From contig NZ_WTVS01000003.1 in the NCBI RefSeq assembly GCF_012911005.2, positions 1 through 64,000 of the forward strand: a DNA stretch of 64,000 nt, written 5' to 3'. The notes under the pieces were generated by a model that saw only the letters and a program-made list of their open reading frames with translations, was not told where the DNA came from and did no database searches. The position numbers and the translations under genes are program-made. This DNA is from Aromatoleum toluolicum (GTDB lineage Bacteria; Pseudomonadota; Gammaproteobacteria; Burkholderiales; Rhodocyclaceae). This document shows positions 1-64,000 of the stretch, piece after piece. The stretch's first letter is position 1. Every line of letters begins with the position of its first letter.

Positions 1-1
1 G

Positions 2-64
2 GTGGGGACGTCGGCGGAGCTGGATGCCGACCGCACCGTGTGGCACCGCTACCTGGGGGTGTGA
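2..64 (+). CDS. C-terminal end of an unidentified protein (partial, 5' cut off)
   Basis: An open frame enters from the left edge and ends at TGA 62-64, giving 20 residues ending in TVWHRYLGV. The codons are GC-rich like the rest of the window, and the stop is followed directly by paired inverted repeats of the kind found after genes. The fragment is too short to name. The acidic stretch followed by an aromatic, basic tail is compatible with many small enzymes. That this is a real gene end is an inference from composition and context. Confidence 0.45.
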   Translation: MGTSAELDADRTVWHRYLGV

Positions 65-71
65 TTCGCAG

Positions 72-98
72 GGCGGGCGGAGCGCAGCGCATCCCGCC
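72..98. repeat. Extragenic inverted repeat, copy 1
   Basis: GGCGGGCGG and ATCCCGCC arms flank a GC-rich centre. A second copy of the same design lies in opposite orientation at 132-161. The pair sits between the end of the left-edge gene and the end of fghA, so it may act as a terminator or be a dispersed extragenic repeat unit. Confidence 0.55.
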
Positions 99-131
99 AA
101 ACGACCTTCGTGTCAGGTAATACGCGGTGCT

Positions 132-161
132 GGCGGGATACGCCTTCGGCTGCTCCCGCCC
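132..161. repeat. Extragenic inverted repeat, copy 2 (bidirectional terminator candidate)
   Basis: GGCGGGATACGCC and GGCTGCTCCCGCC form a stem around TTC. On the minus strand it resembles copy 1 at 72-98. It lies 16 bases beyond the fghA stop codon, between two convergent genes, which is where a shared terminator would be expected. No U-tract is present. Confidence 0.55.
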
Positions 162-177
162 TAGGTTCGGACTCCCG

Positions 178-1023
178 CTAACCGCCGAGCGCCGCCGCAT
201 GGTGGCGCAGATGATCCTCGATGAAGCTCGCGATGAAGTAGTAGCTGTGGTCGTAGCCCGGCTGCAGCCGCAGCGTCAGCGGGTGGCCGGCGGCGCGGGC
301 GGCAGCTTCGAGCGCTTCCGGCTTGAGCTGGGTGGCGAGGAAATCGTCGCGGTCGCCCTGATCGACGAGGATGGGTAGCTTCTCGGCGGCGTCGGCGATC
401 AGCACGCTCGCGTCCCATTCGCGCCAGCGGGCGCGCTCCTCGCCGAGGTAGTGCGCGAAGGCCTTTTCGCCCCACGGGCAGTTCATCGGGTTGGAGATCG
501 GCGCGAACGCCGACAGCGAGCGGTAGCGGCCGGGGTTGCGCAGCGCGCAGACGAGCGCGCCGTGCCCGCCCATCGAATGCCCGCTGATGCCGCGCGCATC
601 CGACACGGGGAAATTCGCCTCGACAAGCGCCGGCAGTTCCTCGACGACATAGTCGTGCATGCGATAGTGGCGCGCCCACGGCGCTTGTGTCGCGTTGACG
701 TAGAAGCCCGCACCGTGGCCGAAGTCCCACGCGCCGTCGGGATCGCCCGGAACGTCGGGCCCGCGCGGGCTGGTGTCGGGCGCGACGAGGACCAGCCCCA
801 GTTCGGCCGCGACGCGTTGCGCGCCGGCCTTCTGCATGAAGTTCTCGTCCGTGCAGGTCAGCCCCGACAGCCAGTACAGCACCGGCAGCCTGCCGCCGAG
901 TTCGGCCTGCGGCGGCAGGTAGACCGCGAAAGTCATGTCGCAGTCGAGCGTGCGCGAACGGTGGCGGTAGCGCTTGAGCCAGCCGCCGAAGCTCTTCTGG
1001 CACGAGAGGTTCTCGAGGGTCAC
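178..1023 (-). CDS. fghA: S-formylglutathione hydrolase
   Basis: The 281-residue product is predicted to hydrolyse S-formylglutathione to formate and glutathione in the cytoplasm, the second step of glutathione-dependent formaldehyde oxidation. It is an esterase-D family alpha/beta hydrolase. The nucleophile elbow [10 protein letters not shown], the preceding [13 protein letters not shown] loop and the C-terminal YDHSYYFI with the catalytic His are all visible, and the length is normal. The start is a GTG at 1021-1023, chosen because GGGAGGAG stands at the right distance upstream and the N-terminus TLENLS is typical. It lies 23 bases behind the class III alcohol dehydrogenase gene on the same strand, so the two probably form one operon. 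The longer frame upstream of the GTG has no family similarity. Confidence 0.95.
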
Positions 1024-1046
1024 GACAGTTCTCCTCCCTCGCGCTA

Positions 1047-5079
<4,033 letters not shown>

Positions 5080-5137
5080 AGCGAGGTTCCGACCGCAAGG
5101 CCCGTCGCGGCGCGTACGGGCCGGGTCTTCCCCCTTT

Positions 5138-5785
5138 TTAGCCTCTGGTCGCGAGTCCTGCCGTAACGGCGTCGCTCGCCGGCAGCTCGCGCACGCTGCG
5201 GCAGTCGGTCGCGCGGATCTGCTGCAGCATGTAGTCGGCGGTCAGGCCGGGCAGCATCGCGCGCAGGTAGCGCGCCAGGTTGAGCATCTGGCGATTGTCG
5301 AGTTCGGTCTCGCAGCTCGCGCGGCCGAAGTCCTCGTCGGGCGGGATCTGCGTGAAGCCGAGCCGCGCGCTGGGGGCGATCTCGCGTTGGGTCCCTGCGG
5401 AAAACACCAGCAGGCACGGGGTGCGGCAGGTGCTGCCGGCGGCGATGCGGGTGTCGAAGCCGCGGTTGCGCAGCATCGAGCCGACCGTGATCGCGGCGCC
5501 GACGCTGCCATCGCCGAGATCGAGGACCACGGTCTTGCCCCTGCACGAACGCTTCGCGAGCGCGTCGCTCGCCAGTCTCAGCGCGGATACGGCGGCTGGC
5601 GTCAGCGTGCCGCGCAGCGCGAGTTCGCAGTCCGCGCCACGTTGCGTGGCCGCCACGTCGCCGCCCTGGTAGGGGAAATGTTCCGCCTTGGCGTCGCGTT
5701 CGACGGTCGGGGCGACGCCACAGGCGGCGACGACCAGGCCGGTCGCGACTGAGGCAAGGAGATGCCAGGGGAAGCGGATGCGCAT
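5138..5785 (-). CDS. Putative lipoprotein with ClpP/crotonase-like fold (COG3904-type)
   Basis: The 215-residue protein starts at ATG 5783-5785 behind AGGAGAG. It has a lipoprotein signal (MRIRFPWHLLASVATG, lipobox VVAAC), so it is expected to be anchored in the envelope. The middle part (DLGDGSVGAAITVGSMLRN, then STCRTPCLLVFSAGTQRE and SARLGF) follows the pattern of predicted periplasmic ClpP-like proteins: a GG-type loop, a Cys-rich turn where a serine nucleophile often sits, and a LGF strand. A clear Ser-His-Asp triad is not evident, so peptidase activity is doubtful. It is 58 bases from the next gene on the same strand. An in-frame extension upstream to 5881 lacks a signal peptide and was rejected. 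Confidence 0.7.
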   Translation of the reverse strand: MRIRFPWHLLASVATGLVVAACGVAPTVERDAKAEHFPYQGGDVAATQRGADCELALRGTLTPAAVSALRLASDALAKRSCRGKTVVLDLGDGSVGAAITVGSMLRNRGFDTRIAAGSTCRTPCLLVFSAGTQREIAPSARLGFTQIPPDEDFGRASCETELDNRQMLNLARYLRAMLPGLTADYMLQQIRATDCRSVRELPASDAVTAGLATRG

Positions 5786-5949
5786 GGGTCTCTCTCCTGA
5801 TGGTCTGCGGCAAACCGCACGGTGGCCTGCGGCTGGATTCGCGGCCGATATTAGCGCAGCGCGAACGTCCGCTCTCCGCAACTTACTAAAATATCATGGC
5901 AGGGGCGCCCGCCCGGAACGGTGCGGCGCATGATCGGGAGGGTAGCGGA

Positions 5950-6375
5950 ATGGCGTGGAGCACCTTCGAGCACGAAGCCGACGTCGGCGTGTGCGGTACG
6001 GGCGATACGCTCGCCGAGGCCTTCGCCGGTGCGGCGACGGCGATGACCGCGGTGATCTGCGATCCGGCCGCCGTCGCGCCGCGCGATCCGGTCGGCATCG
6101 CCTGCGCGGCGCCCGATCGCGAGCTCCTGCTGGTCGATTGGCTCAGCGCGCTGGTGTTCAACATGGCCACACGCCACATGCTGTTCTCGCGCTTCGAGCT
6201 GACAGTCGAGTCGGATGCGGGCGGTTGCCGCCTCGCAGCGACGGCCTGGGGCGAGCCGGTGGAGGTCGCCCGCCACCAGCCGGCGGCCGAGGTGAAGGGG
6301 GCATCCTTCTGCGAACTGCGGGTCGAGCGCGGTACCGACGGCGTCTGGATCGCACAGTGTGTGGTCGATGTGTGA
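5950..6375 (+). CDS. Archease (RtcB activator)
   Basis: The 141-residue protein belongs to the archease family, which helps the RNA ligase RtcB form its guanylylated intermediate and turn over. Typical features are the start WSTFEHEADVGV, the Asp/Glu-containing AFAGAATAMTAVICDP helix, the ELLLVDWLSALVF segment, and the KGASFCELRVE strand near the end. The start ATG 5950 has GGGAGG upstream and matches the family N-terminus; an earlier ATG at 5896 adds unrelated residues. rtcB follows 196 bases downstream on the same strand. The pair is probably co-transcribed, which supports both calls. Confidence 0.9.
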   Translation: MAWSTFEHEADVGVCGTGDTLAEAFAGAATAMTAVICDPAAVAPRDPVGIACAAPDRELLLVDWLSALVFNMATRHMLFSRFELTVESDAGGCRLAATAWGEPVEVARHQPAAEVKGASFCELRVERGTDGVWIAQCVVDV

Positions 6376-6571
6376 GCCATGCCGGCCGGTTTTGGCTATG
6401 CTGGACATGACAGGCGCACGCAGCGCAGCGTCGCGCCGCGCTCGGGCGCGCGATCGGGTCGCGCTGAGGTCCGGCGGGGCGGTGCGACGACGGGCCCGGT
6501 CTGGAACCGGGGGCACCGAATCGGGCAGGCGCGGCGCTTGACGGCGGCACGCGAGCGGCAGGAGGCAGACG

Positions 6572-8002
6572 ATGGAACTGCGGAAATTCCGCCAACGCGG
6601 CCCGTACGAATGGGAGCTGCCCGCCGCGGGGCGCATGCGCGTGCCCGGCGTGATATTCGCGTCGCGCGAGCTGATGGAGGCGATGGACGAGAAGGTCGCC
6701 GAACAAGTCGCGAACGTCGCGAGCCTGCCGGGCATCGTCGCGGCCTCCTATGCGATGCCCGACGCGCACTGGGGCTATGGCTTCCCGATCGGCGGGGTCG
6801 CGGCCTTCGATGCGGACGAGGGCGGCGTCGTGTCGGCGGGGGGCGTCGGCTTCGACATCTCCTGCGGTGTGCGCACGCTGCACACCGGACTCAAGCTGGC
6901 CGACCTCGAGGCGCACAAGCAACGCCTCGCCGATGTCCTCTACGCGCGCATCCCGGCCGGCGTCGGCAGCACCGGCACCCTGCGCCTGTCCGGCCCGGAG
7001 ATGGACGCGATGCTCAAGGGCGGCGCGCGTTGGGCGGTGAAGCACGGCTATGGCAGCGAGGCCGACCTCGCGCACATCGAGGAGTCGGGCTGCGTCGCCG
7101 GTGCCGATCCGCGTGCGGTATCGGACATGGCGAAGAAGCGTCAGCGCGACGAGATGGGCACGCTCGGGTCCGGCAACCACTACCTCGAAGTGCAGGTGGT
7201 CGACGAAGTGTTCGATGCGGCGGCCGCGCAGGCTTACGGACTGGCCAGGGGCGACGTCGTCGTGAGCATACACTGCGGTTCGCGCGGCCTCGGGCACCAG
7301 ATCGGCACGGACTACCTGCGCGAGATGGTGATCGCCGCGCCAGCCGCCGGCATCGCGTTGCCGGACCGCGAGCTCGCCTGCGCACCCCTGAAGTCGACGC
7401 TCGGCCAGCGCTACCTCGGCGCGATGCGCGCCGGGATCAACTGCGCGCTGGCGAACCGGCAGATCCTCACGCATCTCGCGCGCGCGGCCTTCGCGGAGGT
7501 CTTTCCGCACGTGCGCCTGGCGGTGCTGTACGACGTGTCGCACAACACCTGCAAGGAAGAGACGCACCGCGTCGGCAACGAGCGGCGGCGGCTGTTCGTG
7601 CATCGCAAGGGCGCGACGCGCGCCTTCGGACCGGGCCACCCCGAGCTGCCGCGCGAGTACCGCGACGCCGGCCAGCCGGTGCTGATCGGCGGCAGCATGG
7701 GCACGGCGTCGTGGATCCTCGCCGGCGCCGCCGGCACCGAGGAGCGGGCGTTCGGCTCGGCCTGCCACGGCGCAGGCCGCGCGATGAGCCGCAACGAGGC
7801 GCTGCGCCGCTGGCACGGCCGCAATGTCGTCGACGAACTGGCCGCGCGCGGCATCCTGATCCGCAGCCCGAGTTTTCGCGGCGTTGCCGAGGAGGCGCCG
7901 CTCGCCTACAAGGACGTCGGCGCGGTCGTCGAGGCGGCCGACCGGGCGGGGCTGGCGATCAAGGTGGCGCGGCTCGCGCCGCTGGTCTGCATCAAGGGTT
8001 GA
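6572..8002 (+). CDS. rtcB: RNA-splicing ligase RtcB
   Basis: The 476-residue protein joins RNA 2',3'-cyclic phosphate or 3'-phosphate ends to 5'-OH ends using GTP and Mn2+. Metal and active-site motifs are visible: MPDAHWGYGFPIGG, VGFDISCGVRT (metal-binding Cys), GSGNHYLEVQ, HCGSRGLGHQIGTDY, DVSHNTCKEE and, near the end, ACHGAGRAMSR with the His that becomes guanylylated. The length fits the family. It follows an archease gene, and the acyl-CoA synthetase gene begins 33 bases after its stop. No rtcR activator gene is present here, so sigma-54 control as in E. coli is not indicated. Confidence 0.95.
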   Translation: MELRKFRQRGPYEWELPAAGRMRVPGVIFASRELMEAMDEKVAEQVANVASLPGIVAASYAMPDAHWGYGFPIGGVAAFDADEGGVVSAGGVGFDISCGVRTLHTGLKLADLEAHKQRLADVLYARIPAGVGSTGTLRLSGPEMDAMLKGGARWAVKHGYGSEADLAHIEESGCVAGADPRAVSDMAKKRQRDEMGTLGSGNHYLEVQVVDEVFDAAAAQAYGLARGDVVVSIHCGSRGLGHQIGTDYLREMVIAAPAAGIALPDRELACAPLKSTLGQRYLGAMRAGINCALANRQILTHLARAAFAEVFPHVRLAVLYDVSHNTCKEETHRVGNERRRLFVHRKGATRAFGPGHPELPREYRDAGQPVLIGGSMGTASWILAGAAGTEERAFGSACHGAGRAMSRNEALRRWHGRNVVDELAARGILIRSPSFRGVAEEAPLAYKDVGAVVEAADRAGLAIKVARLAPLVCIKG

Positions 8003-8035
8003 AGAGCACATCCGTACGCAACGGAGGAGGGAGTG

Positions 8036-9814
8036 ATGGAACGAACCTCGGTCATCCGCAAGATGGCAGCGGAGCTTCGAACCCGGCCGAACCTCGTCGA
8101 TTACGAGGCGACCCGCCGCGGCTTCAACTGGGAAATCGCGCACGATGCGCTCGCGGGCCTGCCCGGCGGGGCGCTGAACATCGCCTACGAGACGGTCGTG
8201 CGCCATGCCGGCGGGCGGCTGCGCGACCATCTGGCGTTCCGCTTCCTCGGCCAGAACGGCGCGGTGCGCGACCTCAGTTACGGCGATCTCGCGGCACTCA
8301 CGGCGCGTTTCGCCAACGTGCTGCGCGGGCTCGATGTCGTGCGCGGCGAGCGCGTGTTCGTGCTCGCGGGGCGCATTCCCGAACTCTATGCCGCGGTGCT
8401 CGGCGGCCTGCGCGCCGGCTGCGCGGTATCGCCGCTGTTCTCCGCTTTCGGGCCCGAGCCGATCGCCACGCGCCTCAACCTCGGCCAGGGCGCGGTGCTG
8501 GTGACGACCGAATCGTTGTACCAGCGCAAGGTCGCCAAGATCCGCGGCGAGCTGACGACGCTGCGTCACGTGCTGCTCGTCAGCGAGGGGGGCGAGACGA
8601 GTGGCACCCCGACCGACGTTGAAGGCACGCACAACCTCGGGCGCCTGATGGCCGCGGCCTCGGACGACTTCCCGACCGTGCCGACGCGGCCCGACGAGCT
8701 TGCGCTGCTGCATTTCACGAGTGGAACCACTGGCACGCCGAAGGGCGCGATGCACGTGCATGGCGCGGTCGCGACGCACTGGGCGACCGGCCTCTACGCG
8801 CTCGACCTGCACCCGGAGGACGTGTTCTGGTGCACCGCCGACCCGGGCTGGGTCACCGGCACCTCCTACGGCATCATCGCGCCGCTGCTGCACGGCGTGA
8901 CCTCGATCGTCGACGAGGGTGACTTCGACGCCGAGCGCTGGTACCGCATCCTGAACGAGCAGAAGGTGAGCGTCTGGTACACCGCGCCGACCGCGATCCG
9001 CATGCTCATGAAGGCCGGCCCGGAACTGGCGAAGCGCTTCACGTTCCCGCAGCTGCGCTTCGTCGCGAGCGTCGGCGAGCCGCTCAACCCCGAAGCCGTG
9101 TGGTGGGGCAAGGAGGTGCTGGGCCTGCCGATCCACGACAACTGGTGGCAGACCGAGACGGGCGGGATCATGATCGCCAACGTGCCGGCGCTGGACATCA
9201 AGCCGGGCTCGATGGGCCGGCCGCTGCCGGGCGTCGAGGCCGCGATCGTGCGCGAGGGCAAGGACGGCGTCGTCGAGGTCATCGAGGAGCCTGACGTCGA
9301 GGGCGAGCTCGCGCTGCTGCGCGGGTGGCCGTCGATGCTGCGCGGCTACCTGAACAACGAGGAGCGTTACCGCAAGTGCTTCTCAGGCGTGTGGTACCTG
9401 ACCGGCGACCTCGCGCGGCGCGACGCCGACGGCTACTTCTGGTTCGTCGGGCGCAAGGACGACGTGATCAAGTCGTCCGGCCACCTGATCGGCCCCTTCG
9501 AGGTCGAGAGCGCGCTGATGGAGCACCCGGCGGTTGCCGAGGTCGGCGTGATCGGCAAGCCGGACGAGATGGTCGGCGAGGTCGTGAAGGCCTTCGTGTC
9601 GCTGAAGAAGGGCTTCGAGCCGAGCGAGGCGCTGCGCATGGAGCTCCTCGCTCACGCGCGCAAGAAGCTCGGTGCCGCCGTGGCGCCGAAGGAGATCGAC
9701 TTCGCCACGACGCTGCCGCGCACGCGCAGCGGCAAGATCATGCGCCGGCTGCTGAAGGCGCGCGAGCTGGGGCTGCCCGAAGGGGATACGTCGACGCTGG
9801 AGGCCGGCGCATGA
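8036..9814 (+). CDS. Acetyl-CoA synthetase-like AMP-forming CoA ligase
   Basis: The 592-residue ligase is predicted to convert a short carboxylic acid, most likely acetate, with ATP and CoA to the acyl-CoA. Motifs are [18 protein letters not shown] (P-loop), [28 protein letters not shown] and [10 protein letters not shown] with the acetylatable Lys. It is shorter than E. coli Acs (about 650). ATG 8036 was chosen over GTG 8033 because GGAGGAG then has a spacing of six bases. The stop overlaps the next start in ATGA. It leads an operon with 2-oxoacid dehydrogenase E1/E2 and a small ACP, so acetate activation and pyruvate oxidation may feed a common acyl pool. That role is inference. Confidence 0.88.
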
Positions 9815-10821
9815 ACGCCACCGCACGCAAGGCGAAGGCCGGGCATGGGATGCCCGAGCGGCCGTTCGCGCACCGTCTGCTCGCGGACATGCTGCGCATC
9901 CGCCGCATGGAGGAAAAATGCGCGGAGCTCTACGGCGCGCAGAAGATCCGCGGCTTCCTGCACCTCTACATTGGCGAGGAGGCCTGCGCGACCGGCGCGA
10001 TGCACGCCCTCGACGCGGACGACAACGTCGTCGCGACCTATCGCGAGCACGGCCATGCGCTGCTGCGCGGCGTGCCGATGGACGCGATCATGGCCGAAAT
10101 GTTCGGCAAGGCCGCCGGTTGCTCGCGCGGACGCGGCGGCTCGATGCACCTCTTCGACGTCGCGCGGCGCTTCTACGGCGGCAATGCGATCGTAGGCGGC
10201 GGCTTGCCGCTGGCGGTCGGACTCGCGTTGGCGGACCGGATGCAGGGCATACGCCGCGTGACGGCGTGCTTCTTCGGCGAGGGCGCGGTGGCCGAGGGTG
10301 CGTTCCACGAGGGCATGAACCTCGCCGCGCTGTGGCGGCTGCCGGTGCTCTTCCTGTGCGAGAACAACCTGTACGCGATGGGCACGGCGCTGGACCGTTC
10401 GGAATCGCAAACGGAGCTGTGCGTGAAGGCCGCGAGCTACAAGGTGCCGACGCTGAAGGTGGACGGCATGGACGTGCTGGCGGTGCACGAGGCGACGCGC
10501 CGCGCCGCGCAGCAGGTGCGCGAGGAGGGCGGGCCCTTCTTCGTCGAGTTCCGCACCTTCCGCTTCCGCGCGCACTCGATGTTCGACCCCGAGCTGTACC
10601 GCGACAAGGCCGAGGTCGAGGAATGGAAGAATCGCGGGCCGATCCACAGTTTTTCGGCGCAGTTGAAGGCAGCGGGCGAGCTGACCGAGGACGGTTTTCT
10701 CGAACTCGACGCGGAAGCGGAGGCGGAGGTCGCCGCAGCGGTCGCGTTCGCCGAGGCTGCGCCATGGGAGCCGGTCGAGGACTTGCTGCGTGACGTCACG
10801 ACACGGGGAGCGACGCGATGA
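9811..10821 (+). CDS. 2-oxoacid (pyruvate/acetoin-type) dehydrogenase E1 subunit alpha
   Basis: The 336-residue protein is the thiamine-diphosphate-binding alpha subunit of a pyruvate or acetoin dehydrogenase E1. It shows [20 protein letters not shown], the TPP motif region [15 protein letters not shown] and [16 protein letters not shown], and the phosphorylation-loop-like [15 protein letters not shown]. The start overlaps the preceding stop (ATGA) and the stop overlaps the next start, so translation is coupled. The closest named relatives by motif are AcoA/PdhA. Pyruvate and acetoin cannot be told apart from sequence alone. Confidence 0.92.
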
Positions 10822-11801
10822 GGATCAGCTACCGCGAGGCGATGCGCCAGGCGCTGCACGACGCGCTCGCCAGTGACCCGCGCGTCTTCCTGATGGGCGA
10901 GGACGTGGGCCGCTACGGCGGCACCTACGCTGTGTCCAAGGGCTTCTACGACGAATTCGGACCCGAGCGCATCCGCGACACGCCGCTCTCGGAGCTGGGT
11001 TTCGTCGGCGCCGGCATCGGCGCGGCGCTGGGCGGCATGCGGCCGATCGTCGAGGTCATGACGGTGAATTTCAGCCTGCTTGCGCTCGACCAGATCGTGA
11101 ACAGCGCGGCGCTGCTGCGCCACATGTCGGGCGGCCAGGTGTCGGTGCCGCTGGTGATCCGCATGGCGACCGGCGCGGGACGCCAGCTCGCGGCGCAGCA
11201 CTCCCATAGCCTGGAGAACTGGTACGCGCACATCCCCGGCATCCGCGTGCTCGCGCCGGCGACGATCGCCGACGCGCGCGGGATGTTGGGCCCCGCGCTC
11301 GCCGATCCCGACCCGGTCGTGATCTTCGAGCATGCCCAGCTCTACAACATGGAGGACGATCTGCGAGATGAGCCAAATGAGGACTGGGCGTGCGACATCG
11401 AGCGCGCGGCGATCCGCCGGCCCGGCAGCCAGCTGAGCCTGATCACCTACGGCGGCAGCGTGCCGAAAGCGCTCGACGCCGCGGCCGAACTCGCGCGCGA
11501 CGGCATCGACGTCGAGGTCGTCGACCTGCGCGTGCTACGTCCGCTCGATACCGCGACCATCTCCGAGTCGGTGAGCCGCACGCACCGCGCGGTGATCGTC
11601 GACGAAGGCTGGCGCAGCGGCAGCCTCGCCGCGGAGGTCATCGCGCGCATCGTCGAGAACTGCTTCTACGACCTCGATGCGCCGCCCGTGCGCGTGTGCA
11701 GCGAGGAGGTTCCGATCCCCTACGCGAAGCACATGGAGGACGCCGCATTGCCGCAGCCGGCCAGGATCGTTGCGGCGGTCAGGGAGGTGCTGAATGTTTG
11801 A
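10818..11801 (+). CDS. 2-oxoacid (pyruvate/acetoin-type) dehydrogenase E1 subunit beta
   Basis: The 327-residue transketolase-like beta subunit pairs with the alpha subunit encoded just upstream (4-base overlap). Characteristic stretches are [19 protein letters not shown] with the Glu that activates thiamine diphosphate, [36 protein letters not shown], and the C-terminal [16 protein letters not shown] and VDEGWRSGS. The stop lies inside the start of the E2 gene (8-base overlap). Function is in the cytoplasmic oxidative decarboxylation of a 2-oxoacid. Confidence 0.93.
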
Positions 11802-12966
11802 CTTCACGTTGCCCTCGCTCGGCGCCGACATGGACGAGGGCAAGCTCGTCGAGTGGAAGGTGAAACCCGGCGATGCGGTGTGCAAGGGGCAAGTCGTCGC
11901 GATCGTGGATACGTCCAAGGCGGCGGTCGACGTCGAGATCTGGCAGGACGGCGTCGTGCATGCGCTGCTGATCGAGCCGGGGGAGCGGATTCCCGTCGGC
12001 ACGGTGATGGCGACGCTGCTGGACCCCGGTGAAAAGGCGCCGCCGAAGGGGGGCGCGCGAGCGGGGAAACAAGCGGGCGAACGAGCTCCCGCAGTACACG
12101 GTGCCGCGGTCGCTGAAGGCGCGCGCCTGCGCATCTCGCCGGCCGCACGCAAGCGTGCCGAGGTGCTCGGGGTGGATGTCGCCCGGATCGAGGGCACCGG
12201 CCCGGGCGGCGCCGTGACGCTCGCCGACATCGAGGCCGCGGCGCAGCCCGGAGTGCCGAAGGCCGCCGAAGCTGCGCCGGCTGTGCACGCAGAGGCGGAC
12301 CGGAACACGGAGATGCGTCGCGCGATCGCCGCGGCGATGAGCCGCTCGAAGCGCGAGATCCCGCACTACTACCTGTCCGAGACGATCCCGATGGCGCGAG
12401 CGCAGAGGTGGCTCTCGCAGGCCAACGAGGGGCGGCCGATCACCGAGCGGCTCCTGATGGCGGTCGTGCAGTTGAAGGCGGTTGCCGCTGCACTGGCGCA
12501 GTTTCCGGACATGAACGGCTTCTTCCGCGACGGCCGCTTCGAGCCGGTGCAGGCCGCGCACATCGGTGTCGCGATCTCGCTGCGCCAGGGCGGGCTGATC
12601 GCGCCTGCGCTGCACGACGTCGGCAGCAAGCCGCTGGACCAGCTGATGCGCGAGCTCGCCGATCTCGTGAAGCGCACGCGCGCGGGCTCGCTGCGCAGCT
12701 CGGAGATGTCGGATCCGACGATCACTGTGACCAACCTCGGCGAGCAGGGCGTCGAAGCGGTGATGGGCGTGATCTACCCGCCGCAGGTCGCGCTCGTCGG
12801 CTTCGGCCGCATCGCGCCGCGCCCGTGGGTCGAGGTGGGCGCCCTGGTCGCGATGCCGACCGTCGTCGCGAGTCTCGCGGCTGATCATCGCGTCTCGGAC
12901 GGGCACCGCGGGGCGCTCTTCCTCGCCGAACTGCGCGAGCGCCTGCAGCGGCCGGAGGAGCTGTGA
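11794..12966 (+). CDS. Dihydrolipoamide acyltransferase (E2) of a 2-oxoacid dehydrogenase complex
   Basis: The 390-residue E2 has one lipoyl domain at residues 1-78 with the lipoylation site [11 protein letters not shown], an Ala/Pro/Gly linker, a peripheral subunit-binding domain at about 108-150 ([29 protein letters not shown]) and a catalytic acyltransferase domain at about 165-390 ending with [11 protein letters not shown] (the HxxxDG active-site motif). It is short for an E2, with a single lipoyl domain. No E3 (lipoamide dehydrogenase) gene is in the window, so it must come from elsewhere. A stand-alone acyl carrier protein follows. Confidence 0.92.
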
Positions 12967-13003
12967 GCGGGAAGGACGAAAGCGATAAGGGTAGAAGAAG
13001 GGG

Positions 13004-13261
13004 ATGGTGATGGGAGAGAAATATCCGGAACTGCGCGCGAACGTGATCGCGATCCTGCGCAGCATCGCGCCCGAGGTCGAGGCGGACGAGCTGCGCGACG
13101 ACCGCCCGCTGCGCCAGCAGGTCGACCTCGATTCGATGGACTGGCTCAACTTCCTGATCGGGATCAGCGAGCAGCTGAAGGTGAGCATCCCCGAGGCGGA
13201 CTATGGCCGCCTCGTGACGCTGGGGAACCTGCTCGACTACCTGCGCGCGAAGCTCAGCTAG
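13004..13261 (+). CDS. Acyl carrier protein
   Basis: The 85-residue acidic protein has the phosphopantetheine attachment motif DLDSMDWLNF at about residues 44-53 and the four-helix ACP layout. Three in-frame starts (ATG 13004, GTG 13007, ATG 13010) follow a purine-rich AGAAGAAGGGG. It lies 37 bases behind the E2 gene and is probably the last gene of the operon, because a strong stem-loop follows the stop. The motif differs from the DSLD of the fatty-acid synthase ACP, which suggests a dedicated carrier. Its acyl load is unknown. Confidence 0.88.
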   Translation: MVMGEKYPELRANVIAILRSIAPEVEADELRDDRPLRQQVDLDSMDWLNFLIGISEQLKVSIPEADYGRLVTLGNLLDYLRAKLS

Positions 13262-13266
13262 CGCCC

Positions 13267-13286
13267 CCGGGCGTTCAGACGCCCGG
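13267..13286. terminator. Bidirectional terminator-like hairpin between convergent genes
   Basis: CCGGGCGT and ACGCCCGG form a perfect 8-base-pair stem around TCAG. The stem spans the gap between the acp stop (13261) and includes the mscS stop codon (13275-13277). The position between convergent genes supports a shared terminator. There is no long U-tract on either strand. Confidence 0.65.
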
Positions 13287-14096
13287 TTGCTGCATGATCA
13301 TCACCTGTGTCGGCATCGGCGCCGGGAAGCCGGCCGCGGCGAGGGTTTCGCGAATCACGCGGTTGCCGTCGAAATACACCTGCCAGTAATGGTCGTTGTG
13401 GCAGAACGGGCGCACCGCTAGCACCGGGCCGACGAGGTTGAATTCGAGGATGTCGACCTCCGGCGCGGGGGCTGCGAGCACGTTCGGCACCGCAAGCAAT
13501 TTTTCGCGCAGCAACTGCATCGCGGTGAGGTGGTCGGCGCTGCCGGCGAGCTGGCACTTCAGCTCGACGCGGCGGTAGGGGTTGGCGGTGAAATTCTGGA
13601 TCGTGTCGCCGAACACCTTGCCGTTGCCGACCAGGGTCATGACGTTGTCGGGCGTGTTGATCGCCGTCGCGAACAATCCGATCTCCTTCACGGTGCCGGT
13701 GACGCCCGCGGCGCTGATGAAGTCGCCGACCTTGAACGGGCGCAGCACCACGACGAAGATGCCGGCCGCGAGGTTGCCAAGCAGGCCGCCCCAGGCGGCG
13801 CCGATCGCGATGCCGATACCGGCGACGAGGGCGGCGAAGGTGGTGGTCTGCACGCCGAAGTAACCGAGGATGGCGACGACCAGGACGATGTTCAGAGTCA
13901 CCGAGAGGAAGCTGCCGACGTAGCGCATCAGCGTCGGGTCGACCTTCTGGCGTTCCATCGCCTGCTGCAGCATGCGTCCGGCGAGTCCGATCAACCAGCG
14001 GCCGACGATCCAGAAGATGATCGCCGCGGCGACCTTCAGTCCGATGTCGGTCGCGTAGGTCACGGCGAGCTGCTTGAACGTGTCTATCTGTTCCAT
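13275..14096 (-). CDS. Small-conductance mechanosensitive channel (MscS family)
   Basis: The 273-residue inner-membrane channel has about three transmembrane segments (residues about 18-36, 60-82 and 88-115). The last is the pore helix, rich in Gly/Ala (GIGIAIGAAWGGLLGNLAAG). A beta domain (FKVGDFISAAGVTGTVKEIG, NPYRRVELKCQ) follows. It is expected to open under membrane tension during osmotic downshock. The size matches E. coli MscS (286). The start ATG 14094-14096 gives MEQIDTF; a longer frame upstream has no membrane segment. It is convergent with acp. Confidence 0.93.
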   Translation of the reverse strand: MEQIDTFKQLAVTYATDIGLKVAAAIIFWIVGRWLIGLAGRMLQQAMERQKVDPTLMRYVGSFLSVTLNIVLVVAILGYFGVQTTTFAALVAGIGIAIGAAWGGLLGNLAAGIFVVVLRPFKVGDFISAAGVTGTVKEIGLFATAINTPDNVMTLVGNGKVFGDTIQNFTANPYRRVELKCQLAGSADHLTAMQLLREKLLAVPNVLAAPAPEVDILEFNLVGPVLAVRPFCHNDHYWQVYFDGNRVIRETLAAAGFPAPMPTQVMIMQQPGV

Positions 14097-14410
14097 TGCA
14101 TTGCTCCAGGTCGGGTGATGGGAAATGGAGACGCGTGTCGGACGACAGGCGACATTGCGCACGTCATGCGGTAAGGCTAGATGGTAAGCATTGCAAATGC
14201 ACGGTCATACGTCATGAACCGTGTGGCTTGCTGCCGATCCGATGACGTCATGGGACGGGTGCATGACCGGTTATGCGTTGCGGTGAGTGCGGGCGGAAAA
14301 AGCAAGGAGCGCAGACATGACGCCGGCCCGAGCCGGGCGATTGCTCGCCCGGGACGGGCCGGCGTTGCGGGGGGAAGTCTTCGTGGGGGGAAGTCTTCGC
14401 GGGTGCAGCC
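14097..14410. other. 314-base intergenic region between mscS and the hsp20 pair
   Basis: This gap holds the 5' region of mscS (minus strand), several CGTCAT/GACGTCAT words at about 14160-14250, the hsp20 terminator hairpin at 14321-14364, and a 13-base direct repeat GGGGAAGTCTTCG at 14371-14383 and 14387-14399. No credible coding frame was seen. Confidence 0.6.
14321..14364 (-). terminator. Hairpin downstream of the hsp20 pair
   Basis: Outer arms CGCCGGCCC (14321-14329) and GGGCCGGCG (14356-14364) are perfectly complementary, and inner arms CCGGGCGA and TCGCCCGG extend the stem. It lies 47 bases beyond the second hsp20 stop, in the right place for its terminator. A run of Ts on the minus strand lies about 20 bases further on, so it is not a canonical intrinsic terminator. 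Confidence 0.6.
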
Positions 14411-14791
14411 TTACATCACTGCGATTTCGATCTTGCGCGGCTGCGCGTGTTCGGCCTTCGGGATGCGCAGCTTCAGCGCGCCCTGGTTGAATTCTGCCGC
14501 GACCTTGTTCGCATCGAGTTCCTTCGACAGCGTGAACATGCGGCGGTAGCGCGGCAGGTTCACTTCGGCGTGGGACGACTCCATGCCCTCGGGCACTTCG
14601 AGGCTGACCTCGCCCTCGATCGTCAGCGTGTCGCCTTCGATCTGCAGGTTCAGCTTGTCCTTCGGCACGCCCGGCAGATCGGCGTACAGGGTGATCCCGC
14701 CCGCATCCTCGATGACGTCGACGGGCGGCAGCAGGGCCATTTCGCTGGCCGGGGTTTCGGGTTTGCGGGTGACGTTGGTGTTGTCGCTCAT
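14411..14791 (-). CDS. Hsp20/alpha-crystallin small heat-shock protein (second of a pair)
   Basis: The 126-residue chaperone consists mostly of an alpha-crystallin domain: PPVDVIEDAGGITLYADLPGV, the KLNLQIEGDTLTIEGE strands, a YRRMFTLS segment and the conserved GALKLRIPKAE strand. The C-terminal tail PRKIEIAVM contains an I-x-I motif for oligomer contacts. It binds unfolding proteins in the cytoplasm without ATP. It lies 13 bases behind the other hsp20 gene and is surely co-transcribed. Its N-terminal arm is short, which suggests the two proteins form mixed oligomers (inference). Confidence 0.93.
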   Translation of the reverse strand: MSDNTNVTRKPETPASEMALLPPVDVIEDAGGITLYADLPGVPKDKLNLQIEGDTLTIEGEVSLEVPEGMESSHAEVNLPRYRRMFTLSKELDANKVAAEFNQGALKLRIPKAEHAQPRKIEIAVM

Positions 14792-14804
14792 GTCCGGTTC
14801 CTCC

Positions 14805-15248
14805 TCACTCGATGCTGATGCGGCGCGGCTGGGCGGCCTGCCGGCGCTGGACGCTGACGTGCAGCACGCCGTCGCGGTACTTCGCGCTCACGCCGTTCGG
14901 GTCGGCGTCGTCGGGCAGGGTCACGACGCGGCGGAAACGCCCGGAGAAGCGCTCGTCGATATGCACCGTGGCGTTGGCCTCCTTGGGCGGCATCAGGCTT
15001 GCGCGCTCGCCGGTGATCGTCAGCACGCCCTTTTCGAGCTGCACGTCGATCGCCGCGGGGTCGATGCCGGGCGCAAAGGCGTAGATCTCGACGGAGCGCG
15101 GCGTGTTGCCGACATTCATCGCCGGAAAACCGCCGCGCGCGATGCCGCGGATGCTGGGGGAGAACTCGTACGCCTGCTGCATCTCGCGCTGAAGACGATC
15201 GAGTTCGGACAGCAGATCGCGGGGAAACACTGATCGGTAGAACATCAT
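14805..15248 (-). CDS. Hsp20/alpha-crystallin small heat-shock protein (first of a pair)
   Basis: The 147-residue protein has an N-terminal arm (FPRDLLSELDRLQREMQQAY) followed by the alpha-crystallin domain (VEIYAFAPGIDPAAIDVQLE, GVLTITGERAS, RFSGRFRRVVTLPDD, DGVLHVSVQRRQ) and an I-x-I-like tail RRISIE. Two adjacent ATGs (15246-15248 and 15243-15245) follow GGAGGA; the second has the better spacing. It leads a two-gene heat-shock operon whose upstream DNA carries a sigma-32-like promoter inside an inverted repeat. Confidence 0.94.
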   Translation of the reverse strand: MMFYRSVFPRDLLSELDRLQREMQQAYEFSPSIRGIARGGFPAMNVGNTPRSVEIYAFAPGIDPAAIDVQLEKGVLTITGERASLMPPKEANATVHIDERFSGRFRRVVTLPDDADPNGVSAKYRDGVLHVSVQRRQAAQPRRISIE

Positions 15249-15300
15249 GATCCTCCTTCGGACAGGGACGGGTGCTTGCCTGCGACACCCATGTCTCCGG

Positions 15301-15329
15301 ATATAGAGGCGCTCGGCAGGACTTCAAGT
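15301..15329 (-). promoter_or_regulatory. Sigma-32-like heat-shock promoter for the hsp20 pair
   Basis: On the minus strand CTTGAAG is followed after 12 bases by CCTCTATAT, close to the heat-shock consensus CTTGAAA-N(11-15)-CCCCATNT. It lies 53-80 bases upstream of the first hsp20 start, and the -35 box falls in the loop of a perfect inverted repeat (15309-15344). Confidence 0.6.
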
Positions 15330-15344
15330 CCACATGCCGAGCGC
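15309..15344. repeat. Perfect inverted repeat around the hsp20 -35 region
   Basis: Arms GCGCTCGGCA (15309-15318) and TGCCGAGCGC (15335-15344) are perfectly complementary, and inside them GGACTT and AAGTCC (15319-15331) form a second nested stem. It stands 34 bases after the stop of the carbonic-anhydrase-like gene and could be that gene's terminator, a repressor site for the hsp20 promoter, or both. It is not the CIRCE sequence. Confidence 0.65.
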
Positions 15345-15378
15345 CGGGCCCGAAGGAGGCCGGGAGCCGCGGCGCGGC

Positions 15379-15948
15379 TCAGGCGAAGTTGCCGAGCGCC
15401 TCGACCGAGCCGTCGAGCGCCATCAGCAGGGTCTCGACGCCGAGGCCGGGATGCTTGTCCTTGATGGCGGCGGCGAGGCGTTCGAGGTGATCGCGGTGCA
15501 CCGTGGCTTCGCGCACGGGGTCCGGCGCCAGGTCCTCGCCGAGGATCGCCTTGTAGGCGCCGCAGTCGCGGTGGTCCATGACGACGACCTTCTGCACGGC
15601 ATGCAGCTCGATGGCGACGGCGAGGTGGTCCCAGAAGGTGCGGTTCCACGCGGGGTACTTGTCGGTCAGGGCGCCGAGCGAGGCGCCGGCGAGCACGATG
15701 TGGTCGTACTTGTGCGTGAGGCCGCGGCCCGCCATGTATTGCTCGACGCTGTCCATGAGGCGGAAGTCCATGCAGGTGAGCAGCAGGATGTCGGTGTGGC
15801 CGCCGGCGAGGGCGGGGCGGCTCTCCGCTACGGTGCCGAGCAGCGCGACGCCGGCGGCGAGCGTGGCGCGGGTGAGGAAGTTGCGGCGGGCGCCGGAGTG
15901 ATTTTCGCCCGGGACGTGCTTGCAGTTGCAGTGGTCGTGAGTATTCAT
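15379..15948 (-). CDS. Tat-exported beta-carbonic-anhydrase-like protein
   Basis: The 189-residue protein has a twin-arginine signal (ARRNFLTRATLAAGVALLG), which predicts folded export to the periplasm. The mature part holds the beta-carbonic anhydrase zinc pattern CMDFRLMD (C-x-D-x-R) and MDHRDCGAYKA (H-x2-C). A Cys/His-rich stretch HDHCNCKH precedes the signal. It would interconvert CO2 and bicarbonate if active. The domain is small and divergent from cytoplasmic Can, so enzymatic activity is not certain. The start ATG 15946-15948 leaves a short n-region before the RR. Its 135-base upstream region is AT-rich. Confidence 0.8.
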   Translation of the reverse strand: MNTHDHCNCKHVPGENHSGARRNFLTRATLAAGVALLGTVAESRPALAGGHTDILLLTCMDFRLMDSVEQYMAGRGLTHKYDHIVLAGASLGALTDKYPAWNRTFWDHLAVAIELHAVQKVVVMDHRDCGAYKAILGEDLAPDPVREATVHRDHLERLAAAIKDKHPGLGVETLLMALDGSVEALGNFA

Positions 15949-16014
15949 TGTTCGATATTCTTTTGATGGAGTCCGGATGGAGGCGGGCGGAATGGTATAC
16001 CGTCGCATCCTTCC

Positions 16015-16037
16015 TAAATATCCATTAAGAATATTTA
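16015..16037. promoter_or_regulatory. AT-rich inverted repeat upstream of the carbonic-anhydrase-like gene
   Basis: TAAATAT and ATATTTA arms are separated by nine bases, in an AT-rich pocket that contrasts with the GC-rich surroundings. It lies about 67 bases upstream of the carbonic-anhydrase-like start on the minus strand and may be an operator or promoter element. GTCCGGAT (15971-15978) and ATCCGGAC (16038-16045) form a wider flanking pair. Confidence 0.4.
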
Positions 16038-16083
16038 ATCCGGACTGGGGAATATCGACAATCCCTTGAAGAGAAACCCCTTG

Positions 16084-19000
16084 TCATGGATTCTTCTTGA
16101 TGCGTTTGGAATTTCTGGCGCGCGCTGGCGGCGGCAGTCCGGGGCAGTCCTGCTGGCCGAGGCTGCGCGCGAGTTCGCCCAGAACGCGGGCGCGCATCGT
16201 ATCGCCGGGGTGGCCGCGCAGGGCGGCCAGACGCGCGAGCAGGCAGATCTGCTTCACGACGGAGTCGAACTTGCGCGCGCTGCGCGGCACGTTGTCGATC
16301 GCCTGCTCGTAGAGGCTGGCGAGCTTCGGGCCGTCGTCGGCGCCGATTCCCGCAAGGAGCCGTGCGGCGAGTTCGGCGTCGGCCGGTTTCACCGCGTCGA
16401 AGAAGTCGCCGCTGCGCGCGAACAGTGCGCGCGCCGCCTCGGCGCACATGGCCGCCTGTTCGGTCGCGCGCTTGCGCGCGGCGGCGTCGTCGGCTTCGAG
16501 GAGCAGCCAGTCGAGCTGCAGGCGGTTGATCATGAGGTAGGGATCGAAGCCCGCATCGCCCGGCGTGCCCTCGGCGCCGGCGTACGCCTCGCGTGCGCGC
16601 GCCAGAGCCGCGCGCACGCGAGGCCAGTCGCCGTTGTGCGCGGCGAGCACGGCCGCCTCGCGCTTGAGGGCGCTGCCGAGCAGGGCGCTGCGTTCGGCGT
16701 TCGACGGCATGGGGGTCGTGCCGGGCGGCATCGGCTGCGCCAGCGCGATGAGGCTGTCGAGGCGTGCGATGGCGGATTCGATCAGGGTCGTATCGCCCCG
16801 CGTCTCGCCCATGCGGGCTTCGAGGTTGGCGAGCTGTTCGATGATGCGTACGGGCACGCGTCCGCTGCGGTCTTCGCCGGCGAGCGCGAGGCAATAGGCG
16901 GTGCAGGCGCGTTCGAAGCCTTCGCTGCCGAGTTCGGCATAGGTTGCGCCGATGGCAGCCTGCACTTCGGGCAGATCCTTCCACGCGGCCGGGACCTGCG
17001 CGAGGATGGCGGCGATATGGCGCCCCACGTCGGCGACGCTGCGCGCGCGGTGCGACAAGTCGACGCGCAGGCGTGCGAAGGTGTCGACGAGGTCGACGGG
17101 CGAGACGATGTTGGTGGGAACCCGTGCCGTGCCTTCGTCGGCAGGGGCTTCCAGCATGTAGTGCGGATCGCCGTAGGCCTGGTAGGCGCCCCAGGTGTTG
17201 TACTGGGGATATTCCTCCCATGCGCTCTTGCGGGCGGCGAACACGGCCTGGCCGAAGGGTTTCCCGTCGCGCACGAAGCTCTCGAAGAAGCTCGTCGCGA
17301 AGAGGCGGGCGGCCTCGTCATTCACCTGCCAGCCGGCCGCGACGACGCAGCGCACGCCGATCTCGATCAGCTCGCATGCGATGCTGTAGGCGAGGCGGTT
17401 CGCCGTGTCGGGGGCCGCCGTCATCGCGCCGAGGTGGCAGCAGTTGAGGAACACGAGTTCGGGCACGACTTCGAGCTGCGATACCTCGGCGGCGGTGAGC
17501 AGCATGCCGTCGGACAGGACGACGCCGGTGCGCTGCGTGCCGTCGCGCGCCGTGGCCTCGAACACGCCGTGGGCGGCGACGACGAGCACCTTGCACGGCT
17601 GGCGGAAGAGACGCGCGAACACGTCGAGCGCCTCGATGCCTTCGCCATAGCTGACGTCGTAGCCGCACTCGCCGAGCAGGTCGCGGATCGCCGCGCCTTC
17701 GGTAGCCGCGCCGGGCAGATCGGCCAGATGGTCGTCCGGCGGCGCGGGCAGCGTTCGCGCAGGATTGCCGAACTGGGCGTAATAGCCGTGGGTGGACGGG
17801 TTGGCGATCACGCATGCGACCTTGCGCGTGATGCTGAGCGGGTTGCGGCGGAAACGGGCGGAGGCGAACTGGCGAACGATCGCCGTGTTGAGCGCCATCG
17901 GCTGCTCGTCGGCCTGCAGCATCTCCCACGGCAGGTTCGCGGTGTAGCTGTCGACGACGAGGACGAGTTGTTCGGCCTCGCGCGCGGCCGCCTTGAAATC
18001 CAGCGGCACCATCAGCTGGAACAGTGTGCGCGACAGGTCGGCGTTGTAATGGTCCTGGGTGATCGCGTTGCGAACCAGCGCTTCGACGAGTCCGGGCTGG
18101 CGCTGGTGCAGGACGCTTTCGGCACGCGCGCGTTCGGACAGGAAGACGAATTTCAGCCGTGCGGCGATCGCACGGCTGCCGCCCGTCGGGGCCGGCACAG
18201 TGCCGTCCGCGGGGCCGTCGTCCGCGGTGACGAGCATGCGCGGCCAGTAGCCGAAGGGGGCGAACACCGACAGGCGCGGGCGGGCGCCTTGGCCCTCGTT
18301 GAGCTGCTCGGCGACTTCGATGCGCGCCTCCAGGCGGCGCAGGTCGCCGGCCATGCGCGCGGGCAGCTGGCGCACCGCGCGCGCCGCACTGATCGCGGTG
18401 TCCATGAACAATTCGATCAGTTCCAGGCGCGCGACCCGCAGCCGGGTAAGCGGCATCGCCTCGGCGAACTGGCGGTTGGCGGCGAGCACGCCGCGCACGA
18501 TGGATTCGATGGAGTCGTCGACGCTGATGTGGGCAGTGGAGTTGTAGCCGATCAGCAGGCTCGCGAGCGTGAGCTCGTTTTCGCCCTCGTCCTCGGCACC
18601 CCCGCCCTCGCTGCCCTGGCGGTCGTGGGAATGGAGCAGGTAGCGCAGGACGCCGGCACGCACGGTCTCGGTGATATCGGCGGCGGACAGCTGACCGAAT
18701 CGCCCCAGGCCGACGATCACGGCGCCGCGCCCGGTGCCGCGCAGGCGGTCTTCCCTGTTGCGCGCCTGCAGCACGATGGCCGCCGAGCCGATTTCGCCTG
18801 CATAGACGCCGAGCCGTTCGCGCTGGCGCAGGGCGCCGTCGACCAGTGCGTCGTTGATCGCGGCCTCGGCGCCGGCGATCCCGTCGCCCTGGTAGTGGCC
18901 GCACAAGATGGGCTGGCGCGCGAAGCGCAGGTCCATCGCGCTGACCGAGACCTGCAGCGGATGGATCGCCGACACCGGGCGGCGGCGGCGCGGACGGGTG

Positions 19001-21888
19001 CCGACGAGGCTGCAGGCGAGTTCCTCCTCGGTTGGCAGTACGGGCGGCGGGGCGTCGTAGCTGGCGATCGGGGCAGCGGCGGCGCGCGTGGCGGGCAGGC
19101 GGCCGAGGCGGCTCGTGGTGCCGGTCTGCAGCAGGTCCGCGACGGCGGGGAAGTATTCCTCGGTGCTGGTCAGCGCGCCGTGGTCGACCGGCATGTACCA
19201 GTGCTGCTCGGCCGGCAGGTTCGCGAGTCGCCCGGATGCCCAGCTCACCGACCCGTCGCCCTGCGGGGTGCCGATCATCTTGATCTGGTCGCCTTCGAGC
19301 GCGGTGCCGCAGGGGGTGTTCTCGGCCTGGCCGAAGACGTAGGTCACGCGTTCGAGCGGCTGCGGCGCGTCGTTGGTCGCGAGCGGCCCCTCCCACAGGC
19401 TGCGGGCGGCCGTGAGCGTGGCATTGCTGGGTTGTCCGGCGATGCCGTCGCCGAACCAGCGGTCGCGGTTGGCCTTGGCGGCGGACGGCCACACGGGCGC
19501 GCGCAGCCAGTCGGCGTGCAGCGTCGGCCCGGCGTCGTCGAAACCGGGGCGTGGCAGCAGCTGCATCGCACCGGGGAAGCCCGCGACGATGTCGAGCACG
19601 CCCTGCATGCCGTGGCCAAGGTCCATGCGCGCGAGTTGGCGCATCGTGCCGGACTTGCCGAGCAGGGTCTCGACCATGAGGTGCGAGCCGTTGTTGGGCG
19701 TGCCCAGCATCACCAGGCGGCCACCGGGGCGGCGCACGAGCTCCGCCCACAGCTCGGGGTGGGTCGCGATCATCGTGCGGCACACGAGGCCGCCCATGCT
19801 GTGCGCGAGCAGGCGCACGGGCTGGTTGGGGTGCGTCTTGAGCGCCTTCTGAAGGGTGTCGGCGAGGCGTTCGGCTGCGCCATCCGGCGCGTGGATCGGC
19901 TTGCGCCAGTCGTAGGGGAAGCGGATGACGGTGTGCGTCGCTTCGAGATGCTCGGCGAGGTCGCCGTAGAACATGTCGAAGAGGGTTTCCTCGCGCACGT
20001 CGGCTCGGTCCATCGCCACCTTCGCGAGGCCGCCGGTCGCGAGGTCGAGGAAGTCGAACCACACGCGGTCGCCGTCGCCCGCCTTGCGTTCTTCCTTGCG
20101 CACCTCGAGGTGCGACCCCATGATGCCCGGCAGGAAGATCACGACCGGGCGGCTGTCCGGGCGCGGCGTTTCGCGCAGGGCCGCGCGGCTGGCGGCGCGA
20201 TCGCGCGCCTCGGCGGCGCCGGGTTCGCGGCGGCGGGCGATGGCGCTGAACGTGGGCAGGGCCGCCGGGTCGTTGCTCGTGAGCCAGTCGCGCAGCGCGC
20301 TGCGGGTGTGGCGGTTGGCGAAGTAGCTGAAGTGATTGACCGAGGCGCCCTGGTCGAAGAGGTAGCGCGCCTCGTTGCGCATCGCGAGGCCGGCGTACAT
20401 CGAGTCGGTGTCGACCACCAGGTCGTTGTCGCGATTGTCGAACAGCATCCAGTCGGTGAACATCACCCCGAGGCGCTTGAGCACGCTGGTTTCCTGGATG
20501 TCGCCGGAGATGACGGCCATCGCGATGCCCTGCTTGCGCTGCGCGGTCGCGAGCAGCGAGCCCATCGGCGCGTCGGTGAGCATCGCCTCGATGCCGGGAA
20601 CGAGCCGCGCATCGACGCGCTTGTCGGCGATTTCCAGCACGATGCGCCTGAACGCCGACAGCACCGCGCCGCCGGCCGGGCCGGTCACGGCGCCGACGAG
20701 GCGGGCGGTCAGGCTCAGCAGCCCGGAAAGGAACAGGTCGAGGTTGTCCGAGAGCAGCGTCGTGCCGCGCGCGGGGCTGGCGACGCGCACGTAGCGTTCG
20801 ATGCGGAAGTTCTTGTCCGCGAGCTCCTGGCGCAGCGCGCGCAGCGTGTCCTGCTCGCGCGCGGTGACGAGGTCGCGCAGGCGTTTTTCGCGCTCGGATT
20901 CGTCCGTGTTGGGCGGCGGGGCGTGGCGGTAGGCGGCGATGGCGTCGTCGCTCAGGCCCGCGAGGCACAGCAGGTCGCCGACGAGACCGCCGCGCGAATG
21001 CGTGACGACGGACAACCGGGCGCCGGCGGGCAGCGTGCGGGCGAGCTGCAGCGCGTTGTCGATCGGGCTTTCCGAGAAGGTGCGGTGTTCGAAGCCGAAG
21101 ATGCGCTCGCCGAAGCGGCGTGCGAGCGGTTCCCAGTCGGCGGCGGCGCTGCCGGCGCGCAGATCCTTGAAGCTCCCGAGCGTGTGCGAGGCGGTGCCGT
21201 GGATGAAGAGCAGCGTCGGCGCGTCGCCGATCGCAGCGAGGCGCGGGTCGTTGGCGGTGCAGCGGTCGGCGCCCGCGAGGCCGTCGCCGTCGCGCCACTG
21301 GTAGAGCCCCGGTTCACCCGCGAGGCGGCTTTCGATCGCCCACATCAGCGCCTTGGTCCCCAGCCATGACGCACCGGGCGCGGCGAGATCCTCGCTGCGC
21401 TCGCCAAGCCACTCCTGCAGCCATTCAAGCGCCTTGTCGCGCGCGGCGTCGGCGATCGCGTCGTGCCCCAGCGTAAGGACCGATACGCCCGACCACAGCC
21501 AGTCCGGAATGCCGCGCGCGGCCGCGGCCGGGTCGTGCAGGGCGACGAAGTCGATCGAGCCGTCGGCGCGCACGGCGTCGGGGCGTACCCGCGCGAGGTC
21601 TTCCCTGAGCTTGTCGGCGCGGATGAAGACGGTGGTGCCGTCGCCCGTCTCCAGCGCGAGCAGGCTGTCTTCGCGCATGTGCGCGTCGGTCGTGGCAGTC
21701 GCGTCGCGTCCGGGCGCGGTCAGGGCATAAGCCGCCTTCACCGCGACGACACCGTCGAGGAAGGGATCGGGCGCCGCAGCGTCGGTCGCGCGCGTGCCGG
21801 TCTTCAGCGCGGCGGGCAGGGTGTCGGCCTCGCGCCGCATCCCCGGCAGGTGGAAGACGAGTTCACTCGGTTTGCGCGGTGCCGGCAT
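16084..21888 (-). CDS. Giant protein: two alpha/beta-hydrolase domains plus CHAT protease domain
   Basis: The protein has 1934 residues. Residues about 190-560 form a first alpha/beta-hydrolase: LFIHGTASHTLGSF at about 228 and a nucleophile elbow THSRGGLVG with Ser298. Residues about 580-900 form a second, LCAT/lipase-like hydrolase: VIFLPGIMGSHLE at about 588 and AHSMGGLVCRT with Ser697. After a mixed linker region, residues about 1300-1590 form a CHAT (caspase-clan) domain with VVAAHGVFE (His1440) and FLNCCHLGAM (Cys1484 by alignment with the usual ACxTG). The rest is helical and TPR-like. There is no signal peptide, so it is probably cytoplasmic. A metacaspase gene lies 61 bases upstream. 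A protease-controlled lipase or esterase effector is a reasonable reading, but substrates are unknown. The frame is intact over 5.8 kb. Confidence 0.85.
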   Translation of the reverse strand: MPAPRKPSELVFHLPGMRREADTLPAALKTGTRATDAAAPDPFLDGVVAVKAAYALTAPGRDATATTDAHMREDSLLALETGDGTTVFIRADKLREDLARVRPDAVRADGSIDFVALHDPAAAARGIPDWLWSGVSVLTLGHDAIADAARDKALEWLQEWLGERSEDLAAPGASWLGTKALMWAIESRLAGEPGLYQWRDGDGLAGADRCTANDPRLAAIGDAPTLLFIHGTASHTLGSFKDLRAGSAAADWEPLARRFGERIFGFEHRTFSESPIDNALQLARTLPAGARLSVVTHSRGGLVGDLLCLAGLSDDAIAAYRHAPPPNTDESEREKRLRDLVTAREQDTLRALRQELADKNFRIERYVRVASPARGTTLLSDNLDLFLSGLLSLTARLVGAVTGPAGGAVLSAFRRIVLEIADKRVDARLVPGIEAMLTDAPMGSLLATAQRKQGIAMAVISGDIQETSVLKRLGVMFTDWMLFDNRDNDLVVDTDSMYAGLAMRNEARYLFDQGASVNHFSYFANRHTRSALRDWLTSNDPAALPTFSAIARRREPGAAEARDRAASRAALRETPRPDSRPVVIFLPGIMGSHLEVRKEERKAGDGDRVWFDFLDLATGGLAKVAMDRADVREETLFDMFYGDLAEHLEATHTVIRFPYDWRKPIHAPDGAAERLADTLQKALKTHPNQPVRLLAHSMGGLVCRTMIATHPELWAELVRRPGGRLVMLGTPNNGSHLMVETLLGKSGTMRQLARMDLGHGMQGVLDIVAGFPGAMQLLPRPGFDDAGPTLHADWLRAPVWPSAAKANRDRWFGDGIAGQPSNATLTAARSLWEGPLATNDAPQPLERVTYVFGQAENTPCGTALEGDQIKMIGTPQGDGSVSWASGRLANLPAEQHWYMPVDHGALTSTEEYFPAVADLLQTGTTSRLGRLPATRAAAAPIASYDAPPPVLPTEEELACSLVGTRPRRRRPVSAIHPLQVSVSAMDLRFARQPILCGHYQGDGIAGAEAAINDALVDGALRQRERLGVYAGEIGSAAIVLQARNREDRLRGTGRGAVIVGLGRFGQLSAADITETVRAGVLRYLLHSHDRQGSEGGGAEDEGENELTLASLLIGYNSTAHISVDDSIESIVRGVLAANRQFAEAMPLTRLRVARLELIELFMDTAISAARAVRQLPARMAGDLRRLEARIEVAEQLNEGQGARPRLSVFAPFGYWPRMLVTADDGPADGTVPAPTGGSRAIAARLKFVFLSERARAESVLHQRQPGLVEALVRNAITQDHYNADLSRTLFQLMVPLDFKAAAREAEQLVLVVDSYTANLPWEMLQADEQPMALNTAIVRQFASARFRRNPLSITRKVACVIANPSTHGYYAQFGNPARTLPAPPDDHLADLPGAATEGAAIRDLLGECGYDVSYGEGIEALDVFARLFRQPCKVLVVAAHGVFEATARDGTQRTGVVLSDGMLLTAAEVSQLEVVPELVFLNCCHLGAMTAAPDTANRLAYSIACELIEIGVRCVVAAGWQVNDEAARLFATSFFESFVRDGKPFGQAVFAARKSAWEEYPQYNTWGAYQAYGDPHYMLEAPADEGTARVPTNIVSPVDLVDTFARLRVDLSHRARSVADVGRHIAAILAQVPAAWKDLPEVQAAIGATYAELGSEGFERACTAYCLALAGEDRSGRVPVRIIEQLANLEARMGETRGDTTLIESAIARLDSLIALAQPMPPGTTPMPSNAERSALLGSALKREAAVLAAHNGDWPRVRAALARAREAYAGAEGTPGDAGFDPYLMINRLQLDWLLLEADDAAARKRATEQAAMCAEAARALFARSGDFFDAVKPADAELAARLLAGIGADDGPKLASLYEQAIDNVPRSARKFDSVVKQICLLARLAALRGHPGDTMRARVLGELARSLGQQDCPGLPPPARARNSKRIKKNP

Positions 21889-21949
21889 CCGGGCCTCCTG
21901 CTGCGGTGGGGAAGGGGCGCGCCGGCGCTTCAGGGCCGGCGCGCGGGCG

Positions 21950-22744
21950 TCACGCGAAGACCTTGAAGCGGCGTGCGGTGCGGGTGCCGAAGATCTGCGG
22001 ATCCTGCGGCAGGCGCGTGGAGGGCAGGTAGTTGCGGATTTCCTTGAACCAGTGCTCGTAGGTCGCCGTCGCGGGCAGGTTCTTCAGCGTCTTCAGCGCA
22101 TAGAAGGTGAAGGCGCCGTTGGGGCGGCCGTTGAAACTCGTGTCCCAGCTGAACTGCGTGTCGAGGCAACCCGCGAGCAGCAGGTCGCCGCCGGCGCGCG
22201 TGAAGCCGCCGGACAGCCGCGCCGGGCGCACGGTGTCCGTGGGCAGGGCGTCGCGCTTCATCCATACCGCCGGCGGCAGGAAGCGTGCGCGCGGCATGCC
22301 GGGGTCGAGATCGCTTTCGTCGCCGCGCGTGACGGTGCCGGAGTGGCAGCTGTCGGAGATGAGCATGATGCGCACGCCGCCGGCACGCTTGCTGAAGAGG
22401 TCGTGCAGCTCGTCGTCGAGCAGCGCATTGCCGCTGCCGATGTCCCACGGGCACAAGGCTTCGTCGCGGGCGTCGGGCTCGTCGCCGTCGGTGTCGGGCA
22501 GCCAGGTGCCGTGGCCGGAATAGGTGAGCACGATCGTGTCGCCCTTCGCCGCGCCCGTGACGAGGGTGTCGATGGCCTGCACCATCGCCGCCTTGGTCGC
22601 CGCGGAATCGAGCAGGCGGGTCACCGAGAAGCCGCGTTCGGTGAGGGCGGCGGCCCAGTCGCTGGCGTCATTGACGCAGCCGGAGAGGTCGCTGTCGGTG
22701 CCGGGGTAGTTGTTGATGCCGATGCAGAGCGCGCGTCTTGCCAT
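21950..22744 (-). CDS. Metacaspase (caspase family, peptidase C14)
   Basis: The 264-residue protein is a caspase-fold cysteine protease. It has the family N-terminus RALCIGINNYPGTDSDLSGC followed by NDASDWAAAL, the catalytic histidine in TYSGHGTW (His78) and the catalytic cysteine in ISDSCHSGT (Cys133). Acidic calcium-loop-like residues lie between (DTDGDEPDARDEAL). Such enzymes cut after Arg or Lys. It has no prodomain, signal or TPRs, so it needs partners for control. ATG 22742-22744 with GGAG upstream was chosen; the extension to 22891 lacks family similarity. It precedes the CHAT/hydrolase gene by 61 bases on the same strand and probably shares its mRNA. A sigma-70-like promoter lies 166 bases upstream. 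Confidence 0.93.
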   Translation of the reverse strand: MARRALCIGINNYPGTDSDLSGCVNDASDWAAALTERGFSVTRLLDSAATKAAMVQAIDTLVTGAAKGDTIVLTYSGHGTWLPDTDGDEPDARDEALCPWDIGSGNALLDDELHDLFSKRAGGVRIMLISDSCHSGTVTRGDESDLDPGMPRARFLPPAVWMKRDALPTDTVRPARLSGGFTRAGGDLLLAGCLDTQFSWDTSFNGRPNGAFTFYALKTLKNLPATATYEHWFKEIRNYLPSTRLPQDPQIFGTRTARRFKVFA

Positions 22745-22909
22745 GAGATTCTCCTTCGGGTCCGGAGCATCCCCGCCTCCCGCGGCGGCCCCGTGCCCGC
22801 CGCATGTCGGTGCGATGCGGGCGGAATCGGGCGCAACCTTGCTGTCGGGGCATGCGGGCTGCCGCTCCCGGGACGGGGCGGTGCCGCGCACTTATTCTGT
22901 TTAATTATC

Positions 22910-22938
22910 TGTGTAGAGGTCGCTCCCTTCTTTGTCAA
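22910..22938 (-). promoter_or_regulatory. Sigma-70-like promoter of the metacaspase-CHAT operon
   Basis: On the minus strand TTGACA (22933-22938) and TACACA (22910-22915) are separated by 17 bases, in an AT-rich pocket. The -35 box overlaps the stop codon of the upstream chitosanase-like gene. This suggests that the metacaspase and CHAT genes can be transcribed apart from it. The -10 box is weak. Confidence 0.5.
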
Positions 22939-23885
22939 ACCGTCAGGTCGTCGAACGAGCACAGCCGTGCGACTTGCGCGATGTCGGCGACGCCGGTGGC
23001 GGGAAGGCCGTTCTTCGCCTGCCAGGCCTTGATGCAGCGCGCGCTGGTCTGGCCGAAGAGGCCGTCGGCCTTGATGTCGACGCCGCGCAGCGACAGCCCG
23101 AGCTGGATGCGGCGCACGTCGAGCCCGCGCATGATCGGCGAGCCGACCGCCAGCGGACGCGATCCCGGCGCCGGGCCGTCGAAGCAGCCGTGGGGCAGGG
23201 CGGCCAGCGTCGCGGGCGAGATCTCGGCGTTGCGTACGACCAGCGGCAGCTCGAGGTTCCAGTAGTCCTGGTCGATCAGGCGCTGGAAGGCATCCATGCG
23301 ATACACCGTCGGGCGCAAGTCCGCGCGCGCGTGGCCGGCGAGCCAGGCGCGCCGCGTCGCCACGTAGGCGTCGATCCATTTCCGTTCGCCCGCGTCGGCC
23401 ACGCTGCCGTGCGCGGCGTTGCAACGGTCTCGCATCGCCTTCCATGCGCCGTGCACGAAGCTGTCATACACGACGGCGCAGCCCAGCGGCGAGGCGATGC
23501 CCTCGCGGGCGGCCGCGCGCATCGCCGGCTGCCAGTAGTTCGCGTCGAAGAAGGCGTCCTGCACGTCGCGCATCACCGCGTCGTCGGCGCCCGCGCGCAG
23601 GATGTTGTGCAGGGCGCCGTCCTTGTCCAGTGCGAGGTCGACGGCGTCGAAGCGCGGCAGGTAGCGGTCGAGCAGCGGTGCGAATTCGGCGCCGGGCGTG
23701 GTGCAATACTGGCGCAGCAGCTTCGCGAGGTTGCCCGAGCCGAGCGTCGTCTGCGAGCGCCCGTAGGTGAGGTGGCCGGTGTCGCCGCGGATGATCGTGA
23801 CCATGCCGTAGTCGCCCAGCACCTGGCCGGTCTCGAAAAGATTGACGATGCTCTCGGCGGTCTTCTTCTGCGTGGCTGTCAGCAT
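22935..23885 (-). CDS. GH46 chitosanase-like protein with C-terminal peptidoglycan-binding domain
   Basis: The 316-residue protein starts with AESIVNLFETGQVLGDYGMV and RGDTGHLTYGRSQTTLGSGN, the region carrying the catalytic Glu and Asp in GH46 chitosanases and their relatives. Residues about 240-310 are a PG_binding_1-type repeat (RIQLGLSLRGVDIKADGLFG, AIKAWQ-like SARCIKAWQAKNGLP). It would cleave a glycan such as peptidoglycan or chitosan, but no signal peptide is visible, so it must act inside the cell or leave by another route or after lysis. ATG 23883-23885 follows AGGAGT. It lies directly upstream of the metacaspase on the same strand, with a 190-base gap. Confidence 0.8.
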   Translation of the reverse strand: MLTATQKKTAESIVNLFETGQVLGDYGMVTIIRGDTGHLTYGRSQTTLGSGNLAKLLRQYCTTPGAEFAPLLDRYLPRFDAVDLALDKDGALHNILRAGADDAVMRDVQDAFFDANYWQPAMRAAAREGIASPLGCAVVYDSFVHGAWKAMRDRCNAAHGSVADAGERKWIDAYVATRRAWLAGHARADLRPTVYRMDAFQRLIDQDYWNLELPLVVRNAEISPATLAALPHGCFDGPAPGSRPLAVGSPIMRGLDVRRIQLGLSLRGVDIKADGLFGQTSARCIKAWQAKNGLPATGVADIAQVARLCSFDDLTV

Positions 23886-23938
23886 GGACTCGACTCCTGT
23901 CGTCGGGGAAACTCGCGGGGGATGGAAAGGGGCGGCGC

Positions 23939-26900
23939 TCAGCCGCCGGGGCCGCTCCGTTCGTCGAAACAATCGATCAGCGCGATCACCAGGTCGCGCG
24001 ATGCCGTGCGGAACTTCAGGCCGGCGAGCGAGCGCCGCGCCGAGGCCTGATAGCCATGGTTATAGTCGGCGACGATCTGCCCCGCCAGCCTGTGGAAGTC
24101 CTTGTGCATGCGCGTAAGGTGCGCGAGGCGGTCGGCGGGCAGGGCCTCGTTGCCGTCGATCCATTGGCCCAGCTCGCACAGGCTCACCGAGCCGGCTTCG
24201 GCCTCGTCCAGCGCTTCGGCGTTGGATCGCCCGCTGATGTAGGCGTTGAGCCGCTTGCGCCAGTTGAGGTGGGCCTCGATGGCCCGCTTCAGGTCGAGCC
24301 CGTGCCGCCTCCAGCCTTCGCGTTCCATGAACGCGGCCAGAGCGGGCGAGCGTTCGCCGAGCAGCCGGCGCAGCCAGCCATCGACGTCGAGGTCGTCGCG
24401 GCGCAGCGCGGTGAGCAGGCGCGACTCTTCCGGGCCGAGATCGTCGACCGAGGCCAGCAGGAAGTGCTTCTGCAGCATCGCTTCGAACTCCTCGGGCGGC
24501 AGTGGCCTGCCGATGAGGTAGCCCTGCAGGAAGTCGCAGCCGAGTTCGCGCAGGAAGCTCACCTGCTCCGCGGTCTCGACGCCTTCCGCGGTGACGTGCA
24601 GCCCGAGGCTGTGGGCCATGTTGATGATGGCCTCGACGAGATGCGCGTCGTTGCGGTCGTCCGGGCAGTCGTTGATGAAGCTGCGGTCGATCTTGACGAT
24701 GTCGACGGGGAAGCGCTTGAGGTAGGACAGCGACGAGAAGCCGGTGCCGAAGTCGTCGAGCGCGTAGCCGATGCCCAGCGCCTTGATGTCGCGCATCCGT
24801 GCTTCCATCGATTCGCTGCCGCCCATCAGCACCGATTCGGTGATCTCGACCATGAGGCTGCCGCGGTCCATGCCGAATTCGGCGAGCACGCTGGCGACCA
24901 GGTCGGGTAGTCCGGCTTCGCGGAACTGCACGCCGGACATGTTCACCGCCAGTCGCAGCGTCCCGTGTCCCTGCTCGCGCCAGGCCCGGGACTGGCGCGC
25001 CGCCTCGCGCAGCGCCCATTCGCCGATGCCGATGATGAGGCCGCTGTCCTCGGCCACGGGGATGAACTCCAGCGGTGACACCGGCCCCCGTTCGGGGTGG
25101 AGCCAGCGTATCAGCGCCTCGGCGCCGACTAGCTCGCCGCTGTCGGCATCGACGATGGGCTGGTAGTGCAGCGAGAAGGCCTGCTGTTCGAGCGCGGTGC
25201 GCAGGTCCGCCTCGAGCTTCAGGCGCGCGAGGGCGTCGCTCTGCATGTCGCGGGCGTAGAACTGGAAGCGGTTCTTGCCGGCCTGCTTGGACTTGTACAT
25301 CGCGATGTCGGCGTTGCGGAACAGCGTCTGCACGTCCTCGCCGTCGTCCGGGTAGACGGTGATGCCGACGCTGCCCGACATGCGGTGCTGCATGCCGCAC
25401 AGCGAGAACGGATCGCGCAGCACGCTGACGATCTTCTCGGCGATCGCGTTCAGGTCGTCGGGCGCGGCGAGGTCGTGTACCACGATCGTGAACTCGTCGC
25501 CGCCGAAGCGTGACACGGTATCCTGCTCGCGCACGCAGAAGGTCAGGCGGCGCGCGACCTCGACCAGCAGTTCGTCGCCGGTGTCGTGCCCCAGCGTGTC
25601 GTTGATCCACTTGAAGCCGTCCAGGTCGAGGAACAGCAGGCCGACGTGGGTGCGGTTGCGCCGCGCATGCGTCATCGCCTGGTCGAGGCGGTCCTGCAGC
25701 AGGCTGCGGTTGGCCAGGCCGGTCAGCAGGTCGAAGTTGGCCTGGCGCCAGATGGCCTCCTCCTGCTGCTTGCGGTGGGTGATGTCGTTGAACAGCGAGA
25801 TGTAGCCGGTGACCACGCCGCGGTCATCGTAAATGGCCGAGATCGTCTGCCACTGCGGGTAGATCTCGCCGCTCTTGCGCCTGTTCCAGATCTCGGATTC
25901 CCAGCGCCCCGTTTCGGCCAGCGATTTCCACATGCTGGCGTAATACGCCGCGTCGTGGCGCCCGGAAGCGAGCAGCGAAGGTTTGCGTCCGAGCACCTCC
26001 TCGGCAGCGTACCCGGTGATCGCGGTGAACGCCGGATTGACGGCCGTGATCACGCCATTCGCGTCGGCGGTCATGATGCCCTGGCTCGACGCGTTGAACA
26101 CCACCATCGCCTGCTTCATGCGGGTCTCGATGCGCTTGCGCTCGGTGATGTCCTGCATGCTCAGCTGCAGCAGTGTGCGGTCGCCGTGGCGGAAGCTCAT
26201 GCAGCGGATCTCGGCGTCCCACTCCGCGCCGTCCGGGCGACGATTGCGCCATTCGAACATGCTCACACGCGCGTCCAGGCAGCGCGAGAGCTGTTCGTTG
26301 CCGGCCTCGCCCGACGGACGTCCGTCCGGCTGCACCGGCGCAGCCAGGTCGAGCGGCGTGCGGCCGATCATGCTCTGCCGGTCCGGGTAGCCGCACAGGG
26401 CCGCCGCCGCGTCGTTGCAGTCGATGAAGCGGCGCGTGCCCGGGTCGAGGATCGCCTGGGCGATGTGCGAATGCTCGAACAGGGTCTTGTTGTACGACTC
26501 GCTGTCGACCAGCGCCTGCATCGCCTCCTTCGCCGCCGAAACGTCGTTCATCACGCCGACGAACTGCTGCGGCTCGCCGCCGGCGGCGAGGATGGGCGCG
26601 ACGCGCAGGTCGCTCCAGTACAGCTCGCCGCTCTTGCGGCGGTTGATGAGCTCGCCCTGCCAGCTCTCGCCCCGCAGGATCACGCTCCACAGGTCCTCAT
26701 ACAGCTCGCGCGGCGTCTTGCCGGAGCGGAACAGAGCCGGCGTTCGCCCGATGGCCTCGCGCGCAGGGTAGCCGGTGATGCGCGAGAACGCCGGGTTCGC
26801 GTATTCGATCGCGGCGGAGCGGTCGGTGATGATGATGCCCGACGTGCTCGCATCGACCGCCACCTTGAACAGGCGCAGACTGTGCGCGGCGCGGCGGCGC

Positions 26901-27982
26901 TGTTCCAGCAGCACGCCGGCCAGCACGATCAGCAGCATCGCGATGATCTCGACGTGCATGTGCAGCAGCGTCGTCCAGCCCAGCGCGGAGCGGTCGACCA
27001 CGTGATAGATGGTCCAGGGCGCGTTATTCAGGCGCACGCCCGCCAGCAGCCAGCCGTCGTGCTTGCTGTAACCGGCCGTCGCGACGTCGACGAACTGCGG
27101 AAGGTGGCCGGAGAGCTCGCGTGGCAGCGTGCGGTCGACGAGGCGCACTTCCGAATCGTCCGCTTTCACGATTCCCGGATCGGCAATCAGCTGGCCCTGC
27201 TCGTTGGCGACGAACATGCGGCCGATCTCCATGCCGGGGCCGGCAAGGTAGCCGTTCAGGGTCGCAAGCGTGATGTCGAGCGCGATGATGGCGCGGAAGC
27301 GGCCCGCTTCATCGTATATCGGCGCCGTCACCGAACTCATCATGCCCTTGCCCGCTTCGTCGACGTAGGCCTCGCTCCACTGCAGCGCGCGATCGGGGTT
27401 GTTTTCCGGCGCGGCGCGCGCGACGATCGGGTGGGTGAGCATCTCGTCGCGCCAGCTCAGGTACTTCCACTGCGCATCGAGCGGATAGATGCTGACGAAG
27501 CCCGAGCGCGACGTGTAATACACCCAGGCTGCCTGCGGAACGTTCTCGCGCACGCGCTGGAACACCGGGATCAGGTGCAGCGCGACCTCGATCTCGCGTT
27601 CCATCTGTGCGGGAAAGGTCGCGGGATCGCCGCGGCCGAAGACGTATGCGCCGAGGCCGGGCGTCAGATCTTCCGGGACGCGCGTCGTCGCGAACAGGCC
27701 GGGTTCGGGGAACACCGTGAACGCGTCGCGCAGCGGGCTGCGCGCATAGACGACCTCGTCACGCAGTTCACGTTCCGCCTCGACGCGCAGGATCGCGACG
27801 TGGTCGGTCGCGGATTTCGCCGTGGCATCGAGCCCACTGCTCATTGCCTGCAGGCTCTCGCCGGAAAGGCGCAGCGCCGCGGCCACGCGGAAGGACCACA
27901 ACTCGTAGAAGCCGAAGCCCGCGAGCCCGATCACTGCGGCGTACGCGATGAGCACGACCCGGTTGAGCTGCGGAGCTTTCAC
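23939..27982 (-). CDS. Membrane Cache-PAS-GGDEF-EAL protein with C-terminal CZB zinc-sensor domain
   Basis: The 1347-residue protein is predicted to make or break cyclic-di-GMP at the inner membrane. It has a transmembrane segment at 8-28, a periplasmic double-Cache sensor (about 30-340), a second transmembrane segment at about 345-365, three PAS domains (about 370-745), GGDEF with SRFGGDEFTIVV at about 826, and EAL with GAEALIRWLHPERG at about 955. It ends with a chemoreceptor zinc-binding domain at about 1225-1320 (HLNWRKRLNAYI, CELGQWIDG, MHKDFHRL, giving the 3His-1Cys set). The start is GTG 27980-27982 behind AGGTGG. Full GGDEF and EAL signatures suggest both activities are possible. CZB at the C-terminus suggests control by zinc or oxidants. 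Confidence 0.9.
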   Translation of the reverse strand: MKAPQLNRVVLIAYAAVIGLAGFGFYELWSFRVAAALRLSGESLQAMSSGLDATAKSATDHVAILRVEAERELRDEVVYARSPLRDAFTVFPEPGLFATTRVPEDLTPGLGAYVFGRGDPATFPAQMEREIEVALHLIPVFQRVRENVPQAAWVYYTSRSGFVSIYPLDAQWKYLSWRDEMLTHPIVARAAPENNPDRALQWSEAYVDEAGKGMMSSVTAPIYDEAGRFRAIIALDITLATLNGYLAGPGMEIGRMFVANEQGQLIADPGIVKADDSEVRLVDRTLPRELSGHLPQFVDVATAGYSKHDGWLLAGVRLNNAPWTIYHVVDRSALGWTTLLHMHVEIIAMLLIVLAGVLLEQRRRAAHSLRLFKVAVDASTSGIIITDRSAAIEYANPAFSRITGYPAREAIGRTPALFRSGKTPRELYEDLWSVILRGESWQGELINRRKSGELYWSDLRVAPILAAGGEPQQFVGVMNDVSAAKEAMQALVDSESYNKTLFEHSHIAQAILDPGTRRFIDCNDAAAALCGYPDRQSMIGRTPLDLAAPVQPDGRPSGEAGNEQLSRCLDARVSMFEWRNRRPDGAEWDAEIRCMSFRHGDRTLLQLSMQDITERKRIETRMKQAMVVFNASSQGIMTADANGVITAVNPAFTAITGYAAEEVLGRKPSLLASGRHDAAYYASMWKSLAETGRWESEIWNRRKSGEIYPQWQTISAIYDDRGVVTGYISLFNDITHRKQQEEAIWRQANFDLLTGLANRSLLQDRLDQAMTHARRNRTHVGLLFLDLDGFKWINDTLGHDTGDELLVEVARRLTFCVREQDTVSRFGGDEFTIVVHDLAAPDDLNAIAEKIVSVLRDPFSLCGMQHRMSGSVGITVYPDDGEDVQTLFRNADIAMYKSKQAGKNRFQFYARDMQSDALARLKLEADLRTALEQQAFSLHYQPIVDADSGELVGAEALIRWLHPERGPVSPLEFIPVAEDSGLIIGIGEWALREAARQSRAWREQGHGTLRLAVNMSGVQFREAGLPDLVASVLAEFGMDRGSLMVEITESVLMGGSESMEARMRDIKALGIGYALDDFGTGFSSLSYLKRFPVDIVKIDRSFINDCPDDRNDAHLVEAIINMAHSLGLHVTAEGVETAEQVSFLRELGCDFLQGYLIGRPLPPEEFEAMLQKHFLLASVDDLGPEESRLLTALRRDDLDVDGWLRRLLGERSPALAAFMEREGWRRHGLDLKRAIEAHLNWRKRLNAYISGRSNAEALDEAEAGSVSLCELGQWIDGNEALPADRLAHLTRMHKDFHRLAGQIVADYNHGYQASARRSLAGLKFRTASRDLVIALIDCFDERSGPGG

Positions 27983-28066
27983 ACGCCACCTGATTCGCTG
28001 GGGGAACGACCAATCCCTTTAAATCTAACGTATTACGGTGACGGGCGGATACCAAATGACGATCGG

Positions 28067-28093
28067 GCACCCAATTTCTCACGAATCGGGTGC
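28067..28093 (-). terminator. Hairpin downstream of the DUF302-like gene
   Basis: GCACCCAATT and AATCGGGTGC pair over ten positions with one mismatch around a seven-base loop. It begins 24 bases after the stop of the DUF302-like gene on the minus strand, and upstream of the GGDEF-EAL gene. A short run of Ts follows on the minus strand. Confidence 0.5.
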
Positions 28094-28116
28094 TGCGATA
28101 GTTGGGGCGGCGAAGA

Positions 28117-28647
28117 TCAGCGCGTCAGGCCGGCGTTGTCGATCGTGCGTTCGATGATGCGGCGCAGCAGGGCGCGTGCGAACTCGCCGGCGGGCGATTG
28201 CAGCGCGGGCGGGCGTGTGGCCAGGAAAACCGTGCGCGGCCGGCCGGGCAGCGTGTACAGCGCCACCGTCATCGGGCACTGCGCGATGTTGCGCACATCC
28301 TCGGCGATCATGCGCCCCGACACCTGCGCGCTGCAGAAGGAAAAGATCTCCGCCTCGGCGTAGAAGTCCGCGCGGTGTCCGAGATCGTGCGCCGTGCGCG
28401 CGAGCATGTCGCCGAACTGGCTCACCGCCGGCGGTGCCAGCCCTTCGTCGACGAAGGCGTCGAGCAGCGCTGCGCGCGCGTCCAGGTAGGCGAGCGGTTG
28501 CAGCTCGCGCACGACGATGTCGTCCGCGGCCCGCGCCACGGCGCCAGCCATGAGCAGGGCCGCGACGAAAAAAACGAGCCCCGCCCGAACGAGCCGGGCA
28601 GGGCGGAAGCGGTCGCCGCGAAGGAGGACGCAGCGAGGGAGGAACAA
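28117..28647 (-). CDS. Exported DUF302-like protein
   Basis: The 176-residue protein has a Sec signal peptide (LVRAGLVFFVAALLMAGAVARA at residues 19-40, cleavage after ARA). The mature part contains AEIFSFCSAQVSGRMIAEDVRN and QCPMTVALYTLP, the pattern of DUF302-type periplasmic proteins, with two conserved Cys. The biochemical role of the family is unknown. It follows the TonB-dependent receptor gene with a gap of eight bases on the same strand, so the two are one transcription unit, and a role in handling the imported ligand is a fair guess. The start might lie a few codons further in. Confidence 0.65.
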   Translation of the reverse strand: MFLPRCVLLRGDRFRPARLVRAGLVFFVAALLMAGAVARAADDIVVRELQPLAYLDARAALLDAFVDEGLAPPAVSQFGDMLARTAHDLGHRADFYAEAEIFSFCSAQVSGRMIAEDVRNIAQCPMTVALYTLPGRPRTVFLATRPPALQSPAGEFARALLRRIIERTIDNAGLTR

Positions 28648-28655
28648 GGGGCCGG

Positions 28656-30815
28656 TCAGAATCGGTAGCTCGTCTTGATGCCCGCGTACACGCTGCGGGT
28701 CGGGCCGGGTTCGTAGAAGCGGTCGTTGCCGTCGCCGACGATCACCGAGGCGACGTGTTCCTTGTCGAACAGGTTATCCACGCGCACCATCTCCTGGAAG
28801 GTCCAGTTCCCCGAACGCTGCTCGGCGGTCAGGCGCAGGTTCGCCAGCGTGTAGCCCGGTGCGGTGCGCTTGGTGTTGGTGTCCTCGACGTAGACCTTGC
28901 TCCGGTGCAGGACTTCGACGGCGGTAGCGAGGCCTGCGCGCGGTTTCCACTCCAGATCGGCATAGGCCGACAGCGCGGGGATGCCGGGGATGCGCTTGCC
29001 GTCGTCGACGGGGCGGCCGCCTGCGAGGAACGCGTCATCGTAGACCGCGTGCAGTCTCGTCACCGACAGCTTCCCGCGCCAGTTGCGCGAAAACTCCGTG
29101 TCGGCCGCGAGCTCGACGCCCTGGCGCAGGGTCGAGCCGGCGTTCTTGAACACCGTGCGCCCGCCAAAGGCGCTGTCCACGACCAGCTCGTCCTTCGTAC
29201 GGATCTCGAACACTGCCACGTTCACGCGGGTGTTCTCCCCGACGAAGGCCTTCGCACCGAGTTCGTACTGCCTGCTGGTGGCGGGCTTCAGGCCGAAGTT
29301 GAAACCGTCGGTCGAACTCGTGCCGGAATAGGAGAGCTCCGTCAGCGTCGGCGTCTCGAAGCCGCGCGCGGCGCTCGCGTACAGGTTCACCACCGGGCTC
29401 AGGTGATAGACGATGCCCAGCGCCGGGGTCGTTTTGCGATAGCGGATGTCGCCGCTGTCGTCCGGGTTGCCGGTCACGATGTACTTGTCGTCCACCTCGA
29501 ACTTCACGTCGCTGTGGCGCAGGCCCGCCTGCAGCGTCCACTTGTCGAGCTTCCAACTGCCCTGCACATAGGGATCGACGCTCGTCACCGTGTCGGTCTC
29601 GTCCCTGCGCAGCCGCCCCTTTACCCCCACCGCGGTCGGCGTGATGGCGCTGCCGCGGAAGTTCTCGAAGCCCTTGCGCGCATCCTCCGAGCGGTCGTAA
29701 TCGACGCCCCCCGTCAGCGTCAGCTCACCGGGGCCTGCCGTCAGCGTGTGCGTCCAGCGCGCGCCGAGGCCGTGGAAACTGCGGTCGAAGTCGATGACGC
29801 CGCCCGAATGGCGCGGCCGCGTCACGATGTTCTGGACCGCTGTCGGGATCGCCTGGTATTGCGTCACGCTGCGTTCGCCCGCATAGGCCGACAGGTGCAG
29901 CCGTCCCGCGCCGAAGCGCCGTTCGTAGGTCGCGCCGCCCTGGCGATGGTCGATGCTCTTGCGGGTGTTGAACGTCTCCGCCACGCTTTCGACGTCCCGC
30001 GGATCGTCCTTGAACGTTTCCCAAGTCAGGCCCAGCGGATCGTCAGTATCGTCCTGCCGCAGCGCGTTCGCCACCAGCGTCAGCTTGCTGTCCTGATCCG
30101 GGCGGAACAGCAGCTTGCCGAAGAGCTGGTCGCGGGTCGCGGCGCTGTGGTCGCGGTAGCCGTCGGTGTCGAAGCGCGACGCGTCGACGACGTAACCCAC
30201 GCCGTTCTTCTCGCCCTCGGCGCCGATGTCCACCTTGGTCGTGCCCCACGAACCGCCCAGCACCCCGCCGCGCAGCGTCGGCGCACCCTTCGGGTCGCGC
30301 GAGAACAGCTGGATCACGCCCCCGGCATGGTTGCCATACACGGTGGAGAAGGGCCCGCGCATGACCTCGATGCGTTCGGCCGTGTCGAGGTTGAAGGTCG
30401 CCGCCTGGCCCTGTCCGTCCGGCGTGCTGGCCGGGATGCCGTCGGCGATCAGCTTCACTCCGCGCACGCCGAAGGCCGCCCGGCTGCCGAAGCCGCGCAC
30501 CGAAATCTGCAGATCCTGCGCGTAGTTCTGGCGGTTCTGCACCACCAGCCCCGGCACCCCCGCGAGCGCCTCGGACGCATTCACGCCGAGATTGCCCGCC
30601 TGCACCGCCTGCATATCCACCGCATCGACGGAGAAGGGCAGATCGAAGCTTTCGGCCTCGACGCGGCTGCCGGTGACGACCACCGGGTTCAGAATCGGAG
30701 CGGGCTCCGCGGCCCCCACGGCGGAGGCCCCCACGCAGGCGAGCAGTGCCAGGGGAAGCGGTCGAAGCCGCGTGCGCGGGGAGAGTGCTGGAGATTTGCG
30801 GGTGGAAGCGAACAT
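28656..30815 (-). CDS. TonB-dependent outer-membrane receptor
   Basis: The 719-residue receptor has a signal peptide (LRPLPLALLACVGASAVGAA), a TonB-box-like segment ILNPVVVTGSR, a plug domain at about 45-160 (EALAGVPGLVVQNRQNYAQD, ISVRGFGSRAAFGVRG, IEVMRGPFSTVYGNHAGG) and a 22-stranded barrel ending with the aromatic SYRF. It would import a metal chelate or another large ligand with energy from TonB-ExbBD. The start ATG 30813-30815 was chosen for the signal peptide. No Fur box was recognised upstream. A DUF302-like gene follows, and a winged-helix gene precedes it on the same strand. The ligand cannot be read from the sequence. Confidence 0.92.
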   Translation of the reverse strand: MFASTRKSPALSPRTRLRPLPLALLACVGASAVGAAEPAPILNPVVVTGSRVEAESFDLPFSVDAVDMQAVQAGNLGVNASEALAGVPGLVVQNRQNYAQDLQISVRGFGSRAAFGVRGVKLIADGIPASTPDGQGQAATFNLDTAERIEVMRGPFSTVYGNHAGGVIQLFSRDPKGAPTLRGGVLGGSWGTTKVDIGAEGEKNGVGYVVDASRFDTDGYRDHSAATRDQLFGKLLFRPDQDSKLTLVANALRQDDTDDPLGLTWETFKDDPRDVESVAETFNTRKSIDHRQGGATYERRFGAGRLHLSAYAGERSVTQYQAIPTAVQNIVTRPRHSGGVIDFDRSFHGLGARWTHTLTAGPGELTLTGGVDYDRSEDARKGFENFRGSAITPTAVGVKGRLRRDETDTVTSVDPYVQGSWKLDKWTLQAGLRHSDVKFEVDDKYIVTGNPDDSGDIRYRKTTPALGIVYHLSPVVNLYASAARGFETPTLTELSYSGTSSTDGFNFGLKPATSRQYELGAKAFVGENTRVNVAVFEIRTKDELVVDSAFGGRTVFKNAGSTLRQGVELAADTEFSRNWRGKLSVTRLHAVYDDAFLAGGRPVDDGKRIPGIPALSAYADLEWKPRAGLATAVEVLHRSKVYVEDTNTKRTAPGYTLANLRLTAEQRSGNWTFQEMVRVDNLFDKEHVASVIVGDGNDRFYEPGPTRSVYAGIKTSYRF

Positions 30816-30973
30816 GATTCCGGATCCTGTCGGTTGGAGTGCGCCGCGTGTGGCGTTTGTACCAACTTTACGGACCCGAGCACAGTCCCGCGTCAAAAAG
30901 TACGCGGAATCGCACTACAGAAAATCATGAGATCGCACTCGGGGAGCGCCGGTGCGCAACGCCGCGCGCCGCC

Positions 30974-31462
30974 TCAACCGTGCCAGATCACCAAGTACTT
31001 CTGCCGCCACCGCAACGAGCGCCACCACCGCTCCCCGGCCTCGTAAAGCGCGATGCCGTCGGCGGACAAGGTGTAATAGTGCGAGCGCGTCCCTTCCTTC
31101 GCGCACGGCACGATGTAGCCATTGCGTTCCAGAAAACTGAAGTAATGCACCGCCATCGGCGCACCTTCGAGGTGCGTGAGGCAGGAGAGATCCCACAGGT
31201 GAATGAAGGGATGTCCCGCATGCATCGACCGCAGCATCTGCAGCACATGCCAGCGATGCGGAACGGGTTCGCGGCGAGGGGCATCATCGGCACGCGGCAG
31301 CATCACACTCTCCAGGGTCTGCGTTTCCAGGGCAAGCCCGACAAGGCATTCCGCTCGTTCCATACGCCAACGTCGGCAGTGGAGCGGCAGCCAGCCGCGA
31401 ACCGCATGCAGCCAACCAGGCCTTGCCTCGGACCGCACGAGCGACGCCGGGTGAGCCTTCAT
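30974..31462 (-). CDS. Winged-helix DNA-binding-like protein
   Basis: The 162-residue product has a C-terminal winged-helix-like part (about 70-162): HRWHVLQMLRSMH, LSCLTHLEGAPMAVHYFSFL (recognition helix candidate) and GTRSHYYTLSADGIALYEAG (wing with the S-x-Y-x-L-T/S-x-x-G pattern of MarR/PadR regulators). The N-terminal 35 residues are low in similarity and may be untranslated; alternative starts are TTG 31486 and ATG 31361-31363. It is 158 bases upstream of the TonB receptor on the same strand and may control it. This call is moderate, since no close family was recognised. Confidence 0.55.
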   Translation of the reverse strand: MKAHPASLVRSEARPGWLHAVRGWLPLHCRRWRMERAECLVGLALETQTLESVMLPRADDAPRREPVPHRWHVLQMLRSMHAGHPFIHLWDLSCLTHLEGAPMAVHYFSFLERNGYIVPCAKEGTRSHYYTLSADGIALYEAGERWWRSLRWRQKYLVIWHG

Positions 31463-31631
31463 CCCGTTCGCTTGCGCGGCCGACAATTGATTTATAGCCC
31501 GCAGGATGCCGCTTGTCTTCGGATCGGCGAGGGTGATGTGGGATGGTGCGACGGCGCTGCTGGCGCGATCGATTTCGCGCCTGACGGGACGGTGAGATGC
31601 GCATCCGCCCGTCTCCGACGCCTGGCGCTAT

Positions 31632-31645
31632 CCCGCTTCGGCGGG
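31632..31645. terminator. Short hairpin downstream of the OsmC-YcaO gene
   Basis: CCCGC-TTCG-GCGGG is a perfect tetraloop stem located 41 bases beyond the ycaO stop. No U-tract is present, so it is only a possible terminator or 3'-end stabiliser. Confidence 0.4.
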
Positions 31646-31685
31646 CAGCCGCGGCGCGGCCGGTTCCGATCCCTGGCTCGCAACC

Positions 31686-33890
31686 CTAACTGGATAAAGC
31701 CGCCACGTTGGCGCGCGCGACGTGCAGTTTCTTGTAGCTGTCGATCAGGCGCTGGTGCCTGTCGAGCCCTTCCAGTTTCATGCTCGTTGGCGTCAAGCCG
31801 AAGAAGCGCACGCTGCCGTCCACCGACCCCATCACCGCATCCATCCGCGGGTTGCCAAACATCCGGCGGAAATTGGCCTCGTAATCGTCCAGGTCCAGCT
31901 CGTCGTCCAGCAGCACCTCCAGCACCACATTCAAGGCCTGATAAAACAATCCGCGCTCGACCGTGTTTTCGTTGTATTGCAGGTAGGCCTCCACCTGCTC
32001 CTTCGCCGCTTCAAATTGCTTCAGGGCAAGATGAATCAGCAGCTTCAGTTCCAGGATCGTGAGCTGCCCCCAGACCGTATTCTCGTCAAACTCGATACCG
32101 ATCAAGGTGATGATGTCGGTGTAATCATCAAGCTCACTGTGTTCCAGGCGTTCGAGCAGCGCTTCCAGGCTGGCATCATCCAGGCGATGCAGGTTCAGGA
32201 TATCGGCGCGGAACAACAGCGCCTTGTTGGTGTTGTCCCAGATCAGGTCTTCCACCGGATAGATTTCCGAATAACCCGGCACCAGGATGCGGCAGGCCGT
32301 TGCGCCGAGTTGGTCATGCACCGCCATATACACTTCCTTGCCCATGTCTTCGAGAATGCCGAACAAGGCTGCGGCTTCCTCGGCATTGGAGTTTTCACCC
32401 CGGCCGGAGAAATCCCACTCGACAAAATCGAAATCGGCTTTGGCGCTGAAAAAGCGCCATGACACCACGCCGCTGGAATCGATGAAGTGTTCGACGAAGT
32501 TATTCGGCTCGGTTACGGCGTTGCTTTCAAAGGTGGGGCGGGGCAAGTCGTTAAGGCCTTCAAAACTGCGCCCCTGCAGCAACTCGGTCAGACTGCGTTC
32601 CAGCGCCACCTCCAGGCTGGGGTGCGCCCCGAACGATGCAAACACACCGCCGGTGCGCGGGTTCATCAAGGTGACGCACATCACCGGAAACTCCCCGCCC
32701 AGCGACGCGTCCTTCACCAGCACCGGAAAGCCCTGCTTTTCCAGTTCCTCGATGCCGGCCAGAATGCCGGGATATTTCGCCAGCACGTCGTGCGGCACAT
32801 CGGGCAGCGCGAGTTCGCCTTCCAGAATTTCACGCTTGACCGCCCGCTCGAAGATTTCCGACAGGCATTGCACCTGCGCTTCAGCCAGCGTATTGCCGGC
32901 ACTCATGCCATTGCTGAGAAACAGGTTGTCGATCAGGTTGGTCGGGAAATACACCACCTCGCCGTCCGACTGGCGCACATACGGCAGCGAACAGATGCCG
33001 CGCTGCACATTGCCGGAGTTGGTGTCGTACAAATGCGATCCACGCAACTCGCCATCGGGGTTGTAGATCTGCAGGCAGTACTCGTCGAGAATTCCAGCCG
33101 GCAGCGCATCCTTGCGGCCCGGTTTAAACCAACGCTCGTTCGGGTAATGCACAAACGTCGCGTTGGCAATGTCTTCCCCCCAGAACTGGTCGTTGTAAAA
33201 ATGATTGCAATTCATGCGCTCGATAAATTCGCCCAACGCCGACGCCAGCGCGCTTTCCTTGGCGGCACCCTTGCCGTTGGTAAAACACATCGGCGAGTGC
33301 GCATCGCGGATATGCAGCGACCACACGTTGGGAACCAGATTGCGCCATGAAGCAATTTCAATCTTGATGCCCAGATCCGCCAAAACCCGCGACATATTGG
33401 CGATGGTTTTCTCCAGCGGCAGATCCTTTCCCGCAATATAGGTGCTTGCTTCTGAATCCGGATTCAGCGTCAGCAGGGCCTGAGCATCGGCATCCAGATT
33501 CTTCACCTCCTCGATCACAAACTCAGGCCCGGTTTGCACGACCTTCTTCACCGTGCAACGCTCGATGGAGCGCAAGATACCCTGACGGTCGGTGGCGGAG
33601 ATATCCTCCGGCAACTCGACCTGGATCTTGAAAATCTGCTTGTAGCGGTTTTCCGGGTCGACAATATTGTTCTGCGACAGGCGGATGTTATCGGTAGGAA
33701 TATTGCGGGTTTCGCAATACAACTTCACAAAGTAAGCCGCACACAAAGCCGACGAAGCCAGAAAGTAATCAAACGGGCCAGGCGCCGAGCCATCTCCCTT
33801 ATAGCGGATAGGCTGATCGGCCACCACCGTGAAGTCATCGAACTTGGCTTCAAGACGAAGCTTGTCGAGAAAATTGACCTTGATTTCCAT
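31686..33890 (-). CDS. ycaO: OsmC-YcaO fusion protein
   Basis: The 734-residue protein has an N-terminal OsmC-like domain (residues 1-140; PFDYFLASSALCAAYFV and the peroxidatic-type Cys in SIERCTVKK) followed by a full YcaO domain (about 150-734) with the ATP-binding patterns SALGEFIERMNCNHF, SNGMSAGNTLAEAQVQCLSEIFER and SFGAHPSLEVALERSLTELLQGR. E. coli YcaO lacks the OsmC part and is linked to RimO-dependent ribosomal protein S12 methylthiolation. The C-terminus is the long form with helical repeats. Base composition is clearly lower in GC than its neighbours, with AT-rich codons such as AAT, ATT and AAA, which suggests transfer from another lineage. It stands alone. Confidence 0.92.
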   Translation of the reverse strand: MEIKVNFLDKLRLEAKFDDFTVVADQPIRYKGDGSAPGPFDYFLASSALCAAYFVKLYCETRNIPTDNIRLSQNNIVDPENRYKQIFKIQVELPEDISATDRQGILRSIERCTVKKVVQTGPEFVIEEVKNLDADAQALLTLNPDSEASTYIAGKDLPLEKTIANMSRVLADLGIKIEIASWRNLVPNVWSLHIRDAHSPMCFTNGKGAAKESALASALGEFIERMNCNHFYNDQFWGEDIANATFVHYPNERWFKPGRKDALPAGILDEYCLQIYNPDGELRGSHLYDTNSGNVQRGICSLPYVRQSDGEVVYFPTNLIDNLFLSNGMSAGNTLAEAQVQCLSEIFERAVKREILEGELALPDVPHDVLAKYPGILAGIEELEKQGFPVLVKDASLGGEFPVMCVTLMNPRTGGVFASFGAHPSLEVALERSLTELLQGRSFEGLNDLPRPTFESNAVTEPNNFVEHFIDSSGVVSWRFFSAKADFDFVEWDFSGRGENSNAEEAAALFGILEDMGKEVYMAVHDQLGATACRILVPGYSEIYPVEDLIWDNTNKALLFRADILNLHRLDDASLEALLERLEHSELDDYTDIITLIGIEFDENTVWGQLTILELKLLIHLALKQFEAAKEQVEAYLQYNENTVERGLFYQALNVVLEVLLDDELDLDDYEANFRRMFGNPRMDAVMGSVDGSVRFFGLTPTSMKLEGLDRHQRLIDSYKKLHVARANVAALSS

Positions 33891-34044
33891 TGGGGAATCC
33901 TGAAATAGCGCTCAAAACGAATTGGCCGCCATTATCGCCGTTTTCTCCGTGGAAAAACCGTGCTTTTCACAGCGTGAGAATCCGGGTGCCGGCTCCGACA
34001 TTTGTGGCACAGTTACCTCAAGGTTCCGTTGCCGGAGAGTGATC

Positions 34045-34686
34045 ATGTGCGCCGATTACAACCCCGCCCGCAGCTCTTCGCTCGAGCGCATGTCGTGGGG
34101 GCGACACACGGTCCAGCCGCCTGACTTCGCCTATGGGGAGACCTTCCCCGGCGGCGTCGCTCCCTTCCTCGCCAATATCCTGCCGACGGAATGGCTTCCG
34201 GGCATGTTCGGGCTCGTTCCTTACTGGGGCGATCCGACCAAGCTTTTTCGCATGACCTACAACGCCCGAACGGAAACGGTGGCGGAGAAGCCGAGTTACC
34301 GCAATGCGTGGCGCAAGCGCCAGTTCGGGCTGATCCCGGTGGAGAGTTTCTTCGAGCCCAATTACGCAACCGGCAAGGCCGTGCGCTGGCGGATCCAGCG
34401 TGCCGACGGGGCCCCGTTCGCGCTGGCCGGGATCTGGGAGCGCAGGCTCGGCGACCAGGGCCCGGCGCACTGGTCGTTCGCGATGCTCACGATCAACGCG
34501 GACGACCATGCGCTGATGAAGCATTTCCACAAGCCGGGGGACGAGAAACGCAGCGTCGTGGTCCTTGACCCGGAAGATCACGAGGCCTGGCTTCACGCCC
34601 ATACGGAAGCGGAAGCCCGCTCGCTGCTGCAACTCTTCGACGCAGACGCGATGGTCGCCGTGCCGGATCCGCTGACCAGGAAGTAA
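34045..34686 (+). CDS. SRAP-domain abasic-site-crosslinking protein (HMCES/YedK family)
   Basis: The 213-residue protein begins Met-Cys-Ala, so that Cys2 becomes the N-terminal nucleophile after Met removal. Family motifs are MCADYNPA, LVPYWG, YNARTETVAEKPSYRNAW, LIPVESFFEP, FALAGIWE, MLTINAD and HFHKPGDEKR. Such proteins trap abasic sites in single-stranded DNA as covalent adducts and protect replication forks. ATG 34045 with GGAGAG was chosen, since an earlier in-frame start would bury the catalytic Cys. It is a single gene between the YcaO gene and a LysR gene. Confidence 0.92.
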   Translation: MCADYNPARSSSLERMSWGRHTVQPPDFAYGETFPGGVAPFLANILPTEWLPGMFGLVPYWGDPTKLFRMTYNARTETVAEKPSYRNAWRKRQFGLIPVESFFEPNYATGKAVRWRIQRADGAPFALAGIWERRLGDQGPAHWSFAMLTINADDHALMKHFHKPGDEKRSVVVLDPEDHEAWLHAHTEAEARSLLQLFDADAMVAVPDPLTRK

Positions 34687-34739
34687 GGGCTTCGGCTGGC
34701 CTGCATCCGGCTGGTCGTCGACCCGATCCGAAAGCTGTT

Positions 34740-35699
34740 TCAACGCTCCGTGAAGGGCGGGTTCTCCGTGGCAATCAGGCGGGCTTCGCGCCAGCTTCCG
34801 TCCCGGCAGAGCGCGCCGACCAGCGCGTGCAGCACCCTGGCGACTGCCAGGGTCGCCGCCGAGGCCGGGATATGCCGCGAGGCGCAGAGCACGACGCGGC
34901 GGCTCAGGTCTTCCGGTGCGATGGGGACGGCCTGGAGCGTGCCGTTGTCCAGTTCGTGCTGCAGCGGCATCGGTGGCAGCAGGGTGTGCCCGAGGCCGGC
35001 GAGCAGGCTGGTGCGCAGGATGCTGATGGAGCTGATGTCGGCGACGACGTTGGGGGCGGCGAGGCCGGCCTTCCACGCTGCAGCGTCGACGATGGGGCGG
35101 ACCCCATGGGGCGACGCGGGCAGGATGAGGGGCATCCGCAACGCCTCGCGCAGACTGATGGGACCGCGTGGCGCATCGGGCGCTGCCGCGGGTGAAATCA
35201 GCAGCAGCGATTCCTCCAGCAAGGGGTAGCAGCGGAATTCGTCGAGGAGGCCGTCGTCGAACAGGACGGCGAGATGGATCAGGCCGGTGCGCAGCTGCGG
35301 GATCAGGTTGCCGGTGAGTTCCTCGGTCAGCTCCAGTTCGACGCGCGGCAAGGCCGAGCGCACCGCCTTGAGCAGCGGCAGTGCCAGCGCTTGCGAGACG
35401 CTGTGCGGTATGCCGAAGATCACCTTGCCAGCCGCTTCGCCTTCCGTTTGGGTGACGCTCTGCCGGGCATCCTCCACCTGGCGCAGGATGGATAGCGCAT
35501 GCGCGTGGAATGCCCGGCCGGCGGGCGTCAGTTCCACTCCGCGCGGCAGGCGGTGAAACAGCGGCCGGCCGAGTTCCTCTTCCAGTTGGGCCAGTTGGTG
35601 GCTGAGCGCCGATTGCGCGACGTAAACCATCGCGGCGGCCTTGGAGAAGCTGCCGTGTTCGGCGATGGCGAGAAAGTAGCGGAGCTGACGCAGTTCCAT
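34740..35699 (-). CDS. LysR-family transcriptional regulator
   Basis: The 319-residue protein has an N-terminal winged helix-turn-helix (MELRQLRYFLAIAEHGSFSK, AQSALSHQLAQLEEELGRPLF) and a LysR substrate-binding domain at about 90-300 (GKVIFGIPHSVSQALALPLL). It resembles the Nac/CynR branch. No structural gene is divergent from it. The upstream AT-rich DNA (35700-35800) and a plus-strand terminator at 35932-35970 suggest that a non-coding transcript may be its neighbour. It is convergent with the SRAP gene. Confidence 0.9.
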   Translation of the reverse strand: MELRQLRYFLAIAEHGSFSKAAAMVYVAQSALSHQLAQLEEELGRPLFHRLPRGVELTPAGRAFHAHALSILRQVEDARQSVTQTEGEAAGKVIFGIPHSVSQALALPLLKAVRSALPRVELELTEELTGNLIPQLRTGLIHLAVLFDDGLLDEFRCYPLLEESLLLISPAAAPDAPRGPISLREALRMPLILPASPHGVRPIVDAAAWKAGLAAPNVVADISSISILRTSLLAGLGHTLLPPMPLQHELDNGTLQAVPIAPEDLSRRVVLCASRHIPASAATLAVARVLHALVGALCRDGSWREARLIATENPPFTER

Positions 35700-36058
35700 G
35701 TCGGGCAGCGTGGAAGGGACGTTTCAGTCGGGACGTCTCAGTCTATCTGTTTCTCAGATTGCAGTATCGTAATTATGAAATTTTCAGATTCATCTGCCTG
35801 AGGTCTAATGGCAACAACTGATCTGCACCGACGCTTCCGGCCACAAGCCAGGATGCTCCAGCCAAACCCGGCTCCGGTTGGTGCGAACAGGCGCTTATTA
35901 CCGCAAGCGTTGCCCCGGCAGGGGATCGATCAAGGGCAGGCCGGCACGTCCGGGCTGCCCTTGTCTTTTTGGGCGGCGGCATGACGTGTTGCTGCGCCAC
36001 GCCCTGGGGCTCCCCCCGATTTGTGTGCGGCAAAGCGCAATACTGGCCGGCAGCGCGG
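35700..36058. other. 359-base intergenic region with a lone plus-strand terminator
   Basis: The left part (35710-35830) is AT-rich, with TCAGATT at 35754-35760 and 35784-35790, and holds the LysR promoter region. The right part carries a canonical intrinsic terminator at 35932-35970 on the plus strand, although no plus-strand gene precedes it. No credible coding frame was seen. Confidence 0.55.
35932..35970 (+). terminator. Intrinsic terminator without an upstream gene
   Basis: AAGGGCAG and CTGCCCTT form a perfect 8-base-pair stem around a 15-base GC-rich loop, followed by GTCTTTTT. The T-run is on the plus strand only. Both flanking genes are on the minus strand, so a small plus-strand transcript starting at about 35700-35880 is a possible source. 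Confidence 0.65.
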
Positions 36059-36964
36059 TCAGATCTTGCGGAGGAAGTCCTCCGGGCGCTCCTCGATCAG
36101 CTCGCGGATGAAGTCCCACACGACGCGCACGCGTTTGATCCGCAGCAGGTCTTCGGGCGCAGCGATCCACAGGGTGCGGGTCACGAGCGACTGTCCGGGG
36201 AATACGCAGACCAGGTCGTCCGACAGATTGGCGACGAAGGGCGACAACGCCACGAGACCCATTCCGGCCGCCGCGGCCTCGCGTTGGGCAAGTATGCTGG
36301 TGGAGGTGAATATCCGCCTGGGATGTGGCGTGAGTTCTTCCAGGACCCGGAAGAGGCCGCTGAGCGAGCCGTCGTGGATGTAGTCCACGAAGTCGTGCTC
36401 GGCGATATCGCTCAACTCGCGGATGGGCGGGTGGGCGTCGCGGTAGCCGGGCGAGCAGTAGATGGAAAAGTCGACATCGGTCAACCGCGCGACCTTGTAG
36501 CGCCCCACCTCGGGCGGGTCCAGGGTGATGAGGATCTCGACCTCGCGCGTGACCAGGCTCGGATACTGCGGCTGGGGCATCAGCTGGACATGCAGGTCGG
36601 GGTGCTCGCGATGCAGTTTTACCAGGCCGGGTGCGATCAGGTGGATGCCCACACCCTCCGGCGTACCGACGCGCACCGATCCCTTCACCCGCACGCCCAG
36701 GCCCGCGCTCTCCTCGACGGCTTCGAGCAGGGCGCTCTCCATTCTTTCCGCATGCGGGATGAGCGCGTGGCCGGCATCGGTCAGGAGATACCCAGTGCGG
36801 CGGCGATCGAACAGAACTACGCTGAGATTGGCCTCGAGCCGGTCGATGCGGCGCGAGACCGTCGAGTGTTCGATCCCCAGCCGCTCGCCTGCGAGCGAAA
36901 TCGTGCCCAGGCGAGCGACCGCGAGGAAGACGCTTAGGTCGTTCCAGTCAGGTAGGGAGTCCAT
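36059..36964 (-). CDS. LysR-family transcriptional regulator (divergent from the CoA ligase operon)
   Basis: The 301-residue regulator has the helix-turn-helix DWNDLSVFLAVARLGTISLA / EHSTVSRRIDRLEANL and an effector domain from about residue 90 (GSVRVGTPEGVGIHLIAPGL). The ATG 36962-36964 was chosen because it gives the family N-terminus, although the ribosome binding site is weak. The gene is transcribed away from the CoA ligase gene at 37127. The 162-base shared region contains a near-perfect palindrome at 36974-36989 that is a good operator candidate. Regulation of the ligase-permease operon is inferred from this layout. Confidence 0.88.
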   Translation of the reverse strand: MDSLPDWNDLSVFLAVARLGTISLAGERLGIEHSTVSRRIDRLEANLSVVLFDRRRTGYLLTDAGHALIPHAERMESALLEAVEESAGLGVRVKGSVRVGTPEGVGIHLIAPGLVKLHREHPDLHVQLMPQPQYPSLVTREVEILITLDPPEVGRYKVARLTDVDFSIYCSPGYRDAHPPIRELSDIAEHDFVDYIHDGSLSGLFRVLEELTPHPRRIFTSTSILAQREAAAAGMGLVALSPFVANLSDDLVCVFPGQSLVTRTLWIAAPEDLLRIKRVRVVWDFIRELIEERPEDFLRKI

Positions 36965-36973
36965 GCGCACTAT

Positions 36974-36989
36974 TGTGCATTGATGCACA
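36974..36989. promoter_or_regulatory. Palindromic operator candidate between lysR and the CoA ligase operon
   Basis: TGTGCAT-TG-ATGCACA is a 16-base palindrome that is perfect outside the central two bases. It lies 10 bases upstream of the lysR start and 138 bases upstream of the ligase start, as expected for the autoregulatory site of a LysR protein. Confidence 0.6.
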
Positions 36990-37126
36990 GGACGTGTGCA
37001 ACTTCTTGCTTTGGCGAGGGAAATTCGAGCCCGATAATCCGCCAGAACAGGGTCGTGTGCGTCGTCCAATGCGCGATGTTGCACCGGATCGACCGCACTC
37101 GCTTCATACCAACAAGGAGACAAGCA

Positions 37127-38782
37127 ATGGACTTCGACGCAGTCTTGCTACCCCCCCGCCGTGCCGCCTGCATTGCCGCGGGCCTGTGGCCCGATCGTAC
37201 GATCAATGACGAACTCGAGGTGTGCGTCAGCACATTCCCCGACAAGATCGCGCTGACCGCGATGCGCGCCGAAGACGGCGAAGTGCGGCGCTTTACCTAC
37301 CGTGAGCTGGCCGCCCTGGCCGATCGCGTCGCCGTCGGCCTGTCGCGCCTGGGTGTGGGCCGCAACGACGTGGTGGCGATGCAGCTGCCGAACTGGTGGC
37401 AGTTCACGGTGGTGTATCTGGCATGCGCGCGCATCGGCGCGGTGATCAATCCCCTGATGCCGATCTTCCGCGAGCGCGAGCTGTCGTTCATGCTCGGCCA
37501 CGGCGAGGCGAAGGTGCTGATCGTGCCGAAGACCTTCCGCGGCTTCGACCACGAGGCGATGGCGCGCGGGCTGCAGCCGAGCCTGCCGGCGCTGAAGCGC
37601 ATCGTCGTCATCGACAGCGACGGCCCCGACTCCTTCGACGCGCTGCTCACGGCGCCGGCCTGGGAGAAGGAGCCCGACGCCGCGGACATCCTGACGCGCA
37701 GCCGGCCGGGTCCCGACGACATCACGATGCTGATGTATACCTCCGGCACCACCGGCGAGCCCAAGGGGGCGATGCATTCGACCAACACGGTGATGGCGAA
37801 CCTCGTCCAGTACGCCCGGCAACTGCGCCTGGACCACGACGATGTGGTGCTGATGGCCTCGCCGATGGCGCACCAGACCGGCGCGGCGTACGGAATGATG
37901 CTGCCGATCCTGCTGCACGGGCGTTCGGTGATCCTCGACAAGTGGGAGCCGGCGAAGGCGGTCGAACTGATCCGGGCGGAAGGCGCGACCTTCACTATGG
38001 CCTCGACGCCCTTCCTCACCGACCTCACGAAGACCGTGCAGGAGCTGGGGCTGCCGGTGCCCACGCTGAGAAGCTTCCTGTGCTCCGGCGCGCCGATTCC
38101 CGGCCCGCTGGTCGAGCAGGCGCGCAAGGTCCTCGGCACCAAGATCGTGTCCGCCTGGGGCATGACGGAAATCGGCGTGATCACGATGATCGACCTCGAC
38201 GACGACGACGAGCGCGCCTACACGACCGACGGCAAGGTGATCCACGGCGCCGAGGTCCGCATCGTCGATGACGCGGGCGTCGACCTGCCGCGCGGAGAGG
38301 TCGGCCGGCTCGTCGTGCGCACCTGCTCGGCCTTCGGCGGCTACCTCAAGCGGCCGCAATGGAACAACGTCGATGCCGACGGCTGGCTCGACTCGGGCGA
38401 CGTCGCGAAGATGGACGAGCAAGGCTACATCCGCATCAGCGGCCGCAATAAGGACGTGATCATCCGTGGCGGCGAGAACATCCCGGTGTTCGAGATCGAG
38501 TCCCTGCTGTACCGGCATCCGGCCGTCGAGCAGGTGGCGATCGTCGCCTACCCGGACGATCGCCTCGGCGAGCGCTGCTGCGCCGTCATCGCACCCAAGG
38601 CGGGCCAGACGATCGACTTCGCGTCGATGGTCGACTTCCTGAAGGCGCAGAAGGTCGCCATGCAGTACATCCCCGAGCGCCTGATCGTACGCGAGACGAT
38701 GCCCTCGACGGCGACCGGGAAGATCCAGAAGTTCAAGTTGCGCGAGTTGCTGCGCGAGGAGCTCAGCCTCCCCCAGCGCTAA
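37127..38782 (+). CDS. AMP-forming carboxylate-CoA ligase (cyclohexanecarboxylate-CoA ligase-like)
   Basis: The 551-residue ligase activates a carboxylic acid to its CoA thioester. Motifs are LMYTSGTTGEPKGAMHS (P-loop), AWGMTEIGVITMID, WLDSGDVAKMDEQGYIRISG and PSTATGKIQKFKLR with the C-terminal Lys. The N-terminus MDFDAVLLPPRRAACIAAG resembles ligases annotated as cyclohexanecarboxylate-CoA ligases (AliA) in aromatic-degrading proteobacteria, but the acid cannot be settled from sequence. ATG 37127 follows AAGGAGA. CBS-domain and GntP-type permease genes follow on the same strand, which suggests uptake plus activation of one organic acid. Confidence 0.88.
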   Translation: MDFDAVLLPPRRAACIAAGLWPDRTINDELEVCVSTFPDKIALTAMRAEDGEVRRFTYRELAALADRVAVGLSRLGVGRNDVVAMQLPNWWQFTVVYLACARIGAVINPLMPIFRERELSFMLGHGEAKVLIVPKTFRGFDHEAMARGLQPSLPALKRIVVIDSDGPDSFDALLTAPAWEKEPDAADILTRSRPGPDDITMLMYTSGTTGEPKGAMHSTNTVMANLVQYARQLRLDHDDVVLMASPMAHQTGAAYGMMLPILLHGRSVILDKWEPAKAVELIRAEGATFTMASTPFLTDLTKTVQELGLPVPTLRSFLCSGAPIPGPLVEQARKVLGTKIVSAWGMTEIGVITMIDLDDDDERAYTTDGKVIHGAEVRIVDDAGVDLPRGEVGRLVVRTCSAFGGYLKRPQWNNVDADGWLDSGDVAKMDEQGYIRISGRNKDVIIRGGENIPVFEIESLLYRHPAVEQVAIVAYPDDRLGERCCAVIAPKAGQTIDFASMVDFLKAQKVAMQYIPERLIVRETMPSTATGKIQKFKLRELLREELSLPQR

Positions 38783-38857
38783 ACGGTCGCGCCCCGTTCG
38801 AACATCCACGGGACAGCAAGCGATGTTCGATAACACATACAAGGCAGGAGACAAGGA

Positions 38858-39325
38858 ATGGAAAAGACCGTGAAGACGGCCCGGCAATTGGTGACGGACG
38901 TCGGGGTCGGCGTGGTTTCGGTCGGTCCGGACGAGTCCGTGATGGCGGTGTTGCAGGCGATGGCCGACAACGACGTCAACGGCGTGCTGGTGATCGAAAA
39001 CGGGCAATTGCTCGGCATCGTCACCGAGCGCGACTACGCCTTGAAGGTGGAACTGAAGGGCCGCACTGCCAGGGAAACCCGGGCGCGCGAGATCATGACC
39101 AGCAACGTGATCTGCGCCTCGGCCGATGACTCCTGCGAGCGCTGCATGGCAGTCATGCACAGCGAGTGGGTGCGTCATCTCCCGGTGATGGAGCAGGGCA
39201 AGGTAATCGGCGTGCTTTTCTTGCGCGACGTGCTGGAGGAAGTGGTAGCCGAGGACGAGCACCTCATCAAGGATCTCGAGCGCGAGCGCATCGAATCCAG
39301 CGGTGCCACCGGCGGCAACTACTGA
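38858..39325 (+). CDS. Two-CBS-domain protein
   Basis: The 155-residue protein consists of a pair of CBS motifs (residues about 10-70: VSVGPDESVMAVLQAMADN, GIVTERDYALKV; and about 80-140: IMTSNVICASADDSCERCMA, GVLFLRDVLEEV), which together form a Bateman module that binds adenine nucleotides such as AMP or ATP. It has no catalytic domain. It sits between a CoA ligase and a permease and may sense the AMP made by the ligase or set the activity of either neighbour. That role is inference. AGGAG precedes the start. Confidence 0.88.
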   Translation: MEKTVKTARQLVTDVGVGVVSVGPDESVMAVLQAMADNDVNGVLVIENGQLLGIVTERDYALKVELKGRTARETRAREIMTSNVICASADDSCERCMAVMHSEWVRHLPVMEQGKVIGVLFLRDVLEEVVAEDEHLIKDLERERIESSGATGGNY

Positions 39326-39359
39326 CCACGCCCTCCCACTCCTCACCGGGTTATCGAAA

Positions 39360-40754
39360 ATGTACGAATTCATCGTCATCCTGGCCGCGCTCGCGTTTCT
39401 GATGTTCGTCGCGTACCGCGGTTTCAGCGTCATCATCTTCGCACCTGTCGCCGCCCTCGGCGCAGTGCTGTTCACCGATCCGTCGCTGGTGCCGGCCATG
39501 TTCACCAGCGTGTTCATGGAAAAGATGGCCGGCTTCATCAAGCTCTACTTCCCGGTGTTTCTGCTGGGCGCCGTGTTCGGCAAGGTCATCGAGCTGTCCG
39601 GCTTCTCGAAGTCGATCGTCTCCGCGGTGATCAATCTTGTCGGGCGCGACCGGGCGATGTTCTCCATCGTGCTCGTCTCCGCCATCCTCACTTACGGCGG
39701 CGTGTCGGTGTTCGTGGTGGTTTTCGCGGTCTACCCGTTCGCCGCCGAGATGTTCAGGCAGAGCGGCATACCGAAACGGCTCCTGCCGGGAACGATCGCC
39801 CTCGGGGCCTTCAGCTTCACGATGGATGCGATGCCCGGTACGCCGCAGATCCAGAACATCATCCCCTCGGCCTTCTTCAAGACCAATGCCTGGGCGGCCC
39901 CCTGGCTCGGCGTGGTCGGCTCGGTCTTCATCCTCCTGGTGGGTCTGACCTATCTGACCTGGCGGCGCAAGCAGGCGGCGGCGAGGAAAGAAGGTTATGG
40001 CGAGGGGCACCACAACGAGCCCGAGCCTTTCTCCGGCGAGGCCCTGCCCAACCCCTGGATCGCCATCCTGCCCCTGCTCGCGGTGGGAGTGCTGAACCGG
40101 GTTTTCGGTGCGTGGATTCCGCAGTTGTACGGCAGCACCCACGAAATCGCGCTGGCCTCGGGCGGCAAACCGATCGTCACCGAGGTCTCCAAGGTCGCCG
40201 CCATTTGGGCGGTGGAAGCGGCGCTGCTGGTGGGCATTCTCACCGTGCTGGCGTTCGCGTTCCGGACAGTGAAGGCGAAGTTCGCCGAAGGGACCAAGGC
40301 GGCGGTGTCAGGCACGCTGCTGGCATCGATGAACACGGCTTCGGAGTATGGTTTCGGTGCCGTGATCGCGATCCTGCCGGGCTTTCTGATTGTCGCCGAC
40401 GCGCTGAAGGCGATCCCCAACCCGCTGATCAACGAGGCGATCACGGTCACCACGCTGGCGGGCATCACCGGCTCGGCCACCGGCGGCATGAGCATCGCGC
40501 TGGCAGCGATGTCGGAGCAGTTCATCGCTGCGGCCAACGTCGCCGGCATCCCGATGGAGGTCCTGCACCGGGTCGCTTCGATGGCCAGCGGCGGCATGGA
40601 TACGCTTCCGCATAACGGCGCGATCATCACGCTGCTGGCGGTCACCGGCCTCACGCATCGCCAGGCCTACGGCGACATCTTCGCCATCACCTGCATCAAG
40701 ACCGTGGCGGTATTCGTGGTCATCAGTTTCTTCTACCTGACCGGGCTGTACTGA
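39360..40754 (+). CDS. GntP-family permease for an organic acid
   Basis: The 464-residue inner-membrane protein has about twelve hydrophobic segments and the GntP family stretches FPVFLLGAVFGKVIELSGFS, LTYGGVSVFVVVFAVYPFA, GSATGGMSIAL and the C-terminal SGGMDTLPHNGAIITLL. Relatives carry gluconate, hydroxybutyrate or citrate-like acids by proton symport. It lies 34 bases behind the CBS gene. The start ATG 39360-39362 has a weak ribosome binding site, so translation may be coupled. The substrate is probably the acid activated by the ligase at 37127. Confidence 0.88.
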   Translation: MYEFIVILAALAFLMFVAYRGFSVIIFAPVAALGAVLFTDPSLVPAMFTSVFMEKMAGFIKLYFPVFLLGAVFGKVIELSGFSKSIVSAVINLVGRDRAMFSIVLVSAILTYGGVSVFVVVFAVYPFAAEMFRQSGIPKRLLPGTIALGAFSFTMDAMPGTPQIQNIIPSAFFKTNAWAAPWLGVVGSVFILLVGLTYLTWRRKQAAARKEGYGEGHHNEPEPFSGEALPNPWIAILPLLAVGVLNRVFGAWIPQLYGSTHEIALASGGKPIVTEVSKVAAIWAVEAALLVGILTVLAFAFRTVKAKFAEGTKAAVSGTLLASMNTASEYGFGAVIAILPGFLIVADALKAIPNPLINEAITVTTLAGITGSATGGMSIALAAMSEQFIAAANVAGIPMEVLHRVASMASGGMDTLPHNGAIITLLAVTGLTHRQAYGDIFAITCIKTVAVFVVISFFYLTGLY

Positions 40755-40905
40755 GCACCGCGTTCGCCGCAACAGGCAGAGGAAACAGACGCGCAGGGTC
40801 CGCGTTGTCGGCGCCGAATTTCCCGTGCATCGCGGCACTCGCAGGGCATCTCCGCGGTCAGAGCTTGCGGAGGCCGTGCTTGGGCCGTGTGTGGAGGGAG
40901 GGTGC

Positions 40906-41871
40906 ATGTGCAGCCCGGCGTTCCGGATGATTCCCGCTGGCGGAATGACGCGAGCACAGTTCCTGCGGATTGCGGCGGGCGCGGCTGCGGCCCTTGTCGT
41001 CGGCGGCCGGGCGAAAGCGCAGGTGGCCGGCGAGTCTTCGGGAGGTGCGATGCCGACGCGTCCGATTCCTTCGACCCAGGAGCGCTTGCCCGTAGTCGGG
41101 CTGGGCACGCACGTGGGGTTCGACGTCCAGCGCGACTCTGCGGAATATTCGCGCCTGCCCGAGGTGTTGCGGACCTTGTTCGACGGCGGCGGGTCGGTGA
41201 TCGACACCTCGCCGATGTACGGGCGGGCCGAGGCGGTGACGGGCGAGCTGCTCGCTGCGGCCGGGACGCGCAGCAAGGCCTTCGTCGCGACCAAGGTGTG
41301 GACGCGCGGCCGGGCCGAGGGTATCCGCCAGATGCAGGAGTCGATGCGCCTGCTGCAGGTGGAGCGCCTGGATCTGATGCAGGTGCATAACCTGGTGGAC
41401 TGGCGGGTGCATCTGGCGACGCTGCGCGACTGGAAGGCCGAGGGGCGCGTGCGCTACATCGGCATCACGCATTACACCAACGGCGCCTACGGCGAGCTCG
41501 AGGCGGTGATGCGCGAGGCGCAATTCGATTTCGTGCAGATCAATTATTCGCTCGACGAAGCGGAGGCGGAACGCCGCATCCTGCCGCTGGCGGCCGAACG
41601 CGGCATGGCGGTGCTGATCAACCGGCCCTTCGGCGGCGGCCGGGTGTTGCGCCGCCTGCGTGACCGGCCGCTGCCGCCGTGGGCGGCCGAGATCGGCGCG
41701 ACGAGCTGGGCGCAGGTGCTGCTGAAGTTCGTGCTGAGCCATCCGGCGGTGACGTGCGCGATTCCGGGCACCGGGCGGCCGGAGCATATGGCGGACAACG
41801 TGCGCGCGGCGATCGGCACGCTCCCCGACGCGGCGTTCTGGAAGCGCCATGTCGATTCGATCGGCGCCTGA
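40906..41871 (+). CDS. Exported aldo-keto reductase
   Basis: The 321-residue protein is an aldo-keto reductase with the tetrad Asp/Tyr in DTSPMYGRAE, Lys in ATKVWTRG and His in MQVHNLVDW, then the C-terminal NADPH-binding part (AIPGTGRPEHMADN). The first 40 residues form a signal-like segment (MTRAQFLRIAAGAAAALVVG) that looks like a Tat signal but has only one Arg at the RR position. ATG 40906 follows GGAGGGAGG. Export of an NAD(P)H enzyme is unusual. The next gene also codes for a nucleotide-binding oxidoreductase with a signal-like N-terminus. Confidence 0.88.
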   Translation: MCSPAFRMIPAGGMTRAQFLRIAAGAAAALVVGGRAKAQVAGESSGGAMPTRPIPSTQERLPVVGLGTHVGFDVQRDSAEYSRLPEVLRTLFDGGGSVIDTSPMYGRAEAVTGELLAAAGTRSKAFVATKVWTRGRAEGIRQMQESMRLLQVERLDLMQVHNLVDWRVHLATLRDWKAEGRVRYIGITHYTNGAYGELEAVMREAQFDFVQINYSLDEAEAERRILPLAAERGMAVLINRPFGGGRVLRRLRDRPLPPWAAEIGATSWAQVLLKFVLSHPAVTCAIPGTGRPEHMADNVRAAIGTLPDAAFWKRHVDSIGA

Positions 41872-41890
41872 GCCGCGGGGCAGGGCGCGT

Positions 41891-41906
41891 CGGGCCGTAC
41901 GGCCCG
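41891..41906. repeat. Perfect palindrome between the two exported oxidoreductase genes
   Basis: CGGGCC-GTAC-GGCCCG is a 16-base perfect palindrome starting 20 bases after the aldo-keto reductase stop and followed by GTTT. It may be a weak terminator or an mRNA-end hairpin. Confidence 0.45.
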
Positions 41907-41928
41907 GTTTCATGCTGCGGAGGCAAGG

Positions 41929-42714
41929 ATGATTGCGCAAATCCGGTCCCATTTTCAGCCCGCTTTTCTGTCCAACCCGGCATTCGGTTCCGCGACCGAT
42001 CGTCGCCGCCGCGTGCTGATCTTCGGCGCGATGGCGGCGGCTGCGCTGGCCGTGTTGCCGCGTGTCGCGAGCGGCGCGTCGGACCGTCTCCGCATCGGCA
42101 TCATAGGCACCGGGCGGATCGGCGGCGCACTGGCGGAGCTGTGGGCGAAGGCCGGTTACGAGCTGCTGATCTCCTCGCGCCATCCCGACGACCTGAAGCC
42201 GCTCGCGGCGCGCCTGGGCGCCCACGTGCGGGTGGGAACGCCGCGCGAGGCGGCGGAGTTCGGCGATGTCGTGCTGATCGCGGTGCCTTACGGGGCGCTG
42301 CCGCAGGTGGGGCGCGACTTCGCGGGGCTGATGGCGCGGAAAGTGGTGCTGGAGACCGGCAATCCGCGCCCCGAGCGCGACGGGCCGATGGCGAGGCCGG
42401 CATTGGACCGCGGTACCGGGGTGGCGTCGGCCGAATACCTGCCGGGCGTGCGCCTGGTGCGGGCTTTCACGTCGGTGCCGTATCTGGCGCTGCGCAGCGA
42501 GGCGCATCGCAGCGGCGAGCGCGTCGGGGTACCGCTGGCGGCGGACGACCGCGACGCGCTGGCGGTCGCCGCGCGGCTGGTCGAGGATGCGGGCTTCGAG
42601 CCGGTGCCGGTCGGCGGGCTGGAGCGCGCCAAGGATTTCGACGTCGGTTCGCCGGTGTTCGGCCGGGCGCTGACGGCGCGCGAATTGCGGCAGGCGCTGG
42701 GCGTGGCGCGCTGA
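41929..42714 (+). CDS. NADPH-dependent F420 reductase-like oxidoreductase with export signal
   Basis: The 261-residue protein has a Tat-like N-terminus (TDRRRRVLIFGAMAAAALAV) followed by a Rossmann fold (RIGIIGTGRIGGALAELWAK, SRHPDDL) typical of the NADP-oxidoreductase/F420-dependent family (EYLPGVRLVRAF, VPLAADDRDALAVA, DAGFEPVPVG). It would transfer hydride between NADPH and a flavin- or F420-like cofactor. GGAGG precedes ATG 41929. It follows the exported aldo-keto reductase and may act with it, but export of both is only predicted. Confidence 0.82.
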   Translation: MIAQIRSHFQPAFLSNPAFGSATDRRRRVLIFGAMAAAALAVLPRVASGASDRLRIGIIGTGRIGGALAELWAKAGYELLISSRHPDDLKPLAARLGAHVRVGTPREAAEFGDVVLIAVPYGALPQVGRDFAGLMARKVVLETGNPRPERDGPMARPALDRGTGVASAEYLPGVRLVRAFTSVPYLALRSEAHRSGERVGVPLAADDRDALAVAARLVEDAGFEPVPVGGLERAKDFDVGSPVFGRALTARELRQALGVAR

Positions 42715-42776
42715 GGGCGCCGGCGATGCGCCCGCGTGGCGAACGCCCCATCCGCACCGGTGCGGGCGGCTGAGCG

Positions 42777-44039
42777 ATGTTCGGGGCGCTCGTCCGCCGG
42801 GTGGTGCCGGTGCGCGAAGGCGAGACGCTGCCCTTGCTGCTCGCGACGGCCTACGGTTTCGCGATCCTGTATTCCTACTACCTGCTGCGCCCGGTGCGCG
42901 ACGAGATTGGCGCGGCGGAGCGCGGCAACCTGCAGATCCTGTGGACGGCGGTATTCGTCGTGATGCTGCTGGCGGTGCCGCTGTATTCGGCGGCCGTGGC
43001 GCGCTGGCCGCGGGCGGTGTTCGTGCCGCTGGCGAACCGTTTCTTCGCGGCCAACCTGCTCGTCTTCTATGCCGCGCTGTATCTGCTGCCCGAGTCTGCA
43101 CGCGCCTGGATAGACCGCGTGTTCTACGTGTGGGTGAGCGTTTTCGCGCTGTTCGTCGTCACGGTGTTCTGGGGCTTCGTCGCCGACCTGTTCCGCCATG
43201 AACAGGGCAAACGCCTGTTCGGCTTCATCGCGGTCGGCTCCTCGCTCGGCGGCATCGCGGGTTCGGCGACGACCGCGGCGCTGGCGCAGCATGTGCCGGT
43301 ATTCCTGTTACTGCTGATGGCGGTGCTGCCGCTGGAGGTGGCGTCGTGGTGCGCGCGCGCACTCGACCGCCACGCGCAGCGCCAGCCGGCCACGCTCGCA
43401 CGCGAACCGGAGGCGCGCATCGGCGGCAGCGCGTGGAGCGGGGTGCGGCTGGTGTTCCGTTCGCCGGCCTTGCTGCGCATTGCGCTGTGGCTGCTGCTGA
43501 TGACCTTCGCGTCGACGATCCTGTACTTCGTGCAGGCGCACATGCTGGGCGAGACCTACACCGACCGGGCGTTGCGGCGGGTGTTCCTGGCCCGCGTGGA
43601 CCTCGCCGTGAATGTGCTGACGATCGCGACGCAGATCTTCCTGACGGCCCACATCCTGCGCCGCCTCGGCGTGGGGATGACGTTGGCGCTGCTGCCCGCG
43701 GTCGCGCTCGTCGGCTTCGTCGCGCTCGGCACGGCGCCGTCGCTGGCCGTGCTGGTGGTCGTGCGCGTGCTCTACGACAGTGGCCGCCATGCGCTCGCGA
43801 AACCCGCGCGCGAGGTGCTATTCACGCTCGTGGGCCGCGAGGAGCGCTACAAGGCCAAGGCCTTCATCGATGCGGTGGTGTATCGCGGCGGCGATCTCGC
43901 GAGCGGCTGGATCTACGCCGGCCTCGCGGCGCTAGGCCTGTCGGTCGGCGCCATCGCCCTCGCTGCGGTGCCAGTCGCCGGCGGTTGGATGCTGATCGCG
44001 CGCCAGTTGGGGCGCTGGGAGGCCCAGGATCGCAGCTGA
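42777..44039 (+). CDS. ATP/ADP-translocase-like MFS transporter
   Basis: The 420-residue integral membrane protein has about eleven to twelve hydrophobic segments. It follows the pattern of the ATP:ADP antiporter/NTP-transporter-like family found in free-living bacteria: AYGFAILYSYYLLRPVRDEI at the first segment, VFWGFVADLFRHEQGKRLFG and GSSLGGIAGS, then the PAREVLFTLVGREERYKAKAF loop and DAVVYRGGDLASG. Classical Tlc carriers are known from intracellular bacteria and plastids, whereas these shorter relatives have no assigned substrate. It lies 62 bases after the F420 reductase-like gene. Confidence 0.8.
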   Translation: MFGALVRRVVPVREGETLPLLLATAYGFAILYSYYLLRPVRDEIGAAERGNLQILWTAVFVVMLLAVPLYSAAVARWPRAVFVPLANRFFAANLLVFYAALYLLPESARAWIDRVFYVWVSVFALFVVTVFWGFVADLFRHEQGKRLFGFIAVGSSLGGIAGSATTAALAQHVPVFLLLLMAVLPLEVASWCARALDRHAQRQPATLAREPEARIGGSAWSGVRLVFRSPALLRIALWLLLMTFASTILYFVQAHMLGETYTDRALRRVFLARVDLAVNVLTIATQIFLTAHILRRLGVGMTLALLPAVALVGFVALGTAPSLAVLVVVRVLYDSGRHALAKPAREVLFTLVGREERYKAKAFIDAVVYRGGDLASGWIYAGLAALGLSVGAIALAAVPVAGGWMLIARQLGRWEAQDRS

Positions 44040-44072
44040 GCAAGGGCCGGGACGCCGGGACTGGGCGAGCCG

Positions 44073-44438
44073 TCACTTCCCCTTGGCGAGCAAGGCCTTC
44101 AGGTCGGCGAACGGGTTGTGCGTCGACACCGTGCCGTTGTCCGTCTGGATCGAGCTGCCCGCCTGCGCTTCGAGTTGGCGCTGGTGTTCGTTGTCGTGGC
44201 AGTAGATGCACAACAGCTCCCAGTTGCTGCCGTCGGGCGGGTTGTTGTCGTGGTTGTGGTCGCGGTGATGCACCGTCAGCTCGCGCAGGTTGGTGACGGT
44301 GAATTCGCGCGCGCAGCGGCCGCAGATCCACGGGTAGATCTTCAGTGCGCGTTCGCGGTAGCCGTCGCTGCGCGCGTCGGCGGTGCGCCGGGCATCGGCG
44401 ACGATGCGGTCGAGCTTGCCGTGGTCGAATGTCTTCAT
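44073..44438 (-). CDS. yajD: HNH nuclease family protein (YajD-like)
   Basis: The 121-residue protein has an HNH motif with zinc-binding cysteines: WICGRCAREF, then LTVHHRDHNHDNNPPDGSNW and ELLCIYCHDNEHQ. It matches the YajD family in size. YajD proteins are putative small nucleases of unknown target. The start ATG 44436-44438 gives MKTFDHGKLDRI, the family N-terminus. It is convergent with the transporter gene and 92 bases from the glutathione peroxidase gene on the same strand. Confidence 0.9.
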   Translation of the reverse strand: MKTFDHGKLDRIVADARRTADARSDGYRERALKIYPWICGRCAREFTVTNLRELTVHHRDHNHDNNPPDGSNWELLCIYCHDNEHQRQLEAQAGSSIQTDNGTVSTHNPFADLKALLAKGK

Positions 44439-44530
44439 GGCTGGGCGAATTGCAGGTTGTTGGTGGACGTTTCGATCCCCGCGGGATCTTGCCGGTTCAT
44501 TGTGGACAAAAGCGTGGCTCCGCGTTGCCC

Positions 44531-45013
44531 TCAGAGCAGCGCTTCGATGTCGTCGGCGATGGCTTCCGGCGGGGTCATCGGTGCGTAGCGTTCGACATGC
44601 GTGCCGCTGCGATCGACGAGGAATTTCGTGAAGTTCCACTTGATCGCTTCGGTCCCGAGCACGCCTTTCGCGTGCGCCTTGAGCCATGCATAGAGCGGGT
44701 GGGCGTTGTCGCCATTGACCTCGATCTTGGCGAACATCGGGAAGCTGACGCCGTAGTTCGTCTCGCAGAACGCGGCGATTTCGGCGGCGTTGCCCGGTTC
44801 CTGCGTGCCGAACTGGTTGCACGGAAAGCCCAGCACCACCAGCCCGCGGTCGCGGTACTTCTCGTAGAGCTGTTCGAGCCCGGCATAGTGCGGGGTGAAG
44901 CCGCACTGGCTGGCGGTGTTCACGATCAGCAGCACCTTGCCGGCGTATTCGCCCATCATGGTCTTGCCGCCTGCGAGGCGCTCGACTTCGACGTCCCTGA
45001 GTTGCGCATCCAT
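44531..45013 (-). CDS. Glutathione peroxidase-family thiol peroxidase
   Basis: The 160-residue enzyme reduces peroxides. The peroxidatic Cys is in NTASQCGFTPHY, the Gln in GFPCNQFGTQEPG and the Trp in IKWNFTKFLVDR. The second Cys in FPCNQF suggests a thioredoxin-dependent mechanism in addition to, or instead of, glutathione. It is cytoplasmic, with no signal peptide. ATG 45011-45013 follows GGAGGGA. The glutathione transferase gene lies 79 bases upstream on the same strand, so the two may respond to the same stress. Confidence 0.93.
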   Translation of the reverse strand: MDAQLRDVEVERLAGGKTMMGEYAGKVLLIVNTASQCGFTPHYAGLEQLYEKYRDRGLVVLGFPCNQFGTQEPGNAAEIAAFCETNYGVSFPMFAKIEVNGDNAHPLYAWLKAHAKGVLGTEAIKWNFTKFLVDRSGTHVERYAPMTPPEAIADDIEALL

Positions 45014-45092
45014 GACCTGTCCCTCCGGATCCTGCCTGCCGCGTGGCGGCGATGCCTCCCGGCGGGAGCCGGGAGGGCGGGGTGTCACGCTG

Positions 45093-45698
45093 TCACAGCA
45101 GCCCTTCGGCCTTCATCGCTGCGACGACCGCCGGGCGGGCGGCAACGCGGGCCTGGTAGGCGGCGAGCGCCGGCCACTGTGACAGCTCGAGTTCGATGTG
45201 CTTCGCCCAGCGTATCACTGTGAACAGGTAGGCGTCGGCGACGCTGAATTCGGCGCCCATCAGGTAGTCCTGGCCGGCGAGCTGTTCGGCGACGTATCCG
45301 AAGCGGCGTTCGAGCTTCGCGCGGCACATCGCCTTCCACTCGGCGGGCGTCGCCGGGTTGAAGAAGGGGCTGAAGGTCTTGTGGATTTCGGTGCCGATGA
45401 AGGTGAGCCAGGCCTGCAGCTTGTAGCGCTCGAGGGTGCCGTTGGCCGGGGCGAGCTTCTTGCCCGGCACCTGGTCGGCGAGGTACTGGACGATGGCGGG
45501 GCCTTCAGTGATCACGTCGCCGTTGTCGAGCTGCAGTGCGGGAACGTAGCCCTTGGGGTTGATCTTCCAGTAGTCCTGCCCCGATGCGGTGACCTTCTTC
45601 TGCAGGTCGACGACTTCCGTGTCGTACTTCAGGCCCGCCTCCTCGAGGACGATGTGGGGAGAGAGCGAGCATGCACCGGGTTTCAAATACAGCTTCAT
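45093..45698 (-). CDS. Glutathione S-transferase (beta-class-like)
   Basis: The 201-residue protein has the thioredoxin-like N-terminal domain with MKLYLKPGACSLSPHIVLEE; Cys10 is the typical beta-class residue contacting glutathione. The motif VPALQLDNGDVITEGPAIVQ follows, and the all-helical C-terminal domain carries YLMGAEFSVADAYLF (N-capping box). It conjugates or binds glutathione in the cytoplasm. It matches E. coli GstA in length (201). A glutathione peroxidase gene follows on the same strand. Confidence 0.94.
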   Translation of the reverse strand: MKLYLKPGACSLSPHIVLEEAGLKYDTEVVDLQKKVTASGQDYWKINPKGYVPALQLDNGDVITEGPAIVQYLADQVPGKKLAPANGTLERYKLQAWLTFIGTEIHKTFSPFFNPATPAEWKAMCRAKLERRFGYVAEQLAGQDYLMGAEFSVADAYLFTVIRWAKHIELELSQWPALAAYQARVAARPAVVAAMKAEGLL

Positions 45699-45982
45699 TG
45701 ATGGGCTCCTTGATCGGGTGAGGGGTGGATTCTGGGGAGACCGCGCCGTGCGCATGCGCGCGCTGCGGCACGGCTTCCGGCGATTCGGATGACCGGGAAC
45801 GCCCGCCGGCGGCGGTGTCCGGACATGCGCCAATGACCGCAGGATCGCGTCCGGGGTTCCGCAGAGCCTACGCGCCGAGCGTGTCCGTGGCAATCGCAAG
45901 CGCTGGGTGTCGCGCACGCTTGCCCGCGAAGCGCCGGAGTTTGCGATACTCGCGCCTCCGCAATCACGTCCCGCCGTACCGC

Positions 45983-47161
45983 ATGAATCACCGCGAGCGC
46001 CTTCTCGAACTGCAATCGGAACTGCACGCGCACGAGGCGTTCTGGCGGCCGTCGCCGTTCCAGGTGCGGCGGCCTGCCTGGTGCGAGGCGCAGCCGGCAC
46101 TCGCCGAAGCGGTGCTCGGCCTCGACGAGGCGACGCTCGAGCGTCTTATCGTCGATCCCGACGCCTGTCGCGCGTGGCTCGCTCCGCGCCTGCCCGTCGT
46201 CGAAACGCTGGAAGCGCTGTGCACGGTGCGGCAACTCAGCGCGCGCGACCTGCCGCCGCGCGACCCGCGTGCCGACCTGTTCATCCCCGGCCGCAAGCTC
46301 GCGCAGATCGACGCCTTCGCCGCGCACGGGCCGGCCGCCGGGGCGCCGGTGCTGGAGTGGTGTGCGGGCAAGGGGCATCTGGGGCGGCGGCTGGCGCTCC
46401 ACGACCGCGTGCCGGTGCGTCTGCTGGAGATCGATGCCGCGCTGTGCCGGGCCGCGGAGCGGCTCGCCGAGGGGAGCGGGGTGGAGCAAAGCGTGACGTG
46501 CGGCGATGCGCTGGACGAGGGCGCGCGCCGCCATGTGAGCGGCCACGCCGTCGTCGCGCTGCATGCCTGCGGCGAGCTGCATCGCACGCTGGTCCGTCAC
46601 GCGGCGCACGATCATGCGCACAGCTACCGCATCGCGCCGTGCTGCTATCACCTTGGCGCGGGGGACGGTTACCGGCCCCTGAGCCGCGCCGCCACGCTGG
46701 TGCTCGACGAGCGTGCGCTGCGCCTGGCGGTCACCGAGACCGTCACCGCGCCGCGCAACGTGCGTGCGCGCCTGGCGCGCGACCAGGCGTGGAAGCTGGG
46801 CTTCGTCGCGCTGCGCAACGAGATCGAGGGCGACGCCGTGCGCAGCTTCAAGCCCGTGCCTGCGGGGTGGCTGGCACTCGATTTCGCCGGCTTTTGCCGG
46901 GCGTTGGCGGCGCGCGAAGGCGTGCGCCTGCCGGCGTCGTCGGACTGGGAGCACTGGCTCGCCGTCGGCGAGCGCCGCCGCGCCGAAGTTCGCCGCCTCG
47001 AACTGGTCCGCCACGCCTTCCGCCGTGCACTCGAAGTGTGGCTGGTGATGGACTTGGCAGTGGGGCTGGAGGAGGCGGGCTTCGACGTGCAGGCGGGCAC
47101 TTTCTGCGCCCGCGCGCTCACGCCGCGCAACCTGCTGCTGCTCGCGCGGCGGCAGGCGTGA
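45983..47161 (+). CDS. SAM-dependent methyltransferase-like protein (METTL25/RRNAD1-like)
   Basis: The 392-residue protein has a class I methyltransferase fold with a motif I variant VLEWCAGKGHLGRRLAL (G-K-G-H-L) that is shared with METTL25/RRNAD1-like proteins, then VRLLEIDAALCRAAERL and VVALHACGELHRTLV. The C-terminal half is rich in Arg/Leu. A target is not known. ATG 45983 is the only start near the family-like beginning MNHRERLLELQSEL; no strong ribosome binding site precedes it. It is divergent from the GST gene across a 284-base gap in which nothing else was recognised. Confidence 0.75.
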   Translation: MNHRERLLELQSELHAHEAFWRPSPFQVRRPAWCEAQPALAEAVLGLDEATLERLIVDPDACRAWLAPRLPVVETLEALCTVRQLSARDLPPRDPRADLFIPGRKLAQIDAFAAHGPAAGAPVLEWCAGKGHLGRRLALHDRVPVRLLEIDAALCRAAERLAEGSGVEQSVTCGDALDEGARRHVSGHAVVALHACGELHRTLVRHAAHDHAHSYRIAPCCYHLGAGDGYRPLSRAATLVLDERALRLAVTETVTAPRNVRARLARDQAWKLGFVALRNEIEGDAVRSFKPVPAGWLALDFAGFCRALAAREGVRLPASSDWEHWLAVGERRRAEVRRLELVRHAFRRALEVWLVMDLAVGLEEAGFDVQAGTFCARALTPRNLLLLARRQA

Positions 47162-47287
47162 CGTTTGGAAACGTGCGATCGTTCCGGGCAAGAGGATAAT
47201 ATTAGGGTGTACTGTTCGACTTGCCGGTCTGCCACATCGACGCAAGCCTCCGGCGCTCCGGGGTCCCATCCGTTCGGGAGAATACAT

Positions 47288-47719
47288 ATGTATAAAAAGC
47301 TCGCAATCGCGTCGCTCGCGGCCCTCGCGCTCACTGCATGCGTCGTGGCGCCCCCGCATGGCGGCGCGGTGGTCGTCGCGCCGGCACTGCCGGCCCTCGT
47401 CGAATTCGACGTCGAGCCGTATTACTTCTATAGCGGCTATTACTACTATTACGACAACGCCCGCTGGCGCTATTCGAGGTCCCGGTCGGGGCCCTGGGTG
47501 GAGTTGCCGCGCAGCCACTACCCGCGGGAAATCCGCTTCAAGGGCCGGCGGGACGAATGGCGCGGCGACCGTGATCGCGACGATCGACGCTGGGACCGTG
47601 ACGACCAGCGCCGCTCGGATCGGGAACGTCGCCGCGATCGCGACGACCGTCGGGGCGACGACGATGACGATCGCCGGCGCGACCATCGGGGCGATGACGG
47701 TGGCGACCGCCGCTGGTAG
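47288..47719 (+). CDS. Small lipoprotein with Tyr-rich core and Arg/Asp-rich tail
   Basis: The 143-residue protein begins with a lipoprotein signal (MYKKLAIASLAALALTAC, lipobox LTAC). A Tyr-rich stretch (EPYYFYSGYYYYYDNARW) follows, then WVELPRSHYPREIRF, a pattern found in small YXWXD-like envelope proteins. The last 55 residues are almost only Arg, Asp and Gly, a low-complexity polyampholyte. Function is unknown. ATG 47288 follows GGGAGAATACAT. Confidence 0.75.
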   Translation: MYKKLAIASLAALALTACVVAPPHGGAVVVAPALPALVEFDVEPYYFYSGYYYYYDNARWRYSRSRSGPWVELPRSHYPREIRFKGRRDEWRGDRDRDDRRWDRDDQRRSDRERRRDRDDRRGDDDDDRRRDHRGDDGGDRRW

Positions 47720-47756
47720 GAACGCGACGCCGAACGGCGCCGATGCCGCAGGGCAG

Positions 47757-47773
47757 GCCGGCGCAGCGCCGGC
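47757..47773. terminator. Bidirectional hairpin between convergent genes
   Basis: GCCGGCGC-A-GCGCCGGC is a perfect stem located 37 bases after the lipoprotein stop and 10 bases from the stop of the convergent monooxygenase-like gene. There is no U-tract. Confidence 0.5.
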
Positions 47774-47782
47774 GGCGCCGGA

Positions 47783-48166
47783 TCAGATCCGCGAGTCCTT
47801 GTCGGCCCGCGGATTCAGGACGAAGGCGTTGTCCGCCGTCTCGTGATACGTCGTCCCGAATCCCGCCAGGATCTCCTTCGAGCGTGCGTTCGGGTTGCCC
47901 CAGCACTGACAGGTGATCTTGTCGCAGGCGTCGATCAGGGTCGCCAGCGGCACCTTGCCTTTTTCATTGGCAAGATGTGCCACGAACGCTTCGTCGGTCG
48001 CGTAGATCTCGGTCCACTGGCTCACGTGGGATGAGGGGTAATCGGCGTGGTAGCAGATCACCCCGGGGTGATCGAGCATCACCTTGCACAGCGCCGCCTG
48101 GTTGGCGCGGAAATCGGCCTCGCGTCCGGCCTTGATGTCCCACTGGATCTTGAGCATGAATGCCAT
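47783..48166 (-). CDS. Antibiotic-biosynthesis-monooxygenase-like (ABM) domain protein
   Basis: The 127-residue protein has the dimeric alpha/beta-barrel pattern of ABM proteins: MLKIQWDIKAGREADFRANQ, HPGVICYHADYPSSHVSQWT and IYATDEAFVAHL. Several Cys occur in its second half (DACDKITCQCWG). Some relatives are cofactor-free oxygenases acting on quinols, others are stress proteins. No substrate is indicated. GGAGGA precedes the start ATG 48164-48166. The amidoligase operon ends 51 bases upstream of it on the same strand, so it could be the last gene of that operon. Confidence 0.75.
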   Translation of the reverse strand: MAFMLKIQWDIKAGREADFRANQAALCKVMLDHPGVICYHADYPSSHVSQWTEIYATDEAFVAHLANEKGKVPLATLIDACDKITCQCWGNPNARSKEILAGFGTTYHETADNAFVLNPRADKDSRI

Positions 48167-48217
48167 GGATGTTTCCTCCGCTAGGTGGGTGGTTGCAGGA
48201 TGTTGTCGCGGCCCGCG

Positions 48218-48946
48218 TCAGCGCGGCGCGGGGCGCCCGAGGGCCTCTCGCAGCGTGGCGACGACATCGGCTCGCAGGTCGCGCCACGCGCGCTGCCTGG
48301 GCCTGACGAGGCGCTGGTTGAGTTCAAGTTCGATGCCGACGTAGAGCTCGGCCGGGAAGCAGCGCCGCAGGTAGGCCGTGAGGCCGTCGGACTTGCCCGT
48401 GTACGGGTAGTTGCGGCGTACCGTGAGCGCGGGCGAGCGGCGGCGCAGGCACGCGAGCCATTCGGCGCACAGTTCGGTTTCGCCCGGACGGGAGGGGTCG
48501 TAGAGCAGGCCGACGTCGGCCCGGCGCACGACGCCGTCGAGAACGGGCGTGAAGCTGTGGCTGGAGACGTGGATCACGCGGCGGCCCGCGTCGACCTCGG
48601 CCGCGACGAGCCGTTCGGCGCGGGTGCGGAAGGGCAGGTAGTACCTGTCGATGATTTCGCGCCGCGTTGCTTCCGGCTGCGCACGGATGGTTTCGCAGTG
48701 CAGGCCCGGGTGGCCCCGCGTGCGGTTGAGGTCCACGAGCAGGCGGCTGGTCGTCGCGTAGATCAGCGACGCGTGCAGTTCGTCCGCGAGGTCGCGTGCC
48801 ATTGCGAGTGCGCCGGGATCGTAGCCGCGATGGCTCTCCAGCAGCGCCTCGCGCCCGGCGAAGAATTCGCGGTAACGCGGTGGAACGCGGTTGCCGCCGT
48901 GCTCGCAGGTGATCAGGAAACTATGGCCGGTGCCCGCGCCGTTCAT
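48218..48946 (-). CDS. N-formylglutamate amidohydrolase-family protein
   Basis: The 242-residue protein shows the family motifs SFLITCEHGGNRVPP (zinc ligand Glu-His), SHRGYDPGALAMARDLADEL, LVDLNRTRGHPG, VIHVSSHSFTPVL (His) and VGIELELNQRL. Family members remove a formyl or similar group from N-acyl glutamate. In this genomic setting it probably hydrolyses an amide made by the two neighbouring ligases. Its ATG overlaps the stop of the GCS2-type ligase by four bases, so it is translationally coupled. Confidence 0.88.
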   Translation of the reverse strand: MNGAGTGHSFLITCEHGGNRVPPRYREFFAGREALLESHRGYDPGALAMARDLADELHASLIYATTSRLLVDLNRTRGHPGLHCETIRAQPEATRREIIDRYYLPFRTRAERLVAAEVDAGRRVIHVSSHSFTPVLDGVVRRADVGLLYDPSRPGETELCAEWLACLRRRSPALTVRRNYPYTGKSDGLTAYLRRCFPAELYVGIELELNQRLVRPRQRAWRDLRADVVATLREALGRPAPR

Positions 48947-50196
48947 CGCTCGAATCCCGTGAACAGTCGGCCGGCGGCCAGGCAGTCGCATAGTTGGCGG
49001 TAGACGAGCGCGAGGCGCGCGCGATCGAAGGGCTCGCCCAGTGCCGCGAGAATGCGACGCGCAAGGGGGCCGCGCGCGAGGATGGTGTCGAGCGCGGGCC
49101 GTGTCGCCGGCGTGAGCAGCGGATGGCCGGCGCAGGCGTCGAGGAGATGGCGCCAGAGCTCGCGCGCCTCGCAGCCACCGCCGCGGACGCCGAACAGCGC
49201 GAGATAGGCGGGGTCGGCGATCACGGCGTGGTCGGCGTCGCGGATCGTGTCGAGCAGGATTGCCGCGAGCGTCGCGGTGTCGATCGCGTGCTGCGCGGCG
49301 AGCGGACTCCAGCGGTTTTCGTACAGGGCCTGCGTAACGGCGGTCGTCGCGGCGGCGATCGCGAGATCCGCCTGCGGGCATTCCTGCACGTCGATGACGC
49401 GGATCTCCAGCGCGCTGCGGTCGAAGCGAGGGATCGCGGCGCGGGTGTTGAGCCATTCGTATTGCATCACCCCTTCGCTGTCGAGGGGGGCGATGTCGCG
49501 GTACATCGGCGCGAGTACCGTGGTTTCGTATTCGGCGCGACTCGACGCATTGTCGGGAATCACGCTGCCCATCAGCGAGGGCACGCGCATCGGGTGGAAG
49601 CGGTAGGACTCCATGCGGAAGTCGAGCTCGCGTCGGCGCTTCCCTTCGGCGACGGGCGAGCTTGCGGCGATCGCGGGCAGCAGCGGCAGCAGCACGCGCA
49701 CCGCCGCGTGCAGGCGGGCGAACTCCCCGTCATCGGCGAAGGGCAGGTTCACGTGCATGCTCTGGAGGTTGGCCCAGCCGTGCTGGCGGCAGTCGAAGAT
49801 GCGGTCGAAGCTGCGGTAGATCGCCGCGTTGTCGTGCGGCCACACGCGGGTCTCGCGTGCCGGGTCCATCCAAGGATGCGTCGCGGTGGGCATTAGTCGG
49901 GCGTTGTAGCGGGCGAGTTCGGCGTCGATACGGCCGATCTCGGCCTGGAAGCGCGGCACCAGTGCGTCCAGGTTCGCGCTCGGTCGCACATTCTTGAGTT
50001 CCACGACGTGCAGCACCAGCTCGTTGGACCACGCCAGCTCGCCGCGCGCGACTTCGGCGAGTTGGCGGCCGTCGGCGTCGCGCAGCAGGCGGTCGGCGAT
50101 CGGTTGCACCGCGAGGGTGTCGCGGTCGACGATCATGTATTCGAGCTCGATGCCGCACGCGGCGAAAGCCTTCAGCGGCGGTGCGTTGCCGGTCAT
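48943..50196 (-). CDS. GCS2-type carboxylate-amine ligase
   Basis: The 417-residue protein belongs to the glutamate-cysteine ligase type 2 superfamily (YbdK-like). Motifs are CGIELEYMIVDRDTLAVQP (metal/ATP binding Glu), NELVLHVVELKNVRPSANLD, MPTATHPWMDP, WANLQSMHVNLPFADD, RFHPMRVPSLMGSVIPDN and ALEIRVIDVQECPQADLAI. It forms an amide or peptide bond between a carboxylate and an amine with ATP. It overlaps both neighbours by four bases. Typical glutathione synthesis is unlikely, because it is not paired with GshB but with an RLAN ATP-grasp enzyme. Confidence 0.88.
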   Translation of the reverse strand: MTGNAPPLKAFAACGIELEYMIVDRDTLAVQPIADRLLRDADGRQLAEVARGELAWSNELVLHVVELKNVRPSANLDALVPRFQAEIGRIDAELARYNARLMPTATHPWMDPARETRVWPHDNAAIYRSFDRIFDCRQHGWANLQSMHVNLPFADDGEFARLHAAVRVLLPLLPAIAASSPVAEGKRRRELDFRMESYRFHPMRVPSLMGSVIPDNASSRAEYETTVLAPMYRDIAPLDSEGVMQYEWLNTRAAIPRFDRSALEIRVIDVQECPQADLAIAAATTAVTQALYENRWSPLAAQHAIDTATLAAILLDTIRDADHAVIADPAYLALFGVRGGGCEARELWRHLLDACAGHPLLTPATRPALDTILARGPLARRILAALGEPFDRARLALVYRQLCDCLAAGRLFTGFER

Positions 50197-51662
50197 GTCA
50201 TGCGCCCCGTGTGGTGTTCGAGGCGCGTCGCGAACACGTCCATTACATGATGATAGAGGGCGTCCTTGAGCACTCCGTCCTCGTTGCCGGCGTCGACATT
50301 GGGGTTGTCGTTCACCTCGATCACGCAGCAGCGTTCGCCGACCTTCTTGAGGTCGACGCCGTAGAAACCGTCGCCGATCAGGTTGGCCGCACGCAGGGCG
50401 GTGCGCAGGACGTCCGGCGGGGCTTCATCGAGCGAAACGGCGGTCGTGGGGCCCTCCTCGTAGGTGTCGTGCTCGGCGTCGCGGTGGATGATCTGCCAGT
50501 GCCCGCGTGCCATGTGGTACTTGCACACGAACAGCAGGCGCCGGTCGAGGATGCCGACGCGCCAGTCGAACGTGGTGGGCAGGTATTCCTGAGCGACGAT
50601 CAGCTCGGACTTCTCCAGCAGGTGCGCGACCTGCGCGTTGAGCTCCTCGAGCGTCTCGGCCTTCACGACGCCGATCGACAGGCAGCTGTCGGGCTGCTTG
50701 AGCACGCAGGGCAGGCCCAGGGTGGGGACGATGTCCTGCACGTTGCCGCGATGCACGAGCAGCGTCTTCGGGATCGGGATGTTGTGCTGCGGCAGCAGTT
50801 CGGCGAGGTAGACCTTGTTGTTGCAGCGCAGGATCGAGACGGGGTCGTCGATCACGACGAGGCCTTCGGCCGCCGCGTGGCGCGAGAAACGATAGGTGTA
50901 GTGGTTGATGAAGGTGTTGTCGCGGATGAAAAGCGCGTCGAACTGCGGCAGGCGTGCGAGGTCCTGCCGCCCGACGATCTCGGTCGCGAGGCCCAGGGCG
51001 CGTGCGGCCTTCTCGAACTTGCGGATGGCCGCCGGGTTGGAAGCGGGCTGGGTGTTGTCCGGGTCGCGCAGGATCGCCAGCGTGAAGCGCGGCAGGTAGC
51101 GGCGTCGCGGGCGGGGCCAGCGGCCGGAGAAGTAGGCGCGAGCCGCTTCGATCATGAAGCTCTGGTGCGGCGGCGGGATCTCCCCGATGGCGATGGGCGT
51201 AACGCTTTTTACGTGCCATGCGTCGTTCTTGCGCACGAAGTTCGCCTGCAGGAAGGGGGCCTGCAGCAGGTTGAAGATCTGGCGGCTGAGCGGGTCGTAG
51301 CGTTCGGCGAGATTGCGCCCGAAATAGATGCTCAGCGTGAAGGTGTCCGATTTGATCGGGGCGAGCGCGGCCTGGATCAGGCCGTGCAGATCGGAGGTGA
51401 GAAGACGCACGAGGTTCTGCGACTGCAGGTCCTCGATCGTCGTGACGCCGGGCAGGGGCTTCTGGCTGCGCGCCTCGGCCAGCAGCGATACGTAGTAGCC
51501 CAGGCTCTGGTAGCGGTAGGAGCGGCACAGGTTGAAGACCTGCGTGACGCCGTGGCCGGCACACGCTGGATCGGTGAGGTAGTCGCGGGCGGAAACGACG
51601 CAGACGTCGGGCATCGCCAGCGGCCAGTCCTTGGGGGTGCTGACGACGACCAGTATGGTCAT
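50193..51662 (-). CDS. RimK-like ATP-grasp ligase with RLAN N-terminal domain
   Basis: The 489-residue protein has an N-terminal RLAN-type domain (residues 1-200; MTILVVVSTPKDWPLAMPDV, NLCRSYRYQSLGYYVSLLAE) and a C-terminal ATP-grasp domain (about 205-480) with DDPVSILRCNNKVYLAELL, VLKQPDSCLSIGVVKAE, IVAQEYLPTTFDWRVGIL and the Mg-binding GVDLKKVGERCCVIEVNDNP. The family adds amino acids, mostly glutamate, to peptides or small molecules. Four-base overlaps on both sides place it in the middle of a translationally coupled operon with a C39-like peptidase and a second ligase. Confidence 0.9.
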   Translation of the reverse strand: MTILVVVSTPKDWPLAMPDVCVVSARDYLTDPACAGHGVTQVFNLCRSYRYQSLGYYVSLLAEARSQKPLPGVTTIEDLQSQNLVRLLTSDLHGLIQAALAPIKSDTFTLSIYFGRNLAERYDPLSRQIFNLLQAPFLQANFVRKNDAWHVKSVTPIAIGEIPPPHQSFMIEAARAYFSGRWPRPRRRYLPRFTLAILRDPDNTQPASNPAAIRKFEKAARALGLATEIVGRQDLARLPQFDALFIRDNTFINHYTYRFSRHAAAEGLVVIDDPVSILRCNNKVYLAELLPQHNIPIPKTLLVHRGNVQDIVPTLGLPCVLKQPDSCLSIGVVKAETLEELNAQVAHLLEKSELIVAQEYLPTTFDWRVGILDRRLLFVCKYHMARGHWQIIHRDAEHDTYEEGPTTAVSLDEAPPDVLRTALRAANLIGDGFYGVDLKKVGERCCVIEVNDNPNVDAGNEDGVLKDALYHHVMDVFATRLEHHTGRMT

Positions 51663-52399
51663 GTGCGCTTTCCCCCCGGCGGGCGGATCACGAGCAGGTT
51701 GGCGTCGTGGGTGAGGATGCCGAGCAGGATCGCCCCCACGGCACGGTCGATACCGAGCCAGTATTCGCGCGACGGCCCGTACGGGTGAGGTCCGTAGGGG
51801 TCCGACACGCGTACGGTGCGGCGCGGGCGGTCGTAGCCCGACAGGACGACGAAATGGCCGCCAGGGGTGCCGCGGATGTCGTCGGGAAGGTCCTGCGGGC
51901 CGTATTCGCGCCGCGTGCGATACAGATAGGTCGAACTCAGGCCGGTGAGGATCGGAACCCCGCGGCGCATCAGGCCGCGCAGGAGGTAGCGGGAGAGGTC
52001 CTTCAGCCGCAAGCGTCCGCCGAGGCTCAGGAAGTCGAGGTATCCCGCGGTCACTTCCTGAACGCGCGGGTCATCCACCTTTTCCATGCGCTGGCTCAGC
52101 AGGCGGTCGCTCAGGTCTGCGCCCGGCGCGAACCACGTGGGGTCGAACACCTGCAGGTTGTAGGTGTAGATGGTTGCCTCGAAGCCCTGCCGCAGCGCAT
52201 CGCAGGCGAGGAAGACGGCAACGGTGCCGCCGCGCTGGAGCTTGCTGGTGCGTTCGATGACGTCCCGGAGGCGTTCCTCCCGCCCCCAGTAGCGATAGAT
52301 CGCGTGCAGGCAGGTCGGCCCGCAGGTCGTCTCGTCGGGCTGCGGCAGCATCTCCACCGGCAGGTCGAGGTGGTCGCGCAGCACGGATTCAATCCGCAA
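51659..52399 (-). CDS. C39-like cysteine peptidase of the amidoligase operon
   Basis: The 246-residue protein has the C39/papain-fold pattern: Gln-Cys region MLPQPDETTCGPTCLHAIYR, GGTVAVFLACDALRQGF, and the His in GTPGGHFVVLSGYDRPRRTV with DPYGPHPYG after it. It would cut or transfer a peptide-like substrate. Upstream of the first motif the frame opens with TTG 52397-52399, which lies inside the last codons of a 26-codon ORF, so coupled start is likely. ATG at residue 17 is an alternative. There is no export domain, unlike ABC-transporter-linked C39 peptidases. Confidence 0.8.
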   Translation of the reverse strand: MRIESVLRDHLDLPVEMLPQPDETTCGPTCLHAIYRYWGREERLRDVIERTSKLQRGGTVAVFLACDALRQGFEATIYTYNLQVFDPTWFAPGADLSDRLLSQRMEKVDDPRVQEVTAGYLDFLSLGGRLRLKDLSRYLLRGLMRRGVPILTGLSSTYLYRTRREYGPQDLPDDIRGTPGGHFVVLSGYDRPRRTVRVSDPYGPHPYGPSREYWLGIDRAVGAILLGILTHDANLLVIRPPGGKRT

Positions 52400-52469
52400 C
52401 GGGAGGAAAGAGGGCCCCGCGCCCGTCGCGAGGGGCCGGCATGCCGATGTGATCCGACCTGTGGCTCAT
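52389..52469 (-). CDS. 26-residue micro-ORF at the head of the amidoligase operon
   Basis: ATG 52467-52469 stands behind GGGAGGGCGAC, the best ribosome binding site of the operon. The frame runs 26 codons (MSHRSDHIGMPAPRDGRGAL then FPPVAD) to TGA 52389-52391, overlapping the TTG start of the C39 gene by 11 bases in another frame. It could be a leader that couples translation, or a small peptide handled by the peptidase and ligases of the operon. It has no signal peptide. A single-gene frameshift cannot be excluded. Confidence 0.5.
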   Translation of the reverse strand: MSHRSDHIGMPAPRDGRGALFPPVAD

Positions 52470-52566
52470 GTCGCCCTCCCCGGAAGCGCGTCGGTCGCGG
52501 CGTCGCCCCTCTGGCGCCGCAGGCCTTGTGTGCGTCTATGCCATCCCTGAGCGTTACCCTGACTGA

Positions 52567-52594
52567 ATGATAGGTGCAAATAGTCGAAGTGCCA
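52567..52594 (-). promoter_or_regulatory. Sigma-70-like promoter of the amidoligase operon
   Basis: On the minus strand TATCAT (52567-52572) is preceded after 16 bases by TGGCAC (52589-52594). The -10 box is close to consensus and the -35 box is weak. It lies about 100 bases upstream of the micro-ORF start, in a rare AT-rich pocket. Confidence 0.4.
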
Positions 52595-52661
52595 GCCGTG
52601 GTGCGAAACCTCCGTGCGGGAATTGCGCGGGATGCGGTCGCACGCCGGGGGCGTTTCCCGC

Positions 52662-53309
52662 TCAGGCTTCGATCAGGCCGGAGCGCACGGCGATCAGCGC
52701 CAGCTCGGCGGCATTGGCGGCGTTGAGCTTCTGCTTGATGTGGTAGAGGTGGGTGCCGACGGTGCTGGGGCTGAGCTTGTGGGTGTCGGCGACCTGGGTC
52801 ACGGAATTTCCTTTCGCGAGTTCGAGGAAGACGGCGAATTCCTTGTCCGTGAGCGCGTCGGCGGGGTCGTTGCTGCCGCCGAACTGGGCGAGCGCGAGCT
52901 GCGGCGCGAGCTCGGGGTCGACGTAGCGCTGGCCGCGCGCGACCTGGGCGACGGCGCGCACCAGTTCCTGCGGCTGGGCGCGCTTCGAGAGGTAGCCGGT
53001 GGCCCCGGAGCGCAGTGCGCGCATCGGGATCTGTGAGTCCTCGTGTGCCGACAGCATCAGCACGCGGGCGCCGGGGTGGTGCGCGCGCAGGCGGTCCAGC
53101 GCGCACAGGCCGCCCAGCCCGGGCATGGTCACATCCATCACCAGGGCGTCGGGCTGATGCTCGCCGAACGCGGCGATCGCGGCCTCGCCGCTGTCGGCCT
53201 CGGCAACGATGGTGGCGCCGGCGCCTTCGAGCAGCATGCGGAAGCCCATGCGGACGATGGCGTGGTCATCGGCGAGGACGAGGCGGAGGTTTTCAAGAAT
53301 GCTGGCCAT
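52662..53309 (-). CDS. NarL/LuxR-family response regulator
   Basis: The 215-residue regulator has a receiver domain (DDHAIVRMGFRMLLEGAGAT, phospho-acceptor Asp59 in VMDVTMPGLGG, Thr/Ser and Lys positions in MLSAHED and YLSKRA) and a C-terminal LuxR-type helix-turn-helix (LTDKEFAVFLELAKGNSVTQ, LSPSTVGTHLYHIKQKL). It overlaps the histidine kinase gene by 17 bases, so the pair is a two-component system. The operon includes quinoprotein-linked genes, so it probably controls the alcohol oxidation system at 54.7-60 kb (inference). Confidence 0.94.
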   Translation of the reverse strand: MASILENLRLVLADDHAIVRMGFRMLLEGAGATIVAEADSGEAAIAAFGEHQPDALVMDVTMPGLGGLCALDRLRAHHPGARVLMLSAHEDSQIPMRALRSGATGYLSKRAQPQELVRAVAQVARGQRYVDPELAPQLALAQFGGSNDPADALTDKEFAVFLELAKGNSVTQVADTHKLSPSTVGTHLYHIKQKLNAANAAELALIAVRSGLIEA

Positions 53310-54690
53310 GGAAGCTTACCTCGGTGGGAATCTCGGTCGGAGTTTCAGTCGGAAGGGGGTGCGGCAGGCGGGCGCTGACGCGCAGGCCGCCGCCGGGGGT
53401 GGTGTCGAATGCGAGCTCGCCGTGCAGCTCGGCGACGCGCTCGCGCATGCCGGTAAGGCCGTAGCGCCCCGGGCGCGGGGCGGGCGGCAGGCCGCGGCCG
53501 TTGTCGCGCACTTCGAGCGCGACGGCGCCGGGCTGGAAATCGAGCCGCACTTCGACGTGCGTGGCGCCGGAGTGGCGCGCGACATTGGTCAGGCTTTCCT
53601 GCAGCAGGCGGAGCACCGTGAGGCCCAGCGCTTCGCCGGTCGGCGCACCGGCGGGGGCGGTGCGGCAGTCGATCCGGATGTCGGGATGGTGGCCGGACCA
53701 CAGGCGGCAGTAGTCGGCGACGGCGCGGTCGAGCTGGCCGGTGTCGGCGCCGGCGGGGCGCAGGCGCTGAAGGATCGTGCGCACGCCGTCCTGCATCTGG
53801 CCGGTCATCGCGAGGATGGCCTGGGCGCTGCCGTGCAGCTGCGGATGGTCGTCGCTGCGCTGCAGGATGGCGCCGGAGATCGCGCGCACCGCGGTGATGG
53901 CCTGGCCGAGTTCGTCATGCAGCTCGCGCGCGATCACGCGCCGCTCCTCCTCGAGACGGGCCTGCACGGCGCGTGCGAAGGCCTGGTCCTCTTCGAGGCG
54001 CAGGTTGTGCGCGCGGGTGTCGTCCAGCGTGTCGGCGAGGCGGTTGTAGCTCGCGGCGAGGCGGTCGAGTTCGGCGACGCGGTAGCCGGGCAGGCGCACG
54101 TCGAAGCGGCCGTCGGCGCCGCGCGTGAGGGCGGCGTCGATCTGCGCGAGCGGCGCGAGTGCGCGGTGCAGCGCGAAGCGCGCGGCGAGCGCGACGACCA
54201 GCAGCAGCGCGAAGGCGGTGCCGAGGCCGGCGGTTAGGTCGTCCCAGGCGTCGAGCACGGCACGCGAGGCGTCGGGGCGCAGCACGATCTGGCGGTCGCC
54301 GGCGTCGAAGTGGCGCACCGGCAGCGCGGGCGTCATGCGTTCGGCAAACCAGTCGGGGGCGAAGCGGCCGGGCTTGTAGGTCGACTCGGGCGATACGTAT
54401 AGGCGGGCGCCGTCGGGGGCATGGACTTCCAGATGGTTCGCGCGCAGCCGCCCGACGGCGCGCAGGTGCGCCATCAGGCGTTCGGGGCCGTCGGCGCGGT
54501 CGCGCAGGGTTTCGGAGACGAGCACCGCGACCCATTGCTGCGCGACGTGGCTCGCGGCGAGCACTTCTTCGTGGATCGACTTGCGCGTCTCGCGCACCCA
54601 CCAGCCGGCGCCGACGAGCAGGAGCAGCGCAAGCGTGGCGGCGAGCACGAGGCCGACGCGGGTGCCGAGGGTGGTCGATCTAGCGCGCAT
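53293..54690 (-). CDS. Sensor histidine kinase (HisKA_3, NarX/UhpB type)
   Basis: The 465-residue membrane kinase has transmembrane segments at about 10-32 and 155-178, a periplasmic sensor part between them, a HAMP-like linker, the dimerisation/phospho-acceptor helix VIARELHDELGQAITAV (His at about 257) and the ATP-binding domain with LQESLTNVARHSGAT (N box), VRDNGRGLPP (G1) and GRYGLTGMRERV. It overlaps the response regulator by 17 bases downstream and the metallohydrolase gene by 11 bases upstream. Its stimulus is likely linked to alcohol oxidation or metal supply. Confidence 0.93.
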   Translation of the reverse strand: MRARSTTLGTRVGLVLAATLALLLLVGAGWWVRETRKSIHEEVLAASHVAQQWVAVLVSETLRDRADGPERLMAHLRAVGRLRANHLEVHAPDGARLYVSPESTYKPGRFAPDWFAERMTPALPVRHFDAGDRQIVLRPDASRAVLDAWDDLTAGLGTAFALLLVVALAARFALHRALAPLAQIDAALTRGADGRFDVRLPGYRVAELDRLAASYNRLADTLDDTRAHNLRLEEDQAFARAVQARLEEERRVIARELHDELGQAITAVRAISGAILQRSDDHPQLHGSAQAILAMTGQMQDGVRTILQRLRPAGADTGQLDRAVADYCRLWSGHHPDIRIDCRTAPAGAPTGEALGLTVLRLLQESLTNVARHSGATHVEVRLDFQPGAVALEVRDNGRGLPPAPRPGRYGLTGMRERVAELHGELAFDTTPGGGLRVSARLPHPLPTETPTEIPTEVSFHGQHS

Positions 54691-55657
54691 GGGCTTTCTC
54701 CAGTACGGCCTGTTCCGCGGCCGGATAGAGGTGCACGACCGAGCGGCGGTATTCGCGCTCGACCTCGGCGAGGCCGCGGAACTGCGGCGGGACGGCGCGG
54801 GCGAGCATCTCGGTCATGTCGAGGCCGGACTCGGCGCCGTCGCGCATCGCGGCGGCGAGCCATTCGAGGTAGCCGCGCGTCTGGCGGATCGGCGTGTCGT
54901 CGGCCGACGGGGCGCCGTGGCCGGGTACCCACAGCTTTGCGGGGATCGCTGCGAGGCGTTTCAATGCGGCGAGCCAGTGCGTGAGGTTCGCGTGCGGCGT
55001 CGTCGCGGCGCGGTCGTGGAAGAGCAGGTCGCCCGCGAAGACGGTGCCGGTCGCATGGTCGATCACGACGACGTCGGCCGGGGTGTGGCCGTCGAGCGCG
55101 ACGATCTCGATGTCGCGCCCGCCGACGCTGCGCCGCCCCGGTGCGAGCGCCTGGGCGGGCGTCACGCGCTCGGTGCCCTTCATCCAGTCGCCCGACATGC
55201 GGTAGAGGTTCTCGTTGAAGGTCTCGCCGTCCTTCTGGATGCCGCGCAGGGTCTCGGGCAGCGCCGCGAGGGTGGCGGCGGGGAAGGCCTGGTTGCCGAG
55301 GAAGTGGTCCGGGTGGTGGTGGGTGTTGATCGTCAGCACCACCGGCAGCGGGGTCACGCGCCGGATCGCCGCGAGCATCTGCTCGCCGTAGCGGCGCGAC
55401 GGGCCGGTGTCGATGACGACGACGCCGTCCGTGCCGACGAGGAAGCCGGTATTGACGATGTTGCCGCCGTTGGCGGGCGTGAAGTCCTCGCGCAGGCCGA
55501 CGAAGACGTGCACGCCGGGGGCGATTTCACGCGGCTCCAGGCGGTAGTCGAAGCGGGCGGCGTCGGGGACGGCGGGGGTAGCGGCGGCCGACGTCAGCGC
55601 GGGCGTCAGTGCAAGGCCGAGGAGCAGCAGCACGCGCGGCAGGGCGGGCGTCCTCAT
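54680..55657 (-). CDS. Quinoprotein relay system zinc metallohydrolase
   Basis: The 325-residue protein has a signal peptide (MRTPALPRVLLLLGLALTPA) and a metallo-beta-lactamase fold with the zinc motif NTHHHPDHFLGN (H-x-H-x-D-H) at about 113, DGHTPADVVVID and WVPGHGAPS. This family travels with PQQ-dependent dehydrogenases and a SoxYZ-like carrier. Its chemical role is not known; work on a thioester or thiol-linked intermediate has been proposed by analogy with Sox systems. Its start overlaps the stop of the SoxYZ-like gene by four bases. Confidence 0.9.
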   Translation of the reverse strand: MRTPALPRVLLLLGLALTPALTSAAATPAVPDAARFDYRLEPREIAPGVHVFVGLREDFTPANGGNIVNTGFLVGTDGVVVIDTGPSRRYGEQMLAAIRRVTPLPVVLTINTHHHPDHFLGNQAFPAATLAALPETLRGIQKDGETFNENLYRMSGDWMKGTERVTPAQALAPGRRSVGGRDIEIVALDGHTPADVVVIDHATGTVFAGDLLFHDRAATTPHANLTHWLAALKRLAAIPAKLWVPGHGAPSADDTPIRQTRGYLEWLAAAMRDGAESGLDMTEMLARAVPPQFRGLAEVEREYRRSVVHLYPAAEQAVLEKAHAR

Positions 55658-56445
55658 TGCGTCACCCACGCGTCGATGCGGTTGCCGTTGTTGTCGCGGC
55701 CGCGTGCATGGATGCGCGTTCCGGCCGCAGCTTCGGCGGGCAGGTCGATGGTGAACAGCGGGTTCTCGGAAACCGGTTCGTAGGCGCGGATGCGCATCAG
55801 TTCGGCGCCGGATTCGTCGCCGAGGCTCAGTTCCTCGACATGGAACACCGGGATGCCGGGGGCGAGGCCGGTGTCCATCGGGTGGATCACGCGCATGCGC
55901 AGGCGTTCGCCGCCATCGGTGCGCGGGAAGATCCTGCCGCTGACCTGGTTCAGGCGCTCCTGCCACTCGGGCGAGCCCGAGCCGGTGGACGGCGCCGTGC
56001 ACCCGCCGCCCGTCGCCGTGATCCACGCGCCACCCACGTGCCACACGCCGTCGGCGGTGCGGGCGGCCGCGCGCACCGGCGAGGACTGCTGCAGCTTGAG
56101 GCGGAAGGCGAGGGCGGGGCGCGCCTTCATCGGCTGGAAGCGCAGCACCGGGAGGATGGGATTGAAGTCGGCGAAGACGAGCACCTCCTCGACGCCGGGC
56201 AGTTCGCTCGCATCGACGGAGACCGGGACGTTGAGCGAATCCTCGGCGATCAGTGGCGCCACGACTTTCACGCGCGCATCGAATACGACGCTGGCGCCCG
56301 CGAAGAAGGTCTTCACCATGTCACCCCAGCGCGCCGACTCGAGCGGATCCGCGCTGGCGGCTGCGGCAGCAGGGGGGGCGGCCGGCGCCTCGGTGACGGG
56401 GCACAGCCAAAACATCGCCAGCACGATCAGGGTCGAACTGCGCAT
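55654..56445 (-). CDS. Quinoprotein dehydrogenase-associated SoxYZ-like carrier
   Basis: The 263-residue protein has a signal peptide (STLIVLAMFWLCPVTEAPAA) and two beta-sandwich parts corresponding to SoxY and SoxZ in one chain. The SoxY-like carrier Cys sits in TATGGGCTAPSTG at about residue 150. Such proteins are encoded beside PQQ alcohol dehydrogenases and are thought to carry an intermediate on the Cys in the periplasm. It is the first gene of the minus-strand operon (carrier, metallohydrolase, kinase, regulator), divergent from the PQQ dehydrogenase gene. Confidence 0.9.
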   Translation of the reverse strand: MRSSTLIVLAMFWLCPVTEAPAAPPAAAAASADPLESARWGDMVKTFFAGASVVFDARVKVVAPLIAEDSLNVPVSVDASELPGVEEVLVFADFNPILPVLRFQPMKARPALAFRLKLQQSSPVRAAARTADGVWHVGGAWITATGGGCTAPSTGSGSPEWQERLNQVSGRIFPRTDGGERLRMRVIHPMDTGLAPGIPVFHVEELSLGDESGAELMRIRAYEPVSENPLFTIDLPAEAAAGTRIHARGRDNNGNRIDAWVTQ

Positions 56446-56557
56446 CGGTCTCCTCCGCGGGGGCGGTCGATGCCGCCCTCCTTGTTTGTGCACCGATTCG
56501 AGCAAGGGGTGTGCCACGCAGCGGATCAGCGCATCTGTGCAGGCCGCGGGGCGCAGT

Positions 56558-56574
56558 TGCTCCAAAACGGAACA
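56558..56574. promoter_or_regulatory. Candidate upstream activator site
   Basis: TGCTCC-AAAAC-GGAACA is a 17-base inverted repeat with one mismatch, located 116-132 bases upstream of the sigma-54 -24 box. Position and symmetry fit an enhancer-binding protein such as AcoR-type activators, none of which is encoded in this window. Confidence 0.45.
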
Positions 56575-56689
56575 GGTGCTGTCAATCAGAGCAATGAAAA
56601 TCGCTAGATGTACCGATATCGCCTTGAAAAACTCGTTGCTTGGGCCATGTTTCAGGAACCGGAGAGGATTTTCGGTGGCAGCGGCCCGG

Positions 56690-56704
56690 TGGCACGCCCT
56701 TTGC
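56690..56704 (+). promoter_or_regulatory. Sigma-54 promoter of the PQQ alcohol dehydrogenase gene
   Basis: TGGCAC-GCCCT-TTGC matches the -24/-12 consensus TGGCAC-N5-TTGC exactly, 81 bases upstream of the dehydrogenase start and on the same strand. A transcription start at about 56716 would give a leader of about 70 bases. It implies control by an ATP-dependent enhancer-binding protein. Confidence 0.8.
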
Positions 56705-56784
56705 GAACCCTGCAGCCGAATCCGGTCGCCCGGTCAGGGAGGCGGTTTCCAACAATACGACGAGATTCGAAAAGGAGGATTCAA

Positions 56785-58581
56785 ATGGAGCAGATCCGGA
56801 AACGCGCAGGGTGGTCCGTCGCGGTGTCCGTCCTCGCGCTGTCCCTGGCAAGCATGGGGAGCGCGCAGGCCAAGGAGGTGACCGACGCGGACATCCTCGC
56901 GGATGGCACCGGCAATACCTCGCAGGTCGTTACCCACGGCCTCGGCACCAAGGGGCAGCGTTTCAGCCCGCTGGCGAAGGTGAACCCCCAGACGGTCAAG
57001 AACCTCGTGCCGGTATGGTCGTTCTCGTTCGGCGGCGAAAAGCAGCGCGGCCAGCAGTCGCAGCCGCTGGTGCATGACGGCAAGATGTTCGTGACCGCCT
57101 CCTACAGCCGCATCTTCGCGCTTGACGTGAAGACCGGCGAGAAGCTGTGGAAGTACGAGCACCGCCTGCCCGATGGCATCATGCCCTGCTGTGACGTGAT
57201 CAACCGCGGCGCTGCGATCTACGGCAACCTCGTGATCTTCGGTACCCTCGACGCGCAGCTCGTCGCGCTCGACAAGGACACCGGCAAGGTCGTGTGGAAG
57301 GAGAAGATCGAGGACTACAAGGCGGGCTATTCCTTCACCGCCGCGCCCCAGATCGTCAAGGGCATGCTCATTACCGGCAACTCCGGCGGCGAGTTCGGCA
57401 TCGTCGGGCGCGTGGATGCGCGCGATCCGAAGACCGGCAAGCTGATCTGGACGCGTCCGGTGGTCGAAGGCCACATGGGCTTCAAGTACGACAAGGACGG
57501 CAACCAGGTCGAGAACGGCATCAGCGGCACGACCAACGCCACCTGGCCGGGCGACCTGTGGAAGACCGGCGGCGCGGCACCGTGGCTGTCGGCCTACTAT
57601 GATCCGGACGTCAACCTGATCTTCATCGGCACCGGCAACCCGGCGCCGTGGAACAGCTGGCTGCGTCCGGGCGACAACCTGTACTCGTCCTCGACCGTCG
57701 CGATCGATCCCGACACCGGCAAGATCGTGTGGCACTACCAGACCACGCCGCACGACGGCTGGGACTACGACGGCGTGAACGAATTCGTGTCCTTTGAGTA
57801 CAAGGATCCGAAGAGCGGCAAGATGGTCAAGGCGGGCGGCAAAGCGGACCGCAACGGCTTCTTCTTCGTCAATGACCGCACCAACGGCAAGCTGCTCAAC
57901 GCCTTCCCGTTCGTGAAGCAGATCGACTGGGCCAAGGGCATCGACCTGAACACCGGCCGTCCGCTCTACGATGACAAGAAGCGTCCGGGCAACCCCTTCA
58001 CCGAAGGCGGCGGCGACGGCAAGAAGGGCGAGGTGGTGCTGAACGCCCCGTCCTTCCTGGGTGGCAAGAACCAGATGCCCATGGCGTTCAGCCCGAAGAC
58101 CGGCTACTTCTACGTACCGGCCAACGAGTGGGCGATGGACATCTGGAACGAGCCGGTGTCGTACAAGCGCGGTGCGGCCTACCTCGGCGCGGGCTTCACG
58201 ATCAAGCCGATCAACGACGATTACATCGGCGCCCTGCGCGCGGTCGATCCGGTCAGCGGCAAGATCGTGTGGGAAGTGAAGAACAGCGCTCCGCTGTGGG
58301 GCGGCGTCCTCGCGACCGGCGGCAACCTGGTGTTCTACGGCACTCCCGAAGGCTACCTGAAGGCGATCGACGCGACCTCCGGCAAGGAAGTCTGGAAGTT
58401 CCAGACCGGCTCCGGGATCATCGCACCCCCGATCACCTGGGAAGACAAAGGCGAGCAGTACATCGCCGTGGTGTCGGGCTGGGGCGGCGCGGTGCCGCTG
58501 TGGGGCGGGGATGTCGCCAAGCGCGTGAACTTCCTCGAGCAGGGCGGTTCGGTGTGGGTGTTCAAGCTGCATAAATCCTGA
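56785..58581 (+). CDS. PQQ-dependent alcohol dehydrogenase, lanthanide-type active site
   Basis: The 598-residue periplasmic quinoprotein has a signal peptide ([19 protein letters not shown]), the eight-bladed propeller Trp repeats ([33 protein letters not shown]), the vicinal disulfide Cys135-Cys136 in [10 protein letters not shown] and the active-site segment [14 protein letters not shown]. Here Asp327 is the catalytic base, and Asp329 two residues on is the extra ligand seen in lanthanide-dependent XoxF/ExaF enzymes; calcium enzymes have Ala or Ser there. The length and sequence style are of ethanol-type dehydrogenases. Start ATG 56785 follows AAGGAGG. A sigma-54 promoter precedes it. Partner cytochrome genes are not in the window. 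Confidence 0.93.
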
Positions 58582-58594
58582 TCGGCTGGCAGGG

Positions 58595-58618
58595 GCCGGG
58601 CGGACGCGTCCGCCCGGC
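58595..58618. terminator. Perfect 24-base palindrome after the PQQ dehydrogenase gene
   Basis: GCCGGGCGGACG is followed directly by its exact complement, giving a 24-base uninterrupted palindrome beginning 14 bases after the dehydrogenase stop. A second hairpin follows at 58622-58641. No U-tract is present; it may stabilise the 3' end of the dehydrogenase mRNA or attenuate read-through. Confidence 0.6.
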
Positions 58619-58621
58619 GAC

Positions 58622-58641
58622 CGCCCCGGTTCGCCGGGGTG
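58622..58641. terminator. UUCG-tetraloop hairpin after the PQQ dehydrogenase gene
   Basis: CCCCGG-TTCG-CCGGGG (58624-58639) is a perfect stem with a stable UUCG loop, extended by a G-U pair at the base. Together with the preceding palindrome it forms a tandem hairpin in the gap before the Cache gene. Confidence 0.6.
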
Positions 58642-58752
58642 GCCCGCTGAGCCTGCCTGGGCCTGCCGTGTGGCGCCCGGGCGGGTTCAGCCGGCCATCT
58701 CGCCAAAGTCTCAACTTCCGATTTTCCGCATCTCGCCAGAGAGGATCCGCAC

Positions 58753-59607
58753 GTGAAACGTCTCCCCCTGAAGTCGCTCGCTGCCGCGACCCTGCTTGCC
58801 CTCGCGACGCAGTCCGCCACGGCCGTGGACCGCAGCACCCCGCGCGAGGCCCGTACGCTGTTCGAACAGGCGGTCAAATACATGGAAGCGAACGGCCCCG
58901 ACCGTGCCTTCGCCGCCTTCAACGACCGTAGCGGCCAGTTCGTGCGCAAGGACCTGTACGTGTTCGTGATCGACGACAAGGGCGTCTACCAGGCGAGCGG
59001 CGCTGCACCCGAGGCGCTCGTCGGCCTGACCGTGCTGAACACGACCGACGCGGCGGGCAACCCGCTGTTCCGCGAGATGATCGACAGCACGCGGGTCACG
59101 CCCGAAGCGACGGTGCGCTACATGTGGCTCAACCGCCTGACCAACAAGGTCGAGCCCAAGGTCAGCTATGTGCGCAAGATCGGCGGTTACGTGCTGGGCG
59201 TCGGTTATTCGGCACCGCGCGCGAGCGCCGACGACGCCCGTGCGATGCTCGAACGCGCCGTCGCACTGGCGCGTAGCGAAGGTCACGTCAAGGCTGCCGC
59301 CGCGTTCAACGATCGCCGCGGCGGTTTCGTGAAGGACGACCTCTACGTGTTCATGGTGAACCTCGACAGCGGCAAGTTCGAGGCGATGGGCATGAATCCT
59401 GCTTTGTCAGATACTGATGCGAGCGGCCTCGCCGACGCCGAAGGCCACAAGATCGTCGCCGAGATGATCGAGAAGCTGAAATCGGCCGATGCGGCCACCG
59501 TGGACTACGTGTGGCGCAATCCGGTGACCAACCGCGTCGAGAAGAAGCGCTCCTACGTGCGGCGCGAGGGTGGCTCGCTGATTGGTGTCGGGCACTACGT
59601 GGAGTAA
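58753..59607 (+). CDS. Periplasmic protein with two Cache-type sensor domains
   Basis: The 284-residue protein has a signal peptide (LAAATLLALATQSATA) and two tandem repeats of a single-Cache fold: AFAAFNDRSGQFVRKDLYVF at about 52-72 and AAAFNDRRGGFVKDDLYVFM at about 180-200, each followed by GxxP-type loops, YVRKIGGYVLGVGY and YVRREGGSLIGVGHY. The repeats show an internal duplication. With no membrane or output domain it would act as a soluble ligand-binding protein in the periplasm. It follows the PQQ dehydrogenase by 171 bases and probably belongs to the same alcohol-oxidation island. Confidence 0.85.
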   Translation: MKRLPLKSLAAATLLALATQSATAVDRSTPREARTLFEQAVKYMEANGPDRAFAAFNDRSGQFVRKDLYVFVIDDKGVYQASGAAPEALVGLTVLNTTDAAGNPLFREMIDSTRVTPEATVRYMWLNRLTNKVEPKVSYVRKIGGYVLGVGYSAPRASADDARAMLERAVALARSEGHVKAAAAFNDRRGGFVKDDLYVFMVNLDSGKFEAMGMNPALSDTDASGLADAEGHKIVAEMIEKLKSADAATVDYVWRNPVTNRVEKKRSYVRREGGSLIGVGHYVE

Positions 59608-59656
59608 GTTGCAGCAGCATCGGACGCCGGGATTTCCGGCGCCGGGGGTGGGGAAG

Positions 59657-60535
59657 GTGGCAAGAACGAGGCAGGCGTTCCGAGGGATGTTCGTGCAGGC
59701 GCTGGTCGCCCTGTGGGCGCTGGCGGCCGTGGTGCCGCATGCGCGCGCTGGCGACGGGGCTGCGCCCATCGCAGGCCTGTCGGGCCTCACGATTCGCGTG
59801 GACGGCGAGGACTGGGGCAGCGCCGCGCGCGACGAGGTCGAAACCCTGCTCAACGCCGTCGCGGATGAACTCACCGGGGGCGCGGCGCATGGACTCGTGA
59901 GCCCCGTCGTCGTCAGTTACGCCGCGGGCAGTCCGGTGACACTGTTCGACAAGGGGCACGACGGCGAATACCGCGTGCACCTGTCCGCGCGCAATCGTGG
60001 CTGGGCGCAGTATGTCTACCAGTTCGGCCACGAGCTGTGTCACATCCTGTCCAACTATGACCACCGTGCGCACGACACGACGCGTCGCACGACACAGTGG
60101 TTCGAGGAGGCGCTGTGCGAGGCGGCCGGCCTCTACGTGCTGCGCAGCATGGCGGTGCGCTGGCGGACCGATGCGCCGTATCCGGGCTGGGAAGCGTACG
60201 CGCCCAGCCTGGCTTCCTATGCCGAGCATCTCGTCGCCGAGCCGCATCGCCGGCTTCCGGCCGGCACGTCGGCCGCTTCATGGCTGAAGTCGACGCTTCC
60301 CCGTCTGTCGGCCGATCCCTATCGCCGTGGTGACAACGAGGTCGTCGCCAATCTGCTGCTGCCGCATTTCGAGCGCGACTCCGCACGCTGGGTCGTGTTG
60401 CGCTATCTCAACCTCGAAGCGGTAAGCGCCGACGGAATTGCCGGCTACGTCCGCGAGTGGCGCGAGGAAGTACCCGACGAACACCGTGCGTTCATCGACG
60501 CCCTCGCGAGCACGCTGGGGCTGGCCGAGGGATAG
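59657..60535 (+). CDS. Exported HExxH zinc metalloprotease-like protein
   Basis: The 292-residue protein has a signal-like N-terminus (MFVQALVALWALAAVVPHARA) and a zincin motif FGHELCHILSNYD (H-E-x-x-H) at about 130, with a downstream Glu-rich helix EEALCEAAGLYVLRSM that could give the third ligand. No close family was recognised, so the substrate is open. The start is uncertain: GTG 59657 behind GGGGAAG and ATG 59687 are the best candidates. It follows the Cache gene by 49 bases on the same strand. Confidence 0.65.
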   Translation: MARTRQAFRGMFVQALVALWALAAVVPHARAGDGAAPIAGLSGLTIRVDGEDWGSAARDEVETLLNAVADELTGGAAHGLVSPVVVSYAAGSPVTLFDKGHDGEYRVHLSARNRGWAQYVYQFGHELCHILSNYDHRAHDTTRRTTQWFEEALCEAAGLYVLRSMAVRWRTDAPYPGWEAYAPSLASYAEHLVAEPHRRLPAGTSAASWLKSTLPRLSADPYRRGDNEVVANLLLPHFERDSARWVVLRYLNLEAVSADGIAGYVREWREEVPDEHRAFIDALASTLGLAEG

Positions 60536-60553
60536 CGATGACGTTGGACCCGC

Positions 60554-60856
60554 TCAGCGGAATCCGCTCGGATCGCGGTCCATGATGGCGTTGCGCAGGC
60601 GGATCTCCAGCGCCAGGCGCTGCACGTAGCGATCCATCTCGCGGTCGCCGACGGCGCTTGCGCGCGGGCCTTCTTCACCACTGAGGCCGGGGCGACCGAA
60701 CACGCCCGAGTCTTCCTTCAGCTTCATCCCTTCATCGAGCGCTTGCGACTGCCGGTCGAAGGATTTGTCGCTGACGGTGTCTGCTGCGACGGCGGACGGC
60801 AGCGCCAGAATCAGCACTGCGCCGAGAAGCGCGAGGGCGGCTGACTTGTGTGTCAT
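60554..60856 (-). CDS. Small exported protein of unknown function
   Basis: The 100-residue protein has a clear Sec signal peptide (ALALLGAVLILALPSAVAADT), followed by a charged helical region (DRQSQALDEGMKLKEDSGVF, RYVQRLALEIRLRNAIMDRD). There are no Cys residues. AGGAGAGG precedes the start ATG 60854-60856. It is convergent with the protease-like gene. No family was recognised. Confidence 0.65.
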   Translation of the reverse strand: MTHKSAALALLGAVLILALPSAVAADTVSDKSFDRQSQALDEGMKLKEDSGVFGRPGLSGEEGPRASAVGDREMDRYVQRLALEIRLRNAIMDRDPSGFR

Positions 60857-60956
60857 GAGCCTCTCCTGAAATTGTGACTCCCTGAAGCCCTTTGTATTTG
60901 TTGGACTGCCTCCTGTGTATGTCCACTATAGGTGAGAGGGATGCCGATATCTGTAG

Positions 60957-63458
60957 TCACCCGGGCGCAAGCGCGGGCCCGGTGCCGCTGGCGCGGGCCT
61001 CGAGCAGTCCGTCCAGATCCTGCGCCGCCATCGGGCGACCGAACAGGTAGCCCTGGCCTTCGTGGCAGCCGTGCCGGCGCAGCAGCGCCGCCTGCTCGAC
61101 GGTCTCGACCCCTTCTGCAACCACTCGCAGGTTCAGCGAGCGGGCGATCTGGATGATCGCGCGCGCAATCGCGCGGTCCTCCGCGTTGCTGCACACGTCG
61201 GTCACAAAGGAGCGGTCGATCTTCAGCTTGTTCAGCGGGAAGCGTTTCAGGTACGCAAGGCTCGAGTATCCGGTGCCGAAATCGTCGATCGCGAGTCCGT
61301 AGCCCGCACGCTTCAGCGCGTCGAGCACCTCGTGCGCGGCATGCACGTCTTCCACCAGAGTGGATTCGGTCAGTTCGACCTCGATCATGCGCGGCGGCAC
61401 GCCGGTGTCCCGCTGCGCAGCAGCGAGTGTCGCGATGAGGTCCGAGCGGTAGATCTGCAATCCGGATACGTTGATGCTGACCTGCATCGACAGCCCCGCA
61501 TCGCGCCAGCGGCGCGCCTGACGGAAGGCTTCGTGGATGACCCACTCGCCGATCGGCAGGATCAGGCCGCTTTCCTCCGCGACAGGGATGAACCGGCTTG
61601 GGCCCACCGGCTCGCCGTCGCGCGGCGTCCAGCGCAGCAGCGCCTCGGCGCCGAAGATGCGGCCGGTGCGCATGTTGACCTGCGGCTGGTACACCAGGCT
61701 GAACTCGTCGCGCCCGAGCGCCTGCCGCAGACGGCTGTGCATCACCAGGCGCTCGGCCGCCTTCGCGTTCATCTTTTCGTCGAAGTAGCTGAAGGTGCCA
61801 CGTCCGCACTCCTTGGAGTGGTACATCGCGGTATCGGCCTTCTGCAGCAGCGTGTCGAAGTCGCTGCCGTCACCCGGATAGATCGCGACGCCGATCGAGC
61901 CGCCGACGCTCAGCACCTGGCCGTCGATCTCGACCGGTGCGTCCATGCAGGCTTCGATCTTGCGGGCAACGGTGACGACGTCCTCAGGGCACGGGACGTG
62001 CTCGAGCAGGATCACGAACTCGTCACCGCCGAGGCGGCTGATCATGTCGGTGCCGTAGAGCGCATGCCGCAGGCGATCGGCGACGGCGACCAGCAGCGCG
62101 TCGCCCACCGGGTGGCCGAGCGAGTCGTTCACGCGCTTGAAGTGGTCGAGGTCGAGGAACAGCAGGGCGAGATGTCGCCCCGTGTGACGTGCGTGCTCGG
62201 CGGCCTGCGCGAAGCGTTCGCGCAGCAGCGTGCGGTTCGGCAGCCCCGTGAGGGCGTCGTGGCGCGCGAGGAACTGGACCCGCTCTTCAGCCTGCTTGCG
62301 TCGCGTGACGTCCGAGAAGGCGCCGACGAAATGCGCGACGCGCCCCGCTTCGTCGCGCACGACCGAGATCGACAGGCGCTTCGGATAGATTTCGCCGTTC
62401 TTGCGGCGATCCCAAATCTCGCCTTCCCAGCGGTTCTCGACCAGCAACGTTTCCCACATGCGGCGGTAGAACGCCGCGTCGTGACGTCCCGACTTGAGCA
62501 GGGAGGGGGACTGGCCGATCACCTCGGCCGGCGCGTAGCCGGTGATGCGCACGAAGGCGGAGTTGACGCTGATGATGCGGTTGTCCGCATCGCACATCAT
62601 CAGGGCTTCGCCGCTGTTCTCGAATACGGTGCTCGCGAGCTCGAGCTGGTGCTGCTGGCGCTTCTGCGCGTTGATGTCGGAATAAACCCAGATCGAGCCG
62701 CCGTGCGGCTGCTGCGGGTCGAGCGGGCGGCCGACGCGGTAACACCAGATCGGTCGGCCGTCGCGGCGCTGCAGCAGCACCTCGTCCTCGCTGAAACCCT
62801 GGGCTTCGAGGCGGTGATAGAGGCGGATGCCGTTCTCCCGCCAGTCCCGCGCCGAGGCGTAGAGCATTGCCGTCTTCCGGCCGACGAGGTCCTGCGCGCT
62901 GTCATAACCGAAGATCTCCGCCATGCGGGGGTTGCAGCGCAGGATCACGCGGTCCTGTATGTACGCGATGCCGACGTGCGCGTTGTCGAAGATCACGCGC
63001 TGCTCGTCGAGCAGTTCCTGCAGGCGACGCTCGGCTTCCTTGCGTTCGGTGATGTCCTGCAGCGTCTCGATCGCTCCGATCACGCACCCGTGCTCGTCGC
63101 GGATCGGTGCCGCCGTGAAGTGGAGCCACATCCCGCCCTGCCCGAGGTGCGGAAAGAAATCCTCGGCCTCGTAGCTGCCCGGAATGCTCTTCGACGGCCG
63201 GTACTTGTCCGGGTAGTACGTCGGGATGAGCATCTCGATGCACCCCGAGGCGACCAGGTCGGCCATCACAGGCCGCCGCTCGGGGTAGAAGGGGCGCCAC
63301 TGGTCCGAGGTGCCGACGATCTCGTCGGCCAGTATTCCGAGCATCAGTTCGCAAGCGCGATTCCAGTAGCGGACGTGGTGCTCGCTGTCGATGACAAAGG
63401 TCGCGACCGGCGAACCGCTGACCAGTTCACCGACACGTGTCTCCAGGGTTTCGATCAT
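60957..63458 (-). CDS. PAS-GGDEF-EAL protein
   Basis: The 833-residue protein lacks a membrane segment. It has three PAS domains (about 5-130, 140-260, 270-390), GGDEF with SRLGGDEFVILLEHV at about 476, and EAL with IFGAEALLRWTPRDG at about 606 and IDDFGTGYSSLAYLKRFP further on. Both cyclic-di-GMP motifs are intact, so it may be a synthase, a phosphodiesterase or both. PAS domains suggest redox or small-molecule control. ATG 63456-63458 has a weak ribosome binding site. The stretch 63459-63923 upstream holds its promoter. Confidence 0.92.
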   Translation of the reverse strand: MIETLETRVGELVSGSPVATFVIDSEHHVRYWNRACELMLGILADEIVGTSDQWRPFYPERRPVMADLVASGCIEMLIPTYYPDKYRPSKSIPGSYEAEDFFPHLGQGGMWLHFTAAPIRDEHGCVIGAIETLQDITERKEAERRLQELLDEQRVIFDNAHVGIAYIQDRVILRCNPRMAEIFGYDSAQDLVGRKTAMLYASARDWRENGIRLYHRLEAQGFSEDEVLLQRRDGRPIWCYRVGRPLDPQQPHGGSIWVYSDINAQKRQQHQLELASTVFENSGEALMMCDADNRIISVNSAFVRITGYAPAEVIGQSPSLLKSGRHDAAFYRRMWETLLVENRWEGEIWDRRKNGEIYPKRLSISVVRDEAGRVAHFVGAFSDVTRRKQAEERVQFLARHDALTGLPNRTLLRERFAQAAEHARHTGRHLALLFLDLDHFKRVNDSLGHPVGDALLVAVADRLRHALYGTDMISRLGGDEFVILLEHVPCPEDVVTVARKIEACMDAPVEIDGQVLSVGGSIGVAIYPGDGSDFDTLLQKADTAMYHSKECGRGTFSYFDEKMNAKAAERLVMHSRLRQALGRDEFSLVYQPQVNMRTGRIFGAEALLRWTPRDGEPVGPSRFIPVAEESGLILPIGEWVIHEAFRQARRWRDAGLSMQVSINVSGLQIYRSDLIATLAAAQRDTGVPPRMIEVELTESTLVEDVHAAHEVLDALKRAGYGLAIDDFGTGYSSLAYLKRFPLNKLKIDRSFVTDVCSNAEDRAIARAIIQIARSLNLRVVAEGVETVEQAALLRRHGCHEGQGYLFGRPMAAQDLDGLLEARASGTGPALAPG

Positions 63459-63923
63459 CGTCGAGTGGGGCGGGAAGGATTGGTTTATAGGAGTTATTTA
63501 TGGACTTATACGTGAAACAGCTTACTGGCTGCTTGCAGGTCTTGGCGAGCAAAACATGTGCCCGTGGCCCCTCGAGCCCAAAGCCCAGATATTCCGCGGC
63601 TTTCCAGTGTGAAGGCGATCGGCGATTACAGTTTTGCGACATTTGCTATCAGCTTTGCCCCGCCCGGACCCGGCGTGCCGATTGCGGAAGGGCCTGATTG
63701 ACAACCGGAGAGCCTTGTAGCAATGAGGGTTTGCGCGGGCTTCGTGTTTGTCCGCGCGGATTTAGTGCGCTGCAATAGCGGCGGAGAGCCCTCATTGAGG
63801 CGCGGGGGATTTTTTGCCACCATGCGCGGCGTTTCCTGATTTTTACCCAATGATGTCGTGGTCTTTCGTGCGTCCCGAACCACGGGCGCGAAACCGCTGT
63901 GAAGAACTCATGAGGAATTCCGG
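63459..63923. other. 465-base intergenic region before the right-edge gene
   Basis: This divergent region is less GC-rich than its surroundings. It carries the promoter of the PAS-GGDEF-EAL gene on the minus strand and that of the gene at 63924 on the plus strand. A 65-codon Cys-rich frame with an AGGAG ribosome binding site (63500-63697) was seen, but its codon use is not convincing. No operator was recognised. Confidence 0.5.
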
Positions 63924-64000
63924 ATGAAAAAGACTGCATTGCTGTTCGCCATGCTCGCCCTGACCGCGGGCGGCGCCTTCGCAAAAGACTGGAAAGAGAT
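63924..64000 (+). CDS. N-terminus of an exported protein, possibly a periplasmic solute-binding protein (partial)
   Basis: The visible 25 residues (MKKTALLFAMLALTAGGAFA then KDWKE) are a Sec signal peptide with cleavage after AFA. GAGGAA lies eight bases before ATG 63924. The mature start KDWKE is common in amino-acid-binding ABC transporter proteins, but too little is present to name it. The gene continues beyond the window. Confidence 0.75.
   Translation, partial: MKKTALLFAMLALTAGGAFAKDWKE

Follow-up and report, generated by a model that had tools for sequence, protein, structure and literature searches.

We consider it marginally probable that three genes lying side by side on the minus strand of a 64,000-nucleotide stretch of the Aromatoleum toluolicum genome (hereafter, the window) constitute a lytic cell-death (conflict) module, cytoplasmic and linked to proteases, in which the giant protein P0001 would be the core and a metacaspase (P0002) and a wall hydrolase (P0003) would be optional. 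The genes, and the domains of P0001, are located as follows:

16084..21888, minus strand: P0001, giant multidomain protein of 1934 aa (open ORF, Pfam, alignments)
20281..21213, minus strand: DUF7379 alpha/beta-hydrolase region of P0001, aa ~226–536 (limits approximate; best Pfam stretch aa 226–308)
19099..20145, minus strand: LCAT/PGAP1-like alpha/beta-hydrolase region of P0001, aa ~582–930 (Pfam; invariant residues)
18559..18957, minus strand: M17_N-like region of P0001, aa ~978–1110 (limits approximate; homology to L077/L078)
17167..18036, minus strand: CHAT caspase-like protease domain of P0001, aa 1285–1574 (PF12770)
16513..16908, minus strand: TPR-S domain of P0001, aa 1661–1792 (PF20308; in 12/12 members of A1)
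21950..22744, minus strand: P0002, metacaspase (Peptidase_C14), 264 aa from a probable internal ATG (ORF reaches 22891)
22935..23885, minus strand: P0003, GH46 glycosidase with PG_binding_1, 316 aa (Pfam; no hydrophobic N-terminus)
23939..27982, minus strand: PAS-GGDEF-EAL-CZB membrane protein gene (Pfam; neighbor at genus level)

Open ORFs, Pfam matches, and conserved residues bear out the three minus-strand genes, with their domains and intact active sites, that a preliminary description of this DNA had named. The upstream PAS-GGDEF-EAL gene, the TPR-S domain, and the M17_N-like region had been missed there. The start codon of the GH46 gene is the ATG at 23885, and that of the metacaspase is very probably the internal ATG at 22744, because the strong match of the genus copies L011 and L013 begins at about this point. 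The PAS-GGDEF-EAL-CZB gene ends 53 nt upstream of the GH46 gene and is syntenic across the genus; its membership in the module is uncertain. The order of the four genes is preserved in seven copies (L009, L010, L011, L013, L086, L087, and L088) and the genes are under purifying selection (dN/dS = 0.05–0.26), and therefore the arrangement is not due to chance. Within the genus, the locus is conserved in 13 of 17 genomes, and GH46 and the metacaspase are co-present in the same 8 of 17; among the copies of the genus, L082–L085 are solitary and L081 is accompanied by the GGDEF gene alone. Around the window locus, Pfam-scanned genes encode HSP20, carbonic anhydrase, a mechanosensitive channel, a TonB receptor, YcaO, LysR, and proteins of the 2-oxoacid-dehydrogenase type.

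P0001 matches the Pfam families DUF7379 (E-value 3.8e-33), LCAT (1.5e-8) and PGAP1 (3e-7), CHAT (8.4e-30), and TPR-S (1.8e-8). Residues S298, S697, H1440, and C1484 are invariant in a 12-row alignment, as are D489, H519, D878, and H903, and S298-D489-H519 (DUF7379) and S697-D878-H903 (LCAT/PGAP1) are candidate catalytic triads. In a 53-row alignment, counting only rows in which the domain is present and the site is covered, the sole substitution is S697G in L053; in L080, a trypsin domain replaces CHAT. The CHAT assignment is secure, with 104.6 bits against a cut-off of 24 and a conserved H1440/C1484 His/Cys dyad. Against PDB profiles, the LCAT/PGAP1-like region weakly matches a putative lipase, group XV phospholipase A2, and LCAT (E-values from 5.5e-4 to 0.012). 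The M17_N-like region carries an invariant GHY motif (aa 997–999), and its homologous regions match Peptidase_M17_N in L078 (6.3e-7) and L077 (0.0037); the Pfam scan of P0001 gave no match of its own to this family, and the assignment for P0001 itself is weak. In two AlphaFold models (mean pLDDT of 49 and 48), the only long confident stretch is the C-terminal helical repeat, at about aa 1597–1917. TPR-S domains are part of a nucleotide-centered conflict network.

In the proposed module, the TPR-S/M17_N part of P0001 would act as sensor and regulator, CHAT would be the protease that becomes activated, and the two lipase-like domains would attack membrane lipids when the cell is attacked or badly stressed. 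The metacaspase would serve as a further protease, optional and recruited repeatedly, and in other lineages the upstream signal would be supplied by TIR or STAND (NLR-like) partners. A crude hydropathy scan detected no hydrophobic N-terminus in P0001, in the metacaspase, or in 14 wall hydrolases (the GH46 protein and 13 others); such a leaderless wall hydrolase may be an optional executioner that reaches murein only after the membrane has been opened, and the outcome would be lysis instead of mere arrest. We infer self-killing, together with any anti-phage benefit that it might bring.

Of 399 genomes drawn from the order, 25 carry relatives of P0001, as do 4 of 398 in a draw from the phylum. 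A caspase is present in 23 of the 25 P0001-bearing genomes of the order compared to 94 of the 374 others (P = 2e-11, with both counts treated as coming from one 399-genome draw, as they share size and handles). The families found together in the window are also linked in many other genomes, in re-assorted form: in 39 loci outside the genus, a metacaspase adjoins P0001 or lies one gene away in 12, a wall hydrolase lies within 250 nt in 12 (L064 has a further one at 3.2 kb), and both partners are present in 8 (Fisher's test; P = 0.002). This tally was made by hand, draws several loci from one genus, and includes M15_4 in L050 and M15_3 in L060. The outcome that the preliminary description had named as refuting its idea, a lack of co-occurrence in other genomes, did not arise. 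Across 30 P0001-bearing genomes, 4 of 13 M15_4 matches, 3 of 16 M15_3 matches, and 12 of 64 standalone caspase matches (70 minus 6 inside CHAT) fall within ~1.5 kb of P0001, a zone that makes up 0.2 per cent of the DNA, with base rates that ignore shared ancestry.

On a FastTree phylogeny, from which L080, L020, L070, L071, and L086 were left out and in which L078, L072, and L019 carry a long-branch warning, there are at least 8 changes of metacaspase state (L015 unscored) and at least 10 of wall-hydrolase state (L012, L015, and L057 unscored). In independent pairs on the tree, the wall hydrolase follows the metacaspase in five of eight, and the reverse direction never occurs (median P = 0.06). 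Against the module, 18 of the 39 non-genus loci (L015–L017, L048, L053–L055, L063, L067–L073, L075, L076, and L078) have in their available flanks, as judged by the reference set and the scanned genes, neither a metacaspase nor a wall hydrolase, and no neighbor of the TIR, STAND, or SLOG-like classes; L015 and others of these are at contig ends, L070 and L071 are truncated, L073 lies by restriction-modification (R-M) genes, and L078 lies by SIR2 genes. The ordinary neighbors of many P0001 copies, and the HSP20 and mechanosensitive-channel genes that adjoin the window locus, would fit proteins of envelope maintenance or stress, whose linkage would reflect co-regulated housekeeping turnover of lipid and wall. 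Yet the lack of hydrophobic N-termini, the two caspase-clan proteases, the swapping of partner families, the TIR, STAND, and R-M neighbors, and the patchy spread in the order and phylum make this explanation very unlikely.

The metacaspase matches Peptidase_C14 (1.9e-26; 93.6 bits against a cut-off of 21.4) and has the SGHG and D-x-CHSG dyad motifs that, with this domain, place it in the metacaspase family; its His78 and Cys133, numbered from the internal ATG, are invariant across 13 aligned metacaspases, and its best PDB match is GSU0716 (1.2e-38). Identities among metacaspases do not follow those among the P0001 proteins: they are 65 per cent vs 34 per cent for L061 and the window, 70 per cent vs 36 per cent for L056 and L065, and 70 per cent vs 31 per cent for L050 and L060. 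The two sets are correlated overall (Mantel r = 0.46, P = 0.003, n = 11), but these cross-lineage pairs clearly break the correlation, and strict vertical pairing is therefore rejected, on the basis of sequence identities rather than of a metacaspase tree. Similarity between two metacaspases often greatly exceeds that between the P0001 proteins that accompany them, which suggests that the two have been re-paired.

The preliminary description had also proposed that one of the proteases could switch on the other or set the hydrolases free. We examined Arg/Lys-rich linkers that a metacaspase could cleave, located between the two hydrolases and before M17_N/CHAT, and found that they do not track with a metacaspase neighbor (P = 0.30 and 0.66; 11 vs 23 loci, omitting 13 near-duplicates and the six rows without both linkers, namely L020, L070, L071, L077, L078, and L080). 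Moreover, P0001 retains intact catalytic residues at loci where neither a metacaspase nor a wall hydrolase lies beside it, for example in L081–L085 of the same genus. The proposal is thus not supported, and the earlier interpretation as a whole is partly supported.

P0003 matches Glyco_hydro_46 (2.6e-17; 63.6 bits against a cut-off of 27) and PG_binding_1 (8.1e-10). When it is aligned with 7c6c, taking the GH46 catalytic residues to be those of general knowledge, E47 meets a Glu and D64 is one column off an Asp; the substrate could be chitosan. Seven Pfam families of wall hydrolases occur at P0001 loci, counting GH46 and GH19 (the latter at one locus, 3.2 kb away). The M15_4 genes of L051, L056, and L058 run on the strand opposite to P0001 and therefore do not share an operon with it. 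Type VI systems classically carry lipases and wall hydrolases as cargo, and the lipase, protease, and wall hydrolase might be antibacterial effectors exported by a contractile-injection or type VI system against other cells, given that L060 has a contractile-tail sheath gene (Pfam Phage_sheath) close to the operon but on the other strand, and that, as judged by eye, L062 has a sheath look-alike and L068 an Hcp-like gene. This is quite unlikely: just two loci, both from the same genus, have sheath genes, the Pfam-scanned neighbors include neither VgrG, PAAR, nor Rhs, gene lists inspected by eye gave no recurring small immunity-like gene beside the wall hydrolases, and metacaspases, CHAT, and TPR-S are untypical injection-system cargo.

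The same sheath genes near L060 and L062 would also suit a release-lysis module, in which the producer bursts under c-di-GMP control to free phage-like particles, exopolymers, or biofilm DNA, with no role in defense. The GGDEF-EAL neighbor kept in the genus, a GGDEF homolog 2.5 kb from P0001 in L062, and the endolysin-like partners of two loci point the same way: 548 phage records match the GH108 of L066, with endolysin or lysozyme annotations among them, and 171 match the M15_4 of L050. Against it, L062 has the sole GGDEF homolog in the non-genus loci compared, the TIR, STAND, SLOG, and R-M neighbors better suit conflict, and phage matches are absent for both P0001 and the GH46 protein, leaving this alternative unlikely. 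A comparison with 50,697 phage records gave no match to P0001, nor was one confirmed among viral contigs, and a linkage of P0001 to mobile or viral elements was rejected on this basis; likewise, the GH46 protein has no match in phage records and was rejected as a phage endolysin.

As for the nearness to defense genes raised in the preliminary description, TIR, nSTAND1, and SLOG-like genes, of kinds that characterize conflict systems, recur near P0001 relatives, with SIR2 neighbors and one type I R-M neighborhood besides, but no defense gene was found among the 15 Pfam-scanned genes at and around the window locus (1 of the 15 has no Pfam match). TIR genes are adjacent to or within ~2 kb of P0001 in seven relatives (L018, L019, L049, L064, L066, L077, and, from hit positions, L065), and TIR and metacaspase share one gene run at L019 and L065. 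Unlinked metacaspases of G407 and G437 are paired with TIR and are 74 per cent identical to that of L065. These observations would fit a TIR-signaled, Thoeris-like effector, in which a nucleotide made by TIR would be bound by M17_N/TPR-S and CHAT thereby turned on, with wall hydrolase and metacaspase as add-ons; in the available account of type IV Thoeris, a TIR signal activates a caspase-like protease (Rousset et al. 2025, via PMC12847820). We regard this as rather unlikely, as the M17_N assignment for P0001 itself is weak and no TIR is among the 15 scanned genes at the window locus, the four TIR matches of G000 all being on other contigs. In addition, TIR matches are common in P0001-bearing genomes (167, in 27 of 30), and therefore TIR nearness weighs less. 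The window locus further differs from type IV Thoeris, as partially available to us, in having the protease fused to lipase-like domains.

The cell-death module that we favor resembles several known systems in part. The accessible text of Kaur et al. (2020; PMC7159879) describes the pairing of caspase and alpha/beta hydrolase as a theme of conflict systems: in VMAP ternary (MoxR-vWA) systems, the caspase domain is always with a neighboring alpha/beta-hydrolase gene, trypsin and caspase are alternatives, and lysozyme- and papain-like murein enzymes are EAD1-linked effectors in the related System 3. The window locus shares this pairing with VMAP ternary/GAP1-N1 systems, but here two hydrolases, CHAT, and TPR-S are fused, and a gene each encodes the metacaspase and the leaderless wall hydrolase. 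Pfam scanning of 15 genes at or around the window locus gave no MoxR/vWA/VMAP or GTPase core, which places this locus, as far as the scan extends, outside the VMAP ternary systems.

Canu caspase-nuclease defense, as far as the available text conveys (PMC12799240), similarly places a caspase gene of its own next to a hydrolytic effector, pairs protease with effector repeatedly, and has TPR domains in some loci; its effector is a gated MBL-fold nuclease, whereas lipase-like domains and wall hydrolases are present here. No MBL-fold pro-nuclease lies beside the window metacaspase, whose neighbors by Pfam are GH46, DUF7379/LCAT/CHAT, and GGDEF-EAL. The TPR-CHAT of Craspase (Csx29) also joins a CHAT protease to TPRs, and caspase-gasdermin systems couple a protease to membrane damage; here, in contrast, the membrane attack would be enzymatic and a wall attack would be added, and neither Cas7-11, any other Cas protein, nor gasdermin is among the Pfam-scanned neighbors of the window locus. 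Phage holin-endolysin cassettes are alike in outline, in that the membrane is opened and a leaderless wall hydrolase then passes, but P0001 and GH46 lack phage matches, no holin was seen, and protease and sensor domains are there instead. PADLOC lacks models for P0001 and P0003 and covers P0002 by its general caspase model only. We recognized no published description of this gene combination in the open-licence literature, a weak negative given that scope.

A broader, tentative version of this reading, which we hold to be possible if doubtful, is a widespread, modular, pyroptosis-like lytic death, in which a sensor-protease-lipase core would breach the inner membrane from the inside and lysis would be finished by a leaderless, endolysin-like wall hydrolase repeatedly drawn from different families, with metacaspases, TIR, and STAND receptors as interchangeable initiators. 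Most studied caspase-linked bacterial immune effectors, in the portions of the literature available to us, act on proteins, DNA, or membranes. We know of no earlier cell-death system in which a caspase-type switch governs a murein hydrolase of the cell itself as a dedicated and exchangeable executioner, and, if correct, this one would be the first. Some bacteria would then program their full lysis, which would alter what neighbors lose and gain, as DNA, enzymes, and particles would be released, and metacaspases, whose bacterial roles are poorly known, would gain a recurrent and directly testable set of partners.

The preliminary description had named three genes, coding for a GH46 protein, a metacaspase and a large double-hydrolase/CHAT protein (here P0001). 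All are genuine, open reading frames on the minus strand; Pfam matches bear out the domain assignments, and alignments with relatives confirm that the catalytic residues of the metacaspase and of P0001 are intact. Missing from that description were a fourth gene, lying upstream with its 3' end 53 nt from the start of GH46, and two parts of P0001: a C-terminal TPR-S domain and, between its second hydrolase and CHAT, a segment with homology to the N-terminal domain of M17 aminopeptidase, which has a macro-like fold. The M17_N match is significant in one relative (L078; 6.3e-7) and weak in another (L077; 0.0037), and the domain profile scan gave P0001 itself no match for this region.

16084..21888, minus strand: P0001, 1934 residues
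21950..22744, minus strand: metacaspase
22935..23885, minus strand: GH46 with PG_binding_1
23939..27982, minus strand: PAS-GGDEF-EAL-CZB protein

In a crude hydropathy scan, a strongly hydrophobic segment was found in the GGDEF protein only (maximum over 19 residues, 2.22); P0001 reached 1.59, internally, and the remaining locus proteins stayed below 1.4. Structure models were usable for the TPRs of P0001 only. Elsewhere in the window, positions 31686-33890 encode an OsmC-YcaO fusion protein (OsmC-like, YcaO and YcaO_C domains).

The source genome (6.16 Mb, 289 contigs) is very near Aromatoleum/Azoarcus: the best P0001 segment is 96 per cent identical to that of A. tolulyticum (L010), and identity to three further named Aromatoleum/Azoarcus records is 89–92 per cent. 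The four-gene order is kept in seven loci (L009, L010, L011, L013, L086, L087 and L088), and dN/dS is 0.05–0.26 across the four genes in three comparisons. With the window's genome counted each time, P0001 relatives occur in 13 of 17 genomes of the genus, 25 of 399 of the order, 6 of 185 in a draw from the class (single-sequence search, E 1e-30) and 4 of 398 in a draw from the phylum. They are found on plasmid records of Azotobacter, Ensifer, Paracoccus and Rhizobium (15 of 72,556 records match, several across a small part only) and in none of 50,697 phage records.

Within the genus, close homologues of GH46 and the metacaspase (E 1e-10) are shared by the identical 8 of the 17 genomes and lie next to P0001 in each. 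In genome G944 (L081), the GGDEF gene lies 142 nt from P0001 and the pair is absent between them; in G937, G938, G940 and G946 (L082-L085), P0001 occupies a different neighbourhood without GH46 or metacaspase, at 67–69 per cent identity across the aligned part and with active sites intact. On this pattern of presence and absence, GH46 and the metacaspase behave as a single accessory unit, and P0001 persists where both are missing. No other result weighs as heavily as this one against the two-protease cascade being obligatory. The earlier proposal that one protease activates the other or releases the hydrolases is not supported, and the single sequence test for cleavage, bearing on which protein cuts which, was negative.

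Outside the genus we compared 39 loci (L012, L014-L020 and L048-L078), some of which share a genus or genome, two being truncated copies and several lying at contig ends. Of these, 12 have a metacaspase that adjoins P0001 or is one gene away, 12 have a wall hydrolase at no more than 250 nt, and 8 have both.

Metacaspases and wall hydrolases near P0001 relatives outside the genus (within 250 nt for hydrolases unless stated)
Metacaspase, adjoining or one gene away: L012, L019, L050, L051, L052, L056, L057, L058, L060, L061, L062, L065
Amidase_2: L014, L019
PF11860 muramidase with PG_binding: L020
M15_4: L050, L051, L056, L058
M15_3: L060, L061, L062
GH108 with PG_binding_3: L066, L077
PG_binding_1 with GH19, at 3.2 kb: L064

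The types given for the L019 amidase and the L058 M15_4 come from strong resemblance to neighbours typed by Pfam rather than from Pfam scans of their own. In G525 (L057), the contig stops 81 nt past P0001, and the next-numbered contig starts with an M15_4 gene (L095). Wall-degrading enzymes at P0001 loci thus span seven Pfam families, including GH46, which in the window's genus is separated from P0001 by the metacaspase, at a distance of about 1.05 kb. None of 13 further wall hydrolases had a hydrophobic N-terminus in the hydropathy scan. Because M15_4 is on the opposite strand in L051, L056 and L058 and the metacaspase is downstream in L065, the linkage is not always that of one operon.

Base rates were taken from 30 P0001-carrying genomes (127 Mb), in which a zone extending 1.5 kb from P0001 makes up 0.21 per cent of the DNA. 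That zone holds 4 of 13 M15_4 matches (binomial p 1e-8), 3 of 16 M15_3 matches (p 5e-6) and 12 of 64 standalone caspase matches (p about 3e-20, computed with 65), values that ignore shared descent and concern families picked after being seen at P0001. A FastTree tree built from 48 rows implies no fewer than 8 changes of state for the metacaspase and no fewer than 10 for the wall hydrolase; among 8 independent pairs differing in metacaspase, the wall hydrolase differs in the same direction in 5 and in the opposite direction in 0 (sign test, median p 0.06). In the order as a whole, 23 of 25 genomes with P0001 have a caspase, vs 94 of 374 others (p 2e-11), an association that may be confounded by larger, more complex genomes.

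Metacaspase identities are out of step with those of P0001: 65 vs 34 per cent between L061 and the window, 70 vs 36 per cent between L056 and L065, and 70 vs 31 per cent between L050 and L060. The L061 metacaspase is nearer to the window's (65 per cent) than to those of L060 and L062 (55 and 54 per cent), with which its P0001 groups. Metacaspases of this family therefore seem, from these identities, to have joined different P0001 lineages more than once. Genomes G407 and G437 have P0001 loci without an adjacent metacaspase and carry, unlinked to P0001, a two-gene TIR and metacaspase pair, whose metacaspase is 74 per cent identical to that beside P0001 in L065.

L090:4187-6163: TIR and metacaspase pair
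L091:4001-6035: TIR and metacaspase pair

Other neighbours vary. TIR proteins adjoin P0001 or lie within about 2 kb in L018, L019, L049, L064, L066 and L077, and in L065 by match position; TIR matches abound in these genomes, with 167 spread over 27 of 30. nSTAND1 receptors are near P0001 in L066, L074 and L077. A family of small proteins, SLOG-like at best (190–215 aa, LFSGHMIDAPxRxxPRFP-type start), occurs within 6 kb in seven loci: the six listed here and L049, a weaker match inside a longer protein.

L014:9248-9889
L050:2056-2682
L051:216-812
L052:15862-16437
L059:16529-17164
L077:16958-17542

Of three members scanned, that of L052 alone gave a weak Pfam YAcAr/SLOG match; those of L014 and L077 had no Pfam or NCBIfam match. 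A kinase near L019 has PD-T4-6 as its best PADLOC match, the Rhizobium GLR17 copy has a SIR2 protein beside it, the Azotobacter copy lies in a type I restriction neighbourhood with transposases, and in Qingshengfaniella a trypsin takes the place of CHAT behind the LCAT-like hydrolase. In the available flanks of 18 of the 39 loci, there is no metacaspase, wall hydrolase, TIR, STAND or SLOG-like gene.

Three further arrangements were observed. Contractile-tail sheath genes (L060:2229-4178, Pfam-typed; L062:1748-3697, by eye) with tube-like genes sit upstream of the operon formed by metacaspase, P0001 and M15_3, on the strand opposite to it, and could belong to an injection system or serve particle release. 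On the strand opposite to the adjacent P0001 operon, L050:2679-6022 encodes a 117-aa unclassified partner and a 995-aa caspase protein of EACC1-associated type (NCBIfam 5e-31, below that model's cut-off). In Paracoccus sp. TOH, the gene of a 1062-aa protein without Pfam or NCBIfam match (L076:4339-7527) overlaps the P0001 start; it is possibly a sensor of that lineage.

We propose that P0001 would form the core of the module. Its CHAT domain is a caspase-clan protease; weak profile matches of the LCAT-like domain to putative lipase, group XV phospholipase A2 and LCAT suggest phospholipid acyl hydrolysis; and the TPR-S (a 'sensor' by its Pfam name) and M17_N regions are candidate sensors. Damage to lipids would breach the inner membrane, after which the leaderless wall hydrolase could reach murein and lyse the cell; the metacaspase may act as activator or parallel killer. 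Solved GH46 relatives bear the name chitosanases; the PG-binding domain and the families replacing GH46 suggest murein as a candidate substrate.

Kaur et al. (2020, PMC7159879) report that an alpha/beta-hydrolase gene always neighbours the caspase domain of VMAP ternary conflict systems, that trypsin and caspase are alternatives there, and that a different system has murein-degrading enzymes among its effectors. The present module is therefore of an already known kind. The nearest experimentally tested analogue that we found is the caspase-nuclease defence Canu (PMC12799240), in which a caspase is paired with a hydrolytic effector. Our literature search found no description of a module whose core fuses two hydrolases with CHAT and TPR-S and is joined by a leaderless wall hydrolase that can be exchanged and a metacaspase that re-pairs.
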